Source: Methylotenera mobilis 13 (GTDB lineage: Bacteria; Pseudomonadota; Gammaproteobacteria; Burkholderiales; Methylophilaceae). Taken from it: 64,000 bases of DNA. The stretch is from contig NZ_KB913035.1 of assembly GCF_000384255.1 (NCBI RefSeq), positions 1,215,362 to 1,279,361 on the forward strand. The letters are read 5' to 3'. Positions 1 through 64,000 of this stretch are shown piece after piece. Positions within the stretch are counted from its first letter, which is position 1; each line of letters begins with the position of its first letter. The translations under genes were made by a program, and so were the position numbers. The notes under the pieces were generated by a model, which was not told the DNA's origin, did not search any database, and saw nothing but the letters and a program-made list of their open reading frames with translations.

Positions 1-14
1 AGCACCTTAATTAA

Positions 15-887
15 GTGGAAATCGTTTACGTATGTGGACGCCTGATATTTTCTCTGGCGTCCAATGTCTATCAGAAAAAACTCTCACATCATGGCTTGCA
101 TCCGTTTTACATCGTTGCGACCACCTATTGTGTCCTGAGCTTGTTAGCAGCACCTTTTCTAGGTGTGATTGAACTCAATCATTTAACCTACAACTTCTTG
201 GTAAATGTATCGCTAGCCTCATTGTTTGATGTGGCTGGTTGGATGTTTTTGGTGCTTTCGCTCTCTAAAACAGACCTTTCAGTGTTTGGGCCATTAAACG
301 CATACAAAGTTGCCGTCTCCATGTTGCTGGCGATGCTATTTCTTAATGAGATACCAAGTGTTCAGGGATTTTTAGGGGTGCTGATTATTATTGTCGGTAG
401 TTTCTTTTTGATGCCGCCAGTACGTACGCACCAAGCAAACAGGTTGATAAACTTGCTTTCAGACAAAGGTGTTCGAGCACGCTTTTTATCTATTATATTG
501 TTCTCAGTAGGAACGATTTTTCTTAAGAAATCAGTGGGTGATGGCGGCGCTCTAGCTACCATGATTTTTTGGTCATTAATCGGGCTTCCACTTATCCTAA
601 TTAGTAATTACTTTTTTCTTCCTCATAAAATTCAACAAGAAATAAAAGCGACTAAGCCCCATTTGTACAGTATCTTGCTAATTGGTCTTACGGTGTTTTT
701 CATGCAGTATCTGACGTTATTATTACTTGAACATATGCTGGTAGCTTATGCTTTGGCGCTTTTTCAATTGGGCATGGTGTTACAGGTGTTCATTGGCTAT
801 CGAGTATTCAATGAAAAAAATATTCTCAGAAAATTGCTGGCCAGTGTCGTGATGATGGTTGGAAGTTTCTTGGTATTGGTTGCTTAG
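15..887 (+). CDS. EamA/DMT-superfamily membrane transporter
   Basis: This is a hydrophobic 290-residue protein with about nine or ten predicted membrane segments in two repeats, the layout of EamA-type drug/metabolite transporters. It should sit in the inner membrane and export or import a small metabolite, but the substrate cannot be read from sequence. The start is a GTG directly after an in-frame TAA at 12-14, so the ORF cannot extend upstream. The region that would hold a ribosome binding site is at the window edge. It converges on the lytic transglycosylase gene. The last segments (GYRVFNE, then a hydrophobic C-terminus) match the second EamA repeat. Confidence 0.75.
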   Translation: MEIVYVCGRLIFSLASNVYQKKLSHHGLHPFYIVATTYCVLSLLAAPFLGVIELNHLTYNFLVNVSLASLFDVAGWMFLVLSLSKTDLSVFGPLNAYKVAVSMLLAMLFLNEIPSVQGFLGVLIIIVGSFFLMPPVRTHQANRLINLLSDKGVRARFLSIILFSVGTIFLKKSVGDGGALATMIFWSLIGLPLILISNYFFLPHKIQQEIKATKPHLYSILLIGLTVFFMQYLTLLLLEHMLVAYALALFQLGMVLQVFIGYRVFNEKNILRKLLASVVMMVGSFLVLVA

Positions 888-906
888 CGCTCCAACTATC
901 ATGCAT

Positions 907-992
907 TTAGCCTGTTTGCCTAAATAATCACTATCTGAATCAGTAGGTCTAACTCTATATTGTTTGCTTAGTCCATATGCAAAACAGGCTAA
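907..992. repeat. 11-bp inverted repeat between convergent genes
   Basis: TTAGCCTGTTT at 907-917 is the exact reverse complement of AAACAGGCTAA at 982-992. The arms are 64 bp apart and the second arm covers the stop codon of the minus-strand mltF-like gene. The transporter ends at 887, so the repeat fills the convergent intergenic space. It may act as a weak bidirectional terminator or be a remnant of a small element. No T-tract follows directly. Confidence 0.4.
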
Positions 993-2416
993 TTACGAGC
1001 AATCCTAAACTTATCCAACTCAGGGTTGTGGCTAGGCTGATGTTTTTCTAATATACGCTGATAACTACGTACTGACTCTACAAAAATAACGGGGGCACCG
1101 CCGCTGGCGTAGCCGTATTTGAGTGTGGTGTAGTACTCAGGGTTTTTCAATAGCACTAATGTTTTTTTCACATCCGCCCAACTATCTGGGTTTAATCCTA
1201 GTCTTTTTGCCAGTACCCGAGCGTCTTCAACGTGTGCATAGCCAATATTGTAAGAGGCGAGTGCCATGTAGGTCCTGTCTGGTTCTGGGATGCGTTCAGG
1301 GATAGTGTCGATTAGTTTAAGTAGGTACTTAGCACCCGCTGGTATGCTTTGCTTGGGGTCTAGTCGATCCGTCACACCCATCAGGTCTGCCGTGCCTTCT
1401 GTTAGCATCATCAGTCCTCGTACATTGGTTGGTGATGTGTTGTAGGTATCCCAATGTGACTCTCTATAACTCACTGCCGCGAGTAATCGCCAATCTATCC
1501 CTGTGATATCTTGAGCTTGTTTAAATAAATGAATATATTTAGGTAGTAGGCTATTGGTACGTTTTAGGAACGTGGTCACGTCTAGTGAATTAAGACGTTT
1601 GTTATGACCATAATAGCGATCAAGGAGATTGCGTAAGGTGCCATCTTTTTTGATTTTTGAAAAAAACGTATTTATCTTCGCAATGAGTTGTGGCTCAGAG
1701 TTTTTAGACATCGCCCATGCAATTTTATCAGCAGTTCCTATAGGCATGGCCACATCAAGGTTAGGGTGATAGTTTTGCATTAACGCAGCTAAATGGCTGT
1801 CAGCCACAGTGAAATCTAGCAAGCCATCTGCTACTTCCTCTAACAAAGACTCAGTGTTGGTACGTTTTGCACTATGCCATTTGAGTAAGCTATGCTTCTT
1901 CTGTAAAGCCGCTAGATGTTCCTCGTAACTTGTTCCTTCTGGCACGCTAATTTTCTTGTCGAAGATGTCGCTGATATCTTTTGGTTTTTTATTGACTTCA
2001 TTGTTGAAAATGAGTTGTTGTTGAGTTTCTTGATAGGGGGTTGAGAATATAACGAGGTGCTTACGCAGGTGAGTGACACTTAGGTTGGCGGCGGCAATAT
2101 GTGCCTTACCTTTCAGTAAGCTAGGAATAACATCACTGATACTGTTTACTAATAAAAAACGAACTTCATGATCAGGGAAGTAGGTTTTAACAAATAGCGA
2201 GGCTAGATCGTATTCAATCCCTGCTGGCTGGTTGTCGTTATTTAAATAATAGGTAGATGGGCCATTGTGGGTAACAAACACAATTTCCTTTTTATTGGGG
2301 TCGATAGCAGGGGCCTTGTCGACTTCATCTGCCGGTTTACAGCCAATAAAACAAATACAGAAAAGTGCGATAGAGATAGATCGCATCCACTGCTTATTTT
2401 TTAAAAAAGCTAACAA
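989..2416 (-). CDS. mltF: Membrane-bound lytic transglycosylase F-like lipoprotein
   Basis: This 475-residue protein starts with a lipoprotein signal ending in the lipobox FIGC (Cys about 26), so it should be lipid-anchored in the envelope. Residues about 42-270 form a periplasmic binding protein fold (SBP_bac_3), and residues about 300-440 form a lytic transglycosylase domain of the SLT type. The motif YRESHWD near residue 318 holds the predicted catalytic Glu, followed by GLMMLT. This two-domain order is that of MltF, which cleaves murein glycan strands and forms 1,6-anhydro-muramic ends. It lies 2 bp after rpiA on the same strand and is probably co-transcribed with it. It is somewhat shorter than the E. 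coli protein (about 518 residues). Confidence 0.85.
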   Translation of the reverse strand: MLAFLKNKQWMRSISIALFCICFIGCKPADEVDKAPAIDPNKKEIVFVTHNGPSTYYLNNDNQPAGIEYDLASLFVKTYFPDHEVRFLLVNSISDVIPSLLKGKAHIAAANLSVTHLRKHLVIFSTPYQETQQQLIFNNEVNKKPKDISDIFDKKISVPEGTSYEEHLAALQKKHSLLKWHSAKRTNTESLLEEVADGLLDFTVADSHLAALMQNYHPNLDVAMPIGTADKIAWAMSKNSEPQLIAKINTFFSKIKKDGTLRNLLDRYYGHNKRLNSLDVTTFLKRTNSLLPKYIHLFKQAQDITGIDWRLLAAVSYRESHWDTYNTSPTNVRGLMMLTEGTADLMGVTDRLDPKQSIPAGAKYLLKLIDTIPERIPEPDRTYMALASYNIGYAHVEDARVLAKRLGLNPDSWADVKKTLVLLKNPEYYTTLKYGYASGGAPVIFVESVRSYQRILEKHQPSHNPELDKFRIARN

Positions 2417-2418
2417 GC

Positions 2419-3090
2419 TTAGCGCTCGCTCACCACGCCATCTTGGGCGATTAATACAAGGTCAGTGAGTTGATGGAAAATTCCGTGTTCAACTACTCCT
2501 GGCGTGTTGTTGATTAATGCGTTTAATGTGCTGGCATTAATACTAGCATCAAATCTCATGTCAAGCACATAGCTACCATGAGAGGTAATCCAAAATCCAT
2601 CTTTTGCTGCATTTGGACGTAAATCACCTATTCCGCCTACTGCTTCTAAATTCTTTTTTGCCATTTGCCATGCAAAGGGAATGACTTCAATTGGGATGGT
2701 GAAATTTTGCCCAATATAGCTCACCAGTTTACTTGCATCTGCAACGGCAATAAATTGCGTAGCAGCTTTAGCTAATAATTTCTCTTTCACAAGATCACTA
2801 CCACGGCCTTTGAGCAAGGTGTTGTCAGGCGTGATTTCATCTGCACCGTCGACATATAGGTCAATGCTGCTGACATGCTCAATTGCAACGATCGGTAATT
2901 GTAATGACTGTGCTTTTTGCGCGCTAATGGTAGAGCTAGCGATGGTTGTAAACTTCAGGCCTTGTTCTTGCTGTAATCTTGCAAGCTCTTCAATGAAAAA
3001 ATTTGCTGTTGAACCTGTACCTAGACCAACTAGCATGCCATCTTTGACGTATTTAGCAGCATGTAGCGCGACTAATTGTTTGTCATTCAT
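2419..3090 (-). CDS. rpiA: Ribose-5-phosphate isomerase A
   Basis: The 223-residue product interconverts ribose 5-phosphate and ribulose 5-phosphate in the non-oxidative pentose phosphate pathway. In a ribulose monophosphate methylotroph this also feeds regeneration of the formaldehyde acceptor. Family motifs are all present: GLGTGSTANFF near residue 21 (phosphate binding), VDGADEI near residue 81 and KGRGSDLVKEK near residue 94, which contain the catalytic acidic residues and Lys. The length matches RpiA (219 residues in E. coli). The downstream mltF-like gene follows after 2 bp. The efp terminator lies upstream at about 3160. Confidence 0.96.
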   Translation of the reverse strand: MNDKQLVALHAAKYVKDGMLVGLGTGSTANFFIEELARLQQEQGLKFTTIASSTISAQKAQSLQLPIVAIEHVSSIDLYVDGADEITPDNTLLKGRGSDLVKEKLLAKAATQFIAVADASKLVSYIGQNFTIPIEVIPFAWQMAKKNLEAVGGIGDLRPNAAKDGFWITSHGSYVLDMRFDASINASTLNALINNTPGVVEHGIFHQLTDLVLIAQDGVVSER

Positions 3091-3156
3091 TTTGCATCCC
3101 CATGACTTTTGTACTTATTATTTGACTATATTAACGCGATTTACTTTCCTTAGTCA

Positions 3157-3185
3157 TAAAAAAAGGGAGCTAGTTGCTCCCTTTT
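3157..3185 (-). terminator. Intrinsic terminator of efp
   Basis: AAAAGGGAGC (3161-3170), loop TAGTT, GCTCCCTTTT (3176-3185) forms a perfect 10-bp stem. Read on the minus strand the stem is followed by a run of seven T, as expected for a rho-independent terminator just after efp (stop at 3218). A weaker T-tract on the plus strand makes it potentially bidirectional. Confidence 0.85.
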
Positions 3186-3217
3186 AAAATTATTTTACTA
3201 TTTTTTAGATAGTTAAA

Positions 3218-3778
3218 TTATTTCATCACGCGGTTTTTGTATTCGCCTGTACGTGTGTCAATTTCAATTTTATCGCCTTGGCTGCAGAATAAAGGCACTG
3301 GTAATTCAAAGCCTGATGCAATTTTAGCTGGTTTCATTACCTTACCTGAAGTGTCGCCTTTAACTGCTGGCTCAGTGTAAGTGATTTCACGCACAACAGT
3401 TGTTGGTAACTCAACTGTAATTGCTTTACCGTCGTAAAAGCGTAAGTCAGCCGGCATGCCGTCTTCTAGGTATGGTAACGCATCTTCCATAAACTCTGCG
3501 TCTACATCGTATTGGTTGTATTCAGCATCCATGAATACGTAAGTTGGGTCAGCAAAGTAAGAGTAAGTCACTTCTTTTTTCTCAAGCACGATCACGTCAA
3601 ACTTATCACCTGCGCCGTAAATGCTTTCGCTAGGTGCTTCTGTTAATAAGTTTTTGAACTTCATTTTTACGACCGCAGTGCTACGGCCTGATTTGTTGTA
3701 TTCTGCTTTTACTACAACTAGTGGAACGTTATCCACCATAATCACGTTACCGGCGCGGAGTTCTTGTGCTGTTTTCAT
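3218..3778 (-). CDS. efp: Translation elongation factor P (Arg32 type)
   Basis: The 186-residue EF-P relieves ribosome stalling at polyproline stretches by entering the E site. The three beta-barrel domains are of normal length. The modified residue sits in SGRSTA, so it is Arg32 rather than the Lys34 used by the EpmA/EpmB route. That is the substrate form rhamnosylated by EarP, which is encoded directly upstream (4936-3815, 36 bp apart) on the same strand. The gene is the last of a likely operon and is closed by a strong terminator. Confidence 0.97.
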
Positions 3779-3814
3779 AGGTTGCCTTAAATTCTAAATG
3801 CGTAAAATCGCGCA

Positions 3815-4936
3815 TTATACCTTATTTTCTTCGATATTTTTTATCATTTTTTCACTAAAAATCACTAACTTAGTAGCAAGGTCAGTTTGCTGCGAGTGTG
3901 TGTAGGATTGTTGTGCGACATATTGTTTGATTTTGTCCAAATGGATTAAATATGCTTGCCATGTTGTGCTTGATATTTCTTGAGATAGCCATGCGTCATG
4001 TAAAGCGAATATTGATTCTTTGCTTGTTGGTGGGCAGTCTGAATAATATAAGTTTAAGAACGCATGCAGTTTTTTAATATGTGTTTGTTCCGTTTGCAGG
4101 TAGGGTTGCCAAATAAATGGTTTTCCCGCCCAAATGGCGCGTATCCAACTATCTTCACCGCGCACAAAATTAAGGTCGCAGCTGCTGAGTAGTTTGTCGT
4201 AATCATCTTGGCTTAAGAATGGGATGACGTGTAGGGTCAGGTTTTTATATGTAAGTTGATCGCCAGGGTGTAATGATTCTCGCTCAAAAAACTTGGCTAC
4301 ACTAGATAAAGTATTGCTGTTAGGTACATAACAGCTTACTTGTTGGTTTGAGTTTACTATGGCTGTTAACAGTGAGGCAATAGGTGCGTGCGGATAACAA
4401 AATAACGATACTTTTAAGTGGTCATGGGCGGGTAATGTTGAGCTTTTCAGAAGGTGTTGTTGCTTAGCATTAACAATATCATGTTCTCGCAATAGTCCGC
4501 CAGTCTTGGAGGTGAAGCCAGGAAAGAAGAAGTGGCGTGTTAATTGACCTCGTTTTGAGTTTTTTGCATGAAAATCATCGACCCAAGTTTCGGCTGATAA
4601 GTATTCTAAATTAATCCAGATGGTATCAGGATGCATTAATGCTAAATATGGCGGTGGTAATTCGCAGGCAAAGCTTTCAATCACAACCTGTGCGGCATTG
4701 GCAAATTTGGTGTCTGTATGCCATGCAATAATGGTGATGTTTTGAATCGTTTGCTGCGCTAGTGATGTGTCTAGCGTTGGAATCAGGTGTTTAGCAACAT
4801 GGAGATCATCAATGAATAAACGGATTGTTAATTGGTGCTCGTTCTGTAATTGCTTAGCAAGACGCCAACAAACGCCAATATCGCCGAAGTTGTCGACTAT
4901 TTTGCAGAAGATATCCCAATGTTTGTTGGTTGCCAT
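3815..4936 (-). CDS. earP: EF-P arginine 32 rhamnosyltransferase
   Basis: This 373-residue GT-B glycosyltransferase transfers rhamnose from dTDP-rhamnose to Arg32 of EF-P. The N-terminal motif VDNFGDIGVCWRLAKQL (residues about 14-30) carries the two conserved Asp residues (here 15 and 19), and the C-terminal FVRGEDSW segment near residue 258 carries the conserved Glu/Asp region of the nucleotide-sugar site. The neighbouring efp has the matching Arg32, which supports the function independently. It follows the DUF3147 gene by 6 bp, so translation is probably coupled within the operon. Confidence 0.93.
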   Translation of the reverse strand: MATNKHWDIFCKIVDNFGDIGVCWRLAKQLQNEHQLTIRLFIDDLHVAKHLIPTLDTSLAQQTIQNITIIAWHTDTKFANAAQVVIESFACELPPPYLALMHPDTIWINLEYLSAETWVDDFHAKNSKRGQLTRHFFFPGFTSKTGGLLREHDIVNAKQQHLLKSSTLPAHDHLKVSLFCYPHAPIASLLTAIVNSNQQVSCYVPNSNTLSSVAKFFERESLHPGDQLTYKNLTLHVIPFLSQDDYDKLLSSCDLNFVRGEDSWIRAIWAGKPFIWQPYLQTEQTHIKKLHAFLNLYYSDCPPTSKESIFALHDAWLSQEISSTTWQAYLIHLDKIKQYVAQQSYTHSQQTDLATKLVIFSEKMIKNIEENKV

Positions 4937-4942
4937 TTGAAT

Positions 4943-5293
4943 CTACAGCAAATGAATATTAAAAACTTTAAGCAATTGGGCGTACCCATAAAACAGCACT
5001 ACAGTCAGTAAAATGCAGGCTGTTAATGTAGGCCAGAATCCAAATTTTGGTAAGAGTAGTGCAAAGACTGGGAACATGGGTAATGTTGGTATCACATACC
5101 AAAACGTATAGTAAGCGTGGTTAGCGATTTTAGCTGTGGGTTGGTGTTCAGCGTATAACCAAATTAAACTGATAATTGTGATAATAGGTAGTGCAGCTAC
5201 TAAGCCGCCAACTTTATCGCTGACTTTAGCGATTTCGGAAATAAGGACGATAGCTAAAGCAGTTAGCAGATATTTGATAATCAGATAGGTCAT
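4943..5293 (-). CDS. DUF3147 small inner-membrane protein
   Basis: A 116-residue, very hydrophobic protein with about four transmembrane helices and almost no soluble part. The N-terminal segment with EIAKVSDKVGGLVAALP resembles DUF3147 members; no biochemical role is known. Its ATG overlaps the greB stop codon in an ATGA arrangement (5290-5293), so it is translationally coupled to greB. It precedes earP by 6 bp, which puts it inside the same probable operon as earP-efp. Confidence 0.75.
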   Translation of the reverse strand: MTYLIIKYLLTALAIVLISEIAKVSDKVGGLVAALPIITIISLIWLYAEHQPTAKIANHAYYTFWYVIPTLPMFPVFALLLPKFGFWPTLTACILLTVVLFYGYAQLLKVFNIHLL

Positions 5294-5784
5294 GGTTTTA
5301 GATATTGAATCTCGATGATTTCAAATGTTTCTTCACCTTTAGGTGTCGCCGCACGGACCGTATCACTTATGGATTTGCCTAATATAGATTTTGCTAGTGG
5401 TGAAATCCAGCTAATATAGCCTTTGCTGGGCTCTAACTCGTCTTTGCCTACGATACGGTAAGTATGCTCAGTATCGTCATCTAAACTATATAAAGTGACC
5501 CATGCGCCAAAATATACTTTTTCTAGGTGCTGTTGTTGGCTTGCGTCCACAATTTCTGCTAAATCCATACGCCGCATAAGGTGGCGGCATCGGCTATCGA
5601 TTTGGCGCAGGCGACGCTTTCCGTAAATATAGTCGCCATTTTCGCTACGGTCACCATTGCTTGCAGCCCACGAAACAGTGCGGACGACTTCTGGGCGTTC
5701 AATTTTATAAAGTTGATGAAATTCTGCTTTAAGTGCGGCAAAGCCTTCAGGGGTAATGTAGTTTTTTTCGTCGGTAGCAGCCAT
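5290..5784 (-). CDS. greB: Transcription elongation factor GreB
   Basis: GreB enters the secondary channel of RNA polymerase and stimulates cleavage of backtracked RNA. The 164-residue protein has the N-terminal coiled-coil domain (about 1-80) and the C-terminal FKBP-like domain (about 90-160). The coiled-coil tip NGDRSENGDYIYGKRRLR keeps the acidic pair needed for Mg binding, and the YGKRRLRQID segment is typical of GreB rather than GreA. It lies 7 bp after the preceding small membrane protein gene and overlaps the DUF3147 start by 4 bp. Confidence 0.93.
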   Translation of the reverse strand: MAATDEKNYITPEGFAALKAEFHQLYKIERPEVVRTVSWAASNGDRSENGDYIYGKRRLRQIDSRCRHLMRRMDLAEIVDASQQQHLEKVYFGAWVTLYSLDDDTEHTYRIVGKDELEPSKGYISWISPLAKSILGKSISDTVRAATPKGEETFEIIEIQYLKP

Positions 5785-5791
5785 GAGGTAA

Positions 5792-6184
5792 TTATTGCTT
5801 AGCTTTAGTTTCGCCTAGCAATTTCACATCTTTGATGTAAAAGCTGGTTTCACCAAAACAAGTGGTAGGCACGCCTTTGTGTTCTTCGTAAATTAATCGA
5901 ACGCGATCACCAACAGTTGCGTTGATTTTTTTAGCGACATTTTCATCTCTGACGGTAAAAAAGAACTTTTCAGCTTGCGTGCCTGGCATGGATACTAAGA
6001 TGAGCTCACCTTCATAAGTTTTGCAAATCCAGCCTTTTTGCGAGAGTTTTTGTACATAGCCTGCACGCTCGCCAGAGGAGTATACCCAGCTCAATGAAGC
6101 CCATGTATAAAGTGCGGCCAAGCCAGCAGGTACTAGCAATAACAAGATGAAATAAGTAAGAATTTTTTGAAATCGATTGACCAT
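5792..6184 (-). CDS. Hypothetical single-pass membrane protein
   Basis: A 130-residue protein with one N-terminal membrane segment (about residues 9-31) and a predicted extracytoplasmic domain. A segment around residues 50-60 has KGWICKTYEGEL and a second Cys lies near residue 112, so a disulphide is possible. Homologues of this type are uncharacterised in betaproteobacteria. It is the first gene of the likely run to greB, DUF3147, earP and efp. The ATG at 6184 is clear but no strong Shine-Dalgarno sequence is visible. Confidence 0.65.
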   Translation of the reverse strand: MVNRFQKILTYFILLLLVPAGLAALYTWASLSWVYSSGERAGYVQKLSQKGWICKTYEGELILVSMPGTQAEKFFFTVRDENVAKKINATVGDRVRLIYEEHKGVPTTCFGETSFYIKDVKLLGETKAKQ

Positions 6185-6259
6185 GATTCTTTTCAGGCTT
6201 TCGTTTGTGAATGAAGCTATTTTATTTGCCTATTACAAATAATCCAATAGAATTGTGAA

Positions 6260-8971
6260 ATGACTTTAAAGCCTCTTATTCTTTGCCCATCAGCCCGCTT
6301 GGCACGCAGTATTCAAAACGACATTGCGAAGCAGCAGATTGAGGCACAGAAAAGCCAATGGCTTAGTCCAGAAGTACAGACTCTATCACAATGGTTAGAT
6401 CGTATCATTGAAGAGGGCTTGCTAACAGGTGAGATTGTAGCGCAATCATCTCCCTATGCTTTAAGTGTATTTAACGAGCAGTTGTTGTGGGAAGAGGTGA
6501 TTACACAGTCGCTGAAGAAAAATGCATTTGGCGAGTTGTTTGATGTTTCTGGTTTGGCAAAAGCGGCGATGGAGGCAAACCGTTATGTGGTTGCCTGGCA
6601 TTTGCATGTGTCGCGCGAACACCAGGCAGAGGAGTCGCGCCAATTTATGCTGTGGCAGCATGCTTTTCAGGTGCGTTGTGGCGAACTGAATGCATTGGAA
6701 AGTGTGCGTTATTTAGATTGGCAGTTATCGCATTTGGCTAATGTTAGTAGCGCGTTGCCATCTCGTATTGAGTTTGCAGGGTTTGATCAAACCGCACCAC
6801 AAGAAAAACGATTGCGCGATATTTTGATGCAGCGCGGTGTGGAGGTGGCTGACTATATCACGATAGCAAGTGAACCTGCGCAAACACACCATGTAGGCTT
6901 AGAGCATGGTGATGCAGAATGTAGAGCCGCAGTAGCATGGGCAGCGCAATATCTGAAAGAGCATCCTAAAGCGACGATTGCTATTGTCACACCCAGATTA
7001 AGCGAGATAAGAAACCAACTAGCCGATTTGCTGGATGATGTTTTTTACCCTGAAAGCGTGCGCCCTAGCTTGGCGGCTATGCCACGACGTTATAACTTTT
7101 CTTTAGGTACGCCGCTAGCTCAACAGCCTGTGATTCAGTCAGCACTGAATCTGTTAAGGTTAGTGACAGCGTATCAGTTAGCTTATGCTGATGTGTCTGC
7201 CATGCTGCTTTCCCCGTTTTGGTCTGCGAGCCAGCAAGAAGCAGATGCAAGAGCCTTGCTTGATGCAAAAGTGCGTGAAAAGCTACCTATGCAGTTTACT
7301 TTGGCGCATTTTATTGAGTTTCTACAAAGGCAGCATGACGATGGGCTGAACTTAGCGCAGCTATTGCATGATCTTAAATCAGTAATTGCAGCCATTCCCA
7401 ACAAAGTCGTGTATGCGTCACAGTGGGGGAGTTTGTTAGACGGCTTGCTTGACCATTTGCGTTGGCCAGGTGAACGCAATATTAGTAGCCTTGAGTATCA
7501 AGCGATGAACGCATGGCAAAAGGCATTACAGCAATTAGCGCAGTTGGATGTGCTGGGAAAGCGTATTTCAGCAAAACAAGCGGTGGCTTATTTGCAGCAA
7601 ATTTGTACTAATCAAGTATTTCAGCCAGAAACTGAGCAAGTACCCGTGATTCAGATATTGGGGATTATGGAAGGGCTGAGTCAGCCAGTCGATGCCATTT
7701 GGTGTATGCATATGAATGACCATGTTTGGCCGCCTCCGGCGCGTCCTAACCCATTGTTACCTGCTTTTATTCAGCGCTTGGCAGGGTTGCCGAATGCTGA
7801 TGACAGTGTTCAGGCAACGTTTGCGGCAACCATACATCAGCGCCTTTTGCATTCTGCTCGTGAGCTTATATTCTCAAGTAGTCGTACTGAAGGCGAGAGC
7901 CAGTTACGCGCATCACCATTGATGCAAAATATTCCAGTATTGAATAGTGAGCTACCGTTGGCCGAGACTTTAGCCGAACAGTTAAGCGCTAAAACACATG
8001 AAACCCTAGCATATGAAACTTTGGCTCACATCGATGACCATATGGCGCCGATTGTGAATGAAGGTGAGCACGTTTCTGGCGGCACAGGCTTGCTGAAAGC
8101 GCAGGCGGTTTGTCCTGCTTGGGCTTTTTACCAATATCGCTTAGGGGCGAAGGCACTCAAAGTGCCAACCAGTGGATTAGATAATATTACACGTGGTTCA
8201 TTGGTGCATGATGTGCTGGAGCGGTTTTGGCGTCAACGTCATTTTGCAGATTTACGCGATATGAGTGTGGATGACTTTACCAAAGCGTTAACGCAGGCGG
8301 TGACGCTTACTTTAGAGGCTTTTGTATCAGAAAATGATGTTGCATCACCAGCGATACTTGAGCTGGAGCATGAGCGGCTTTTTAAACTGGTTGGTGATTG
8401 GCTAAAGTTTGAAAAAGAGCGTGGTGTTGTATTTAAAATAGTGGGTTGTGAAGTCACTAAAGTCGTGCAAATTTGCGGGATTGAAGTGACTTTGAAAATC
8501 GACCGCATTCACCAGTTAGAGAGCGGTGGTTTAGAATTTATTGATTATAAAACTGGGCAAACACCCAAAACCAAGAACTGGGGTGAAGACCGCATTACAG
8601 AGCCACAGTTGCCGATTTATGCCAGCTTTTATCCAGATAACACGCATCCTGTTGCTGGCATCTATTTTGGCATGGTGAAAACTGCTGATCATGAATTTTC
8701 TGGCGTGGGTGAGGATAACTTCGAGACTGAGCAAGCCAAACGTAAACCAACTTTCACACAAAATTTTGTAGATTGGCCGCATTTGTTAAACCATTGGAAA
8801 ACGTCTATTGAAGAAATTGCACTCGAACTGAGATCTGGCGAGGCTGCTACACGTTTCAATGATGAGGCAGACTTGATGTACTGCGAAGTGACGACTTTAC
8901 TTAGGTTGCCTGAGCGACAATTACAATTTGAGCGGTTTCAGGGTAATGATACACAAGGTGTCATTGTATGA
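6260..8971 (+). CDS. AddB-like PD-(D/E)XK nuclease, probable DNA repair protein
   Basis: A 903-residue protein with a degenerate superfamily-1 helicase fold in the N-terminal two thirds and a RecB-type nuclease domain at the C-terminus. FIDYKTG at about 760-766 is the catalytic D-x-K motif. The gene overlaps the downstream AddA-like helicase by 4 bp (ATGA), so the two products are likely made in equal amounts and form a RecBCD/AddAB-like end-resection complex. AddB proteins usually bracket the nuclease with four Fe-S cysteines. Here I see VCPAWAF (Cys about 617) but only one Cys in the C-terminal patch (YCEV, about 874), so the cluster may be missing. The family resembles the TIGR03623 class. 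Confidence 0.82.
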   Translation: MTLKPLILCPSARLARSIQNDIAKQQIEAQKSQWLSPEVQTLSQWLDRIIEEGLLTGEIVAQSSPYALSVFNEQLLWEEVITQSLKKNAFGELFDVSGLAKAAMEANRYVVAWHLHVSREHQAEESRQFMLWQHAFQVRCGELNALESVRYLDWQLSHLANVSSALPSRIEFAGFDQTAPQEKRLRDILMQRGVEVADYITIASEPAQTHHVGLEHGDAECRAAVAWAAQYLKEHPKATIAIVTPRLSEIRNQLADLLDDVFYPESVRPSLAAMPRRYNFSLGTPLAQQPVIQSALNLLRLVTAYQLAYADVSAMLLSPFWSASQQEADARALLDAKVREKLPMQFTLAHFIEFLQRQHDDGLNLAQLLHDLKSVIAAIPNKVVYASQWGSLLDGLLDHLRWPGERNISSLEYQAMNAWQKALQQLAQLDVLGKRISAKQAVAYLQQICTNQVFQPETEQVPVIQILGIMEGLSQPVDAIWCMHMNDHVWPPPARPNPLLPAFIQRLAGLPNADDSVQATFAATIHQRLLHSARELIFSSSRTEGESQLRASPLMQNIPVLNSELPLAETLAEQLSAKTHETLAYETLAHIDDHMAPIVNEGEHVSGGTGLLKAQAVCPAWAFYQYRLGAKALKVPTSGLDNITRGSLVHDVLERFWRQRHFADLRDMSVDDFTKALTQAVTLTLEAFVSENDVASPAILELEHERLFKLVGDWLKFEKERGVVFKIVGCEVTKVVQICGIEVTLKIDRIHQLESGGLEFIDYKTGQTPKTKNWGEDRITEPQLPIYASFYPDNTHPVAGIYFGMVKTADHEFSGVGEDNFETEQAKRKPTFTQNFVDWPHLLNHWKTSIEEIALELRSGEAATRFNDEADLMYCEVTTLLRLPERQLQFERFQGNDTQGVIV

Positions 8972-11900
8972 GTGACAAAGTGAATCACATGGCGTCAGAT
9001 GCTTTAGCTGATGATGCACAAAACCGTTTACGCGCACTCGACTTAACTTCATTTATTGTAGAAGCACCTGCTGGGGCAGGTAAAACAGAGTTGCTCACCC
9101 AGCGATATTTAAAATTATTGCAAACCGTCAAGGCACCAGAAGAGATTATTGCCATTACTTTTACCAATAAAGCCGCGGCAGAAATGCGCTTGCGGATATT
9201 GGATAGTTTATTGAGGGCTGCTAGCCAAGATAAGCCTGCTGAGCCACATAAGCAAATTACCTACCAGTTGAGTTTGAAGGCGTTGCAGCAGTCTGAACAA
9301 CACAATTGGCAATTGATTGAAAACCCCTCTCGCTTACGTATTTTTACCATTGATAGTTTATGTGCGCATTTAGCAAGGCAAATGCCGTTGATGAGCCGCT
9401 TTGGCGCACAGCCTGGGGTAACGGTTGATGCTGGTGTTTTGTATGCACAAGCAGCAGAGCAGGCGCTTGCTTTGGTGGATAGCAGTGAGCATAGTGAGTT
9501 GGTAAAAACAGCGTTACGCTATGTCGATAATGATGCAAATCAGCTTAAAAATCTGCTAGTTAAAATGCTGGAAAAACGCGACCAATGGCTGCATCACGCG
9601 CAGCATGAGGTCGATGCAGAGGCATTGCAGCAAACTTTGCGTTATTTGGTAGAGCAGGAGCTTGAAGCAGCTGCGCTTGCCATGCCATTTAGATTACAGC
9701 ATTTGTTAATGCCGATCGCACGTTTTGCCGCATCTAACTTGCCATGTGACCATGCCATTGCTTTATTGATAGACTGGGAAACGCCAATCGTACAAAAGCA
9801 AGAGGCGCTACCTATGTGGTGCGCTGTGGCAGAGTTGTTATTAACTGCTAAAGGTGAGGCACGTAAAGAGGGCGGCCTTAATGTGAAAGTTGGTTTTCCC
9901 GCTACCGATGAAGGCCGCGCCCAGAAGAGCGCATTGGTAGAAATTATCAATGCGATTGAAGATGTTGATGCTCTGCATCGTGTGCGTTCATTACCTAATT
10001 TAAGTCATGAAAACACTGGTTGGCAAATCATTACGACGCTTTCTAAGCTGCTGACGCTTGCAGTTGCTGAGTTGTGGTTGGTGTTTCAACGTGCAGGCGA
10101 AGTGGATTTTGTTGAAATTGCACAGCGTGCGACCCATGCATTGACTGACCATTTTGGTGAGCCTACAGAATTAGCGCTAAAGCTTGATTATCAAATTCAG
10201 CATTTGTTGGTAGATGAGTTTCAAGATACTAGCCCTAGCCAAGTAGCGTTGATTGAACAGCTAACGCTTGGCTGGCAGGCCGATGATGGGCGCACCTTAT
10301 TTGCGGTAGGTGACCCGATGCAGTCCATCTACCGTTTCCGTAAGGCAAATGTAGGGTTGTTTATCGATGCGTCTGTCAATGGTATAGGCAGTATCTATTT
10401 GGAACGCTTACAGCTTTATCGTAATAATCGCTCATGTCCTGAAATTGTAAACTGGATTAACCAGACCTTTGCCCCGATATTTCCACAGCATGATGAAGTG
10501 ATGCAAGGGGCGATTCATTACCGGCCATTTATCGCGACAAAACAAGCGCTACCAGATGCGGGTGTGGAAGTGCACCCTATCATTAAACAAGCCGATGAAA
10601 GCTATGACACAGCTGCGCAACGCGAAGCCGAAGCGGTGATTCGTATTATTCAAAAAGAGCGAACAGCTAATCCTAATCAAAAAATAGCGGTGCTCGTGCG
10701 CTCTAAAAAACACTTGGCAAACTTGGTGAGCCAACTGCGCCGCGATTATAAAGAGATTCCTTTTCAGGCGGTAGAGATTGAAGCGCTTGAAGGCCGCCAG
10801 ATTGTGCAAGACTTATTATCACTGATGCATGCATTGCATCACCGTGCGGACCGTGTGCATTGGCTGGCGATTCTGCGCGCCCCTTGGTGCGGCTTAACCT
10901 TGCATGATTTATATGCTTTGGCTGGGCACGACCATCTTCAGACGATTTGGTCACTCATGCAGGATAGTGAGGTGGTTGGTCGCCTCTCTACTGATGGGCA
11001 GGCGCGTTTACTTCACTTGCGTGAAGTGTTACTAGAAGCTTATGCAAACCAAGGCCGTATGAATGTAAGCAGATGGATTCGCGGCGTGTGGTTAATGCTA
11101 AACGGCCCAGATTGCTTATGGGAGCAGGCTGATGTGGTTGATGTGCAAGCATTTTTTGCTTGTTTAGATAATCTCGACCGTAGTAACCAATTTTCACCAG
11201 AGCGCATGCAAAGTGAAATCACTAAATTGTTTGCCGCACCTGATAGCCACGGTGAGCATCTGCAAATGATGACCATCCATAAATCTAAAGGCTTAGAGTT
11301 TGATACGGTGATTTTATTAGGGCTAGGGGCATCAACAGGTGGTAATAATAGCGATCAGCCTTTAGTGCTATGGGAAGAAGTTAAAACACCACATAGCCAT
11401 GAATTGCTTGCTGCGCCGTATATTCCTAAAGGTGCGCGCGATAAAGAGTCGGTCAGCCCTTATGATTATTTGGCATCGCGTGAGAAAGCGCGGGATGCTA
11501 ATGAATCTGCACGGGTGCTTTACGTGGCAGCAACGCGCGTAGAGCGTAAACTGCATTTGGTCGGTATTGCTAATCAAACTGCGAAGGGTGAGATTAGCCC
11601 CACCAAGAATACTTATTTAGATTTATTATGGCCTACGGTTGCCCCGATATTTGAAGCTGATTTGCAATTGGAGTCTGCTCATCAAGAGCAAGAAGACATT
11701 ACTAGCTTTACACCACAACTGGTCAGGCTTGTTCAGCCTGCTGTGCCGTCAATTCTACAGACGAACAAGGCGACAGCACTATATTCAAAACCTAACACAA
11801 AACCCAGTTACCAGAGTAGCCTAGAGGCCGATATTGGTACATTGGCTCACCGATATATGGAGATGATTGCGCAACAGGCGTTATCTCACTGGACTGTAGC

Positions 11901-12327
11901 TCACATTGAAACACTTAAGCCAGCTATGCAACATTGGTTACGTCAGCAGGGTCATACTGAGCAATTGGCTAACGATGCGGCGGCTACCGTGCAGCGGATA
12001 CTAATACAAACCCTTAATAGCGCTGATGGACAGTGGGTGTTAAAAACAAGAGCCGATGCTGGGGTTGAGTTAGGTATTACTCGCTGTCATCATGATGTAG
12101 TGAAAAGTTATGTGATAGACCGTACGTTTATTGAAGATGGCATTCGTTGGATTATTGATTACAAATCGGTGAGTTTAGAGAGTAATCTGGCCGATAGTGA
12201 ACTGAAGATCATTGCAGAACAATATCATACTCAGTTAGAGGACTATGCAACGCTATTTGCAGATCAGGCAACCCCTATACAAAAGGCGATTTTATTTTTA
12301 AGTTTAGGGAAACTAGTCATCCTCTAA
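8968..12327 (+). CDS. AddA/UvrD-like helicase-nuclease
   Basis: A 1119-residue superfamily-1A helicase fused to a C-terminal nuclease. Visible motifs are Walker A APAGAGKTE (about 32-40), motif II VDEFQDTSPSQ (about 413), motif III VGDPMQSIYRFR, motif V MTIHKSKGLEFD, motif VI LYVAATRVERK, and the nuclease motifs GTLAH and IIDYKS (about 1062) followed by QYHTQLEDYA. Together with the overlapping AddB-like gene it should process double-strand DNA ends for RecA. The start overlaps the previous stop (ATGA). It ends a little abruptly after the last nuclease motif, but all catalytic motifs are present. Confidence 0.88.
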   Translation: MSDKVNHMASDALADDAQNRLRALDLTSFIVEAPAGAGKTELLTQRYLKLLQTVKAPEEIIAITFTNKAAAEMRLRILDSLLRAASQDKPAEPHKQITYQLSLKALQQSEQHNWQLIENPSRLRIFTIDSLCAHLARQMPLMSRFGAQPGVTVDAGVLYAQAAEQALALVDSSEHSELVKTALRYVDNDANQLKNLLVKMLEKRDQWLHHAQHEVDAEALQQTLRYLVEQELEAAALAMPFRLQHLLMPIARFAASNLPCDHAIALLIDWETPIVQKQEALPMWCAVAELLLTAKGEARKEGGLNVKVGFPATDEGRAQKSALVEIINAIEDVDALHRVRSLPNLSHENTGWQIITTLSKLLTLAVAELWLVFQRAGEVDFVEIAQRATHALTDHFGEPTELALKLDYQIQHLLVDEFQDTSPSQVALIEQLTLGWQADDGRTLFAVGDPMQSIYRFRKANVGLFIDASVNGIGSIYLERLQLYRNNRSCPEIVNWINQTFAPIFPQHDEVMQGAIHYRPFIATKQALPDAGVEVHPIIKQADESYDTAAQREAEAVIRIIQKERTANPNQKIAVLVRSKKHLANLVSQLRRDYKEIPFQAVEIEALEGRQIVQDLLSLMHALHHRADRVHWLAILRAPWCGLTLHDLYALAGHDHLQTIWSLMQDSEVVGRLSTDGQARLLHLREVLLEAYANQGRMNVSRWIRGVWLMLNGPDCLWEQADVVDVQAFFACLDNLDRSNQFSPERMQSEITKLFAAPDSHGEHLQMMTIHKSKGLEFDTVILLGLGASTGGNNSDQPLVLWEEVKTPHSHELLAAPYIPKGARDKESVSPYDYLASREKARDANESARVLYVAATRVERKLHLVGIANQTAKGEISPTKNTYLDLLWPTVAPIFEADLQLESAHQEQEDITSFTPQLVRLVQPAVPSILQTNKATALYSKPNTKPSYQSSLEADIGTLAHRYMEMIAQQALSHWTVAHIETLKPAMQHWLRQQGHTEQLANDAAATVQRILIQTLNSADGQWVLKTRADAGVELGITRCHHDVVKSYVIDRTFIEDGIRWIIDYKSVSLESNLADSELKIIAEQYHTQLEDYATLFADQATPIQKAILFLSLGKLVIL

Positions 12328-12483
12328 ATGACTGTTAATAAATATCAGTGCATTAAACACCGTGTAATAAACAACAGTGCAATTAGGTTGAGCAAAGTTT
12401 AGCCAGTGCTAGCGGTGCTGGTACTGTACCAAATCACTGTAACCACGCTCTGTAACCCAAAAATGATGAAGGAGTATTTGCTC

Positions 12484-13599
12484 ATGCTCATTGGTGTGCC
12501 TAAAGAAATAAAAGTACAAGAATATCGAGTAGGCCTAGTACCTGAAAACGTACGTGAGCTAGTATCACGAGGTCATGAAGTGTTGGTAGAGACGGGTGCT
12601 GGTGTTGGCATTAGTGCAACAGATGAACACTATCTGGCGGCTGGCGCAACCATTGTTCATTCTGCACAAGCGCTATTTAAAACCGCGGAATTGATTGTTA
12701 AAGTCAAAGAACCACAAGTTGTGGAGAGGCAGTGGTTACAATCAGGCCAGATGCTATTTACTTATTTGCATTTGGCACCAGACCCGCAACAAGCGATTGA
12801 CCTCATTGATTCGGGTGCAAGCTGTATTGCTTATGAGACAGTAACGGGTCGCGGTGGTTTGCCACTATTAGCGCCTATGTCTGAGGTGGCGGGTAGGCTT
12901 GCTGTGCAGGCAGGAGCGTATTTTCTTGAAAAAGCACATGGTGGTTTAGGCATATTGCTGGGCGGTATACCAGGTGTGGAACCTGCCATGGTTACCGTGA
13001 TAGGTGGCGGTGTAGTAGGTGTGCATGCAATTGATGTTGCACTGGGTATGGGGGCTAATGTCACCGTGTTAGACCGCAATATAGATGTATTGCATAAGCT
13101 TCAAAAGCAGTTTGGTCATCGACTGCATACCGTTAGCTCAACAGCCGATGCGATTGAACAATACTGCGTGATGGCTGATTTAGTGATTGGTGCGGTTTTG
13201 ATTCCTGGCGCATCTGCTCCTAAGCTGATTACCCGTGAAATAGTGTCGCGTATGAAATCTGGCAGTGTGATTGTCGATGTGGCGATAGATCAGGGCGGGT
13301 GCTGTGAAACCGCGCATCCCACCACGCATGATGCCCCGACTTATCTTGTGGATGGCGTGATTCATTACTGCGTCGCAAACATGCCTGGCTCTGTACCCCG
13401 CACTTCTACGTATGCGCTCAATAATGCCACACTGCCTTATGTAATTGCGCTGGCGGATAAGGGTTTACAAGCGTTACGAGATGATGAGGATCTGAGAAAT
13501 GGCTTAAATATTCATCAAGGGAAAGTGACTAATCTACCTGTAGCCACTGCTTTGGGGTTTGCTTTTCATGCGCCAGCAGAAGTATTAGGTATACTGTAA
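12484..13599 (+). CDS. ald: Alanine dehydrogenase
   Basis: Ald catalyses NAD-dependent reversible deamination of L-alanine to pyruvate and ammonium. I place the start at ATG 12484 (MLIGVPKEIKV), giving the family-typical 371 residues. It has a good AAGGAG at 12469-12474, and the upstream extension from 12406 looks spurious. Conserved elements are VKVKEPQ (substrate Lys about 74), YLHLAPD (His about 95), the Rossmann motif GGGVVG (about 173) and VDVAIDQGG (Asp about 269). Orientation matches the AddAB-like pair, but the 156-bp gap suggests its own promoter. Confidence 0.95.
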   Translation: MLIGVPKEIKVQEYRVGLVPENVRELVSRGHEVLVETGAGVGISATDEHYLAAGATIVHSAQALFKTAELIVKVKEPQVVERQWLQSGQMLFTYLHLAPDPQQAIDLIDSGASCIAYETVTGRGGLPLLAPMSEVAGRLAVQAGAYFLEKAHGGLGILLGGIPGVEPAMVTVIGGGVVGVHAIDVALGMGANVTVLDRNIDVLHKLQKQFGHRLHTVSSTADAIEQYCVMADLVIGAVLIPGASAPKLITREIVSRMKSGSVIVDVAIDQGGCCETAHPTTHDAPTYLVDGVIHYCVANMPGSVPRTSTYALNNATLPYVIALADKGLQALRDDEDLRNGLNIHQGKVTNLPVATALGFAFHAPAEVLGIL

Positions 13600-13753
13600 A
13601 TGCCCGATGGAAAATGTGTTTAATCGCTATGTTTAGTGCATGATTTTTAGCGCTTAACTTAAATAATGCCATTCAATTTTTGAAACTCAATAAGGCTATA
13701 TTGCACTTTTCAGGTACTATTTGACCTCAACAAATTAAGACATAAAGTACCTA

Positions 13754-15115
13754 ATGCAAAAAGAAGTTAAAGAGCGTTCAAATCTCGCGCTGGTCGCGGC
13801 TGTTCAATTGCCTAACGTCAGTGATGCCGAGTTTGAAGCCTCGCTCACCGAGCTACGCGAGCTAGCAAAAACCTTAGGTTACGATGTGGTAAAGACCTTT
13901 GTGCAGAAACGTGCAGGGTTTGATATCAAAGCTTATCTCGGTGAAGGTAAGCGTGAAGAGATTCGTGCTTTTGTTAATCATGAATCATATGAAGTTGAGT
14001 TTGATAAAGCGCCACCCAATATCAACGATTGGGAAATAGATACTGTACTAGTCGACCATGAAATCTCGCCATCACAAGCGCGTAATCTTGAAAAAGAGGT
14101 GGGCTGCGAGGTGATGGACCGCACCATGGTGATTTTGGAGATTTTTCACCGTAATGCCCGTTCTCGCGCAGCACGCGCACAAGTTGAAATCGCACGTTTA
14201 GGCTATATGGCGCCACGTCTGCGTGAAGCTGCAAAACTAGCTGGCCCTCAAGGCAGGCAGCGTAGTGGTGAAGGTGGGCGAGGTGCGGGTGAGTCACATA
14301 CTGAGTTGGATAGACGTAAAATCCGTGATCGCATTGCTGAATTGCAGCAAGATATTCTCGCGATGGAAGCAGAACGTAAAACACAACGTGCGCGCAGGCA
14401 AGAGCGTCAGGGCTTGGCGGGTGTTGCACTGGTTGGCTACACCAACGCAGGTAAATCTACTTTAATGCGAGCACTGACAGGTAGTGAAGTACTAGTGGCC
14501 AATAAATTATTTGCCACACTCGATACCACTGTGCGTGCGCTTTACCCAGAGAGTATTCCACGTATTCTGGTAAGTGACACAGTTGGCTTTATTAAGAACT
14601 TACCGCACGGTCTTGTCGCTTCGTTTAAATCAACGTTAGATGAAGCATTGGATGCGTCGCTATTGCTACATGTGATTGATGCTAGCGACCCTGGATTTGA
14701 GCGTCAGCTTGAAGTGACCAATGAGGTGTTGAGCGAGATTGGTGCAGATGAGGTGCCGCGTATTCGTGTGTTCAATAAAATTGACTTTGTGGGAGACGCA
14801 ACAGCACAGGCTGAGCTAGAAATCACCTTGCAGAGCCGTTATCCTGATTGTGTGGTGATGAGCGCTAGACGGCCTGAAGATGTAGCGATGCTACATAAAA
14901 AAATAGTCGAATTTTATCAGCAGGATCAAGTTGAGGCGGAACTGTTCTTACCTTGGGAAGCACAGCAGTTACGTAAAGATATTTATGCGACTTGCCAAGT
15001 GTTAGCCGAAACTTCTGACCATGAAGGCGCGTTTTTTAAAGTACGGGGAGAACCCAGTGCCATTAATAAGCTCACTGAAAGCGTTAAGTTAAGCCAAGGT
15101 ATTAAATCAGTCTAA
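13754..15115 (+). CDS. hflX: Ribosome-associated GTPase HflX
   Basis: HflX is a GTPase that binds the 50S subunit and splits stalled or hibernating ribosomes. The 453-residue protein has the N-terminal HflX domain, then a glycine-rich linker (GRQRSGEGGRGAGES, about 172-186) that reaches the peptidyl transferase centre in known structures. The G domain follows: GYTNAGKST (about 227-235), DTVGFIKNLP (G3) and NKID (G4). It is not next to hfq here, unlike in enterobacteria. Its last 9 bp overlap the stop end of the convergent GGDEF-EAL gene. Confidence 0.93.
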   Translation: MQKEVKERSNLALVAAVQLPNVSDAEFEASLTELRELAKTLGYDVVKTFVQKRAGFDIKAYLGEGKREEIRAFVNHESYEVEFDKAPPNINDWEIDTVLVDHEISPSQARNLEKEVGCEVMDRTMVILEIFHRNARSRAARAQVEIARLGYMAPRLREAAKLAGPQGRQRSGEGGRGAGESHTELDRRKIRDRIAELQQDILAMEAERKTQRARRQERQGLAGVALVGYTNAGKSTLMRALTGSEVLVANKLFATLDTTVRALYPESIPRILVSDTVGFIKNLPHGLVASFKSTLDEALDASLLLHVIDASDPGFERQLEVTNEVLSEIGADEVPRIRVFNKIDFVGDATAQAELEITLQSRYPDCVVMSARRPEDVAMLHKKIVEFYQQDQVEAELFLPWEAQQLRKDIYATCQVLAETSDHEGAFFKVRGEPSAINKLTESVKLSQGIKSV

Positions 15116-17062
15116 TGAAAAATTTGATTGCGTAGCGTCCAGAAGGCTTTCGAATTGGTCGATAGTCACTGGTTTAGAGTATAAATAGCCTTGTGCAAAG
15201 TCACAGCCAGCGCTACGTAACAAATCGCGTTGCTCATTAGTTTCTACGCCCTCAGCAATCACTTTCATGCCAAGTTTGTGTGACATCTCGATAATCGCTT
15301 CGCACAATACCATATCACTAGAGTTGGGAGCGATATTAGAGGTGAATGAGCGGTCAATCTTAACGAAATCAATATCGAACTTTCGTAGGTAAGCTAGTGA
15401 TGAATATCCAGTTCCAAAATCGTCAATCGCGATTTTCATCCCAGCCTCTCTGAATGCATTCAGTTGGTTAATCACAGAATCCCTAGCATCCAGTAACAGA
15501 CCCTCTGTAATCTCGACAATAAAACTTTCACCAGATAAACCTAGTTGTTTTAACTGTTCTATCCAATTAGTGCAATTATCGTGCACACTTCTAAATTGCA
15601 CAGGTGATTTATTGACGCTTACTTGCAGATTAGGATAACGTTGTTTCCATTTTGCAGTTTGGCTGGCAACTTCATTAAAAAGCCAATCACCAATATCTAC
15701 AATTAAACCAGTATCTTCAGCCACTGGAATAAACTCATTGGGGCTGACTAAGCCTCGCGTTGGGTGTTGCCAGCGTATGAGTGCTTCTGCTTTAAAAACA
15801 GCACCTGTTGCAAGATCCACAATGGGTTGATAGTACACTCTAAACTGGTTGTCATTTAAAGCACCCCATAAATCGCTGATTAGGCGCATACGTTTTAATG
15901 CTTCTTCTTGCATAATCGGTGTGAAATACTGAAAACGGTTCCTTCCTTGCTCCTTAGCTGCATACATGGCTTGGTCTGCATTTTTGAGTAGCAGTTCTAC
16001 CTCGTCTCCATCTTTAGGATAATTGCTAATGCCAATGCTGGTTGAAACGTGGATGACTTCATCGCCAAGATGAAAGGGTGTAGTCATCTTTTCTAAAATA
16101 TCTTGAGCAATACGCTCTATATTGATTTGGCTATTGATATCACTCAGAATAATTGTAAACTCATCTCCGCCCATCCGTGCCACAGTATCAGATTCACGTA
16201 CACAACTTTCTAAGCGTCGCGCAACACCTTTTAACAGCATGTCGCCGATATCGTGCCCAAGTGAATCGTTTACTTCTTTGAACTTATCTAAGTCTAAGAA
16301 CATGAGCGTCACGCTTTGTCCAGTTCGTTGTGCTTTTTTAATATCTTGTCTTAAGCGGTCAAGAAACAGCACGCGGTTTGGTAGACCGGTTAATTGATCA
16401 TAGTGTGCTAAATGCGTCACTTGAGCTTCTGATGTTTTGCGGTTTGTAATGTCGGTATGAGTGCCAATCATCCTAATCGGTTTTCCGTCTTCAGACCTAG
16501 TGACGACCATGCCACGGCTTAATGTCCATTTCCATGAGCCATCTTTGCAGCGTAGACGGAACTCTGAAACATAGATGTCTTTGTCCCCAGTAAAGTAGTC
16601 TTGTACATCACTTACTAATGTGTTCAAGTCGTCTGGATGTACCAATTCTCTACCAGCAGTAGCTGTAGGCGCTATTTCATTTTCAGTGTAGCCATAAATT
16701 TCATGCCACCGCGCAGAGCGAAAAACGTGGTCAGAAGGAATATCCCAATCCCACACACCATCGCCAGAACCTTCCAGCGCAAATTTCCAGCGCTCTTCAC
16801 TTGCTTGTAGTGACTGTTCAACCAGTTTTTGTTGCTGTAGGGTTCTACGGAATAAAGAATATAGGATTACTGCTGTGACCAAAATAAAGGCGACACCTTT
16901 ATAGGTGTTAAACAGTGAGAGTTCTTCATGATTAGCAATGAGCTTAAATAGCGCTGAGTCAGAAACAAATATCCAAAGCAGGCCTAACGCAAGGTAGATG
17001 CCTACGATGCGCAAGACGATTAAATCTAGCTTAGATATTATTTTGTTGAACAGCTGATTCAC
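15107..17062 (-). CDS. Membrane PAS-GGDEF-EAL c-di-GMP enzyme
   Basis: A 651-residue protein with two N-terminal transmembrane helices (about 15-37 and 50-67), a PAS domain (about 85-210), a GGDEF domain (about 220-375) and an EAL domain (about 390-640). The cyclase site MGGDEF (about 296) and an I-site RESD five residues before it are intact. The phosphodiesterase signatures EALIRW (about 421), DDFGTGYSS and EGVET are also intact, so both activities are possible. It likely tunes c-di-GMP in response to an unknown signal. It overlaps the 3' end of hflX convergently. Confidence 0.9.
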   Translation of the reverse strand: MNQLFNKIISKLDLIVLRIVGIYLALGLLWIFVSDSALFKLIANHEELSLFNTYKGVAFILVTAVILYSLFRRTLQQQKLVEQSLQASEERWKFALEGSGDGVWDWDIPSDHVFRSARWHEIYGYTENEIAPTATAGRELVHPDDLNTLVSDVQDYFTGDKDIYVSEFRLRCKDGSWKWTLSRGMVVTRSEDGKPIRMIGTHTDITNRKTSEAQVTHLAHYDQLTGLPNRVLFLDRLRQDIKKAQRTGQSVTLMFLDLDKFKEVNDSLGHDIGDMLLKGVARRLESCVRESDTVARMGGDEFTIILSDINSQINIERIAQDILEKMTTPFHLGDEVIHVSTSIGISNYPKDGDEVELLLKNADQAMYAAKEQGRNRFQYFTPIMQEEALKRMRLISDLWGALNDNQFRVYYQPIVDLATGAVFKAEALIRWQHPTRGLVSPNEFIPVAEDTGLIVDIGDWLFNEVASQTAKWKQRYPNLQVSVNKSPVQFRSVHDNCTNWIEQLKQLGLSGESFIVEITEGLLLDARDSVINQLNAFREAGMKIAIDDFGTGYSSLAYLRKFDIDFVKIDRSFTSNIAPNSSDMVLCEAIIEMSHKLGMKVIAEGVETNEQRDLLRSAGCDFAQGYLYSKPVTIDQFESLLDATQSNFSLD

Positions 17063-17159
17063 TACTGAGCCTTTTTAGACATATATACTGCATTGTAGAT
17101 TGATTTTATATTGTGACAAGGTTTGGTTTTACGCAGTGATATTAAAGTAGTTGCAATGT

Positions 17160-17222
17160 TTGGTAGCGTACAGATTAAATATTGAGATGTAGATAAATTA
17201 TGATAAGGATTGGTAGCCTACA
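17160..17222. promoter_or_regulatory. Pair of 13-bp direct repeats in a 374-bp intergenic region
   Basis: TTGGTAGCGTACA (17160-17172) and TTGGTAGCCTACA (17210-17222) differ at one base and are exactly 50 bp apart, about five helical turns. They lie in the gap 17063-17436 between the divergent GGDEF-EAL gene and the small membrane protein gene. The spacing would suit two copies of a regulator on one DNA face, but no regulator is identified. Otherwise the gap contains only a short hairpin ATGAC-GGTT-GTCAT near 17335 and no ORF I believe in. Confidence 0.3.
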
Positions 17223-17436
17223 CACATTGCACTTAAGCGATTGATGATACCAACAGTATTAAAGCTGTGCTTTTAATTTCAATGTGAATCACTACATTTA
17301 TAGAGAATGCTATCACATTCATCGGAAATAATGATGACGGTTGTCATTTTGGCTAAGTTGTTGATATGTCTTAAATAATATCTAATCTCCAAAAAACCAT
17401 AGGCAATCACTGAGTAATAGCACTGAGGAGTAGCAT

Positions 17437-17964
17437 ATGAAAACCAGAATAGAATTTATGATGCCAAATTTGGAAACATCTATTCAAGTCAGAAGTGCAT
17501 TGCTTGCTGGGTTGGTCGAGAATAAAGACATTCATTTCTTAGCAAACCAAGAGACTAATTTAGCTGATTTAAATAAGGCAAATGCAGCCGAGGGTAGTAA
17601 CTTTCTTCATGAGGGTGAAAAAGGAATACTGTATGGCATGGGGTTTGGTTTGTTAGCCGGTTTATATGTCTTGTTTGTGCCAAGTTGGCTGACCTCTTCA
17701 CCCACTTGGTATAGCCAATCACCTTGGTATATTGTGTTAATGGTCACTATATCGTTAGGTGCTATATTGACTGCGATAGGTGCGGCATTCTTGGGGGTTA
17801 ATATTTTTAATACAGATCTTAGCAAATATAAAAATAGAATCGCAAAAGGTGAGATATTGATGATTGTGTCAACTGACTTGTATACGATTGCTAAAATTCG
17901 TAAGATCGTGAAAGACAGTCTAAAAATGCAGACGCTAATAAAACTAGAAAAAGGCCTAAGCTGA
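17437..17964 (+). CDS. Small two-pass membrane protein, DUF1269-like
   Basis: A 175-residue protein with a soluble N-terminus (residues 1-60), two membrane helices (about 66-88 and 102-128) and a soluble C-terminus. GMGFGLLAGL in the first helix and GAILTAIGAAFLG in the second are glycine-rich. The arrangement resembles DUF1269-type proteins, but the match is loose. The ATG has a GAGGAG-like site (TGAGGAG just upstream) at good spacing. It stands alone, divergent from the GGDEF-EAL gene. No function can be assigned. Confidence 0.65.
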   Translation: MKTRIEFMMPNLETSIQVRSALLAGLVENKDIHFLANQETNLADLNKANAAEGSNFLHEGEKGILYGMGFGLLAGLYVLFVPSWLTSSPTWYSQSPWYIVLMVTISLGAILTAIGAAFLGVNIFNTDLSKYKNRIAKGEILMIVSTDLYTIAKIRKIVKDSLKMQTLIKLEKGLS

Positions 17965-18034
17965 ATTAAGCCGTCTTGTAGTTTACTCATGTTGAATTGC
18001 AGTGACTATCTCAGCGGGTGTCATGCAGCGATCT

Positions 18035-21000
18035 TTAAACAAACTCCTTTAGTAAGCTTTTTACAAAGTCTGCACGCAGATTAATTGCTTCAAATTCTAC
18101 TGAAACTCTGAGCTTATCTGGCCCATTCATGCGGCATCTTCTGTCACGTTGTAAAAGATTAATTAACTTGAGCGGGTCTATATCGGCTTTAGGGTTAAAT
18201 TGTAGTTGAATCGCTGCATCCGAGGCGTCAATCTTAATGATACCTAATGGCTTTGCGGCAATACGCAGGCGGTGGCAAGCGATTAATGCTTCGCCCTGCT
18301 CAGGCAGTAAGCCAAAGCGATCAATCAGCTCTTCTTGCAAGTTATCTAAACTATCGTCGTCGTTGCAGTTAGCCAAGCGTTTATAGATGACCAAACGTTC
18401 ATGCACGTCTGGACAGTACTCGTTGGTGAGCAGTGCAGGGGTATGTAGATTGATTTCTGTGGTCACGCCTAATGGTGCGTTTAGGTCTGGTTCTTTGCCA
18501 GCTTTCAGTTGTTTCACAGCGTGGTTCAACATATCAGCATATAAATTAAAGCCGATTTCTTGCATCTCACCGCTTTGTGAGTCGCCAAGCAATTCACCTG
18601 CGCCACGAATCTCTAAGTCGTGCATCGCAAGGTGGAACCCCGCGCCAAGGTCTTCCATCAATTGAATCGCATCTAGGCGTTTTTGTGCCTGTACTGTGAT
18701 TTTACGGCCAGCTTCCGTGAGCAGGTAGGCGTAGGCTTGATGATGCGAGCGTCCTACACGGCCACGCAGTTGATGCATTTGCGCTAGGCCAAACATATCT
18801 GCTTTGTTCATGATGATGGTATTAGCCGTTGGCACATCAATACCAGTTTCGATAATGGTGGTGCAAAGCAATAGATTGTAGCGTTGGTGATAAAAGTCAC
18901 GCATCACATGCTCTAGCTCACGTTCGCGTAACTGTCCGTGGGCAACGGCAATGCGTGCATCTGGCAGAATACGCTCAAGTTTTTCGCGCATAGAGTGTAT
19001 GGTATCCACTTCATTATGCAGGAAGTAAACCTGACCGCCACGTTTAAACTCACGGGTCACCGCTTCGCGGATGATGCCTTCTGAATATTCGGTATGGAAT
19101 GTTTTGATGCTTAGGCGTTTTTGCGGTGGTGTGGCAATCACACTAAACTCACGCAAGCCTTCCATTGCCATGCTTAATGTACGCGGAATAGGGGTTGCTG
19201 TCAGTGTCAGTACATCAACCTCTGCACGTAATGCCTTGAGTTGTTCTTTTTGGCGCACGCCAAAACGGTGCTCTTCATCCAGAATCGCTAAACCCAGATT
19301 TTTGAACTTGACGTCTTTTTGAATTAAACGATGAGTGCCGATAATAATATCAATTTCACCAGCCTCTAGCCCACGTAAAGCTTCAGCCTGTTCTTTTGCT
19401 GTTCTAAAACGTGATATTTCTGCGATTTTAATCGGCCACTCGGCAAAGCGGTCACTGAAGTTATTGAAATGCTGTTCTGCCAGCAGGGTGGTCGGTACGA
19501 GCACCGCAACTTGACGGCCACCCATCACGGCAACAAATGCTGCGCGTAGTGCAACTTCGGTTTTACCAAAACCAACATCGCCACATACCAACCTATCCAT
19601 CGGACGGCCTGATTGCATGTCTTTAATGACGTTTTCAATCGCTTCCAGTTGGTCTGGCGTTTCTTCAAACGGAAAGCCCTCGCTGAATGCTTCGTAATCT
19701 TGCAGGCTTAAAGTGAAAGCATGGCCACGTCTTGCAGCACGTTGCGCATAAAGATTCAGTAACTCAGCCGCAGTGTCGCGGATTTGTTTCAGTGCTTTTT
19801 TCTTAGCTTTTTCCCAACTGCCACTGCCTAAACGGTGTAATGGGGCGGATTCTGGGGGTCCACCAGAGTAACGTGAGATGATAAATAACTGTGATACTGG
19901 CACATATAGCTTATCGTCACCGTAATACTCTAACAGTAAGAACTCAGTTTCACCTTCGCCTAGGTCTAGGTTAATTAAGCCTTTATAACGACCTACGCCA
20001 TGTTGCTCGTGCACGACAGGGTCGTTGATACGCAACTCAGATAAGTCTTTGAGCATGCCTTCTGTACTGCGGGCTTTTTCTTTCTCTCGACGACGCTGTT
20101 GGCGCACGGTGGCAGCATATAATTCTGCCTCAGTAATGATAGCAATCGATTGTGCGTGGTTATCTTTAAAAGCGACACCACTGTGTAGTGCGCTAACACC
20201 CAACATCACATGTGCATCACTGGCTTGAAACTCAGCCCAGGTTTCGCAGATGGCAACTTTTAAGCCATGTTCTGCAAATAACTGGCTCATGGTTTCACGA
20301 CGACCAAGGCTTTCAGCCACAATGAGGATGCGGCCTTTAAATTCAGTGATAAACGTGGTTAATTTATGTATTGGTTGCTCTGCACGGCGCTCAATATCAA
20401 GTGCTGGCAACGTGCTAGTGGTTTTTCCGGCTTCCAAAGTACCACTAGTGAGTACCACTCTGGCAAAGGTATGTGTTGCACTGAAAAAATCTTCAGTTTT
20501 AATCAGCAGTTTTTCTGGCGGTAGTAATGGACGCTCAGCATCATGGGCCAATGTACGGTAGCGAGATTGTGCCTCTCGCCAAAACTGCTGCGCACTTGAG
20601 TCTAGGTCGCCATGCAGGCATAGCAGACTGTCAGTTGCCAAATAATCAAGCAGTGTGGCGGTTTGTTCAAAAAATAGGGGTAAATACCACTCAATACCAC
20701 CAGAGGCGATACCTTTGCTCACATCTTTATAGATTTTTGCGCGTTGCGGGTCGCCTTCAAATGTTTCGCGAAATTGGCTACGGAACAGCGCAATCCCCGT
20801 TTCATCTAGTGGAAACTCACGTGCTGGCAGTAAACGTATTTCTGGCACAGGGTAAAGGCTGCGCTGTGTGTCTACGTCAAAAGTGCGGATGGATTCAATT
20901 TCATCGTCAAACAGATCAATCCGGTATGGCAGTGCAGAACCCATCGGGAATAAATCCACTAAACCACCGCGCACACTGAACTCACCGTGAGAGATTACCT

Positions 21001-21475
21001 GCGTAACATGGTGATAACCCGCTTCTGCACATTGCATACGTAGTGCTTCAATATCTAGTGTCTGCCCTTTTTTGAGCATAAACGTATTGGCACTTAGATA
21101 AGCCTTAGGGCTTAAGCGAATGAGCGCTGTTGCCAACGGCACAATGACGACATCACATGCGTTTTGCGCGATATGGTAGAGCGTGGTGAGGCGATCTGAA
21201 ATTAAGTCTGGATGCGGTGAAAACTGGTCATAAGGTAATGTTTCCCAATCCGGTAGTAAATGCACGGATAAGCTTGGTGCAAAGTAAGGGATTTCCTCTA
21301 ATAGCCTCTGCGCATCAAATCCGCCCGCAGTGATTATCACTAAGGGTTGATTAGGTTTCTGCGTTTTAGATTGCATGGCCAACATAGCTAGTGCAAAAGC
21401 ATCTTCGCCACTGTTTTTGAGTGTTAGCCGATTTGCTTGGCCTTTATTAGGGATTGGCAGGGTGTTCTGCGTCAT
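18035..21475 (-). CDS. mfd: Transcription-repair coupling factor
   Basis: Mfd displaces RNA polymerase stalled at lesions and recruits UvrAB. The 1146-residue length matches the family (1148 in E. coli). The N-terminal UvrB-like region, the CarD-type RNA polymerase interaction domain (about 480-550, with EQHGVGRYKG), the RecG-like helicase (Walker A GDVGFGKTE about 630; DEEHRFG about 733) and the C-terminal TRCF domain are all in order. It lies 94 bp downstream of tldD on the same strand and may be read from the same long transcript. Confidence 0.97.
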   Translation of the reverse strand: MTQNTLPIPNKGQANRLTLKNSGEDAFALAMLAMQSKTQKPNQPLVIITAGGFDAQRLLEEIPYFAPSLSVHLLPDWETLPYDQFSPHPDLISDRLTTLYHIAQNACDVVIVPLATALIRLSPKAYLSANTFMLKKGQTLDIEALRMQCAEAGYHHVTQVISHGEFSVRGGLVDLFPMGSALPYRIDLFDDEIESIRTFDVDTQRSLYPVPEIRLLPAREFPLDETGIALFRSQFRETFEGDPQRAKIYKDVSKGIASGGIEWYLPLFFEQTATLLDYLATDSLLCLHGDLDSSAQQFWREAQSRYRTLAHDAERPLLPPEKLLIKTEDFFSATHTFARVVLTSGTLEAGKTTSTLPALDIERRAEQPIHKLTTFITEFKGRILIVAESLGRRETMSQLFAEHGLKVAICETWAEFQASDAHVMLGVSALHSGVAFKDNHAQSIAIITEAELYAATVRQQRRREKEKARSTEGMLKDLSELRINDPVVHEQHGVGRYKGLINLDLGEGETEFLLLEYYGDDKLYVPVSQLFIISRYSGGPPESAPLHRLGSGSWEKAKKKALKQIRDTAAELLNLYAQRAARRGHAFTLSLQDYEAFSEGFPFEETPDQLEAIENVIKDMQSGRPMDRLVCGDVGFGKTEVALRAAFVAVMGGRQVAVLVPTTLLAEQHFNNFSDRFAEWPIKIAEISRFRTAKEQAEALRGLEAGEIDIIIGTHRLIQKDVKFKNLGLAILDEEHRFGVRQKEQLKALRAEVDVLTLTATPIPRTLSMAMEGLREFSVIATPPQKRLSIKTFHTEYSEGIIREAVTREFKRGGQVYFLHNEVDTIHSMREKLERILPDARIAVAHGQLRERELEHVMRDFYHQRYNLLLCTTIIETGIDVPTANTIIMNKADMFGLAQMHQLRGRVGRSHHQAYAYLLTEAGRKITVQAQKRLDAIQLMEDLGAGFHLAMHDLEIRGAGELLGDSQSGEMQEIGFNLYADMLNHAVKQLKAGKEPDLNAPLGVTTEINLHTPALLTNEYCPDVHERLVIYKRLANCNDDDSLDNLQEELIDRFGLLPEQGEALIACHRLRIAAKPLGIIKIDASDAAIQLQFNPKADIDPLKLINLLQRDRRCRMNGPDKLRVSVEFEAINLRADFVKSLLKEFV

Positions 21476-21534
21476 GGGGTTATGATTTTGTTGCGATGAG
21501 AAAGGGCAGATTATAACGGCTGTTAGGGAATCTC

Positions 21535-21561
21535 CGTTATAAATTCTGCGTTATAAATTCT
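21535..21561. repeat. Short tandem repeat upstream of mfd
   Basis: CGTTATAAATTCT occurs twice in tandem (21535-21547 and 21549-21561) with a 14-bp period in the tldD-mfd gap. It looks like local slippage. Whether it affects an mfd promoter is unknown. Confidence 0.4.
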
Positions 21562-21569
21562 ATGTTAAT

Positions 21570-23045
21570 TTAAGCAGTGCCACCTACCGTTAAGCCGTCA
21601 ATCTTCAAGGTTGGTTGCCCAACACCTACTGGCACACTTTGTCCTTCTTTGCCGCAAGTGCCCACGCCCGAGTCAAGTGACATGTCGTTACCAATCATGG
21701 AAACACGTTTCAGTACATCAGGGCCATTGCCAATGAGTGTAGCGCCTTTTACTGGGTAGGTAATTTTACCGTCTTCGATCATATAAGCTTCTGCGGCACT
21801 AAATACAAACTTGCCGCTAGTAATATCGACCTGACCACCACCAAAATTAGCCGCATATAAGCCTTTTTTGACAGATTTGATGATTTCTTCAGGCGGTAGC
21901 GTGCCATTAAGCATGTAGGTATTGGTCATGCGCGGCATTGGAATATGCGCATAACTTTCGCGGCGTGCATTGCCTGTAAGTGGCATGTTCATCAGGCGTG
22001 CATTTAAGGTGTCTTGAATATAACCACGCAAGATACCATCTTCAATCAATACAGTTCTGTTAGTAGGGTTGCCTTCGTCATCCATGCTAAGTGAACCACG
22101 ACGGTCTGCAATCGTACCATCATCTACAATGGTAATGCCTTTTGCAGCGACTTGCTGCCCAATCATATTGCTAAAGGCAGAACTGCCTTTGCGATTAAAG
22201 TCACCTTCTAAACCGTGACCAATTGCCTCATGTAATAAAATGCCAGGCCAGCCAGCCCCTAAAACCACTGTCATGCTACCAGCTGGGGCAGGGCGCGCAT
22301 CTAAATTAACCAGTGCTTGATGCACTGCTTTTTGTGCGTATTCGTGTAGGACTTCATCCGTGAAATAACTGTAATCAAAACGACCACCACCACCAGCTGA
22401 ACCTTGCTCGCGACGACCGTTGCTTTCAGCAATGACGTTAATGCCAACGCGGACTAGTGGCCGAATGTCTGCAGCCATTACACCGTCATGACGTGCCACC
22501 ATGACCACTTCATACTCACCAGCAATCGATGCAGTGACTTGCGTGATACGTGGATCTAGTTTTCTCGCAATTGACTCTAAATGCTCTAAAAGTTTCACTT
22601 TTGCATCTGCTGATAGAGAAGCAATCGGATCTTGCGGAAGATATAACTGTGGTGCTTGTGGCTTAATAATTGAGCTGGCCGTTTGTTCATTACCCAAGCT
22701 GGAAATCGATTTCGTCGCTTTAGCTGCTTCTACTAATGCTTTTAAATTAATATCATCCGAGTAGGCGAAGGCTGTTTTCTCACCGCTCACTGCACGGACA
22801 CCAACACCTTGGTCGATTGAGAAATTACCAGATTTCACCTGACCTTCTTCTAGCCCCCAGCTTTCACTGCGGCTATATTGAAAATATAGGTCAGCATAGT
22901 CAATTTGATGAGACATCATGTCTGCGAGTACATTTTGTAATTTCGCTACATCTAAGTTTGCTGGTGCAAGCAACGCTTCTGTCGCGGCATCAAAATGCGA
23001 ACCTTTGATAAGGTTGGAGTGCTGTAGTGATGATTCAGTTTTCAT
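21570..23045 (-). CDS. tldD: Metalloprotease TldD
   Basis: TldD is the catalytic subunit of the TldD/TldE zinc protease that trims peptides such as modified microcin precursors and CcdA. I start it at ATG 23045 (MKTESSLQHS), giving 491 residues, close to the family length. The GTG at 23141 would add 32 residues with no homologous character. The zinc motif HEAIGHGLEGD near residues 272-282 is intact, and the C-terminus VGTCGKEGQSVPVGVGQPT is typical of TldD. TldE is not in this window. Neighbours are the nitrilase upstream and mfd downstream. Confidence 0.94.
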   Translation of the reverse strand: MKTESSLQHSNLIKGSHFDAATEALLAPANLDVAKLQNVLADMMSHQIDYADLYFQYSRSESWGLEEGQVKSGNFSIDQGVGVRAVSGEKTAFAYSDDINLKALVEAAKATKSISSLGNEQTASSIIKPQAPQLYLPQDPIASLSADAKVKLLEHLESIARKLDPRITQVTASIAGEYEVVMVARHDGVMAADIRPLVRVGINVIAESNGRREQGSAGGGGRFDYSYFTDEVLHEYAQKAVHQALVNLDARPAPAGSMTVVLGAGWPGILLHEAIGHGLEGDFNRKGSSAFSNMIGQQVAAKGITIVDDGTIADRRGSLSMDDEGNPTNRTVLIEDGILRGYIQDTLNARLMNMPLTGNARRESYAHIPMPRMTNTYMLNGTLPPEEIIKSVKKGLYAANFGGGQVDITSGKFVFSAAEAYMIEDGKITYPVKGATLIGNGPDVLKRVSMIGNDMSLDSGVGTCGKEGQSVPVGVGQPTLKIDGLTVGGTA

Positions 23046-23323
23046 GAGTTCATTTTCAAAAAATATTCGGTAAGCAAAAGTAATGAGTTGAACTGTTTTA
23101 TAACAAGCGTTTACTTTTAGTAAGCACTTTTTTATCAACACATCTAGGCAAAAAATCTACTCAGCTATTTAATATACACTAGTACACAGCGTACAGCATT
23201 CAAGCAGGGCTGCACGTGATTCAGATATTTAGCTAGATGAAATTTGAGTGTAACGTCGCCAGCAATATTCACGCGTCAGTATCGCTAGCGCAACAATCAC
23301 GCCTAAAATATTGATGCGTACCG

Positions 23324-24199
23324 TTATCCGACAACCTTAATGGTGCGATGTTTCAATGCAGGCAAACTTTTTCTTAAACTTTCCTGATATTTCGGGTTCA
23401 TGGTTGCCATGACAACGCCTGAGCCGCGTGGTAAACGATCAAGCACAACACCCCATGGGTCTACAATCATACTGTTGCCGTGTGTTTCACGTCCTGATAT
23501 GTGGTAACCACCTTGTGCAGGTGCAATCACATAGCTTAGATTTTCTATCGCACGTGCACGAATCAGGCTTTCCCAGTGGGCCTTACCTGTCGTATCGGTA
23601 AAAGCAGAAGGTACGACGATGATGTTGACCTCGCCCATTGCCCTGTATAGTTCAGGGAAGCGCAAATCATAGCAAATCGATAAGCCAATTTTACCGAACG
23701 GACTGTCGATCACTTTGATTGTGTCGCCAGCTTCAATCGTTTTTTCTTCGGTGTAATGTTCATTGCCAAGCTTTAGACCAAACAGATGAATTTTATCGTA
23801 GCGCGCAACTTGCTTACCTTTGTCATCAAACACCAAGCAGCTGTTGCGCACTTTGTTTGGAAAGTTACTGACTAAGGGCACAGAGCCGCCAATTAACCAG
23901 ACTTTATGTTTTTTTGCAGTTTTGCTTAAAAAATCCTGAATCGGACCTTTACCTTCTTCTTCACGGGCAGCCACTTTGTCAGATTCTTTTAAGCCCATAA
24001 TGGCAAAGTATTCCGGCAGTACAATCAGCTTTGCGCCTTGGTTTGCTGCAATTTCAATCAGGCGCTCTGCTTCACTTAGATTGGCACTGACATAAGGACC
24101 CGATGCCATTTGAATGCCAGCCATTTTAATAATACCTTTAGTGGTATTTTGGCTGCTGAGTTTAGCTTTGGTAGTTGTTACGCGAGAAGTAATGGCCAT
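23324..24199 (-). CDS. Nitrilase/omega-amidase family carbon-nitrogen hydrolase
   Basis: The 291-residue protein has the nitrilase-superfamily catalytic triad: Glu in VLPEYFA, Lys in RYDKIHLFG and Cys in SICYDLRFPELYR. This subgroup is close to Nit1/YafV-like amidases that may remove deaminated glutathione or omega-amides. The exact substrate cannot be set from sequence. About 25 residues precede the conserved MAGIQMASGP, so a start at 24124 is also possible; the 24199 ATG has only a modest GGA site. It sits between yhdP and tldD, a frequent order in proteobacteria. Confidence 0.85.
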   Translation of the reverse strand: MAITSRVTTTKAKLSSQNTTKGIIKMAGIQMASGPYVSANLSEAERLIEIAANQGAKLIVLPEYFAIMGLKESDKVAAREEEGKGPIQDFLSKTAKKHKVWLIGGSVPLVSNFPNKVRNSCLVFDDKGKQVARYDKIHLFGLKLGNEHYTEEKTIEAGDTIKVIDSPFGKIGLSICYDLRFPELYRAMGEVNIIVVPSAFTDTTGKAHWESLIRARAIENLSYVIAPAQGGYHISGRETHGNSMIVDPWGVVLDRLPRGSGVVMATMNPKYQESLRKSLPALKHRTIKVVG

Positions 24200-24253
24200 G
24201 TCATATCCAAACAGTTTTTTAAATTCTTTTTATAGCTAATAAGCACTTATTTT

Positions 24254-27200
24254 TTAATTGATTAGTGGGTTATCCTGATTACTTTTAGGCTCGTTTTCAG
24301 GTTTTACCTCTTGAGGATTGTCCCAAGAGCCTATGATTTCATAATCAGTTGATACAATTTTGTTTAAAGGGTCTTTTAGCACTTTTTGGGCTAAAAATGC
24401 CACAGCACCAGCTAATGGACCACCAGCCAAAGCGGCAAGCGAAATGCTATCACTAATCCTAGGCGAAACGTTAACAAAAAGATGTTGCGTCTCTTTTTGG
24501 AGATTGGTTTCACCTTTAATGCTGACATCAGCCGCAGGACCTGCCATTTTAAAGTTGTCGCTACGCATGATGCCCCGATCAATTTTAACGGTTGCATTGA
24601 TTTTGTCAAAAGCAAAGCCATTGCTAAACAAATCTTTAAAATCTAATGACAGACGTCTTGGTAAGCTTTGCAGGCTGAGTAAGCCCAGCAGTCTACCTAC
24701 GCCTGGTTGTACTTGTAAAATCTGGCCTTTACGCACGTCAAACTTCAGCTCGCCACTGAGGCGTGTTGTATCAAATTGATGGGGGCTGCCAGGCCAATGC
24801 AGTTGTCCGCTGAGTTTACCTTCGCCATCTTTAATCGTATCGGCATAGCCTAACCTGCTCAGCGTTTTACCTAGATCTTTGATATCCCATCTAATATTAA
24901 GATAGGTGTTTGGATTTCTTACCCAGTTATTCCATTGTCCTTCCGCACTAATAGTACCTTCAGGGGTAATGAATTTTATTTTCTGGATATCCCAGTTGTC
25001 ATTTTCTGGATAAGCAATCACCTCTAAGCTTCCAAGGTTCTTTTTATGAAACTCAAAGTTATCCGCAATAATGTCGAGAGCAGGATAGTCTTGCTCCAGT
25101 TTGGTAAATTGTTTTACATTAGTCATGTCTGCAACATCACTAGGCACTGATAGCTGGTCTGGTGCAGTTTCTGGAATGGTGAAGTTGCTTAAACGAGCGA
25201 TCAACTTGCCATTTTTCTGATCTATCCATTGCAAGTTACCCGTAATCTCTTTACTTTGAATAGTAATTCGCAAATTGTTTGTATTGCTAAGTTCAGTAAT
25301 ATTGACTTGGTTAAGACGTCGATTAAAGATGTCGAGTGCCTTAATCGATAGCGCTACTTTTTGAATGGGGAGTTTAGGCTGTTGTTTTGTAGTGTCTGAT
25401 AAGTTTTTTACGACATAACGCCATGCATCTGCGTTTAGGTAATCTAAGTTGCCTGTTAAGGAAATGCCTGTTGGCTTGCCTGATTCATTAGAGACTGAAG
25501 GCTCAACTTTAATATCACCCCCTAATTGAATGTTGGCATTATTCAACTCAAACTTGCCGTCATTTAATACGCTGGTGATTTTTGCACCAGCTTTATTGCC
25601 AATGTTGATAAAAGTGTTGCTCACATTAGGTTCTTGTCTTTTATCAACACGCAGGCTTAGGGCTTGGCTTGCAGATTTATCGAATGGCGCGGGTAGGCGA
25701 GAAGTAATACCTGTTAAATCTGAGCGGATGCTAATACTAATGCGTGGTTTCTGAATCAGAATGTCGCCAATCCAATCTGTGCCACCGCTAATGTAGTCGC
25801 TCGCTTTTGCTAGCGACTGTTCTTTTAGCATTTGTTTGATACTGCTGTCGCTCAGCTTGCCTCTTGCCAGTATACGTATGGATTTGTCTTTAGCTGTACT
25901 TAAGTTAAAGGCAAGTGGAGAACCAAACGCTAATGCTTTAATATTTTTGGCACTTAAGCTATTTTCTGTGAACTCCAGATTACCGTTAATTTGGGTGAGC
26001 GTTGGGATATCTTCACTTTCCATTTTTCCGTTAGTAATCTGATATAGCCCTTTATATTTAGAGGCGTCTAAATCTTCTAATGGAATACTTAACCCTAAGC
26101 TAAGCTTGCCTGTACCACTTGTTTTGAGATTGTCAGTAAACCCCTCTGTGAGTGTATGTACTGGGCTTTTATTCACAAAAACAATACCTTCGCTGACGGG
26201 GCCTTGTAGCTCAGATTGGATGCTCAGGATAGGGTAGTCCGCATCTAATTGAGCGATGGTTGTTTTACTTTTAATGATTTGATTGCCAAATATATGCCCA
26301 GTATGCGCATTGAGCTCCATGCGGTTACCCTCAAATAAGAGATCTAGGCCTAATTTCTCGATGACAGGCCAGTCTGTACCATACTCTAAAAGAGCATCAC
26401 TGACCTTCGCCGTTACCCTGAACAAGCCTTGTTTGGTATCTAGATTATTTTTGCTATCTACAAATGGAAAGTCAGCTAATCGGCCTTTTACGATTAAATT
26501 AACATCGTTAGCGGTGCCTTCTAATATTGAGGTGTCCAACCAATTGAGAGTGGTTTCACCCAGCATGGTTGGATAGTAAAACTTGGCATACTTCGCATTG
26601 CCATGATTAAATTTACCTTTTAAATCAAGGAATCCACCTTTTTTTCCATCCATCAGATAACTTGCATCAACAGTGCCAGATAAATGCGGACTATTCATCT
26701 TTAATGAATTGACATTGATTTCTGTTTGGTGGTCATCAATGTTCCAAGTGACTTTACCCTCAAGCGTATTGAAAGGGATCGGCCAACGTAATATGCCTTT
26801 CATTTCTAAATTTGCTTGATGTGTATCTAGTCGTAAAGAGCCTGATTTTTGGTTTGCACTAAGCTCGCCAGATAGGTTGTTAAAGCCAGGGATATTTTCG
26901 TATGCAGTTAAATTTAAACGATTAAACTTGGTATTTAATTGGTAGGTTTTTGTGACATTGTTTTGTGCTTCCCATACGATATTCAGGTCTTCTAACTCAC
27001 CTTGCGGATTTGCCGCATTGATAAATGCCAGAAGCTTTTCAGGAATTGGTAGTTGGGATAAGGTTGTTTGAATGTTAGTCAACCCTAAGCCTGGCATGCT
27101 CAGGTTGAAGTTTTGTTCACCTTTAATCGTTTGGCTGTAGTTCGCTGAAAGCGCTTTGATGTTAAAGCCGTTGGCGGTGCTTGCATTAAGCGCATTCACA

Positions 27201-28180
27201 CTTAAAGAATGACCAAACTTGCTTGCAGTGCCTAGTAGCTTACTTTTGTTTAGGTTTTTCCAGGCAATGTTTCCAGATAGCTTGTCTAACATTAATGGTG
27301 CAAGATCTGGTTTTGTTTGTAGTTGTATATTTTCTAATGCAACATGACTGTTGATTGATTGTAATTGGTGATTGGAGAAATTAATCGTTACATCTGTACT
27401 GCCTGTGCCTGCACTTAAATTGATTGGGTAATCTACCCATGTTTTGTATGCGGCTAGATCAGCATTTTTAAGTTGCAGACGCACTTTACCATCCCAGTCT
27501 TGGGTTTTGCTGACGTCGCTTCCATAAAAGCTACCACTGAGCAGAATTGGCTGTATGCTGCCGACTGATGGTGAAGCGCTAGCGCTGAAGCTGTGATTTC
27601 TTATGAGGCTTCTCCAAGGTGGGCTTAAAATCTCCAAATTGAGGTTATTTAAACTTAGTTCAGGCGCGTTTCTGAGTTCGTCTAACCAGAGCACTTTAGC
27701 ATTGGTGATGGCTAGTTTGTTTTGCCTTAACAACCAATTGGCTAAGTCAGGTTTTGATTCTCCGGCGGTACTAATGCCTGCGACAAAAATTTCGCCCTTG
27801 GTATTGCGGCGTATGGTGAGCTCTGGGTCATGAATAATGAGCTCGGCTAAATGTGGCTCTAGCAGCGGAACGCTTAGCCATGACACCGCAACCTCAATAT
27901 TTTTTAACTGTAGCGCTGAGCGATCTTGCGCATCGAATATATCGATATTACTTAACACTAAATGAGGATTAATTCCTTGCCAGTTGGCTTTGATGTCACC
28001 AATGACGACTTTTTGATTTGCAGATTTGCTGGCAAAACGGGCAATTTCATCTTTATGTTGGCCAATATTCGGCATTAGCCAGAAATGAATAGTGAGTGCG
28101 ATAGCAAGCACGATGATCGCTGAAACGCCAGCTACCCATAACATTGCTCGATAAACCCAAAGTAGAGATTTTTTAACCAT
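24254..28180 (-). CDS. yhdP: YhdP/AsmA-family envelope phospholipid transport protein
   Basis: A 1308-residue protein with one N-terminal transmembrane helix (about 12-33) and a very long periplasmic part rich in alternating beta strands, as in the AsmA-like bridge proteins. Family members (YhdP, TamB, YdbH) are thought to carry phospholipids between the inner and outer membranes. The C-terminal region has the AsmA-like signature around FDVRKGQILQVQPGVGRLLG (near residue 1150). It heads the run yhdP, nitrilase, tldD, mfd, and is divergent from the ABC-F gene across 283 bp. Confidence 0.88.
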   Translation of the reverse strand: MVKKSLLWVYRAMLWVAGVSAIIVLAIALTIHFWLMPNIGQHKDEIARFASKSANQKVVIGDIKANWQGINPHLVLSNIDIFDAQDRSALQLKNIEVAVSWLSVPLLEPHLAELIIHDPELTIRRNTKGEIFVAGISTAGESKPDLANWLLRQNKLAITNAKVLWLDELRNAPELSLNNLNLEILSPPWRSLIRNHSFSASASPSVGSIQPILLSGSFYGSDVSKTQDWDGKVRLQLKNADLAAYKTWVDYPINLSAGTGSTDVTINFSNHQLQSINSHVALENIQLQTKPDLAPLMLDKLSGNIAWKNLNKSKLLGTASKFGHSLSVNALNASTANGFNIKALSANYSQTIKGEQNFNLSMPGLGLTNIQTTLSQLPIPEKLLAFINAANPQGELEDLNIVWEAQNNVTKTYQLNTKFNRLNLTAYENIPGFNNLSGELSANQKSGSLRLDTHQANLEMKGILRWPIPFNTLEGKVTWNIDDHQTEINVNSLKMNSPHLSGTVDASYLMDGKKGGFLDLKGKFNHGNAKYAKFYYPTMLGETTLNWLDTSILEGTANDVNLIVKGRLADFPFVDSKNNLDTKQGLFRVTAKVSDALLEYGTDWPVIEKLGLDLLFEGNRMELNAHTGHIFGNQIIKSKTTIAQLDADYPILSIQSELQGPVSEGIVFVNKSPVHTLTEGFTDNLKTSGTGKLSLGLSIPLEDLDASKYKGLYQITNGKMESEDIPTLTQINGNLEFTENSLSAKNIKALAFGSPLAFNLSTAKDKSIRILARGKLSDSSIKQMLKEQSLAKASDYISGGTDWIGDILIQKPRISISIRSDLTGITSRLPAPFDKSASQALSLRVDKRQEPNVSNTFINIGNKAGAKITSVLNDGKFELNNANIQLGGDIKVEPSVSNESGKPTGISLTGNLDYLNADAWRYVVKNLSDTTKQQPKLPIQKVALSIKALDIFNRRLNQVNITELSNTNNLRITIQSKEITGNLQWIDQKNGKLIARLSNFTIPETAPDQLSVPSDVADMTNVKQFTKLEQDYPALDIIADNFEFHKKNLGSLEVIAYPENDNWDIQKIKFITPEGTISAEGQWNNWVRNPNTYLNIRWDIKDLGKTLSRLGYADTIKDGEGKLSGQLHWPGSPHQFDTTRLSGELKFDVRKGQILQVQPGVGRLLGLLSLQSLPRRLSLDFKDLFSNGFAFDKINATVKIDRGIMRSDNFKMAGPAADVSIKGETNLQKETQHLFVNVSPRISDSISLAALAGGPLAGAVAFLAQKVLKDPLNKIVSTDYEIIGSWDNPQEVKPENEPKSNQDNPLIN

Positions 28181-28463
28181 TGATAATGTGGGTTTTATTT
28201 TTAATATATTAGTCCTGCATTTTACTTGAATATTGTGTATATAGATTGATAATCACGGTGCTGCGACTGTAAAACTGCGTAAATTTTCACAAATCTATCC
28301 TAAAAGTAAAAGAGTGTTTAAGCGTATGCATAGTAATCATTTAGAATAACAAACTTGTCAGCTTGGTGATAAGTAATAGTTGCGCTTTCATTATGCTAAC
28401 AATGACTGAGTGAAGCTTATGTAATTCACCAGTTTTGTTCAATTTAATTCATATGGTTATCTC

Positions 28464-30380
28464 TTGATTCAATTTAAACAACTTACTTTAACGCGCGGCC
28501 TTAAAATTTTAATCCAAGGCGCATCCATGCAGTTTCATCCTGGCCATAAAGTTGGCTTAACAGGCGCTAATGGGGCGGGTAAATCTTCTCTTTTTGCCAT
28601 GTTGCGAGGTGAAGTGCACCCTGAGCAAGGCGATTTGGAAATGCCAGTAAGCTGGGTGGTGGCACACGTTGCACAAGAAACCCCCGCTTTAGCCATGCCT
28701 GCTATTGAGTTTGTGCTGGATGGCGATGCAGAATTACGTGAAATTGAAGCAGGATTAGTGGCTGCGGAGGCGAATCATCAAGGTGAACTCATTGCAGAGT
28801 TGCACCAGCGTTTAACCGATATTGATGGCTACAGTGCAAAGGCACGAGCGTCTGAGTTATTGAATGGTCTAGGTTTTAGTCAAGTCGCGCTACAGCAGCC
28901 TGTCTCAACTTTTTCAGGTGGCTGGCGCGTTCGCTTGAATTTAGCACGTGCTTTGATGTGTCGTTCCGATTTATTACTGCTTGATGAACCAACCAACCAT
29001 TTAGACTTAGACGCAGTCATTTGGCTTGAAGGCTGGTTGCAGAGTTACCGCGGCACGTTGTTATTAATTTCGCATGATAGAGACTTCCTAGATGCAATTG
29101 TGAACCACATTGCGCACATTGAGCAGCAAACATTAACGCTTTATCGCGGTGGTTACTCTGATTTTGAGCGCCAACGTGCTGAAAAACTGGCATTACAGCA
29201 AGCCATGTTTGAAAAGCAACAACGCAAAGTTGCCCATTTACAGAGCTATATTGATCGCTTTCGTGTACAGGCTACTAAAGCGCGCCAGGCGCAAAGCAGA
29301 ATTAAAGCGCTTGAGCGTATGGAGATGATTTCTGCAGCACACGTAGATTCACAATTCGGATTTGAATTTAGAGCGCCAATTGCAGCGCCTGACCCTTTGC
29401 TAGTGCTGGATGGCATGAGCGTGGGCTACCAGCACAAACCATTGATTAGCAATATTGAACTAGCCATTAGGCCAGGTGAACGCATTGGATTACTAGGAAA
29501 AAATGGCGCAGGTAAAACCACGCTCATTAAATTATTAGCGCATGAGCTTGCACCACTTGGCGGCAAACGGGTAGAAGGCAAAGACCTTAATATTGGCTAC
29601 TTTGCACAGCATCAGCTTGAGCAACTGCGTCCTGACGACTCGCCGTTGCAACACATGATGAAGCTGGACCCACTCACCCGCGAGCAAGAGCACCTTAATT
29701 ATTTAGGTGGTTTTGACTTTAAAGGGGAGATGGCTAGGGCTCCTTGTGCTAACTTCTCAGGCGGTGAGAAGTCACGCTTGGCATTGGCTTTATTAATTTG
29801 GACTCGGCCTAATTTGTTATTGCTAGATGAGCCAACTAACCATTTAGATTTGGAAATGCGTCATGCGCTGACGCTTGCTTTACAAGACTTTGAAGGTGGC
29901 GTTATCTTGGTGTCGCATGATAGAGCCTTGCTGCGAGCCACCTGTGATGAATTTATTTTGGTGGCAGATGGTAAAGCCGTGCAGTTTGATGGCGACTTGG
30001 AAGATTATAGCCAATGGCTAAATGAACAGCGTATCAAAGAAAAGCAGCTGAACCAGGCAGTTGCAACAGATGACCCAAATAAAAATGCTAATAAAAATAA
30101 TCGTGCAGCCAATAAAGCGGAGCGTCAGGCTAGAATTGTAGAGCGCCGCCCGCTGTTAAAAGAGCTTGAGCAAATTGAACGCAATATGGCACAGTGGCAA
30201 ACGGATAAAAAACTGTGTGACGAGCAGTTGAATGATGCAGACCTTTATACCAGCGCTGATAAGTCGGTACTGCAACAGCTTTTAAAAACACAAGCGACAC
30301 TGACCACTCAATTGGAAACCGCAGAAGAGCGCTGGTTAACCTTACATGAGATGTTAGAGGCAATCCCTGCATTGGACTAA
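28464..30380 (+). CDS. ABC-F family ATPase, YheS-like
   Basis: A soluble 638-residue protein with two ABC cassettes and no membrane segment. ABC-F proteins act at the ribosome. Walker A motifs are GANGAGKSS (about 34-42) and GKNGAGKTT (about 345-353). Signatures are FSGGWRVRL and FSGGEKSRL, and both Walker B motifs read LLLLDEPTNHLDL. The arm between the cassettes and a charged coiled-coil C-terminus (about 530-635) resemble YheS. The start is TTG 28464, fixed by alignment of MIQFKQLTLTRG with the usual N-terminus. Confidence 0.92.
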   Translation: MIQFKQLTLTRGLKILIQGASMQFHPGHKVGLTGANGAGKSSLFAMLRGEVHPEQGDLEMPVSWVVAHVAQETPALAMPAIEFVLDGDAELREIEAGLVAAEANHQGELIAELHQRLTDIDGYSAKARASELLNGLGFSQVALQQPVSTFSGGWRVRLNLARALMCRSDLLLLDEPTNHLDLDAVIWLEGWLQSYRGTLLLISHDRDFLDAIVNHIAHIEQQTLTLYRGGYSDFERQRAEKLALQQAMFEKQQRKVAHLQSYIDRFRVQATKARQAQSRIKALERMEMISAAHVDSQFGFEFRAPIAAPDPLLVLDGMSVGYQHKPLISNIELAIRPGERIGLLGKNGAGKTTLIKLLAHELAPLGGKRVEGKDLNIGYFAQHQLEQLRPDDSPLQHMMKLDPLTREQEHLNYLGGFDFKGEMARAPCANFSGGEKSRLALALLIWTRPNLLLLDEPTNHLDLEMRHALTLALQDFEGGVILVSHDRALLRATCDEFILVADGKAVQFDGDLEDYSQWLNEQRIKEKQLNQAVATDDPNKNANKNNRAANKAERQARIVERRPLLKELEQIERNMAQWQTDKKLCDEQLNDADLYTSADKSVLQQLLKTQATLTTQLETAEERWLTLHEMLEAIPALD

Positions 30381-30455
30381 TGAATGACTCAATTAGTAAT
30401 GAGTTAGTTGCCGGATTAATACCCGTTATATTTAAGATAATTAAGGACTTCAAAA

Positions 30456-31019
30456 ATGGAAATGACGTATTCACAACGTTTAAAGCTTATGCATGCTTTA
30501 TGTTTAGCGGCAACACATCGTGATGATGAAACCCCTAATACTAATTTAGATGAATATGATGCATTGAATGCAGCTGACTATTTAAGCTGTTATGTCACCT
30601 TTAAGGCGATTCAGTCTGCAGACCAATCACCACTGGCTGAGCGTAGTGAAAACTTTGATATGTTGAGCGTTTATCAAGCATTTGCCTTGCTTACTTATGC
30701 GTTTTTTACCTCACCATTAGTGCAAGAAGATATCAAACCTGAGTTACAAACCGCACAAATTACCATTGCGAAAACGCTATTTGCAGGCTTGCCAGATGCT
30801 GAGTTAATTGAAATCGTAGAGTCTGGCTTAAGTAAATTTCAATTAATTGCGGATGCAGAAGCAGAGCATTGGACCCAGTTTAGAGAGAATGTGGATAAGC
30901 TTGTGATTGCACTGCTTGTTGCTAGTACGGACGACGATAGCCCGCATACGATGGAAGAAGTGTTACCAATTTTTGGTCAGTTGTTAAGCCAATTATGTGA
31001 GGCGTTTGAAAGTGCTTAG
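30456..31019 (+). CDS. Hypothetical helical protein
   Basis: A 187-residue soluble, acidic, mainly helical protein with no signal peptide or membrane segment. I do not recognise a family. Its ATG at 30456 has an AAGGAC site at fitting distance, and the reading frame has the codon use of its neighbours. It follows the ABC-F gene by 75 bp on the same strand and may share its transcript. No catalytic motif is visible. Confidence 0.6.
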   Translation: MEMTYSQRLKLMHALCLAATHRDDETPNTNLDEYDALNAADYLSCYVTFKAIQSADQSPLAERSENFDMLSVYQAFALLTYAFFTSPLVQEDIKPELQTAQITIAKTLFAGLPDAELIEIVESGLSKFQLIADAEAEHWTQFRENVDKLVIALLVASTDDDSPHTMEEVLPIFGQLLSQLCEAFESA

Positions 31020-31045
31020 TAAACAGTACGCAATCTCATGGTATT

Positions 31046-31591
31046 TTAATGCTGGGATTGCGCTAGGTTTTCAGCACTGACTATTTTTCCTTCTAGGGTT
31101 TTGTGAATTTGCTCCATTAAGAAACTTGCAGATTCACGCCCCAGTTTGGATTCACGCATTGCCATGTGCCAGCTTGAAATCGTTTGCCTTAAATTATTCT
31201 CGTTATCGCAGCTTTCAATTTTGGCTTTAATACCTCGCCCCATAATGCCAAGGTAATCATCAGCAGCCTCGATTAAAATAGCCTTCACTGTCGCCATTTT
31301 TGTTGGGCAGATTGGCTCTGTTTTGGTGGGGGTGTCCTGTAAAGAAAGCTGATTATGCAGTGAGCTTGCAAACTCTGGCGGCCTTTGTTGCCCTTGTGGC
31401 AATTGAATATAGCCTTCCGTTTCAAGTTTTTTAATGGTGTCTAGTAATAAGTCCTTTTTAAAGAACTTATTCAATTCATCTAAATTACGTACACCATTCA
31501 CCAGTAGCAAAACCTGACGTTCACGCACACCTAAGGTACGATTGTTATTGGTAAACTCATTAAAACCGAGCGTGGATTTTTCATATACCAT
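31046..31591 (-). CDS. Hypothetical protein with winged-helix-like N-terminus
   Basis: A protein of about 181 residues when started at ATG 31591 (MVYEKSTLGF); the upstream TTG at 31615 would add eight residues. Residues about 15-65 (TLGVRERQVLLLVNGVRN, then a helix and LETEGYIQL) look like the winged-helix-like repeat found in betaproteobacterial response-regulator-associated proteins. A Pro/Gln-rich linker and a helical C-terminal half follow. The function is unknown. It converges on the preceding hypothetical gene. Confidence 0.6.
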   Translation of the reverse strand: MVYEKSTLGFNEFTNNNRTLGVRERQVLLLVNGVRNLDELNKFFKKDLLLDTIKKLETEGYIQLPQGQQRPPEFASSLHNQLSLQDTPTKTEPICPTKMATVKAILIEAADDYLGIMGRGIKAKIESCDNENNLRQTISSWHMAMRESKLGRESASFLMEQIHKTLEGKIVSAENLAQSQH

Positions 31592-31788
31592 GGTCGTTGT
31601 CTCATCTGGGCTCAATGATTTTTAACAAAATCTTATCTGAGCGTGATGAAAGCAATACTACTTAATCAATATGAAGTTAACGTGACGGTTTTATGACGAG
31701 TGACCTCATGATGACAGCCTAATGAATCCTGTTGAAACTTAAATTCAGTTAGCGAAAACTATTTTAGGGCTAATATGTTAATAGTGTG

Positions 31789-31843
31789 CATGATAGTTTA
31801 AAGCGTTTAAATGATAAGCTTTGTTAGCGCACTAACTATCGTG
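31789..31843. promoter_or_regulatory. Structured intergenic segment upstream of CBS-PAS-GGDEF gene
   Basis: CATGATAGTT (31789-31798) pairs with AACTATCGTG (31834-31843), ten pairs including one G-T. An inner AAAGC/GCTTT pair lies in the loop. The gap 31592-31960 has no believable ORF. The fold could be part of a 5' leader of the gene starting at 31961, but it is AT-rich and may be chance. Confidence 0.25.
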
Positions 31844-31960
31844 ATGATGTATACCATAGTCTATAGCACCCCAAGCTAAAACCTCATAAAATAAGATGCG
31901 ACTTGTAAATATTTGATATTCATCAAAATAATAACTTTTGTGAAGTAATGATAAAGCCTT

Positions 31961-34051
31961 ATGCAAACCTCAATCCAGTTAAAAGAAATTTGCACGATTA
32001 ATCCAATGTGCGTATCGCAAACTGCGATTTTGGCAGATGTGTTAGAAATGATGGCTAATCATCGTATCAGCTCGATAGTGGTGGTTGAGGGTAAACGCCC
32101 AGTTGGTATTTTTACGGAACGTGATGCTTTACGTATTATTCCTGAGTTATTGAATACTAAAACCACCTTCATCGGTAGTGTGATGAGCGATGTTCCTGTG
32201 GTCGCACCAATGCATTTAGATTTATTTGAGGCATATCACCTTTGCGCACAAGAAAACCTACGCCACTTAATCGTGGTGGACAGCACAGGCGACTTGTACG
32301 GCATTGCAACAGATAATGACTTCATGAAGCTGCTGGGCTTTGATGTTCTTTCTGGGCAGGAAGTCGTTGAAAATATCATGCATAAGAATATTCATACCTT
32401 AGCCAAGCATGACACACTGCATGATGCAATTACTTTGATGATGAAATCTAACTCAAGCGGAGTGGTGATTACTGAGGCTGATAAGCCAATTGGCATTGTC
32501 ACTGAGCGAGATTTGGTGAGATTAGGGCGAGATCATGCAAATGGCAATATGGCGTTAGCAGAGGTGATGTCATCCCCTGTTATTTGTGTTAATAGCCAAC
32601 GTTCAATTTACTTTGCGATAGAACACATGCGTGAGCAAAAAGTGCGCACTTTGGTCGTTGTGAATAATCAAGGCTTGTTAGATGGCCTGATGACTGAGCA
32701 TGACATAGTGAAGAAAATTGAGAGTCACTACGTACATATGCTTAATAAGATTATTAAAAGGCAGGCGGATGATATTGTCCGTATCCGTAAAGAACTGGAT
32801 GAGCGACATGTACTATCTGCCGTGTTGCATGAGTCACTTGGGGTAAGTTTGATTATTGCTGACCCTGATAAAAAGGTACGATATTTAAATCCTGCCGCTT
32901 CACTGTTATTTGGTATCGCGCATGAGAATATCGATGGTGAACAACTGGAGCTGTTATTTAACAAGGCGAACATGCCCGTTGATCACTTACTGATTGCCTT
33001 AGATAAAGTGGAAGCAGGGGAAAGTTATGAGTATGATTTAGCACATCAGATGAAAGACGAAATATTTGAACTACACGTGCGCATGGCACCGATTCAAGAT
33101 CAAGACAATCACTTATTAGGTTTTGTACAAACCATACAGGATGAAACCGACAAGAAACATTCTGAGCGTAAGTTAAAGCAGGCGGCATCTATTTTTGACA
33201 ATACAATAGAGGGCATCATCATCACAGATGCTAACGCTAATATTTTGTCAGTAAACCCTGCATTTATGAAAATTACCGGTTATGAGGAAGATGAGGTTCG
33301 TGGTAGAAATCCAAAAGTGCTGAGTTCTGGTCGGCAAGATAAAGCTTTTTATGGCCGTATGTGGGATTCACTAAACGCCAGTGGATATTGGCAAGGTGAG
33401 TTGTGGAATCGGCGAAAAAGTGGTGAAACTTATGCCGAGTGGCTGACAATTAGTGCTATTTTAGATGCTAAAAAGCAGGTGAAAAATTACATTGCGGTGT
33501 TTGCTGATATTACTTCTTCTAAATTAGCACATGACGAATTTGAGTTTTTAGCGCACCATGATCCTTTAACGAAGTTACCAAACCGACTTTTGTTTAATGC
33601 GAGGTTGAGTCACTCTTTATCTCGTACAAAGCGCACTGGAGATTTAGTTGCTGTCCTAATGATCGATCTTGATGGATTCAAGTTAATCAACGACCATTAT
33701 GGACATCAGGCCGGTGATCGTGTGCTTGAAGTAGTGGCTGAACGTTTAATGGCTCATACACGTGGTGAAGATACTGTTGCTCGCTTGGGGGGAGATGAGT
33801 TTGTTGTTGTGCTAGAAGATATGACAGACTATCAAGGGGCGATGGATGTCGCCAATAAGTTGATCGCATCTATTTCGCAACCTATTATGCTGATAGAGAG
33901 TACAGTATCTGTGACAGCGAGTGTAGGCATTGCATTATCATTTAATGCAGGAGATAACCCAAAAATACTGGTGGCTAGTGCAGATGATGCTTTATATCAA
34001 GCTAAGAGTGCCGGTAAAAATACAGCGATTTGTGCGCAACTTCAATCTTAA
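31961..34051 (+). CDS. Four-CBS, two-PAS diguanylate cyclase
   Basis: A 696-residue cytoplasmic sensor. Residues about 1-260 form four CBS motifs (two Bateman modules), each ending in a GIxTERD-type segment such as GIFTERDAL and GIVTERDLV, which typically bind adenylates. Two PAS domains follow (about 275-400 and 410-520), the second with the GYEEDEVRGRNPK pattern. The GGDEF domain is at about 530-690 with LGGDEF near 608 and an I-site RGED before it, so c-di-GMP synthesis with product inhibition is expected. This links energy or adenylate state to c-di-GMP. An XRE-PAS gene follows 27 bp downstream. Confidence 0.9.
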   Translation: MQTSIQLKEICTINPMCVSQTAILADVLEMMANHRISSIVVVEGKRPVGIFTERDALRIIPELLNTKTTFIGSVMSDVPVVAPMHLDLFEAYHLCAQENLRHLIVVDSTGDLYGIATDNDFMKLLGFDVLSGQEVVENIMHKNIHTLAKHDTLHDAITLMMKSNSSGVVITEADKPIGIVTERDLVRLGRDHANGNMALAEVMSSPVICVNSQRSIYFAIEHMREQKVRTLVVVNNQGLLDGLMTEHDIVKKIESHYVHMLNKIIKRQADDIVRIRKELDERHVLSAVLHESLGVSLIIADPDKKVRYLNPAASLLFGIAHENIDGEQLELLFNKANMPVDHLLIALDKVEAGESYEYDLAHQMKDEIFELHVRMAPIQDQDNHLLGFVQTIQDETDKKHSERKLKQAASIFDNTIEGIIITDANANILSVNPAFMKITGYEEDEVRGRNPKVLSSGRQDKAFYGRMWDSLNASGYWQGELWNRRKSGETYAEWLTISAILDAKKQVKNYIAVFADITSSKLAHDEFEFLAHHDPLTKLPNRLLFNARLSHSLSRTKRTGDLVAVLMIDLDGFKLINDHYGHQAGDRVLEVVAERLMAHTRGEDTVARLGGDEFVVVLEDMTDYQGAMDVANKLIASISQPIMLIESTVSVTASVGIALSFNAGDNPKILVASADDALYQAKSAGKNTAICAQLQS

Positions 34052-34078
34052 ATAAAAACGCTTATACACTGGTCGCAA

Positions 34079-34747
34079 ATGCATAAATCTTTATTTGGTA
34101 TGGTCATTAAAAAAACGCGCTTGGATCTTGGACTTACACAGGAAATGTTAGCTTCACTTTCTGGTTTAGAGCGTACTTTTATTTCTATGTTAGAGCGTGG
34201 TGTTAAACAGCCCAGCTTAAAAACTGTAAGTAGTATTGCGCATGCATTGCAGTTGAAAAGTTATGAGCTACTACATATGGTTGAACAGCAGATTCATGCG
34301 GATAATCCGCAAAATCAACTCAGTACAGACCTTGAAGTAGAGCAGCGCCGTTTAGATGCGCTGGAGTCTGAGCGTGAGAAATCACGTATTGGTGAGATTG
34401 TGAACACGATTCCAGTCATCTTTTTTGCCAGAACACCGATGCCAGAATATGCGATGACTTTCGTAAGCAAAAATATTAGCCAGTTATTGGGTTATGACAA
34501 AGATAAATTCATGGCCCATAGTGGGTTTTGGCATGCGCATATTCATCAAGATGATCTGCCAAAGGTGATGGAGCGCTTGCAAAATATAAGCGCAAGTGAT
34601 TTGTTAAGACACGAGTATAGGTTTTTAACTGCTAGTGGGGCATGGTTACTGGTAAGAGAAGAGCTTAAATTAGTGGTGAACGAATCTGGTCTAGCAAAAG
34701 AAGTGATAGGGTCAATTGTTGGTGTTAGTCGATATGTTGGCGAGTAG
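34079..34747 (+). CDS. XRE-family regulator with PAS domain
   Basis: A 222-residue protein with an N-terminal XRE/Cro helix-turn-helix (residues about 5-65, TQEMLASLSGLERTFISMLE) and a C-terminal PAS fold (about 100-215, with VSKNISQLLGYDKDKF). It probably binds DNA and senses a small ligand, redox state or partner through PAS. It is 27 bp after the CBS-PAS-GGDEF gene, so the two are likely co-transcribed and may share a signal. The target promoters are not known. Confidence 0.82.
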   Translation: MHKSLFGMVIKKTRLDLGLTQEMLASLSGLERTFISMLERGVKQPSLKTVSSIAHALQLKSYELLHMVEQQIHADNPQNQLSTDLEVEQRRLDALESEREKSRIGEIVNTIPVIFFARTPMPEYAMTFVSKNISQLLGYDKDKFMAHSGFWHAHIHQDDLPKVMERLQNISASDLLRHEYRFLTASGAWLLVREELKLVVNESGLAKEVIGSIVGVSRYVGE

Positions 34748-34872
34748 CATGGCGATTTCTCTGTGAAATACTGCTTGTCTAAACTTACTTAGGTTGCACA
34801 CTAATTGAGTAAGCATCTTAAACAAGCGTCACTTTAATCGAAAATGAAGCATCGCTAGACTCAATAAACAAG

Positions 34873-34902
34873 CTCAAATCACTTTTGCGGTTTGAGTTTT
34901 TT
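34873..34902 (+). terminator. Possible terminator after XRE-PAS gene
   Basis: CTCAAA (34873-34878) and TTTGAG (34891-34896) form a 6-bp stem with a 12-nt loop, followed by a T run to 34902. The stem is AT-rich and short, so this is only a candidate terminator for the 31961-34747 transcript. Confidence 0.45.
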
Positions 34903-34975
34903 AAGGCATGGGCTAAATGGTAATGAGCGGGCGGTTTATCGCTGGGTTGCGTTGTGTTATGTGCTATTTTAGCTA

Positions 34976-35359
34976 TTACTGATGATCACCGTTTAAGTAA
35001 TACCAGTTTGCGTGAATACGTTCAAACTGGCTAGTTTCATGAAGTCTTTCAGCTCGGCCACTTAGGTTGTCGGCATGCTTATAACGCGCAACAAACTCAA
35101 CTACTGCGTGATTCTCATCAATTTTTTTGTACTTTTTTACCTGTAAACCTAACCATTTAAGTGGATCTTGGTTCAAGTTTAGGTCGGCAGGGCGCGTGTC
35201 TGGATGCCAAGTCGTAAGTAAATATGCCTCAAGTTTCAATACATATGCACTGTAACGCGAGCGCATCAACGCCTCAGCATTAGGTGCGGCAATACCTAGA
35301 TGATATTGTTCACAGCAAGCTTGGTATGCGTTGCCACTTCCACATGGACATTCAGACAT
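34976..35359 (-). CDS. YchJ-family SEC-C motif protein
   Basis: A 127-residue protein starting with the SEC-C zinc motif CPCGSGNAYQACC (residues 4-16), then LMRSRYSAYVLK and a YLLTTWHPDTRP segment typical of YchJ/UPF0225 proteins. Their role is not established. The SEC-C motif suggests zinc binding. It lies 61 bp after prfC on the same strand. Confidence 0.85.
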   Translation of the reverse strand: MSECPCGSGNAYQACCEQYHLGIAAPNAEALMRSRYSAYVLKLEAYLLTTWHPDTRPADLNLNQDPLKWLGLQVKKYKKIDENHAVVEFVARYKHADNLSGRAERLHETSQFERIHANWYYLNGDHQ

Positions 35360-35375
35360 TTTTTGCTACCAAGTA

Positions 35376-35402
35376 CCAGCAAGGTCAGTAATGGCTTGCT
35401 GG
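35376..35402 (-). other. Perfect 8-bp hairpin between prfC and ychJ-like gene
   Basis: CCAGCAAG (35376-35383) and CTTGCTGG (35395-35402) form a perfect stem with an 11-nt loop, just after the prfC stop. No T-tract follows on the minus strand, so it is more likely an RNA processing or stability element than a full terminator. Confidence 0.4.
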
Positions 35403-35420
35403 GCTATGTGGCTTGATAAG

Positions 35421-36995
35421 TTATGCAATTTCACGCGTTTCTAAAAATTGAATATCTGGGTATCGCTCTTGTGCCATTTGTAAGTTAACGCGGTTAGGCG
35501 CTAGGTACACATAGTCATCTGCGCCATCTAACGCCACGTTAAAGCCGTATTTATCTGCAATGGTTTTTAAGTCCGCATCCGAGCCGCGTAACCAGCGTGC
35601 GGTATAGCAATCGTATGGCTCAAACACCATATCTACGCTGTATTCATGCTCTAATCGATGGGCGACTACCTCAAACTGCAACATACCAACTGCACCTAAA
35701 ATCAAGTCGTTTGAAAGTAGAGGGCGGAACAATTGTGCAGCACCTTCTTCTGCCAATTGTTTTAGGCCAATTTGTAGTTGCTTCATTTTCATCGGGTTTT
35801 TAATGCGCGCACGGCGGAAAAATTCAGGCGCAAATGATGGAATACCAGTGAATTTAAGGTTCTCGCCTTCACTAAAGGTATCGCCCAATTTCACTGTGCC
35901 ATGGTTAGGAATACCGATAATGTCACCCGAGTAGGCCTCATCCATGGTGGTACGGTCTTGCGCCATAAAGGTAATGGCGTTGTTCACGCTTAATGTTTTG
36001 CCAGTAGCAACTTGCTTCACCTTCATGCCTCGCTCAAAACGGCCTGAACACACACGCAAGAACGCGATGCGGTCACGGTGTTTTGGGTCCATATTCGCTT
36101 GAATTTTAAACACAAAGCCTGAGAACTTACCCTCATTAGCTTCTACGGGGCGGCTTGCCGTGTTGCGAGATTGTGGTGGTGGAGATAAGTCTACCACGGC
36201 ATCTAGCAGTGATTGCACGCCAAAGTTGTTGATGGCAGAGCCAAAGAACACAGGTGTTTGTTTACCATTTAGATAGCGCTCTTTATTAAACTCATGGGAT
36301 GCACCACGCACCAGCTCAATATCAATACGCAATTCTTCAGCTTGGCGGCCTAATAACTCATCTACACGTGGGTTATCCAAACCTTTAATGGTTTCTGATG
36401 TACCTTTTTCTGCACGTGGATCAAAGAACGAGATTTCATCATTATACAAATGATAAACGCCACGGAAGCCTTTGCCCATGCCGATTGGCCATGTCATTGG
36501 CGCACATTCCATCCCCAGCGTGGTTTCAATCTCATCTAGCAACTCAATTGGTGGGCGGCTTTCACGGTCTAGTTTATTAATGAACGTAATAATGGGTGTG
36601 TCGCGCATGCGGCACACGTTTAATAGTTTAATAGTTTGTGCTTCTACACCGTTAACAGAGTCAATCACCATCACCGCAGAGTCTACTGCTGTTAATGTAC
36701 GATATGTATCTTCAGAAAAGTCATCATGGCCTGGGGTATCTAGCAGGTTAATCATGTGTTCGCGGTAAGGGAACTGCATCACAGATGAGGTCACGGAAAT
36801 GCCGCGTTGTTTCTCAAGTTCCATCCAGTCTGACGTTGCATGACGTGCTGCTTTACGGCCACGTACTTCACCAGCTACCTGAATTGCACCACCAAACCAG
36901 AGCAGCTTTTCGGTCAGTGTCGTTTTACCAGCATCGGGGTGGGAAATAATAGCAAAAGTGCGGCGGCGGGAAATTTCGTCTTGAAGCGATGACAT
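35421..36995 (-). CDS. prfC: Peptide chain release factor 3
   Basis: RF3 is a translational GTPase that recycles RF1/RF2 after termination. The 524-residue protein has the G1 motif SHPDAGKTT (18-26), DTPGHDDF (G3) and NKLDRE (G4), with the RF3-specific [19 protein letters not shown] switch region and the RF3 C-terminal domain ([19 protein letters not shown]). The length matches the family (529 in E. coli). Confidence 0.97.
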
Positions 36996-37140
36996 GTTTT
37001 GATAGATTGGATTTAAAAGCGCTATTTTACCTGAAATATGGCTTAACTCGTAAAAACGGATATTGGCTGAGCAGGCTTTGCTGTCTGCTCATGACACATG
37101 CTTTATATTTGTGATGGCTAGCTTAGAACCTACCTTGGCC

Positions 37141-37590
37141 TTAACGTCTTGATGACGCCTCATTTTTAAGTTCGCGCGACACCAGTTTTGATAATGAGCC
37201 AATCTCGTTGGAGAGCAGTATTAATAAATCATCCAGCGTTACAATACCAGTTAGCATGCCATGCTCGTCCACAACTGGCAGCCTTCTGACGCCTTTTGAT
37301 GTCATGATTTTAATTGTTTCAAATACCCCTGCATTTTCTGTCACTACCGATAAATGCCTGACCATGATGTCACTCACCGTCATGACTTTGCAATCCAACT
37401 CGGTTGCCACAACTTCTATGACTAAATCACGGTCTGTCACAATACCTAAAGGTATGGGTTTGCCTTGACTCTCATTGATGACTACAACATCGCCAACATG
37501 GTGGCTGCGCATTAACTTAGCCGCTTCAAAAATGGTGGCATCAGCTTTCACTGTGATGACTTCGTGATTACAAATTGCACTGATCGTCAT
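37141..37590 (-). CDS. Two-CBS-domain protein
   Basis: A stand-alone Bateman module of 149 residues with two CBS motifs (GIVTDRDLVIEVV about 55 and GIVTLDDLLILLSNEIG about 115). It has the size and plan of mycobacterial Hrp1 (Rv2626c), which belongs to the DosR hypoxia regulon. Such proteins bind adenylates or other ligands and modulate partners. It is the last of three minus-strand genes after a universal stress protein and a nitroreductase, which suggests a shared stress role. Confidence 0.88.
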   Translation of the reverse strand: MTISAICNHEVITVKADATIFEAAKLMRSHHVGDVVVINESQGKPIPLGIVTDRDLVIEVVATELDCKVMTVSDIMVRHLSVVTENAGVFETIKIMTSKGVRRLPVVDEHGMLTGIVTLDDLLILLSNEIGSLSKLVSRELKNEASSRR

Positions 37591-37655
37591 GATACTTTCC
37601 TTTTTTATTGGTAAACAATCATGTTATAAATTTGATGAGTTAACTTACTATCTAT

Positions 37656-38102
37656 TCAATGAGATGTTTTCACTAAAAGCACTGGCACATGGCTTTGTTT
37701 TACCACCATATCCGCATCACTGCCCATCATGAATCGTGCAAATCCACGTAATCCATGGGTACCCATGACAATCAAATCTGCTGGCCATTCTTCAGCTTGT
37801 TTAATAATTAGTTTGGAGACGCGCTCACCAATACTTTCTACGATTGTGCATTCGGTTAATACACCAGATTGACGTGCTTTTTCTTCAGCAGACTCTAGTA
37901 TTTTTTTACCTTGGCTACGTTGAATATCTGCCAGATACAAAACATTAAGTTCACCATTTGCGTCTAAAATTGGAAAGTAGGTGTCTACTACATGTAAGAA
38001 TCTAAGTTTTGCGTGTAGTGTTTTAGCTAGATTAATGGCTTCTAACATGCCACAGTTTGAGGTGCTGCTACCGTCTATCGGACAGAGAATTTGTTTGTAC
38101 AT
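37656..38102 (-). CDS. Universal stress protein UspA family
   Basis: A 148-residue single-domain Usp. I start it at ATG 38102 (MYKQILCPIDGSS), which has a GGGAG site; the first 18 codons of the longer ORF are not Usp-like. The ATP-binding signature GTHGLRGFARFMMGSDADMV (G-x2-G-x9-G pattern) near residues 116-135 is present. Usp proteins accumulate under growth arrest or hypoxia. It sits between the CBS protein and the nitroreductase, all minus strand. Confidence 0.92.
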   Translation of the reverse strand: MYKQILCPIDGSSTSNCGMLEAINLAKTLHAKLRFLHVVDTYFPILDANGELNVLYLADIQRSQGKKILESAEEKARQSGVLTECTIVESIGERVSKLIIKQAEEWPADLIVMGTHGLRGFARFMMGSDADMVVKQSHVPVLLVKTSH

Positions 38103-38159
38103 TTTTATTAAACTCCCATCAAAAAATATAAGCCAATTGGACTGCAAACTAATCACGCA

Positions 38160-38771
38160 TTAGTGGCTGTAGTTAACTTCTCCTATTGGTATGCTCGACA
38201 GAATACGAGGATGTTTGCGCGAAGTAGGCGTTGGTGTGTCATCAGGATAACCAATAACAATAGGTGCAACTACCGTAAACTCATGAGGAATACCTAACTT
38301 AATTTTCGTTTCTGCTAAATTTAAAATAGGAAGTGCACAGCCAATAATGCAGGACCCTAACCCCATTGCACAGGCGGCTAAAATGAGGTTTTCAGTGGCT
38401 AGCCAACAGTCAGCCTCAGAGGAGTATATTTTTGTATTACCGCAGATTAAGATGAGTGTCCCTGCATTATAAAAAATATTGAAATTTTGATTTCCAGGTA
38501 ATTCAAACAGTTTAAATGCTTGCTGATGCTGATGATGCATCATCCTAAGTAGCATAGGTTTTGCTTGGTCTGATAGATTTCTTAGCAATTGCTTATCCTC
38601 TATGATCACAAATGCCCAAGGCTCACCATGCATAGCAGTAGGTGCACGTATTGCAGCTTCCAGCAGGCTGGAAATGATCCCTTTTTCTAATGGTTGTGTT
38701 GTATAGCTGCGCACAGAGCGCCTAGCTAATATGGCTTCGTAAAGGCTCATTTCCACTTCGAGTAGTGCCAT
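38160..38771 (-). CDS. Nitroreductase-family flavoprotein
   Basis: A protein of about 203 residues in the FMN-dependent nitroreductase fold. The FMN phosphate contact RRSVRSYTTQPL is near residue 15 and the C-terminal half has the ACAMGLGSCIIG segment. I use ATG 38771 because GGGAGCGC lies at ideal distance upstream; ATG 38750 (MSLYEAI) is also possible. Substrates of the family are quinones, nitro compounds or flavins. It probably heads a unit with Usp and the CBS protein. The 247 bp upstream holds no ORF but contains a CTTGG-GAG-CCAAG hairpin at 38934-38946. Confidence 0.88.
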   Translation of the reverse strand: MALLEVEMSLYEAILARRSVRSYTTQPLEKGIISSLLEAAIRAPTAMHGEPWAFVIIEDKQLLRNLSDQAKPMLLRMMHHQHQQAFKLFELPGNQNFNIFYNAGTLILICGNTKIYSSEADCWLATENLILAACAMGLGSCIIGCALPILNLAETKIKLGIPHEFTVVAPIVIGYPDDTPTPTSRKHPRILSSIPIGEVNYSH

Positions 38772-39018
38772 TTTATGCGCTCCCACAATGCTAAAACTGT
38801 ATATTGATCATCATTGTTAAGGGCACAATAGCAAGAATAAAAATATTAGTTAATCCGCGCGAACACGTATAAGTTAACGAGTAGGGTTCTAATTGAAAGA
38901 AATTGATTAGCTAAGAAATGCCTACTGATTTAGCTTGGGAGCCAAGTACTTGAGATCATTTAGCTCATTGCAGTAGCCAGAATAATGGTGATGTTTGCGT
39001 TACAACCCAACAACAAGC

Positions 39019-39636
39019 TTACTCTTTCAAACCACTTTTATGCGCGATACGTGCTAAATCGAGCACGTGGTTTGCGCCAGTTTTATGCATGATGTTAGAT
39101 TTATGAATTTCTACAGTACGATGGCTAATGCCAAGCTTTCGCGCGATATCTTTATTATGATGTCCTTGTATTGCTAAAAGCATGACATCGTATTCTCGCT
39201 CTGTTAGACTGGCGATACATTTTTCAGCTTCTTTACAGCTTGCGCTTTCAGTGAGTGTTTTTTCAGACTCTATCATCGCATTAGTGACAACACTAATGAG
39301 TTTTTCACGGCGCACTGGTTTGGTTAAAAAGTCTATCGCACCAGCTTTCATTGCTTTTACGCTGGTTGGAATATTACCGTGACCAGTTAAAAAAATGATA
39401 GGTAATGAAATGTTGCGTTTTGCGAGTTCTTCTTGAAGTTGTAAGCCATCCATTTCTGGCATGCGGTAATCGATGATTGCACACCCATAGCATTCTTGTG
39501 GGCAAACCGCTAAAAATGCCTGAGCACTCTCAAATGCCATGACAGGAATGTTTTCTTGGGCAATCATTAGTGCTAATGAGTCCCTAATCGCATGCTCATC
39601 ATCAATAATATATACAGTAGGTGGCGTGGTTTTCAT
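39019..39636 (-). CDS. FixJ-family response regulator
   Basis: A 205-residue regulator with a receiver domain (residues about 8-120; phosphoacceptor Asp near 54 in IIDYRMPEMDG, Lys in LTKPVRRE) and a LuxR-type helix-turn-helix (about 140-200, GHHNKDIARKLGISHRTVEIH). The start is ATG 39636, which overlaps the stop of the kinase gene (ATGA), so pairing with the kinase is certain in practice. FixJ-type regulators commonly control microaerobic genes. The adjacent stress genes are candidate targets. Confidence 0.93.
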   Translation of the reverse strand: MKTTPPTVYIIDDEHAIRDSLALMIAQENIPVMAFESAQAFLAVCPQECYGCAIIDYRMPEMDGLQLQEELAKRNISLPIIFLTGHGNIPTSVKAMKAGAIDFLTKPVRREKLISVVTNAMIESEKTLTESASCKEAEKCIASLTEREYDVMLLAIQGHHNKDIARKLGISHRTVEIHKSNIMHKTGANHVLDLARIAHKSGLKE

Positions 39637-41129
39637 TTTGCAAATGGCAGTGTGAAATGGAAGGTAGCGCCTACTTTGATATCGGGGTCTAGCCATAGTT
39701 GGCCACCATTAGCTTCTGCTAATGTGCGGCTGATGGCAAGCCCCATACCGATACCTCTGGGCTTGGTCGTAAAAAAAGGCTCAAAAATACGTTTAGCAAT
39801 TGCATCACTTAGGCCAGGACCAACGTCTTGCACAGTGACATGTGCCATGCTGATATTTGCGTTAGTACGAACGGTAATACTAATGGCCGAAGATGATATT
39901 CCGGCGCCACGCATTGCTTCAACGCCATTTCTTAATAAGTTCACGAGTATCTTAAGCACTTGTGTTTTATTAGCGAGTACAGGTCTGATATTACTTTCTA
40001 ACTGTAATAGCGGATAAAAGTCGTAGTAACCATAGTTTTTAGCAATCACTAAAGCCTCTTTGACAACTTCGTTGATATCTAAGAGATCTTTGATGAGCTC
40101 ACCTTTTTGTAGGAAAGCGAGTAACTCATGCAGGCTACCACCTGCGCGCTGTGCTTGAGTGACACATCCTTCCAGTGCTCGTTTCAGGCTGGTTGAGTCA
40201 ATTTTGTCCTGTTCAAGTGCATGCAGGGCAACCTCACTGTAAGCAGAAATTGCTGTGAGTGGCTGATTAATTTCATGTGCAATCGCTGAAGCTGTCTGTG
40301 TCGCCACCTCTTTTGCAAAGAGCATTTCAGTTTCGACATGTTGATCTTGAAGTTTTTTCTCAAGTATTTTTTGTTCAGTAATGTCTCTTGCTACACCTAA
40401 TAATCTGGTGGCGTGGCCTTCTTTAAAATGCGCTTTGCCTACTGCTGATACCCAATGGATTGAATTGTCCAATTGATTAACGACACGATACTCAACGTTA
40501 AACTCACCATCACCTGTTGGGTCTGTAGCTTGGCGCATTGCTGATTCTCTAGTCGCCTTATCTTTTGGGTGAATGATGGAGATTTTAGCATCATGATGAT
40601 TTATATTTGTGGGGTCAGCTCCCCAGAATGCGAGTAGCTGATCACTCTCGTTGCGCATTTTTAGATTTGCATCAAAGTCAAAAACGTTTAAGCCAGCAGC
40701 TTTTTTTGCAAGCCTTAAACGTTCTTCGCTAATGCGTAATGCTTGTTCAACTTCTTGACGTTTATAGACAGTGTAAAAGGTAACTAGTATATAAAGTTGC
40801 CCTTCATTGTGAATTGGGCTTAGACCAATATCTACAGCAAGTTCTTTTCCACTTTTCGTGATGACTGACAGTTCGTTACCAGAACCCATCGGTCGTTTTT
40901 CTGGATTTTGTATAAAAGCCATTCGATACCGGCGGTGAGGCTCTCTATAGCGATCCGGGATTAATGCTTCAACTTCAAGCCCAACGATTTCTTGGGCTGT
41001 ATAGCCCAATAATTGCTGAGATGCTGCGTTTGCTTGCGCAACTAGGCCACTGTCGCTAATCAGTAGCATGGCATCAGCAACTGCATCAAACAAAGTCTGA
41101 AAGCTTAAGTTTTGCAATGGATAAGCCAA
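39633..41129 (-). CDS. FixL-like PAS sensor histidine kinase
   Basis: A 498-residue soluble kinase without membrane helices. It has two PAS domains (about 10-125 and 140-255), a HisKA domain with AHEINQPLTAISAY (His near 283), and an HATPase domain ending in the G-boxes DVGPGLS and GIGMGLAISR. The first PAS contains PDRYREPHRRY, which loosely resembles the FixL haem region, but this pattern is also common in non-haem PAS domains. The start is TTG 41129 with an AAGGA site. Its 4-bp overlap with the FixJ-like gene marks a dedicated two-component pair. Confidence 0.9.
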   Translation of the reverse strand: MAYPLQNLSFQTLFDAVADAMLLISDSGLVAQANAASQQLLGYTAQEIVGLEVEALIPDRYREPHRRYRMAFIQNPEKRPMGSGNELSVITKSGKELAVDIGLSPIHNEGQLYILVTFYTVYKRQEVEQALRISEERLRLAKKAAGLNVFDFDANLKMRNESDQLLAFWGADPTNINHHDAKISIIHPKDKATRESAMRQATDPTGDGEFNVEYRVVNQLDNSIHWVSAVGKAHFKEGHATRLLGVARDITEQKILEKKLQDQHVETEMLFAKEVATQTASAIAHEINQPLTAISAYSEVALHALEQDKIDSTSLKRALEGCVTQAQRAGGSLHELLAFLQKGELIKDLLDINEVVKEALVIAKNYGYYDFYPLLQLESNIRPVLANKTQVLKILVNLLRNGVEAMRGAGISSSAISITVRTNANISMAHVTVQDVGPGLSDAIAKRIFEPFFTTKPRGIGMGLAISRTLAEANGGQLWLDPDIKVGATFHFTLPFAK

Positions 41130-41257
41130 AGAACATCCTTATCAAATAACGAAGTACATGTAAGGCCGCTTGTTAATTAATTATAGATTAAAAATTAATG
41201 CATGTGTGCGTGATCCAGTAGCCCATAAAGGCTACGGGTTCGCTCGTATATTAGTGC

Positions 41258-41479
41258 TTGATTGATTGCAGTATGCCACCTGGGCAAGCAAAAAAATGGA
41301 GTAGAGGCCAGCCACTTCCTAGAGACGTAGTGTTTTACGATCTTCCACCTCGACTAGTGGTCGAGCTAGGGGTTCCTCCGGCTGGGCACAAGTATGTGCG
41401 GGTAGCAGCTGATATCTTACTAATTGCTGTTGGTACCAGTATCGTGGTTGATGCGATTGAAGATCTCGGCAATATCTAA
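41258..41479 (+). pseudogene. Truncated CigR/RcnB-like remnant
   Basis: The frame encodes PPGQAKKWSRGQPLPRDV and ends in KYVRVAADILLIAVGTSIVV plus VDAIEDLGNI, the C-terminal part of exported CigR/RcnB-like proteins. The signal peptide and the N-terminal repeat region are missing: an in-frame TAG lies at 41252-41254, the only starts are TTG 41258 or ATG 41273, and neither has a ribosome binding site. I read this as a 5'-deleted remnant. A short functional peptide cannot be excluded. The gap from 41130 to 41660 otherwise holds a GTAGCC/GGCTAC hairpin (41218-41235) and a palindrome at 41495. Confidence 0.5.
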
Positions 41480-41494
41480 GCTTTCAATCTTACA

Positions 41495-41530
41495 GGTAAG
41501 TATATAAGGGCTATCCCTTACGTGCTTACC
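41495..41530. repeat. Two-tier 36-bp palindrome
   Basis: GGTAAG (41495-41500) pairs with CTTACC (41525-41530), and inside it TAAGGG (41505-41510) pairs with CCCTTA (41515-41520) around a CTAT loop, with symmetric 4-nt internal loops. It lies 16 bp after the CigR-like remnant. It may be its terminator (no T-tract follows), an operator for the downstream DUF2934 gene, or a mobile-repeat remnant. Confidence 0.5.
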
Positions 41531-41660
41531 CGAATGTACCTAATCAATCAACAGAGGTAAATTACTATCTCAATGTAGTCGGGCTCAATTTAACAGCCAA
41601 TACCAACGTGACTGTTTAAGTGGTGCCCCTAATTTTTTAATCTATTGATTGGGAGGTTTC

Positions 41661-41885
41661 ATGATACTTTCAACAGTCAGCACTAAAGATGTTAAGTCAA
41701 AAGATTCAATCAAAAAATCAAGTAAGCCCAATGGGGCGGATAACGCTCAGTTAAATAACCCAGAAGCACATGATAAATTGCTCAATATTGCAGTCAGTGC
41801 ATATAACAAAGCAGAGTCTCGTGGTTTCGAACCAGGGCATGAAATACAAGATTGGTTGGAAGCTGAAGCAGAGGTGATGAAATGA
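41661..41885 (+). CDS. DUF2934 small protein
   Basis: A 74-residue protein started at ATG 41661 behind GGGAGG (41651-41656). The C-terminal half contains the DUF2934 pattern AYNKAESRGFEPGHEIQDWL followed by EAEAEV. Proteins of this family are small, of unknown function and often located with stress genes. Its stop overlaps the ATG of the next gene (ATGA), indicating translational coupling. Confidence 0.75.
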   Translation: MILSTVSTKDVKSKDSIKKSSKPNGADNAQLNNPEAHDKLLNIAVSAYNKAESRGFEPGHEIQDWLEAEAEVMK

Positions 41886-42301
41886 ACGCTTCATCAATAG
41901 CACATCAAGCTAAAGGCATGCATGCCAGCAATTTATTAAATAATCACCATCATCATGAAAATGCTGGTTTAAATCTTCCAGTGTTAACTATCTATGATAA
42001 CGGCATGATTCGAAGTTGCAGTAAAGCAGCTATAGAGTTGCTAGGTTGCTCATTAGATAAACTCAGATGGCGTCACATCTCCACATTTCTGCCGCAATTA
42101 GCCGACATGGCAATCATACAAAGTGGGCAAATCAACCCTAATCTGCGATTTTTGTCGCGTATAGGTTATAGCTTTGATTTGATTAATATACGTGGTGCAC
42201 ACATCGCATGTGCATTGTTTTTTAGAGAAGTAGAGCATTTTGATCGGCATTACTTAAGAGTAATTTTTCGTCCAGTAGAGCATCAATATTTATCACTTTA
42301 A
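41882..42301 (+). CDS. PAS-like small protein
   Basis: A 139-residue protein. After a His-rich stretch (NNHHHHEN, residues about 20-27) the segment LTIYDNGMIRSCSKAAIELLGCSLDKL at about 35-61 has the start of a PAS fold, and the remainder could complete a small PAS-like sheet. It has no output domain, so it could be a ligand sensor acting on a partner. It overlaps the DUF2934 gene by 4 bp and precedes hsp20 by 23 bp. Confidence 0.6.
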   Translation: MNASSIAHQAKGMHASNLLNNHHHHENAGLNLPVLTIYDNGMIRSCSKAAIELLGCSLDKLRWRHISTFLPQLADMAIIQSGQINPNLRFLSRIGYSFDLINIRGAHIACALFFREVEHFDRHYLRVIFRPVEHQYLSL

Positions 42302-42324
42302 TTCAACTAACTTTGGAGGTTGCA

Positions 42325-42837
42325 ATGGATACTGAAAATAAAACAAATGTTCCAGTGACAGATAATAAGTCATTGGCAAAGTCATCATGGTCAGGTATGC
42401 ACCCAATAGCAGAAATGGAGCGTGCTTTTGATAGAGTTTTTGGTCGAAGGTTTTCATCTTTATGGCATCGAGATGCTAGTCCAATGTTTGATAATTTTTT
42501 TGAAGTTGAAAATAGACGTCTACCAAGCCTAGATGTGATTGATCGTGATAACGAAGTATTTGTACGTGCTGAGATACCTGGTATTGATAAGAAAGACCTC
42601 AATATCTCACTGACAGATAATTTACTTACTATTAAAGGGCAATCCAGTAGTGAGAAAAAAGAGGAAAAAGGCGATTATTACAGGCATGAAATATCAAGTT
42701 CCTCATTTGCCCGTTCTGTCACAATACCAGCGATGGTTGATTCCTCAAAAACGATTGCCAGTCTGAAGGATGGTGTTTTAGAAATTACCTTACCTAAGGC
42801 AGAAGCATCAAAACGACGCAATATCGCTATTCAGTAA
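42325..42837 (+). CDS. Small heat shock protein Hsp20
   Basis: A 170-residue alpha-crystallin family holdase, started at ATG 42325 after a strong GGAGG (42315-42319). The alpha-crystallin domain spans about residues 65-165, with the VFVRAEIPGIDKKDLNISL segment and the final DGVLEITLPKAE motif. Its N-terminus is longer and Lys/Ser-rich. Hsp20 proteins prevent aggregation under heat, hypoxia or stasis. It belongs to the same tightly packed plus-strand gene set as the DUF2934 and phosphoribosyltransferase genes. Confidence 0.93.
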   Translation: MDTENKTNVPVTDNKSLAKSSWSGMHPIAEMERAFDRVFGRRFSSLWHRDASPMFDNFFEVENRRLPSLDVIDRDNEVFVRAEIPGIDKKDLNISLTDNLLTIKGQSSSEKKEEKGDYYRHEISSSSFARSVTIPAMVDSSKTIASLKDGVLEITLPKAEASKRRNIAIQ

Positions 42838-42895
42838 CTATCTTTTTTACATAGTAATTGAATATAAATAAATACCATAGAGGAAGGAGGAAATC

Positions 42896-43462
42896 TTGGA
42901 CTTTACTCAATTTGGAAATAAAACCTGCCTCTATCAAACTGCACAACTGGAAGCTGTCATTAGTCATATGGCATGGCAGGCGGCTGGTCTTTTAATAGGT
43001 AAAGAGCATATCATGATCGTCGGCATTCTGCGTCGTGGTGCACCACTTGCCGAAATGTTACATACTAAGCTTAAGCAAAATTTTAATTTGACAAATATAA
43101 GCTTAATGAATTTACAGATAAAGCGTTATGCCGATGATCTCACGCTACTCCATCCTGAAACTTTGCTAGTAGAAGATAAAAAGTACGACTTGCTTGATCT
43201 TACTGGTACAACTGTACTAGTGGTCGATGATGTAATTTTTCGGGGGCATTCAATGTTACGTGCAGTCGAGTATTTAGCAAGAAAACAAGCAGCCGAAATT
43301 AGAACAGCGGTACTTGTGGATAGAGGGGCTAATAAGCTACCAGTGCGTATCGACATCTCTGGCGTCAGGCTTGATGTAGCCCCCACTGATATTATCGAAT
43401 GTAACGTACCGCCTTATGAGCCAGTTTTTAAAATAGATATTCACCAACCAGCAATTAAATAA
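42896..43462 (+). CDS. Phosphoribosyltransferase, PyrR/Hpt-like
   Basis: A 188-residue type I phosphoribosyltransferase fold. The PRPP-binding loop is TVLVVDDVIFRGHSML near residues 101-116, and an upstream VGILRRGAPLAEML supplies the first loop. The start is TTG 42896, decided by an excellent AAGGAGG 5 bp before it. It resembles PyrR or purine transferases but its base is unknown. A second, different PRTase gene follows 14 bp downstream, so they are probably one transcription unit. Confidence 0.82.
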   Translation: MDFTQFGNKTCLYQTAQLEAVISHMAWQAAGLLIGKEHIMIVGILRRGAPLAEMLHTKLKQNFNLTNISLMNLQIKRYADDLTLLHPETLLVEDKKYDLLDLTGTTVLVVDDVIFRGHSMLRAVEYLARKQAAEIRTAVLVDRGANKLPVRIDISGVRLDVAPTDIIECNVPPYEPVFKIDIHQPAIK

Positions 43463-43476
43463 AATAAGCCAATATC

Positions 43477-44142
43477 ATGTTTTATGACCGTAATGAGGCT
43501 GCAATAAAACTAGCAAATAAACTGCTTCCTTACAAGGGACGGCATCCACTTGTACTTGGCATACCACGGGGTGCTGTACCAATGGCAAAAGTCATTGCAG
43601 AACAACTTAATGGTGATTGTGATGTTGTATTAGTGCGTAAGTTACGAGCGCCATACTCTCCCGAGTTGGCGATTGGCTCAATTGATGAAAATGGCTGGAC
43701 TTATATAGCAAGTATCGCTAGTGCAGTAGGTGCTGATGATGCATATATTGCACATGAGAAAAAAATCCAAATGGAGACCATTCAGCAACGCCGTAAACAA
43801 TACACACCAGTTAATACACCACTAAACCCAACAGGGCGCATCGTCATCGTCGTAGATGATGGATTAGCCACTGGCGCTACCATGATTGCTGCTCTATATA
43901 GCCTTCTTAAGAAAGACCCTGCCAAACTAATTTGTGCTGTACCAGTTGCACCAGCAGATACTTTAAATAAGATTAATCGATTAGTGGATCAAGTAGTTTG
44001 TCTTGAGGTACCAGAAAACTTTCAATCAGTAGGGCAGTTTTATGAACACTTTCCGCAAGTGGAGGATGCCGAAGTCAAGGCTATTTTACAGAGCAAACAC
44101 GTGACTGGAAAAACAGACAATTACGATACATACGTGATATAA
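43477..44142 (+). CDS. Stress-associated phosphoribosyltransferase domain protein
   Basis: A 221-residue PRTase-fold protein with GIPRGAVPMAKVIAEQL at the N-terminus, LVRKLRAPYSPELAIGSI in the middle and the PRPP loop VVDDGLATGATMIAAL (about 127-142). This family includes Rv0571c of the DosR regulon and often occurs near dienelactone hydrolase, Usp or Hsp20 genes. The acceptor is not known. It is 14 bp after the first PRTase gene and 45 bp before the exported-protein gene. Confidence 0.85.
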   Translation: MFYDRNEAAIKLANKLLPYKGRHPLVLGIPRGAVPMAKVIAEQLNGDCDVVLVRKLRAPYSPELAIGSIDENGWTYIASIASAVGADDAYIAHEKKIQMETIQQRRKQYTPVNTPLNPTGRIVIVVDDGLATGATMIAALYSLLKKDPAKLICAVPVAPADTLNKINRLVDQVVCLEVPENFQSVGQFYEHFPQVEDAEVKAILQSKHVTGKTDNYDTYVI

Positions 44143-44187
44143 CACACTATAAGTTTTTAGTGGTTAAACAAAATCAAGGAGAACACC

Positions 44188-44667
44188 ATGAAACATCTAA
44201 AGCAAATCGTCACAGCTACAACCCTTGCGCTAGGGCTATCCCTCTCGATGGCAGCATTAGCATACACAGACATCCCTGAAGAAATGATCCCCGAAGATTC
44301 AGCAGAGCCAGACATGAGCGCAGTCACTCCTGTTACTGTTGGAGAAGTTACCTACTTATCAGGTGGCATTGGCAGGGCAGAGTCTGTCGCCATGCGCCAG
44401 AATGCTAAAAATTATCCACTAGAAATCGTCTTCGTAGAGAAAGCTGGCACCTTAGAAGAATACCTCTCAGAAGTAACGCTACAGATTCAAGATGTGAGTA
44501 AAAACAATGTGTTAGAAATTGCTACAGAAGGCCCGTACTTTTTAGCCAACCTACCACAAGGCAAATATTTCGTCAGTGCAGAATATAAAGGTGAAGTTAA
44601 AACACAGTGGGTTAACGTGAGTAAAAAGAAACACGCAAAATTAGTGTTCTGGTGGCGTACTCAGTAG
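44188..44667 (+). CDS. Exported beta-sandwich protein of unknown function
   Basis: A 159-residue protein with a clear signal peptide (MKHLKQIVTATTLALGLSL, then AALA-YT, cleavage near residue 25). The mature part has strands ending in GPYFLANLPQGKYFVSAEYK, like carboxypeptidase-regulatory or transthyretin-like folds. It follows an AAGGAG site and is the last gene of the stress island. A periplasmic role in envelope stress is possible but not shown. Confidence 0.72.
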   Translation: MKHLKQIVTATTLALGLSLSMAALAYTDIPEEMIPEDSAEPDMSAVTPVTVGEVTYLSGGIGRAESVAMRQNAKNYPLEIVFVEKAGTLEEYLSEVTLQIQDVSKNNVLEIATEGPYFLANLPQGKYFVSAEYKGEVKTQWVNVSKKKHAKLVFWWRTQ

Positions 44668-44701
44668 ATACTTATTTTAGACTAAGTATTGTTCTAGAAT
44701 A

Positions 44702-44723
44702 AGTTAAGCATTAAGACTTAACT
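44702..44723. other. 7-bp stem hairpin downstream of exported-protein gene
   Basis: AGTTAAG (44702-44708) pairs with CTTAACT (44717-44723) around an 8-nt loop. It has no T-tract. It may work with the stronger hairpin at 44748 at the end of the stress island. Confidence 0.35.
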
Positions 44724-44747
44724 CACCATATCAACCTGCCGTAGAGT

Positions 44748-44785
44748 TGAATGAAACCACCAGCGCAGTTTGTGGGTTTCATTCA
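44748..44785. terminator. Strong inverted repeat between convergent units
   Basis: TGAATGAAACC (44748-44758) and GGTTTCATTCA (44775-44785) form a perfect 11-bp stem with a 16-nt loop. It lies between the end of the stress island (plus) and the end of the cassette array (minus), so it can terminate in either direction. T-tracts are weak on both sides. Confidence 0.55.
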
Positions 44786-44924
44786 GCTACATTTTATTGA
44801 AGTAATTGGCTGAGCGCGCCACAAGTCCTCTTTAATTCAATCTTGTTACTAATTAAATATCATCCTCTTATACGGATTGACTTTTAGGGCAGGGAGTCAC
44901 AGCGTTGTGTGAGCATGTTTTGTG

Positions 44925-45413
44925 TCACCAGCGCCAAATGTAAAAGCCAGCAGTGATAATCATCATTAAACACAAAAATATAATGCTTGCCCATCCTGGG
45001 CGCAAAAGTAGACTCTTGCGCGGGCACTTAGGGTTGTAGTGAACGATAACCTTTCCAAAAGCGTCTACCTGGACTTGCTTTGGCAATAAATACGCTACAT
45101 TCTTGAGCATACCAGAGGCCGACATCTTCCAAACCGAGATATCCTGACCCTCGTAATAGTTCCCGTTTACCTGATACTCGTATAGCGCAGCAGGAACAAA
45201 GTCTTGGTGATTCGTTTGCAAATCTGGGGTACCCAGTGGACGAATACCAATCTGAAGTAATTGACCCTCTGTGCTTGGCCATGTTCGTACCCGTAGCAAG
45301 TGCCACAGAGAACCGATTAGCACGAAGAGCACATAGAGTGTGGCCCAGAAGTGAATTCCTTGAAGCTCCTTACGAAGCACTAACTCGAGCATGCTTTGAA
45401 GATATTCAATCAT
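44925..45413 (-). CDS. Cassette ORF 4: DUF3592 membrane protein
   Basis: A 162-residue protein with N- and C-terminal membrane helices (about 22-42 and 140-160) flanking a soluble domain with VPAALYEYQVNGNYYEGQDI and KVIVHYNPKCPRKSLL, which fits the DUF3592 family. Its start lies 28 bp inside the GTTAGCG half-site of attC A. It is the last cassette on the minus strand. No function is known for the family. Confidence 0.75.
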   Translation of the reverse strand: MIEYLQSMLELVLRKELQGIHFWATLYVLFVLIGSLWHLLRVRTWPSTEGQLLQIGIRPLGTPDLQTNHQDFVPAALYEYQVNGNYYEGQDISVWKMSASGMLKNVAYLLPKQVQVDAFGKVIVHYNPKCPRKSLLLRPGWASIIFLCLMMIITAGFYIWRW

Positions 45414-45434
45414 GGTGGATATTCCGTTTTGTGG

Positions 45435-45487
45435 CGCTAACGTTTTAATTAAAAACAGGTTTTAGGTATCCCGCTTGAATGTTGAAT
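45435..45487 (-). repeat. attC site A
   Basis: Read on the minus strand, the 53-bp site starts with R'' ATTCAAC (45481-45487), then ATTCAAGCGGGAT (L''), a central CCTAAAACC spacer, TTAATTAAAAC (L') and ends with R' GTTAGCG (45435-45441). The stop codon of cassette ORF 3 falls inside it, so the last residues FKRDT are encoded by the site. Confidence 0.8.
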
Positions 45488-45722
45488 GAGCCATGCGCCG
45501 AAGAGTGCGAACTATGATCAATATAAAAGCGATGAGTAAAAAACCAATTGCTGGAAAGCACCATACAAAACCAGCATCTGTGTAGATAATCTGATTTTCC
45601 GCATCGTAGTAGCGGCCTAGTTCGTTGAACTCGAAGCGTAGATACTGCTCATACCAAAGCCAAAAGAAAAACGCGGATGCGGCCACCAAAATGATTACGC
45701 TGGTTGATATGATGCGCTTCAT
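45462..45722 (-). CDS. Cassette ORF 3: two-helix membrane protein
   Basis: An 86-residue protein with two membrane helices (about 4-24 and 52-72) and a short loop. The C-terminal STFKRDT is translated from the attC A sequence. ATG 45722 is 5 bp after the GTTAGCC half-site of attC B. No family is recognised. Confidence 0.6.
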   Translation of the reverse strand: MKRIISTSVIILVAASAFFFWLWYEQYLRFEFNELGRYYDAENQIIYTDAGFVWCFPAIGFLLIAFILIIVRTLRRMAHSTFKRDT

Positions 45723-45724
45723 GC

Positions 45725-45783
45725 GGCTAACGTTTGAATTAAGGGCTGACTTTAGCGTGTCCCGCTTGAGTTATGGGTTAGAA
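45725..45783 (-). repeat. attC site B
   Basis: A 59-bp site. On the minus strand it runs R'' TTCTAAC (45777-45783), ACTCAAGCGGGAC, a central AGTCAGCCC stem, TTAATTCAAAC and R' GTTAGCC (45725-45731). It is the best preserved uninterrupted attC of the cluster and serves as reference for the split site C. Confidence 0.88.
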
Positions 45784-45792
45784 CTTACCAAG

Positions 45793-46164
45793 TTAATTAT
45801 CATTTAAAAGAGGTCTCTTAATTAGTTTTTTAAGCAAATAAACAAGCAGTCCAAATAGTCCAATATACCCAAAATAAAATAACAGTCCATGATTATCAGG
45901 GTTAAGTACTTCCACTTGTCCAATCAAAGGTAGTGCATCGATGAAGAAAATAATAGTGCAAATTAAGATTGTTGGAGTAAATAATACTTTAGCGAACGTT
46001 TTTTGCCATCTACTAGGTCGAAAAATAAAGAACAGTCCAATAATTAAATTGGATAAGATTAAAAGTGGGAGTGCTATAAATAGAGAAGCAAAACCACTAA
46101 AGTTTGATGCATATGCTGTGAGTGAAAAGGTAAGCGTTATTAGCAGAGTTAAGAGTTGTGTCAT
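45793..46164 (-). CDS. Cassette ORF 2: multi-pass membrane protein
   Basis: A 123-residue protein with about four transmembrane helices. ATG 46164 lies 3 bp after the GTTAGAA half-site of attC C (46168-46174). It has a Lys/Arg-rich C-terminal tail (KKLIKRP). No family is recognised; small membrane proteins of this sort are frequent integron cassette products. Confidence 0.62.
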   Translation of the reverse strand: MTQLLTLLITLTFSLTAYASNFSGFASLFIALPLLILSNLIIGLFFIFRPSRWQKTFAKVLFTPTILICTIIFFIDALPLIGQVEVLNPDNHGLLFYFGYIGLFGLLVYLLKKLIKRPLLNDN

Positions 46165-46167
46165 AGT

Positions 46168-46186
46168 TTCTAACGTTCGAATTAAG
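46168..46186 (-). repeat. attC site C, R' half (interrupted)
   Basis: TTCTAAC (46168-46174, R' read in reverse) and GTTCGAATTAAG lead to the element core AG at 46185-46186. Joined to 47441-47479 this half restores a 58-bp attC close in length and sequence to site B. Confidence 0.8.
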
Positions 46187-46201
46187 ATACCGTCTTACCT
46201 G

Positions 46202-47182
46202 TCAAGCATTCTTAACAGCATAATTAGCATCAAAGGGTTTGCCTGACTTCAGCACCCCATAAATAATATGCAGTAACTTACGCATTACCGCGCCAATAAT
46301 CAGCATATTCGATTTACCTGCTTTCTTCAATCGTTGCGCAAACGCTTTAATGGTTGGGTTATAACGTCTTGCCACAACCGCAGGCATATACAACGCCTTT
46401 CTGATGGTGGCGTTGCCTTTCTTGGATAAGCGTGACTTACCTCTCACCGAACTGCCAGACTGATGTACGGTAGGATTCAAACCCACAAATGCAGCCAATG
46501 CCTTCGCATCATTAAAGCGATGTACATCTCCCACAAAAGCCAATAAGCGCGAAATGGTCGCGATTCCGATGCCTGGAATGCTGTCCAACAGATTAGATTG
46601 ATCCTTCAAATCAGGATGCCGGTCGATATGGTCGCGAATCATGCGTTCAACAGCCTTAATCTCAACTTTAATTGTAGCTAACACCGCCTTGATGGAAGGC
46701 TGAATCACAGGCGCAGCGGTACCGAAACGATTCTGTTCCTGACGTTCCATTTGTAGCAAAGCTGAAAGTCGCTGTACCAAAGCTTGTAATTCACGTACAT
46801 GCATAGGTGGCGGCATCCAAGCCGTTGGGTGCATACTGGCACAGAATTGTGCAATGAGTTTTGCATCGGCTTTATCTGTTTTGGCACGATTTAACTGCGC
46901 ACCACTAAAGCTCTTAATCTGCGCAGGATTCACCACGCTGACTTCAAAGCCTTGGTCATACAAATAAGTGGCCAATTCGTCACCGTAAGTGCCTGTGGCT
47001 TCCATACAGGCTTGCAGATGTGTGATGTCTTGCTTAACTAACCAGAGTGATAAGGCTTTAAAACCAACAAGGTTGTTCTCAAATACCCGTGACTTCTTCA
47101 CTTTGCCATATACAAGCAATGCCACATCAAACTTCGCTTTGGAAATATCAATGCCGAGTATCGGCAATTCAATGAAGGCCAT
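46202..47182 (-). CDS. IS110-family DEDD/serine recombinase
   Basis: A 326-residue recombinase. The N-terminal RuvC-like DEDD domain has GIDISKAKFD, MEATGTYGDE and KTDKADAKL. The C-terminal Tnp20 domain has SIPGIGIATISRLLAFVGD and GLNPTVHQSGSSVRGK, whose Ser is the likely catalytic nucleophile. I set the start at ATG 47182 (MAFIELPILG), with AAGGAG 7 bp upstream; the longer frame to 47239 runs into the presumed bridge RNA region. Such recombinases act with a bridge RNA that pairs with target and donor DNA. Confidence 0.94.
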   Translation of the reverse strand: MAFIELPILGIDISKAKFDVALLVYGKVKKSRVFENNLVGFKALSLWLVKQDITHLQACMEATGTYGDELATYLYDQGFEVSVVNPAQIKSFSGAQLNRAKTDKADAKLIAQFCASMHPTAWMPPPMHVRELQALVQRLSALLQMERQEQNRFGTAAPVIQPSIKAVLATIKVEIKAVERMIRDHIDRHPDLKDQSNLLDSIPGIGIATISRLLAFVGDVHRFNDAKALAAFVGLNPTVHQSGSSVRGKSRLSKKGNATIRKALYMPAVVARRYNPTIKAFAQRLKKAGKSNMLIIGAVMRKLLHIIYGVLKSGKPFDANYAVKNA

Positions 47183-47239
47183 GATTGAGCTCCTTACCAA
47201 CAAGTGAAATAAACACCCTAAGCGAACAACACATCCCAA

Positions 47240-47425
47240 TTCAGATCAACCTTGTGCATGCAGGATCATGACGTTATGTCAGTCCTAAGATACCGTCCGA
47301 TCTTGATGAATGTAGGTTGGGAGAAGGCCACTAATCTTAATTACTGGCTCTAAGGCCTTGGGGCGCGCTCAGCATCCCTTCTCCCGGCTCTTCGCGTCAG
47401 AGCAATTTAACTCATTTCTGAGTTG
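47240..47425 (-). ncRNA. Predicted bridge RNA of the IS110-family element
   Basis: On the minus strand, 5' to 3': hairpins AACTCA/TGAGTT (47409-47424) and GCTCT/AGAGC (47387-47403); then a loop closed by GGGAGAAGG/CCTTCTCCC (47377-47385 with 47319-47327); then a loop closed by AGATC/GATCT with an inner AGGA-TGAC/GTCA-TCCT hairpin. The first loop holds GCGCCCC (47360-47366) and AATTAAG (47336-47342), equal to the two sides of the attC target. The second holds GACGGTATCTTA (47286-47297), equal to the element-end junction at 46183-46194, and ACAAG (47251-47255), complementary to the other end. The order target loop then donor loop, and a length near 180 nt, match known IS110 bridge RNAs. Confidence 0.75.
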
Positions 47426-47440
47426 TTGGTAAGATACAAG

Positions 47441-47479
47441 GGGCGCCGTTAGGCGTCCCGCTTGAATGATGGGTTAGGC
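47441..47479 (-). repeat. attC site C, R'' half (interrupted)
   Basis: On the minus strand it begins with R'' GCCTAAC (47473-47479), then ATTCAAGCGGGACGCC and the central stem loop CTAACGGCGCCC next to the insertion core. It follows cassette ORF 1 and pairs with the R' half at 46168-46186. Confidence 0.85.
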
Positions 47480-47485
47480 ACGTTA

Positions 47486-47773
47486 TTAAAGGGTGCAATA
47501 TGCATAAGTGACTTTTGCACCATTATCTTTCTCGCAGACCATCTTTTCTGGGTTTGACTGAGTGTCACATAACATTTCTGCCCATCTTTTGTGGCTTTCA
47601 CATCCATCAAGGTCTTTGAATCGTGCGGCAACAAAGCAGTTAGATTCGCCAGCGCCACAAATAACAACTTTTACAGGTGTTTCTCCCTCAGCTTCTTTTA
47701 CACCTTCTGTTTTGTGGCTACTGCAACTGACGAGAAGAGTCATAAGAGAAAGTAGCAAAATTATCTTTTTCAT
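47486..47773 (-). CDS. Cassette ORF 1: small lipoprotein
   Basis: A 95-residue protein with a lipoprotein signal ending in LVSC (Cys about 17), then an acidic linker and a domain with five cysteines (ICGAGESNCF, GCESH, MLCD, VCEKD, YCTL). ATG 47773 starts 7 bp after the half-site GTTAGGC. It is the first cassette of the cluster. Envelope location is likely; function is unknown. Confidence 0.65.
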   Translation of the reverse strand: MKKIILLLSLMTLLVSCSSHKTEGVKEAEGETPVKVVICGAGESNCFVAARFKDLDGCESHKRWAEMLCDTQSNPEKMVCEKDNGAKVTYAYCTL

Positions 47774-47780
47774 CTTAGTG

Positions 47781-47787
47781 CCTAACG
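47781..47787 (-). repeat. Single R' half-site at the upstream edge of the cassette cluster
   Basis: GTTAGGC on the minus strand sits directly before cassette ORF 1. The sequence beyond it (to about 47850) does not form a full attC, so it may be the remains of an attI or of a truncated attC. Confidence 0.5.
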
Positions 47788-47916
47788 TAAAGTAGGCATC
47801 CTATTTGACGGTTTTAAATGCGTCATTTGTGAATCCTAATAAAATTTTATAAATCAAATATATAATAAAATCATGATGTTAGTATTTTTTAGTGGTGCCT
47901 AAAATTAACACCAAAA

Positions 47917-47949
47917 TACGGCGGATTGATGAAGGTATCATCCGCCGTA
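47917..47949 (-). terminator. Intrinsic terminator of acs
   Basis: TACGGCGGAT (47917-47926) and ATCCGCCGTA (47940-47949) form a perfect, GC-rich 10-bp stem directly after the acs stop at 47956. On the minus strand the stem is followed by a T-rich segment (TTTTGGTG and later TTTTAGG). Confidence 0.75.
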
Positions 47950-47955
47950 ATTTCA

Positions 47956-49932
47956 TTATTTCACCACTTCTTTTAACTGATCCAAAATGGCTGGATTATC
48001 TAATGTAGAAATGTCCGAAGTAATTTCTTCACCTCTTGCTAATGTACGTAACAATCTACGCATAATTTTACCCGAGCGTGTTTTCGGTAAGTTGTCGCCA
48101 AAGCGGATTTCATCAGGTTTAGCAATTGGGCCAATTTCTTTACCCACCCATTCGCGTAGCTCTGCCACGATTTTCTTCGCGTCATCACCCTCCGGACGCG
48201 CACCTTTTAGCACCACGTAAGCCACGACCGATTCGCCTTTTACATCGTGTGGCTTGCCGACTACGGCGGCTTCAGCAACCAAGTGGTTTGCTACTAACGC
48301 AGATTCAATTTCCATAGTGCCTAGGCGGTGGCCAGATACGTTTAATACATCATCGATACGGCCCATGATGGTGAAGTTGCCTGTTTTAGCATCGCGAATT
48401 GCGCCATCGCCTGCTAGGTAAATTTTTCCGCCTAAATCCACTGGGTAGTAGCTGGTGATGTAGCGCTCTGGGTCGTTGTAGATAGTACGTATCATAGAAG
48501 GCCATGGTTTCTTAATGACTAATAAACCACCAGTGCCCCAAGGTACGTCTTTACCTGTTTCATCTACCACATCAATATCAATACCAGGGAAAGGTAAGGT
48601 GCATGAGCCAGGCACTAGTGCAGTAGCGCCTGGTAGTGGTGTAATCACATGGCCGCCTGTTTCTGTTTGCCAGAAAGTATCCGCAATCGGGCAGCGGCTG
48701 CCGCCAACCTGTTCAAAATACCACATCCATGCTTCTGGGTTGATTGGCTCACCTACTGAACCTAGCAAGCGCAGGCTAGATAAGTTGTAATTTTTTGGGG
48801 CGACTTCTGGCGTGGTTTCAGAAGCTTTAATTAATGAACGGATAGCCGTTGGTGCAGTATAGAAGATAGAAACTTTGTGTTTTTCTATCATTTGCCAAAA
48901 ACGGCCAGCATTTGGATAAGTTGGAATACCTTCAAAAATGATTTGTGTGGCACCCATGGCAAGTGGACCATATGCAACGTAAGAGTGGCCTGTAATCCAA
49001 CCCACATCAGCTGTACACCAAAATACATCATTTTCATGAATATCAAAGGTCCAGCGCATGGTGTTCATGGCATGTAGTAAGTAGCCAGCAGAGCTGTGTT
49101 GTACCCCCTTTGGTTTACCAGTAGAACCTGAAGTGTAGAGTAAAAATAGCGGATGCTCTGCACTTACCATCACAGGTTCACATGTGTCTGCCACATCGGC
49201 AATCAAGTCATGCCACCAAATATTATTGCTGTTCCATGCAATATCTAGCCCAGTTTTTTTCAGTACAACAACATTCTCAATGGCCTCACAGCCGCCCATT
49301 GCAATGCCTTCGTCAACTGCTGATTTTAATGGCAACGTTTTACCACCACGGAATTGTCCGTCGGAAGTGATGACAGCTTTAGCGCCAGCATCAATAATGC
49401 GCTCGTTTAAGCTTTTAGCAGAAAAACCGCCAAATACGACAGAGTGAATCAGGCCGATGCGTGCGCAAGCTTGCATGGCAACAACAGCCTCAATGCCCAT
49501 TGGTAAATAGATAATTACGCGGTCACCCACACTAAGGTTGAGCTTTTTTAAGCCATTCGCGAATTGGCAAACTTGATGATACAAGTCTTGATAGGTGACC
49601 TCTTTAGTGTTGCCGTCATCACCTTCAAAAATAATAGCGACTTTGTTTGGGATAGTGTTTAAGTGTTTATCTAAGCAGTTGGCAGAAACGTTAAGTTCAC
49701 CATCTTCAAACCATTTGTAAAATGGTGCGTTTTCTTCATTCAGTGTTTTGGTAAAGGGTTTGCTCCATACCAGTAATTCACGCGCTAGCTTTGCCCAAAA
49801 ACCTTCATAATCAGCGGCAGCTTCTGCACAGAGCTGATGATAGGCAGCCATGCCGGAGACGTTAGCTTTTTTAACAAAGTCTGCACTAGGCTCAAAAACG
49901 CGGTTTTCGTGAAGAACTGATTCGATTGACAT
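47956..49932 (-). CDS. acs: Acetyl-CoA synthetase (AMP-forming)
   Basis: Acs activates acetate to acetyl-CoA through acetyl-AMP. The start is ATG 49932 (MSIESVLHE) with an AAGGGG site, giving 658 residues, near the usual 652. Motifs are [17 protein letters not shown] (P-loop, about 265), [20 protein letters not shown] and [14 protein letters not shown] (acetylation-controlled Lys about 621). It is divergent from glnE. In an obligate methylotroph acetate use may be secondary. Confidence 0.96.
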
Positions 49933-50053
49933 GCTTAAAATCCCCTTAAATCTTTGTGACCCGTTTATAATTTGGTTCAAGGATATCTAAATAATAAAAG
50001 ATAGATAACCATTAAAAGTAAGTTGTTACGTATTTGTAACTACGCCATATTAC

Positions 50054-52780
50054 ATGAAAAATCTTATGCTAACACTCGATAATTTATTATCTCTAAACCC
50101 CGTCCCTGCTAGCGGTGAGGCGCATGTATTACATGCGCTTGCTTGTAGTCCGTTTGTTGAAAGATTGTTCAGAAAAGATGCGCTATTACTGCAAGATTTG
50201 TTACAAAATCTACATCAAGCCTATCTTTTAAGTGAGATGCAAAATTTTTTAGCTTCGCAGCTAATTTCTGATGAAAATAGTTTAAAAAAATCTCTGCGTT
50301 TACTGCGTAGCCGAGTGATGGCAAGGATGATAGTAAGAGATTTGAACGGTTTAGCCGACTTGCAAGAAGTGATGACCACCACTTCTCATTTGGCTGAGTG
50401 TACGATCAATATGGCGATTAAATGCTTGCATGAGTGGCAGGCCGCAGTTTACGGTCAGCCTGTGGATGCTGATGGTAAACAGCAACAACTGATTGTGATT
50501 GGCATGGGTAAGCTCGGTGGTGGTGAGCTTAATGTTTCATCCGATATTGATTTGATTTTTGCATATGAGTCAGATGGAGCAACGCAAGGCGTTAAATCCG
50601 TCAGTAATCAGGACTTTTTTGCACGCTTAGCCAAAAAGCTGATTGCTGCGATAGATGAAATTACTGAAGATGGGTTTGTCTTCCGCGTGGATATGCGCTT
50701 ACGCCCGTTCGGTTCTGAAGGCGCAATCGTGTGTAATTTAGACGCTCTTGAAGATTACTACCAAAACAATGGACGCGAGTGGGAGCGTTACGCCTGGATT
50801 AAAGGGCGTGAAGTAACGGGCGGGGATGCCGTATCACGATTATTAAAACCTTTTGTGTTCCGTAAGTATTTGGATTTTGGTGCTTTTGCCAGCATGCGAG
50901 ATTTAAAAATCCAGATTCAGCGCGATGTGAATACTAAAGGTATGCACGATAACATTAAGCTAGGTCGTGGCGGTATTCGTGAAATTGAGTTTATTGCGCA
51001 AGTGTTTCAATTAATTCGTGGCGGGCAAGATGTTAGCTTGCAAATTAAGCCAACCTTATCAGTATTAAATTTATTAAAAAACAAAGGCCTACTGCCAGAA
51101 AAAACAGTAATAGAACTAAGTGAAGCATATGTCTTTTTAAGAAACCTAGAGCATCGCTTGATGTATGTCGATGACGTACAAACCCAAGAACTACCGAAGT
51201 CGGATGAAGCTAAAGCACGCATCGCAAAAGCGATGAACTATGCAAACTGGGCAACATTTTTACAAAAATTAGATGAATATCGCGCGCAAGTGCAGCGTCA
51301 TTTTGACGCCACCTTTGATGATGCTGATGCCAGCAAAGATGCACTAGATGCAGAAAAGTCTATTTGGAATGCCTCTATTAGTGAAATCGATTCAATCAAG
51401 GTCTTAGACAACATAGGCTTTGCAGAATCCCATGAAACATATCGCCGTTTAAATATTTTGCACCAAAGCAGTCGGTACAAACAATTGCCTGAGTTAAGTC
51501 GTCAGCGCTTTGATGCTGTGATGCCACATGTGATTTCACAGGCAGGGCAAATGCAAAACTCTGATATTACCTTAACCAGAGTGACAGATTTGTTAGAAAG
51601 TATCTGTAGACGCGCAAGCTATTTAGCACTGTTAGCAGAGCATCCTAATGCCATGCAATTACTAGTTAAGTTGTGTAGCAGTAGCCCGTGGCTCGCTAAT
51701 TACTTAACAAGCCATCCAATATTGTTAGATGAGCTTTTAGATGTGCGGACATTACATGCTGCCCCTGATTTTGTGGCGATGCGCGCCGAGCTGCTCGAGC
51801 GGTTAGCAGAGGTAACTGGTGATGTAGAGCGGCAAATGGATGTAATGCGCCATTTTAAACATGCATATATCTTTCGCTTTGCGGTGCAAGACATTAACGG
51901 TGAGTTACAGTTAGAAACGATATCAGACTACCTAAGCGCACTAGCAGATTTAATTTTAAGCGTAGCGTTGGAAATAATCTGGCCAAATGTACGCGGTCGT
52001 CATTTAGATGTCCCTAAATTTGCAGTGATTGGTTATGGAAAGCTAGGCGGTAAAGAGTTGGGCTACGCTTCTGATTTGGATATTATCTTTCTTTATGATG
52101 ATGAATCTCCCGAGGCGAGCGAGGTGTATGCACGCTTTGCACAGCGTATTAATAACTGGTTTAACAGTTTGACTTCAGCAGGCTTGCTGTATGAGACAGA
52201 TCTGCAGCTTAGGCCAGATGGTAATAGCGGTTTACTGGTAAGTCGCGTAGATGCATTTAGAGATTATCAGTTGAATAAAGCATGGATATGGGAGCATCAA
52301 GCGTTGACACGCGCTCGTTTTGTTGCCGGTGATCGCGCCATTGCCCAGACTTTTGATGACATTAGGGTAGAGGTGATGACGCAAGCGCGCGATGCTACCA
52401 TCCTTAAAGCTGAAGTGTTAGCGATGCGTGAAAAAATGCGAAAAGCGCAGCATACACACGAAGGAATGTTTGATTTAAAACATGGGGTAGGCGGCATTAT
52501 CGATGTGGAGTTTTTAGTACAGTATTTGGTATTGCTACATGCACCTACGCATCCTGAGCTTACTGTGAATATCGGTAATATCGGGTTGTTGAAGTGTATG
52601 TCAACCTTGAACATCATAGATGCAGCGCTGGCCGAAAGTGTTGCCAATGCTTACAGAACGTATCGCCACATGCAGCACATGCTTAAGTTGCAAGGTGCTA
52701 CGCAGTTGAATATCAAAGCAGAAAGTATTGCAAAAGAAATTTCGCAGGTGAATGCATTATGGCAGCAAGTGTTTGCCTAA
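50054..52780 (+). CDS. glnE: Glutamine synthetase adenylyltransferase/deadenylase
   Basis: GlnE adds AMP to, and removes it from, glutamine synthetase in response to PII. The 908-residue protein has two nucleotidyltransferase domains, each with the metal-binding D-x-D: GMGKLGGGELNVSSDIDLIF (about 150) for one and GYGKLGGKELGYASDLDII (about 660) for the other, each followed by a GlnD-type regulatory helical region. It is slightly shorter than the E. coli protein (946). It stands alone, divergent from acs across 121 bp. Confidence 0.95.
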   Translation: MKNLMLTLDNLLSLNPVPASGEAHVLHALACSPFVERLFRKDALLLQDLLQNLHQAYLLSEMQNFLASQLISDENSLKKSLRLLRSRVMARMIVRDLNGLADLQEVMTTTSHLAECTINMAIKCLHEWQAAVYGQPVDADGKQQQLIVIGMGKLGGGELNVSSDIDLIFAYESDGATQGVKSVSNQDFFARLAKKLIAAIDEITEDGFVFRVDMRLRPFGSEGAIVCNLDALEDYYQNNGREWERYAWIKGREVTGGDAVSRLLKPFVFRKYLDFGAFASMRDLKIQIQRDVNTKGMHDNIKLGRGGIREIEFIAQVFQLIRGGQDVSLQIKPTLSVLNLLKNKGLLPEKTVIELSEAYVFLRNLEHRLMYVDDVQTQELPKSDEAKARIAKAMNYANWATFLQKLDEYRAQVQRHFDATFDDADASKDALDAEKSIWNASISEIDSIKVLDNIGFAESHETYRRLNILHQSSRYKQLPELSRQRFDAVMPHVISQAGQMQNSDITLTRVTDLLESICRRASYLALLAEHPNAMQLLVKLCSSSPWLANYLTSHPILLDELLDVRTLHAAPDFVAMRAELLERLAEVTGDVERQMDVMRHFKHAYIFRFAVQDINGELQLETISDYLSALADLILSVALEIIWPNVRGRHLDVPKFAVIGYGKLGGKELGYASDLDIIFLYDDESPEASEVYARFAQRINNWFNSLTSAGLLYETDLQLRPDGNSGLLVSRVDAFRDYQLNKAWIWEHQALTRARFVAGDRAIAQTFDDIRVEVMTQARDATILKAEVLAMREKMRKAQHTHEGMFDLKHGVGGIIDVEFLVQYLVLLHAPTHPELTVNIGNIGLLKCMSTLNIIDAALAESVANAYRTYRHMQHMLKLQGATQLNIKAESIAKEISQVNALWQQVFA

Positions 52781-52808
52781 AATGAGTTTGGTTAATGAGG
52801 ATTGTTTA

Positions 52809-52827
52809 GTGTTGTAAGCTTCAACAC
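52809..52827. other. Short hairpin between convergent glnE and GGDEF genes
   Basis: GTGTTG (52809-52814) and CAACAC (52822-52827) form a 6-bp stem with a 7-nt loop. It is a weak terminator candidate without a T-tract. Confidence 0.3.
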
Positions 52828-52864
52828 ATCTTAATTCCAAGCTGGGTGACTACAAACTGTCTGC

Positions 52865-53875
52865 TTAAAACAGTTCGATTTCGCCTTCTTTTTTATTGTC
52901 TTGCAAACGACCATCGGCGACCAATAACTCGTATGAATCTACACGATTACGCCCATGATTTTTTGCATAATAAAGCGCCGTATCCGCTCGGTCTATAATC
53001 TGGCTTGAGGTGTCAAACGGTGAAATTTCAGTATAGCCAGCACTTACAGTCACTTTACCAACTTGTGGAAATTCAAAGTTAGCAACTTTTTGTTTAAATC
53101 GTTCAAAAATGTTTTGAATATCAGGTGTGCTGTTACATTCAAAAAAGCCAACAAACTCTTCACCACCAAAGCGAAAAAGAGGGTCGTCTTCTCTAAAGCT
53201 TTGACGCATCAGCTGTGAAAACATCAATAGCACTTCATCACCGATTAAATGACCAAACTTATCGTTAATTCTTTTAAAGTGGTCTATGTCAAAAATTGCC
53301 AGGAAAAAAACTTGGTCAGTTTTATCTTCTTTCCGGTTTGTATTGCTGTGCATTTGAGCCAGAATTTTATTGATTTTGTAATCAAAAGTTTTACGATTTA
53401 GTAAACCAGTGAGCGTGTCACACTCGTTTTCATTATTCAGTAAAACAAAGTTCTGATAGATTTCTAATATCATACAAATCGACACGTCTAGATGTTCATC
53501 GGAATGGTCGCTATCAATCGCGACCACCGTGTCGATATGTCCCATCGCGCTCCTCAGTGGGTGAAGCTTAATGGTGTGAGTTTCAGACTGATAGGTTTTG
53601 CGACTATCTGTTTGTATACATTTAATCACTGCTCGTTTTAACTCTGGAGCTACAACAGTGTTGTTATTGATATTTTCAGCCGTTAATATTGTGACTGTTT
53701 GTTTTTTAAAGTCTTTTAGATGATAAATAACGACTGATTTTTTAGCTTCATCATGATCAGAGTTAATGAAGTCAGTGAGTGTTTTGATTAGGGCAACTTG
53801 CAGGGACAAATCATCGCGCTCTTTAGTGAGTGTTACTAATTTGCTCAACAATGAATTTATGCAGTAAGTTTGCAA
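52865..53875 (-). CDS. Diguanylate cyclase (GGEEF)
   Basis: A 336-residue protein. The N-terminal 165 residues form an uncharacterised GAF-like sensory region. The C-terminal GGDEF domain (about 170-325) has FGGEEF near 255, a form that is active in many cyclases, preceded by an REDD I-site. The start is TTG 53875; there is no ATG earlier than the domain and no clear ribosome binding site, so the exact N-terminus is uncertain. Confidence 0.85.
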   Translation of the reverse strand: MQTYCINSLLSKLVTLTKERDDLSLQVALIKTLTDFINSDHDEAKKSVVIYHLKDFKKQTVTILTAENINNNTVVAPELKRAVIKCIQTDSRKTYQSETHTIKLHPLRSAMGHIDTVVAIDSDHSDEHLDVSICMILEIYQNFVLLNNENECDTLTGLLNRKTFDYKINKILAQMHSNTNRKEDKTDQVFFLAIFDIDHFKRINDKFGHLIGDEVLLMFSQLMRQSFREDDPLFRFGGEEFVGFFECNSTPDIQNIFERFKQKVANFEFPQVGKVTVSAGYTEISPFDTSSQIIDRADTALYYAKNHGRNRVDSYELLVADGRLQDNKKEGEIELF

Positions 53876-53974
53876 GGATTGGTTAGATTTATATGATTAC
53901 TTTTGAACTAACATTTAATCATTTTAAATTAATTTAGTTTATTGAAATTTAATCATACTATATAACCCTGATGT

Positions 53975-54079
53975 TAGGTAGGGTTAGAAAAATGGCTTTA
54001 GTCGATTGTTTAAATTAATGGTTTTGGTTAACCCCAACGGGTTAATTTTGCGATTTTTGTTGTTTGAATGCCCTACCTA
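53975..54079. repeat. Nested inverted repeat at the end of dhaK
   Basis: TAGGTAGGG (53975-53983) pairs exactly with CCCTACCTA (54071-54079), the latter covering the dhaK stop codon. Inside lies a perfect hairpin TTAACCC-CAAC-GGGTTAA (54028-54045) followed by T-rich sequence on the plus strand. The inner hairpin may be a terminator. The outer arms could mark a small repeat element. Confidence 0.5.
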
Positions 54080-55066
54080 GACTCCCCATCTAAGCGCTGC
54101 CGTATGAACTGGGCTATCCCAGTGCTGTTTGATTTCATCATCTAACAAACATAAGGTAATGGACGCACCAGCCATATCTAAAGCTGTAGTGTAGTTACCA
54201 ACTAATGAGCGCGTAATGTTAATACCATGGTGATTAAATAACTTAGCAGCGGTATTGTAAATAATATATAGCTCCATCAGTGGCGTGGCGCCAAAACCGT
54301 TAATCAGCAATAAAGCCTCACTATTTGGCGAGGGTTTTAACGCATCAAGTATGGCACTGACTACCTCTTGGACAATAGCATCGGCTTCTCGCATCACTTC
54401 TCGTTTCCGGCCTGGTTCGCCGTGTATGCCCACGCCCATCTCAATCTCATTGTCTTCAATATCAAAAGTAGGGCGGCCAGCCGCAGGTACCGTACAGCTT
54501 GTTAGGGCAATGCCCATGCTTGCAGTGAGGCCGTTTACTTTGTCACCCAATGCCTTACATGCTTGTAGTGTTGCGCCTGTTTCTGCCAAGCTGCCTACGC
54601 ACTTCTCTACGATGACAGTGCCAGCTACACCACGTCTCCCTGTGGTATACGTGCTATTAATGACAGCGCAGTCGTCACTAGTCAGAACTGTAGCAGATTC
54701 AAATGGCAACATTTCTGCCGCCATTTCAAAGTTCATTACGTCGCCTGCATAATTCTTAACAATAAATAAAATACCTTTGTCGGCATGTACTTCCTCCGCT
54801 GCCGCCAGCATTTGGTCTGGTGTCGGGGAGGTAAATACATGACCAGGGCAGGCAGCATCCAACATGCCATATCCAATATAGCCTGCGTGTAACGGCTCAT
54901 GCCCAGAGCCGCCGCCTGATATGATGGCTACTTTCTTAATGGCTTTTTGTTGGCGCGTTAAAAAATTAGGGTCTAGGCTAAGTTTGACCAAATCATGATG
55001 TGCACCAGCAAAGCCACTCAGGCTTTCAACTAAAATATCGTCAATTTTATTAATAAACTTTTTCAT
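54077..55066 (-). CDS. dhaK: Dihydroxyacetone kinase subunit DhaK
   Basis: DhaK binds dihydroxyacetone covalently through a His. The 329-residue protein has GGGSGHEPLHAGYIG near residue 50 and the active-site segment MGVGIHGEPGRKRE (His about 215). It pairs with the DhaL subunit encoded 31 bp upstream. The phosphate donor subunit DhaM is absent from the window. In a formaldehyde-assimilating host the enzyme may salvage dihydroxyacetone or a related ketose. Confidence 0.94.
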   Translation of the reverse strand: MKKFINKIDDILVESLSGFAGAHHDLVKLSLDPNFLTRQQKAIKKVAIISGGGSGHEPLHAGYIGYGMLDAACPGHVFTSPTPDQMLAAAEEVHADKGILFIVKNYAGDVMNFEMAAEMLPFESATVLTSDDCAVINSTYTTGRRGVAGTVIVEKCVGSLAETGATLQACKALGDKVNGLTASMGIALTSCTVPAAGRPTFDIEDNEIEMGVGIHGEPGRKREVMREADAIVQEVVSAILDALKPSPNSEALLLINGFGATPLMELYIIYNTAAKLFNHHGINITRSLVGNYTTALDMAGASITLCLLDDEIKQHWDSPVHTAALRWGV

Positions 55067-55097
55067 TACCAGACCTTTTTTAAGCTTGGATGCGTAT

Positions 55098-55733
55098 TTA
55101 ATTTTGAATTAATAGTACTTGTTTACAAACTGCTTCAATCATCAATTGGCAGCTCTTTGCGCCAGGGTCTATATGCCCGATGGCGCGTTCACCTAAGCCT
55201 GCGGCGCGCCCTTTTGTTGCGATAAGTGCTTTTGTAGAGAGCATACCTTGTTCTGCAGTATGCATAAGTGCTGTGCAGATATCTTTTATATTTGTATTAG
55301 ATGTTGCCAGCGTTGAAAACTGCTGCGCGACAGGAATAAGCACATCCAGCATGGTTTTCTCACCTAATCCAGCTTTTCCGCGTTGTTGAATAGCCTCTAC
55401 GCCAGCAACAAAAGCAGCGGCATAGCTAGGAACACTATCATCTGCATTTTCTTTGAGTATTTTGCCCATACTCATAAAAAAGCTTGCGAGAAGTGGGCCT
55501 GAGGCGCCACCTATTGTACTGAGTAGTTTCATGCCAATTTTATTTAGCGCAGCGTCTGGTGTGAGTGACTCGAGCTCTGCACGAATCTCGACAATGGTAT
55601 TCGCACCACGTTTCATATTGATGTAATGATCACCGTCACCAATCGCGCGGTCTAGTGATTCCAATTCGGATTCATGGTCTAAAATGGCGTCGCGAATGGA
55701 TTCTGACGCTGATAATATAAATGATGTTTTCAT
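55098..55733 (-). CDS. dhaL: Dihydroxyacetone kinase subunit DhaL
   Basis: DhaL carries the nucleotide that phosphorylates dihydroxyacetone in DhaK. The 211-residue protein begins at ATG 55733 (MKTSFILS); a GTG at 55742 is possible. The magnesium-binding loop is AIGDGDHYINMKRG near residue 31, with Tyr where many members have Gly. GGASGPLLASFF near residue 80 is the nucleotide-binding helix. It comes first, followed by dhaK, and is divergent from a NarX-like kinase gene. Confidence 0.92.
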   Translation of the reverse strand: MKTSFILSASESIRDAILDHESELESLDRAIGDGDHYINMKRGANTIVEIRAELESLTPDAALNKIGMKLLSTIGGASGPLLASFFMSMGKILKENADDSVPSYAAAFVAGVEAIQQRGKAGLGEKTMLDVLIPVAQQFSTLATSNTNIKDICTALMHTAEQGMLSTKALIATKGRAAGLGERAIGHIDPGAKSCQLMIEAVCKQVLLIQN

Positions 55734-55802
55734 GAATAACACTATATAGCGAATTGATTAAAGTTGTTAAACTCTACACATGTCATCAAGTGATTTCAAC
55801 TC

Positions 55803-57170
55803 ATGAGCTTACGTTTCCGTCTAAATTTACTGATTACCTTATTGTCACTTGCATTTATATTGGTGGTAGGTTCTATATTAGTGACAGATACCCGTATTTC
55901 AATCCGCGAGCGGGTAGAAGCTGCTAGTCGAGTTACCGTCCAGTTGTTAGATACTGTCATTATTAGTTCAGCATTAAATCCAGAAATGGGGCCTACGCAT
56001 GTTGTTTTGCAGGGCTTTTTAGCTTCTTTGGGTTATGTGCGCAGTAGCCATATTACACTTTACGATTATCAAGGGTACGAGCTGTATAGCTCGCCAGAGT
56101 CAACTTTCAAATCTGATGTTAATCCACCGGAGTGGTTCGTCAAACTGGTGAAGCCAAAAGTTGAAAGAGTTGAGCGTAGAATCCGATATGGCACCTTGGT
56201 TGTAGAGTCAAGCGCTGCAGGATCTATTCGTGAAGCTTGGGCAGGATTTAATCAATTAATGTTGGTTGGGCTTGCATTTTTTATCATACTGAATACTTTA
56301 GTTTACTTATTGCTAAGCCATTCATTAAAGCCAATCGGTAGGATTTTAGGCGCAATCAATCGTATGGAACAGGGGGATTTAACTACCCGCTTACCTGAAT
56401 TTCCTCTACCTGAGTTTGATACAATTGGACATAGCCTTAACCGTATGGCGGAGTCTTTGACTGCAGAACGTTTGTTAGAAGAGAATCGTCAACTCACGCA
56501 TTTGATTCAAAAGCATATAGAAGAAGAACGTCGTAGCTTGGCGCGTGAGCTTCACGATGAGCTTGGTCAGTATGTGACCGCGATTAAAACCTTTGCTGTT
56601 GCCATCGCGAATAAAGCAAAAGCAAATAGTACAGGCACTGGGATGACAGACATTGCATCAAGTGCACAGGTGATTGTTTCTGCAGCTAACCAAATCTATG
56701 ACGGCATGCATAATATCGTCCGGCAATTACGCCCTGGCTCCCTTGATAATTTGGGGTTAGCTGAAACTTTGAAAGATTTAGTCAGCACTTATCAGGTGCA
56801 ACATCCAACACTAAATATTCAACTTTACTTGTCAGAAAACTTGCAATCAGGAAACTTGCATAGCTTGGGTGAAACTATCAGCATTAATCTATATCGAATA
56901 GTGCAGGAGTCGTTAAATAACGCATTAAAATATGCGCAGGCAACGACAATAGAGATAAGACTCATTAAGATTTCTAATGGTGAGCTGCAGTTAAGTATCA
57001 AAGATAATGGTATCGGTATGAATATTGATGCGGTTGATCAGAGCCGGCACTTTGGTTTGCTTGGGATGCGTGAGCGAGTGCAGGCGTTACACGGTAGTTT
57101 TACCATAGAGTCTGCACCCGGCCAAGGTACCTCTATCTGTATCAATGTGCCAGATAGTCCTTTGGGTTAA
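55803..57170 (+). CDS. NarX-like membrane sensor histidine kinase
   Basis: A 455-residue kinase with two transmembrane helices (about 8-28 and 152-174) enclosing a periplasmic sensor of about 120 residues, then a HAMP domain (about 175-225), HisKA_3 with ARELHDELGQYVTA (His about 250) and an HATPase domain with NNALKYA and GLLGMRERV. The next gene encodes its NarL-like regulator. It is transcribed divergently from dhaLK with a 69-bp gap, which makes dihydroxyacetone-related regulation possible but unproven. Confidence 0.9.
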   Translation: MSLRFRLNLLITLLSLAFILVVGSILVTDTRISIRERVEAASRVTVQLLDTVIISSALNPEMGPTHVVLQGFLASLGYVRSSHITLYDYQGYELYSSPESTFKSDVNPPEWFVKLVKPKVERVERRIRYGTLVVESSAAGSIREAWAGFNQLMLVGLAFFIILNTLVYLLLSHSLKPIGRILGAINRMEQGDLTTRLPEFPLPEFDTIGHSLNRMAESLTAERLLEENRQLTHLIQKHIEEERRSLARELHDELGQYVTAIKTFAVAIANKAKANSTGTGMTDIASSAQVIVSAANQIYDGMHNIVRQLRPGSLDNLGLAETLKDLVSTYQVQHPTLNIQLYLSENLQSGNLHSLGETISINLYRIVQESLNNALKYAQATTIEIRLIKISNGELQLSIKDNGIGMNIDAVDQSRHFGLLGMRERVQALHGSFTIESAPGQGTSICINVPDSPLG

Positions 57171-57208
57171 TGTAATTTTTGTGCCCGATAACGGGAGAAG
57201 GTAAGTCA

Positions 57209-57847
57209 ATGAGCCAGATTAATGTGATGTTAGTAGATGATCACGCAGTGGTACGTATGGGATTCAAAATGTTACTTGAGTCTGACGCAGATATTAAAGT
57301 GGTGGCAGAAGCCGAAAGTGGTGAGTTGGCGATTCAGCGCTATGTTGAACATAAGCCCAATGTTGTTGTGATGGACATTACAATGCCTGGTATAGGCGGC
57401 TTGGAAGCGATAGAGCGCATTTTGGCTAAAGATAATACTGCAAAAATATTAGTATTATCCGCACATGAAGACTCAGTTCACCCTAAGCGAGTGCTAAATG
57501 CAGGTGCGATGGGTTATCTAACTAAACGCAGTGCAGCAGAAGAGCTGATTAAAGCGATACGTACTGTTGCCAGTGGAAAAAAATACCTAGAGGCAAGTGT
57601 TGCCCAGCAAATGGCCATTCAGCAGTTGTCTGGTGATCAAAATCCTGTGGATGTTCTGTCCCCTCGAGAGTTTGAAGTATTTATGGCATTAGCTAAAGGT
57701 AAAACGACCAATGAGATTGCAGAAACTTTATTTTTAAGTCCGCGGACAGTAGGCACACATTTGTACAATATCAAGCAAAAGCTGAATGCTAACAACTCCG
57801 CAGAAATTGCACTGATTGCGATGCGTAGCGGCTTACTCGACGCCTAA
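57209..57847 (+). CDS. NarL/LuxR-family response regulator
   Basis: A 212-residue regulator started at ATG 57209 (MSQINVMLVDDHA) after an AGAAGG site. The receiver domain has the Asp near 56 in VVVMDITMPG and the switch Lys in YLTKRSAAEE. The LuxR helix-turn-helix (about 145-205) has KGKTTNEIAETLFLSPRTVGTH. It is 39 bp after the NarX-like kinase gene and forms a standard pair with it. Confidence 0.93.
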   Translation: MSQINVMLVDDHAVVRMGFKMLLESDADIKVVAEAESGELAIQRYVEHKPNVVVMDITMPGIGGLEAIERILAKDNTAKILVLSAHEDSVHPKRVLNAGAMGYLTKRSAAEELIKAIRTVASGKKYLEASVAQQMAIQQLSGDQNPVDVLSPREFEVFMALAKGKTTNEIAETLFLSPRTVGTHLYNIKQKLNANNSAEIALIAMRSGLLDA

Positions 57848-57894
57848 TATTACTAATATTGAAGTTGCTTAATATTTCCCAATCACCATTAGTC

Positions 57895-57934
57895 AAAGTG
57901 ACGTGAGGGCATAAGTTGTTTCTTACGTCATTTT
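57895..57934. terminator. Bidirectional terminator candidate
   Basis: AAAGTGACGT (57895-57904) and ACGTCATTTT (57925-57934) pair over 10 positions including one G-T. The stem lies between the convergent NarL-like and transporter genes, with T-rich sequence on the right side. Confidence 0.55.
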
Positions 57935-57967
57935 CTATCATGGCATTGATAGAGTGAAGCGTTAATT

Positions 57968-58831
57968 CTAACGTGTTGTACGTATGCTGATAATGCCACT
58001 CAAAATAATCAAGCCGATGGCAATCCATGCATCCAAGCTCAAATGTTCCTGCCACCAAATCACGCCAATGATACTTGCCAGTAAAATAGTGACATAGGCA
58101 AGGCTTGCCACTACTAGGGTATCCCCAGTGCGGTAAGCACGTGTGAGCGCAAGCTGTGCAATTGTGGCAGATACACCTAAGCCTATTAGTATGGGCAAAT
58201 CTAGCCAGACCAATGCATGGAAGTGGTCAAACAGCATCCATGCGCCAGCGCAGACCGAAGAAACCAGCGTAAAGTAAAATACAGTACGCCAGTCAGGCTC
58301 GTTAGCCTGCCCTAGTTGTTTGACATGCACATAAGCCAGTGCTGCACCTATGCCTGATAGCAAGCCCAAAAAACCAGCTAGCCATTGCGATTGATTGATA
58401 GTGGGCTTCAATAATAAGCTCACCCCAACAAAGCCAATCGCCAATGCAATGAGTAATGTCTTTTTTGGTTTTTCATGCAAGAAGAAAGGCATGAATATCG
58501 CTAAAAACAAAGGGGATGTGTAATTGAGCGTGATGGCTGTTGCTAATGGTAAATGTGCGATGGCGTAGAAGAATAGAATCAGTGCGGTGAAACCAACGCC
58601 AGCTCGCGACATTTGTTTGTACATCACTGGTGAGGCTAGTGGTAGTTTCTTATAAAAAATGAACAAGCCGATAAACACTAACCCAAACAATGAACGATAA
58701 AATACGAGTTCCGCACTACTGAACTTTTGGGCGCCCAGTTTAACAAGTGCGCCCATGATAGCAAACCCCAAAGCGGCTACCAGCATCCATAGGCTACCTA
58801 AATTAGGTAGGGCGTAGCCAGATTTTTTCAT
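57968..58831 (-). CDS. EamA/DMT-superfamily transporter
   Basis: A 287-residue integral membrane protein with ten predicted helices in two EamA repeats. The ATG at 58831 (MKKSGYALPN) is my choice; a TTG at 58858 would add nine residues and leave only 12 bp to the Rieske gene. Neither has a strong ribosome binding site. It follows the Rieske oxygenase gene on the same strand, so the transporter might move that enzyme's substrate or product. Confidence 0.8.
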   Translation of the reverse strand: MKKSGYALPNLGSLWMLVAALGFAIMGALVKLGAQKFSSAELVFYRSLFGLVFIGLFIFYKKLPLASPVMYKQMSRAGVGFTALILFFYAIAHLPLATAITLNYTSPLFLAIFMPFFLHEKPKKTLLIALAIGFVGVSLLLKPTINQSQWLAGFLGLLSGIGAALAYVHVKQLGQANEPDWRTVFYFTLVSSVCAGAWMLFDHFHALVWLDLPILIGLGVSATIAQLALTRAYRTGDTLVVASLAYVTILLASIIGVIWWQEHLSLDAWIAIGLIILSGIISIRTTR

Positions 58832-58870
58832 ATGCAATGATTCATAGACGGCGCTCAACTTACATCAAGC

Positions 58871-59980
58871 TTAAGCAGATGGAATATGCTGTTGCATTTG
58901 CTGGCGGTACCATTGATGAAAATGCTCCATACCAGTTTCCATCGGGTGTTGGTATGGGCCGCGCTCATCAATACCTTGTGCAAATAGGGCGTGGCGACCA
59001 TCATGCATGCGTTGGCAAATGTCATTGTCTTCTACCGCGGTTTCCTCATAGGCGGCTTGTTGTGCGGCAACATATTCGCGTTCAAATAAACCAATATCTT
59101 CTGGATAGTAAAATTCAACCACATTAGTACATGCGTTAACGCCTCGCGGAATAATGTGCGATACAACTAATACGTTCGGATACCATTCAATCATCAGGAA
59201 TGGGTAATACACCATCCAGATTGCGCCATATTTGGGTGTTTTATCTGAATGGTATTTTGCTACCTGTTCTTGCCAAGCTTGGTAAGTTGGTGAGCCAGCT
59301 TTGTTAAGTGACTGTTTGAAACCCACAGTTTGTACGCTGTAATTGGCAGCAAACTCCCAGTTTAGCTGTTCACAATTAACAAACTGATTGAGTCCAGGGT
59401 GAAACGGGCCAACATGGTAGTCTTCTAAGTACACTTCAATAAAAGTTTTCCAGTTGAAGTTATACTCTTCAACCGCCACACGGTCTAACATGTAGCCTGT
59501 AAAATCAAAGTCTTGTTTGCACCCTAAGTTTGCAAGGTCTTTTGCGATATCTCGTTTGGTATCAAACAGTAAACCCTGCCAGTTTTGTAAAGTTTTTTTA
59601 TCAAGATTCAGGCAGGGATTTTGCTCAAAGTGAGGTGCGCCTAAGAGTTTTCCTTCAAGGTCATAGGTCCAGCGATGTAGAGGACAGACTATGTTTTTTG
59701 TTTGTCCTCTGCCTTTTAGCATGAGTGCTTGACGGTGCCTGCACACATTACTAATGGCATTAATGCCGTCTTGTTGGTGTACCAAGCTTTTTGCTTGTCC
59801 CATCCAGTCTAGTACGTGGTAGTCGCCGACATTCGGTGCCATTAACTCGTGCCCAAGGTAATGTGGTGCATGCGAAAATAGATGCTGTTGTTCAATAGCA
59901 TAAATTTTTTCATCCACATACCAGGCGACTGGAAGTTGAGGGCTTGTGTCTTGTTGGGAAACCAAAGTTAAAGATGCCAT
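58871..59980 (-). CDS. Rieske-type ring-hydroxylating oxygenase alpha subunit
   Basis: A 369-residue non-haem iron oxygenase. The Rieske cluster ligands are in VCRHRQALML (about 80) and CPLHRWTYD (about 100). The mononuclear iron site has EDYHVGPFHPGL (two His near 189 and 194). The family includes aromatic dioxygenases and choline or carnitine monooxygenases, and this one has no beta subunit nearby. Electron transfer proteins are also not adjacent. The substrate is unknown. Confidence 0.88.
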   Translation of the reverse strand: MASLTLVSQQDTSPQLPVAWYVDEKIYAIEQQHLFSHAPHYLGHELMAPNVGDYHVLDWMGQAKSLVHQQDGINAISNVCRHRQALMLKGRGQTKNIVCPLHRWTYDLEGKLLGAPHFEQNPCLNLDKKTLQNWQGLLFDTKRDIAKDLANLGCKQDFDFTGYMLDRVAVEEYNFNWKTFIEVYLEDYHVGPFHPGLNQFVNCEQLNWEFAANYSVQTVGFKQSLNKAGSPTYQAWQEQVAKYHSDKTPKYGAIWMVYYPFLMIEWYPNVLVVSHIIPRGVNACTNVVEFYYPEDIGLFEREYVAAQQAAYEETAVEDNDICQRMHDGRHALFAQGIDERGPYQHPMETGMEHFHQWYRQQMQQHIPSA

Positions 59981-60058
59981 ATGAAAATATGATTGGCAGT
60001 TAAAATTTCAGGGATGGCGATTTTTGCCTAAATTGCTATTTTTATCAAGTCATTATTA

Positions 60059-60191
60059 TATAATTATCTATAAGTTTTGTGCTGTAAAACTTGCCAATAG
60101 TGAGGTTTTCAGCTACTCTCGTGAGAGTTTCTTTACCCTCAGTAAAAATATAATCGTCACTGTTTTTTAATTAATAAACCAAACATGTTGT
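60059..60191 (+). ncRNA. Structured leader or small RNA upstream of argD
   Basis: A perfect TATAAT (60059-60064) precedes hairpins AAGTTTT/AAAACTT (60072-60092) and ACTCTC-GT-GAGAGT (60115-60128), then TTTCTTT. A second TATAAT lies at 60149-60154. The segment ends in the terminator at 60192. It could be a separate small RNA of about 65 or 165 nt, or an attenuated argD leader. No minus- or plus-strand gene is present in 59981-60304. No known RNA family is recognised. Confidence 0.35.
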
Positions 60192-60237
60192 CGCGATTCT
60201 TCATTCATTGATGAATTGCGGGATTTTTATTTTTTTT
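60192..60237 (+). terminator. Intrinsic terminator in the argD leader region
   Basis: CGCGATTCTTCA (60192-60203) pairs with TGATGAATTGCG (60209-60220), one mismatch and one G-T, around a 5-nt loop, and is followed by a T-rich run to 60237. It lies 68 bp before argD, where no plus-strand gene ends, so it acts as an attenuator or ends a small RNA. Confidence 0.65.
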
Positions 60238-60304
60238 GGGTTTCCTGCGATCAAGTTAACGTGGGTTTAGCCTTGCTTAATCATTTGTATTTGAGTAAAT
60301 AATA

Positions 60305-61486
60305 ATGTCAGACCATTTAATGAACACCTATATGCGTCAGCCAGTTACCTTTGTAAAAGGTGAAGGCGTGTGGCTATGGGATAACCAGAACAATCAATAT
60401 CTTGATGCACTATCAGGCGTTGCAGTCAACGGCTTAGGTCATGCACACCCCAGATTGGTAGATACAATTGCCAAACAGGCTGCCAAGTTAATTCATGTTT
60501 CCAATATCTACAATATTGCTGAGCAAGAGGCATTGGCAGATAAGCTGTGTGAAGTGTCAGGCATGGATAAAGTGTTTTTTTGCAACTCAGGCTGCGAGGC
60601 CAATGAGGCTGCCATTAAATTAGCGCGCCTTTACGGACACAATAAAGGTATTAATACGCCAGAAATTATTGTCATGGATCAATCGTTTCATGGCCGTACA
60701 TTAGCAACGCTTTCTGCAACAGGTAATCGCAAAGTTCAGGCTGGATTTGATCCATTAGTGAGCGGCTTTATACGGGTACCTTATGATGATGTGGAAGCTG
60801 TTAGGCAAGTGGCGCTACATCACCCTAATGTTGTTGCTATATTGGTTGAGCCTGTACAAGGCGAGGGTGGTATCAATATTCCTAAAGATGCCGGTGCATA
60901 TTTAGAACAACTGCGTCAGATTTGTGACGCTAATGGTTGGTTGTTGATGCTGGACGAAGTGCAGACAGGCATTGGGCGAACAGGTACTTGGTTTGCTTTT
61001 CAGCATACTGCTATTAAACCTGATGTCATGAGTCTTGCCAAAGGTTTAGGTTCAGGCGTGCCGATTGGTGCTTGTGTAGCAAGTGGTAAGGCTGCAGATG
61101 TATTTACCTATGGTAAGCATGGCTCAACCTTTGGTGGCAATCCTCTAGCGACCGCTGCTGGGCTTGCGACCTTAAATATTATAGAAGAAGAACATTTACG
61201 TGAAAATGCTGAAAAAGTTGGCAATTTGATACGTGAAGGATTTATTGCTGAGTTTAAAGGTACCCAAGGTGTTGTAACGGTGCGTAACGCTGGATTAATG
61301 ATTGGCATTGAGTTAGACCGCCCATGTGCCGAGTTAGTAAAAATGGCCTTAGAGTCAAAATTGCTGATTAACGTAACAGCTGAAAAGGTGATTCGTTTGC
61401 TGCCTCCACTAGTCATGAATGAAGCTGAAGCAAAAGAGTTAGTACAACGTTTGTCTGTGTTAATAAAAACATTTTTATCACAATAA
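60305..61486 (+). CDS. argD: Acetylornithine aminotransferase
   Basis: A 393-residue PLP enzyme of arginine (and possibly lysine) synthesis that makes N-acetylornithine. It has the class III aminotransferase pattern LMLDEVQTGIGRTG and the PLP Lys in LAKGLGSGVPIGA (Lys 246), with CNSGCEANEAAIKLAR at about 97. It is followed by argF and argG in the same direction (57 and 100 bp gaps). A structured terminator lies in its leader. Confidence 0.95.
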   Translation: MSDHLMNTYMRQPVTFVKGEGVWLWDNQNNQYLDALSGVAVNGLGHAHPRLVDTIAKQAAKLIHVSNIYNIAEQEALADKLCEVSGMDKVFFCNSGCEANEAAIKLARLYGHNKGINTPEIIVMDQSFHGRTLATLSATGNRKVQAGFDPLVSGFIRVPYDDVEAVRQVALHHPNVVAILVEPVQGEGGINIPKDAGAYLEQLRQICDANGWLLMLDEVQTGIGRTGTWFAFQHTAIKPDVMSLAKGLGSGVPIGACVASGKAADVFTYGKHGSTFGGNPLATAAGLATLNIIEEEHLRENAEKVGNLIREGFIAEFKGTQGVVTVRNAGLMIGIELDRPCAELVKMALESKLLINVTAEKVIRLLPPLVMNEAEAKELVQRLSVLIKTFLSQ

Positions 61487-61543
61487 ATCATTTATAACAT
61501 AACTAAACTGTAGTCAGTTTTAATAAAACTTGAACTACCAACT

Positions 61544-62461
61544 ATGATGGCAATAAAACATTTTTTACAATTTAATGATTTAAATCGTGACGAGCTTGAG
61601 TATGTCTTTGAGCGTACACGTTGGATCAAAAGCCAATTTAAGGATTACCAACAGTACTGGCCATTGCAAGATCGCACATTAGTGATGATTTTTGAAAAAG
61701 CTAGTACACGTACACGCTTGTCATTTGAGGCTGGTATGCAGCAACTTGGAGGCTCTGCGATTTACTTAAATACCAGAGACTCTCAGTTAGGCCGCGGTGA
61801 GCCAGTAGAAGATGCTGCACAAGTGATTTCTCGTATGAGTGATTTAGTGATGATTCGTACTTTCGAGCAAGAAATCATCGAGCGCTTTGCTGCAAATTCT
61901 CGCGTTCCTGTGATTAATGGCTTAACGAATGAATACCATCCATGCCAGATTCTTGCAGATATTTTTACTTATATCGAGCATCGTGGGTCCATTAAAGGTA
62001 AAACGGTCGCTTGGATTGGTGACAGTAATAATATGTGTCACACCTGGTTACAGGCAGCGGAGTTATTAGATTTCAATGTACATGTTTCTACGCCACCAGG
62101 TTATGAAGTAGAGCCAGAGCGTGCCAATTTGTACGGTACAGATCATTTTGAAGTATTTGCTGACCCGATGGATGCGGCGCGCGGTGCTGACTTGGTGACT
62201 ACTGACGTATGGACAAGTATGGGTTTTGAAGCGGAAAACGAAGAGCGTATGCGCGACTTTGCCGACTGGCAAGTAGATAGCGACATGATGCGCGTTGCAG
62301 CTAAAGATGCCTTATTCATGCATTGCTTGCCAGCACATCGTGGTGAGGAAGTCTCTGCAGAGGTAATTGATGGTGTACAAAGTGTGGTGTGGGATGAAGC
62401 TGAAAATAGGTTACATACCCAAAAAGCATTGATGGAATATTTGTTATTAGGAAAAGTTTAA
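61544..62461 (+). CDS. argF: Ornithine carbamoyltransferase
   Basis: A 305-residue enzyme that makes citrulline from ornithine and carbamoyl phosphate. The carbamoyl phosphate site STRTRLSFE (about 53) and HPCQILAD, and the ornithine/catalytic HCLPAHRGEEV segment (about 263), are complete. Two ATG codons stand in tandem (61544 and 61547), and either may be used. It lies between argD and argG. Confidence 0.96.
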   Translation: MMAIKHFLQFNDLNRDELEYVFERTRWIKSQFKDYQQYWPLQDRTLVMIFEKASTRTRLSFEAGMQQLGGSAIYLNTRDSQLGRGEPVEDAAQVISRMSDLVMIRTFEQEIIERFAANSRVPVINGLTNEYHPCQILADIFTYIEHRGSIKGKTVAWIGDSNNMCHTWLQAAELLDFNVHVSTPPGYEVEPERANLYGTDHFEVFADPMDAARGADLVTTDVWTSMGFEAENEERMRDFADWQVDSDMMRVAAKDALFMHCLPAHRGEEVSAEVIDGVQSVVWDEAENRLHTQKALMEYLLLGKV

Positions 62462-62561
62462 TTAGCAACTGACAACTTGAGTTGAAGTTGATGTTTGTGA
62501 ATATCGGCATTTAACCTAGGTTAGTAGTGAATTGCTAAATATCTATAGATAGAAAGAGATC

Positions 62562-63782
62562 ATGAGTAAAGTAAATAAAGTAGTGTTGGCCTATTCAGGT
62601 GGTTTAGATACTTCAGTTATTTTGAAATGGCTGCAAGATGAATACAAATGCGAAGTGGTGACTTACACAGCCGATTTGGGTCAGGGCGAAGAGTTAGAGC
62701 CTGCGCGTGCAAAAGCAAAAGCTGCTGGTGTAAAAGAGATTTTTATTGATGACGTGCGAGAAGAGTTTGTACGTGACTTTGTGTTCCCAATGTTCCGCGC
62801 TAATACTGTGTACGAGGGTGAGTATTTGTTAGGCACTTCTATTGCCCGTCCGCTGATTGCTAAGCGTTTAATTGAAGTGGCGCGCGATACTAATGCCGAT
62901 GCAATTTCACATGGTGCCACCGGTAAAGGTAATGACCAAGTGCGCTTTGAACTTGGTGCTTATGCGTTAAACCCAAATATTCAAATCATTGCACCATGGC
63001 GTGAGTGGGATTTACTCAGCCGTGAAAAATTAATGGCTTATGCGGAAAAGCACGGCATCCCGGTGGATATGAAGCATAAGCAGGGTGGTAGTCCATACAG
63101 TATGGATGCAAACTTATTGCATATTTCTTACGAAGGTCGTCATTTAGAGAACCCGGCTGCAGAAGCTGAAGATTCTATGTGGCGCTGGAGTGTTAGTCCA
63201 GAAAAGGCACCTGACGCCGCTGAGTATTTAGATATTGAATACGTAAACGGTGACCCAGTGAGCTTAAATGGCGAGCCGATGAAAGCGCACGACTTGCTCG
63301 CGCATCTAAATAAAATTGGCGGTAAGCACGGAGTAGGCCGTTTAGACCTAGTTGAAAACCGCTATGTAGGCATGAAGTCACGTGGTTGCTATGAAACGCC
63401 AGGCGGTACTATTTTGCTTAAAGCGCACCGTGCAATTGAGTCCATAACCTTAGACCGTGAAGTCGCTCACTTAAAAGATGATTTGATGCCACGTTACGCT
63501 AGCATGATTTACAACGGATACTGGTGGAGTCCAGAGCGTCTTGCATTGCAAACGCTAATTGATCATACACAACACACTGTGAATGGCTGGGTGCGCGTGA
63601 AGCTATACAAAGGCAACGTGATTGTGACTGGCCGTGATAGTAAAACTAACTCATTATTCGACCCTAACATCGCAACTTTTGAAGATGACAAAGGTGCATA
63701 TGACCAAAAAGATGCAGGCGGCTTTATTAAGCTTAATGCGTTGAGAATGCGTATTGCAGCTAATCTAAGGGATAAAAAATAA
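62562..63782 (+). CDS. argG: Argininosuccinate synthase
   Basis: A 406-residue enzyme joining citrulline and aspartate with ATP. The N-type ATP pyrophosphatase P-loop AYSGGLDTS (10-18), [15 protein letters not shown] and [12 protein letters not shown] are present. Preceded by an AAAGAG-like site (AGAAAGAGATC), it is the last of argD-argF-argG and is closed by a strong terminator at 63832. Confidence 0.97.
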
Positions 63783-63831
63783 GCGATTGATCAAATCTTG
63801 AAAAGTATTTTTGTTTAAAATACTCGAACTG

Positions 63832-63866
63832 AAAAGCACCTGGTGACTACTAGGTGCTTTTTTATT
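63832..63866 (+). terminator. Intrinsic terminator of argG
   Basis: AAAAGCACCT (63832-63841) and AGGTGCTTTT (63852-63861) form a perfect 10-bp stem with a 10-nt loop and continue into a T run, a clear rho-independent terminator 50 bp after argG. Confidence 0.92.
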
Positions 63867-63911
63867 ATAAGCTTGTAGAGTTGAGTCACCTCGTGGATGA
63901 GGGTGGTTAGT

Positions 63912-63998
63912 TTAATCAACAATGAGGCGACCATTCAGTGCTTGTAAGGGACGATTGTTTTGTGGCGTTATTTCAGCTATCGCTTCTATTTGCGCTTT
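63912..63998 (-). CDS. 3' end of an unidentified minus-strand gene (partial)
   Basis: A minus-strand frame stays open to the window edge and ends at TAA 63912-63914, giving the C-terminus PQNNRPLQALNGRLIVD. Only 28 codons are visible. It converges on argG and is probably a real gene because the other minus frames are stopped. I cannot name the family from this tail. Confidence 0.45.
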   Translation of the reverse strand, partial: KAQIEAIAEITPQNNRPLQALNGRLIVD

Positions 63999-64000
63999 GG

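Follow-up and report, generated by a model that had tools for sequence, protein, structure and literature searches.

A predicted bridge RNA matched to integron attC sites in an IS621-type insertion sequence of Methylotenera mobilis 13

The window, a stretch of 64,000 nucleotides from Methylotenera mobilis 13 analysed here as a whole, contains an IS110-family element which interrupts an integron attC site, and the question raised by this locus is how such an element finds its target. The answer that we regard as very probable is that the element is of the IS621 type and carries its own bridge RNA, the loops of which would read the 3' arm of the attC and the joined ends of the excised circle, with RNA-guided insertion at a CT core. 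This answer draws on the anatomy of the element, its ends, the fit between guides and targets, three insertions in attCs, the co-change of guides and targets among relatives and the covariation of the RNA stems, all of which can be read from the DNA itself. The features located in the window are collected in Table 1.

Table 1. Positions of the element, its predicted RNA and guides, and the interrupted attC in the window.
Feature	Position	Strand	Basis or remark
IS110-family element	46185..47440	-	1254 bp with one CT core counted; coordinates computed
CT core copies at both element ends	47440-47439 and 46186-46185	-	
DEDD recombinase, 326 aa	46202..47182	-	Pfam DEDD_Tnp_IS110 and Transposase_20; sole gene of the element
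Left part of interrupted attC (R'' GCCTAAC, L'', stem to GGCGCC)	47441..47479	-	Sequence, copies
Right part of interrupted attC (TAATTCGAACGTTAG)	46170..46184	-	Sequence, copies, joined-flank fold
Predicted bridge RNA region, about 197 nt, approximate ends	47242..47438	-	Covariance models and covariation
5' hairpin 1	47409..47424	-	Helix 1 of the A2 alignment: double changes in 5/6 pairs
Second 5' hairpin GCUCU...AGAGC	47387-47403	-	MFE fold
Target-binding loop	47319..47385	-	Outer stem GGGAGAAG/CUUCUCCC, apical GGC/GCC hairpin; helices 2-4 of the covariation analysis
Left target guide GCGCCCC	47360..47366	-	First internal loop; full stretch AGCGCGCCCCA
Right target guide AAUUAAG	47336..47342	-	Reverse complement of target CTTAATT, 7/7
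Donor-binding loop	47243..47303	-	Stem AGAUCGG/UUGAUCU, apical hairpin; helices 5-8 of the covariation analysis
Left donor guide GACGGUAUCUUA (GACGGTATCTTA as DNA)	47286..47297	-	12 bases identical to right-end junction 46183-46194
Right donor guide ACAAG	47251..47255	-	Complementary to CTTGT of left element end

The host genome is a single contig of 2.80 Mb. In the window, only 15 bases separate the stop codon of the recombinase gene tnp (46202) from the right core (46186), and a long non-coding region lies upstream of the gene. The ends of the element contain a perfect 7-bp subterminal repeat (TCTTACC/GGTAAGA), which by eye is weaker in the related element L033. The interrupted attC reads GGCGCCC-CT-TAATTC on the minus strand.

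In the preliminary description, made from the sequence alone, two hairpins and two internal loops had been placed upstream of the recombinase on the minus strand. All of these features are present, in the order 5' hairpins, target loop and donor loop, and the outer stem of the target loop was also obtained in the MFE fold. The fold of the single sequence was only moderately better than that of shuffles (z -2.14, with 4 of 200 shuffles equally good); since it is not extreme on its own, the decisive support for the predicted RNA is comparative. Covariation of the stems, the lack of which had been named beforehand as evidence against the reading, was detected in an alignment of six sequences, in which 16 of the 41 consensus pairs showed changes on both sides, a number reached by none of 500 shuffles. 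Sliding the partner columns by 1-3 positions reduced the paired cells from 91.8% to 28-43%. The count of further pair types was less striking, with 37 of 500 shuffles as high.

A covariance model built from three relatives (L033, L045 and L082), with the window left out, gave 47242-47438 on the minus strand as its sole match in the 64 kb, with an E-value of 6.1e-42. The second model (R1), for which the window was among the training sequences, also found the RNA at 47242-47438 and detected the same RNA at E <1e-5 in 29 of 35 other sources, including four training sequences, two identical copies of the window RNA (L004), one RNA ending at a contig end (L078) and one without an inner part (L081). 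Among the remaining six sources, L056, L057, L066 and L035 were matched at E-values from 2.3e-4 to 0.017, and L068 and L116 were unmatched at E 1. The search of the whole window against Rfam returned no family at gathering scores. The reading of a complete predicted bridge RNA came through the computational checks proposed earlier.

The reading of the two loops given in the preliminary description was confirmed. The first loop carries GCGCCCC and AATTAAG (47366-47360 and 47342-47336), the two sides of the attC, and the second one contains both the 12-nt copy of the element-end junction and ACAAG, at positions in agreement with those described. The ACAAG motif was invariant across an alignment of 26 sequences, the window included. 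Among 20,000 dinucleotide shuffles of the 197-nt RNA, GCGCCCC occurred in 151 and AATTAAG in 347; both target guides in the right order were present in none of them, and the same was true of the 11-nt donor guide. The further claim that guides and CT core agree was correct for the target, donor and core readings and less so for the left target guide. The latter (AGCGCGCCCCA) fitted its own target (ACGGCGCCCCT) at 8 of 11 positions, 7 of them contiguous, and had an A in place of the U expected opposite the second core base. The same letters fitted the attC of a genome of the same genus (G151) better, at 10 of 11 positions.

The recombinase combines the two domains by which the IS110 family is recognized, DEDD_Tnp_IS110 as the N-domain (E-value 4.1e-26) and Transposase_20 as the C-domain (5.9e-29), and scored 238.5 bits against a cut-off of 140 with the NCBIfam model NF033542 (IS110 family RNA-guided transposase). 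Its closest solved homologues were IS621 (8wt6, E 5.7e-81) and ISCro4 (E 6.7e-80). In a tree of 36 proteins, IS621 and the window protein fell together in a clade of 28 rows (support 100/100); the nearest neighbour of the window protein was L033 from a Gallionellaceae genome (77% identity, support 100/99), with L082 next to this pair (support 99/93). The tree contained no IS1111 reference, and the element was placed relative to IS1111 by comparison with IS621, by the location of the RNA relative to the gene and by which guide comes first, rather than by an IS1111 protein tree. Besides grouping with IS621, the element possesses a non-coding region with a predicted RNA upstream of the gene (start at 47182) and the IS621-type guide layout, i.e., two internal loops with the left guide first, target and donor both matched and the core included; the single exception is the core U missing from the left target guide. 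As judged from these sequence features, the element is an IS621-type, IS110-group insertion sequence. As a separate observation, the recombinase (46202-47182) also gave a weak match to the TIGR-Tas endonuclease model NF052498, below the cut-off (39.3 bits vs 100).

It is very unlikely that the element simply belongs to the IS1111-attC group described in 2008-2009, with nothing different about it. The target class would be the same, as the IS1111-type elements ISKpn4, ISPst6, ISPa25 and ISPa21 are reported in attCs, and the insertion at a fixed attC point, seen in the three copies and in relatives, is a feature of that group. IS1111 subterminal inverted repeats are reported as usually 11-13 bp long, or 7-17 bp in another source, so the perfect 7-bp repeat of the window element corresponds to the lower end of one published range. 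However, the extensions at its ends are not those of 7 and 3 bp given for IS1111. Moreover, the non-coding region is located upstream and not downstream of tnp, and the guide for the bottom strand precedes that for the top strand, which is the IS110 order, whereas a top-strand complement ahead of a bottom-strand match is characteristic of the IS1111-attC group. The closest structures, IS621 and ISCro4, and the position of IS621 inside the same clade also argue against such an assignment.

Two further copies of the element are present about 1.35 Mb from the window, in two consecutive cassettes adjoining the genome's only integron integrase above the model cut-off. The three copies, identical at 1253/1253 bases, share their insertion point and orientation in three different attCs and terminate three cassettes with different genes. 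The joined flanks of all three fold as attC hairpins with paired R'/R'' boxes; they were folded with one extra T, the core being counted twice, by which the stem fold was unaffected. The origin of the copies from cassette duplication, recombination between arrays or gene conversion, instead of repeated targeted insertion, appears highly improbable, since three different cassettes each carry the element within their terminal attC, the cassette protein at the window could be aligned with neither of the other two, and relatives in other genomes occupy the corresponding point of their own attCs. Such an origin would fit the identity of the copies and the near identity of their attC cores, as well as the resemblance of the attI-like starts of the two arrays and the weak similarity (29% over 63 residues, E 4e-4) between the gene behind the window copy and that behind the third one. 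Repeated targeted insertion is preferred. Regarding the movement among cassette arrays claimed in the preliminary description, two arrays about 1.35 Mb apart are occupied within this genome; movement between genomes is a step that we infer.

The cassette array of the window is headed by an attI-like stretch (47782-47906, minus strand), which is identical at 107 of 125 positions to the segment that separates the integron integrase from the first cassette in another part of the genome (L004, ~2215-2339). The gene beside it encodes an acetate-CoA ligase, and the only integrase above the cut-off is that at the other array. The window array looks like a second, integrase-less integron platform.

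The joint change of loops and flanks in homologues, which had been proposed as a check, was found in three pairs of right target guide and attC: AAUUAAG/CTTAATT in the window, AGCUAAG/CTTAGCT in L033 and ACAUAAG/CTTATGT in G151. The fit was 7/7 in each of them, with three different sequences, and these three attC-reading guides provide the clearest evidence of co-change. In L033, the six bases after the right core are TAGCTA and the attC-like left flank fitted the left guide at 10 of 11 positions. The right flank of G151 reads CTTATGTCAAACGTTAGAGC, its left and right ends (guide and target) being taken from two contigs of one assembly. The right flank of G574 reads CTTAGCTGCACGTTATGC, that of G040 (CTTAATTTAACGTTACATGCC) is less clearly attC and that of G573 is 6 bases long only.

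The least orderly case is G144, in which the left flank of L076 is at best a degenerate attC, with a left guide fit of 7/11. One right flank in this genome is attC-like (CTTAATTCGTTAGGG) and another, CTTTATT, is not. The latter belongs to L043 (94% identical over its 70 residues) and differs by one mismatch from the guide of L076, located on another contig. Copies in other targets with an unchanged loop had been named in advance as evidence against the reading; the three attC copies agreed with it, and the non-attC flank of L043 did not. A different kind of locus was observed in G811, in which L081 (~1494-1623, minus strand), with a truncated left end and the target-loop half of the RNA only, is located in an attC-like site that, as judged by eye, the left guide fits poorly. 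No recombinase match was obtained in G811 at E 1e-25, and L081 is probably what is left of an earlier insertion.

More distant elements (37-55% protein identity where tabulated) have the same kind of RNA and the CT core, with other targets and matching guides. The guide test required the donor-loop motif, and L035-L038, L048, L056, L060 and L061 are among the relatives outside it. From 41 raw hits, one chance hit in the window and three loci with no recognisable left junction (L032, L051 and L059) were taken out; G151, added from its two contigs, brought the number to 38, and the removal of one duplicate left 37 elements, 30 of them with a complete right flank. The set comprised 32 distinct left targets and 17 distinct right guides. 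The mean fit of the left target guide to its own target was 8.43 of 11 in the 37 elements compared with 6.70 after permutation, and that of the five non-core bases of the right guide was 3.53 in the 30 elements compared with 1.79. Neither value was reached in 20,000 permutations, although these counts are not strict probabilities, because the elements are related and many of them share targets. The fit of the left guide to its own target was below the mean fit to other targets in five of the 37 elements (L006, L047, L049, L096 and L097). Eleven of the 30 right guides fitted at 7/7, 17 at 4 to 6 and two (L086 and L112) at 2 positions.

For the last two elements, the right junction is directly followed by CGTAT, which resembles the left-end start of the group targeting GACC and suggests abutted or nested elements. 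A recurring target was also observed: L006, L047-L050, L052, L085 and L088 have the right guide GGGTCAG and are located before GACC(C/T) or a similar sequence. Many other relatives are located at TGCCCACCCTAC-type sequences.

The element is rare among the genomes sampled. Searches for the RNA by DNA matched G573 itself only among 349 genomes of its order, three genomes besides the own one among 369 of the class and four of seven chosen genomes; the left end was not found in G040, G574 and G125. No relative was found in the viral collection by tblastn at E 1e-3. The plasmid search gave 4557 records, all below 60% identity, and none of them entered the guide test.

Among eight attC and attC-like sites that were folded, paired outer boxes in the best fold were obtained only at the three own insertion sites. 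The best folds of the two intact window attCs and of three composite sites of relatives lacked them, and these five sites are therefore called attC from sequence boxes only. The exact 13-base site matching the guides, GCGCCCCTTAATT, has no free copy in the genome. Allowing one mismatch gave a single genome match, outside any attC-like context, and up to two mismatches gave 37 matches, little above the 28 of a reversed-pattern control; no AACGTTA box was present within 60 bases at the 30 of these 37 near-matches whose surrounding locus was examined. The two intact, unoccupied attCs of the window array failed to match the guides: in one of them the right half alone is retained (GTCAGCCCTTAATT), and from the other the CT core is missing. 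The specificity for a conserved part of attC, as put forward in the preliminary description, therefore needs narrowing: the guides do match an attC, but what the left guide matches is a stem arm belonging to one type of attC and is not universally conserved. Recognition of the folded attC hairpin by the recombinase itself, as by IntI, with merely incidental loop matches, is conceivable because several targets of relatives are imperfect palindromes by eye (e.g., GTGGGCA...TGCCCACCCT), but it is extremely improbable in view of the unoccupied attCs of the same array that lack a guide match, the co-variation of guides and targets across elements with attC and non-attC targets, and the right-order occurrence of both guides in 0 of 20,000 shuffles.

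In the preferred reading of RNA-guided insertion, the first loop (GCGCCCC/AAUUAAG) would read the 3' arm of one attC type, the second loop would read the joined ends of the excised circle, and the recombinase would exchange target and donor at the CT core. By such an exchange, the element would enter matching attCs at one fixed point, with no duplication of the target, and would point the same way as the cassette. In the joined ends, TTGACA, which overlaps the tnp stop codon, lies 17 bp from TATCTT, and the same -35/-10 arrangement with the same spacing is present at the junction of L033. Excision as a circle would probably join this -35 sequence to the -10 sequence, and the resulting junction promoter would drive expression of both the bridge RNA and tnp in the circular form. 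A circle-junction promoter was reported for the IS110-type relative ISEc21 (PMC11187229). Insertion would part the two attC stem arms by 1.25 kb; with its attC hairpin split in this way, the cassette would probably be locked and lose its mobility. In this scheme, the production of the RNA, the strand exchange, the use of the promoter and the effect on cassette mobility are what we infer.

Taken more broadly, it seems likely that an IS621-type lineage gave up other targets, of which several look palindromic to the eye, and adopted attC separately from the IS1111-attC group. It would then have followed the attC types of its hosts, its right guide being rewritten in at least three ways (CTTAATT, CTTAGCT and CTTATGT), and become a specialised parasite that reaches the chromosomal integrons of Methylophilaceae and Gallionellaceae by RNA guidance. 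The closely related bridge RNAs, with guides tracking different attC sequences, form a natural retargeting series, which could calibrate guide rules and mismatch tolerance without engineering. The data suggest that both branches of the IS110 family reached attC separately, which in turn suggests that attC is a recurrent niche for RNA-guided elements. The splitting of the attC hairpin is a testable mechanism by which cassette arrays might become frozen.

In IS621 (Durrant et al. 2024, PMC11208160), the bottom strand is paired by the left guide and the top strand by the right one, the core included. The present element resembles IS621 in a recombinase homologous over its whole length, the RNA upstream of the gene, the target loop followed by the donor loop, the left guide before the right one and the CT core in target and donor. 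It differs in that attC would be read rather than the IS621 target, in the 7-base pairing of the right target guide, which corresponds to the extended form, and in the perfect 7-bp subterminal repeat, which contrasts with the 2-3 bp reported for IS110-group ends. With ISEc21 (IS110 type, Siddiquee et al. 2024, PMC11187229) it shares the upstream non-coding RNA, here predicted, the probable promoter formed in the circle and the lack of target duplication, but the target of ISEc21 is a codon stretch of IS3-family transposase genes and not attC. The IS1111-type attC-targeting elements of 2008-2009, as cited in PMC11187229 and PMC11616780, include ISKpn4 and ISPst6, the guide RNA (seekRNA) of which co-purified with the transposase (Siddiquee et al. 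2024). Like them, the present element is inserted at one fixed point of certain attCs; it is opposite to them in both the side of the RNA and the order of the guides, and their subterminal repeats are longer as a rule. No description of an IS110-type attC element was found in the freely accessible papers searched, including PMC12444791 and PMC11089894. The targeting of attC by IS elements is already known, and what appears new relative to these papers is its combination with a predicted upstream RNA, a reversed guide order and an IS621-type recombinase.
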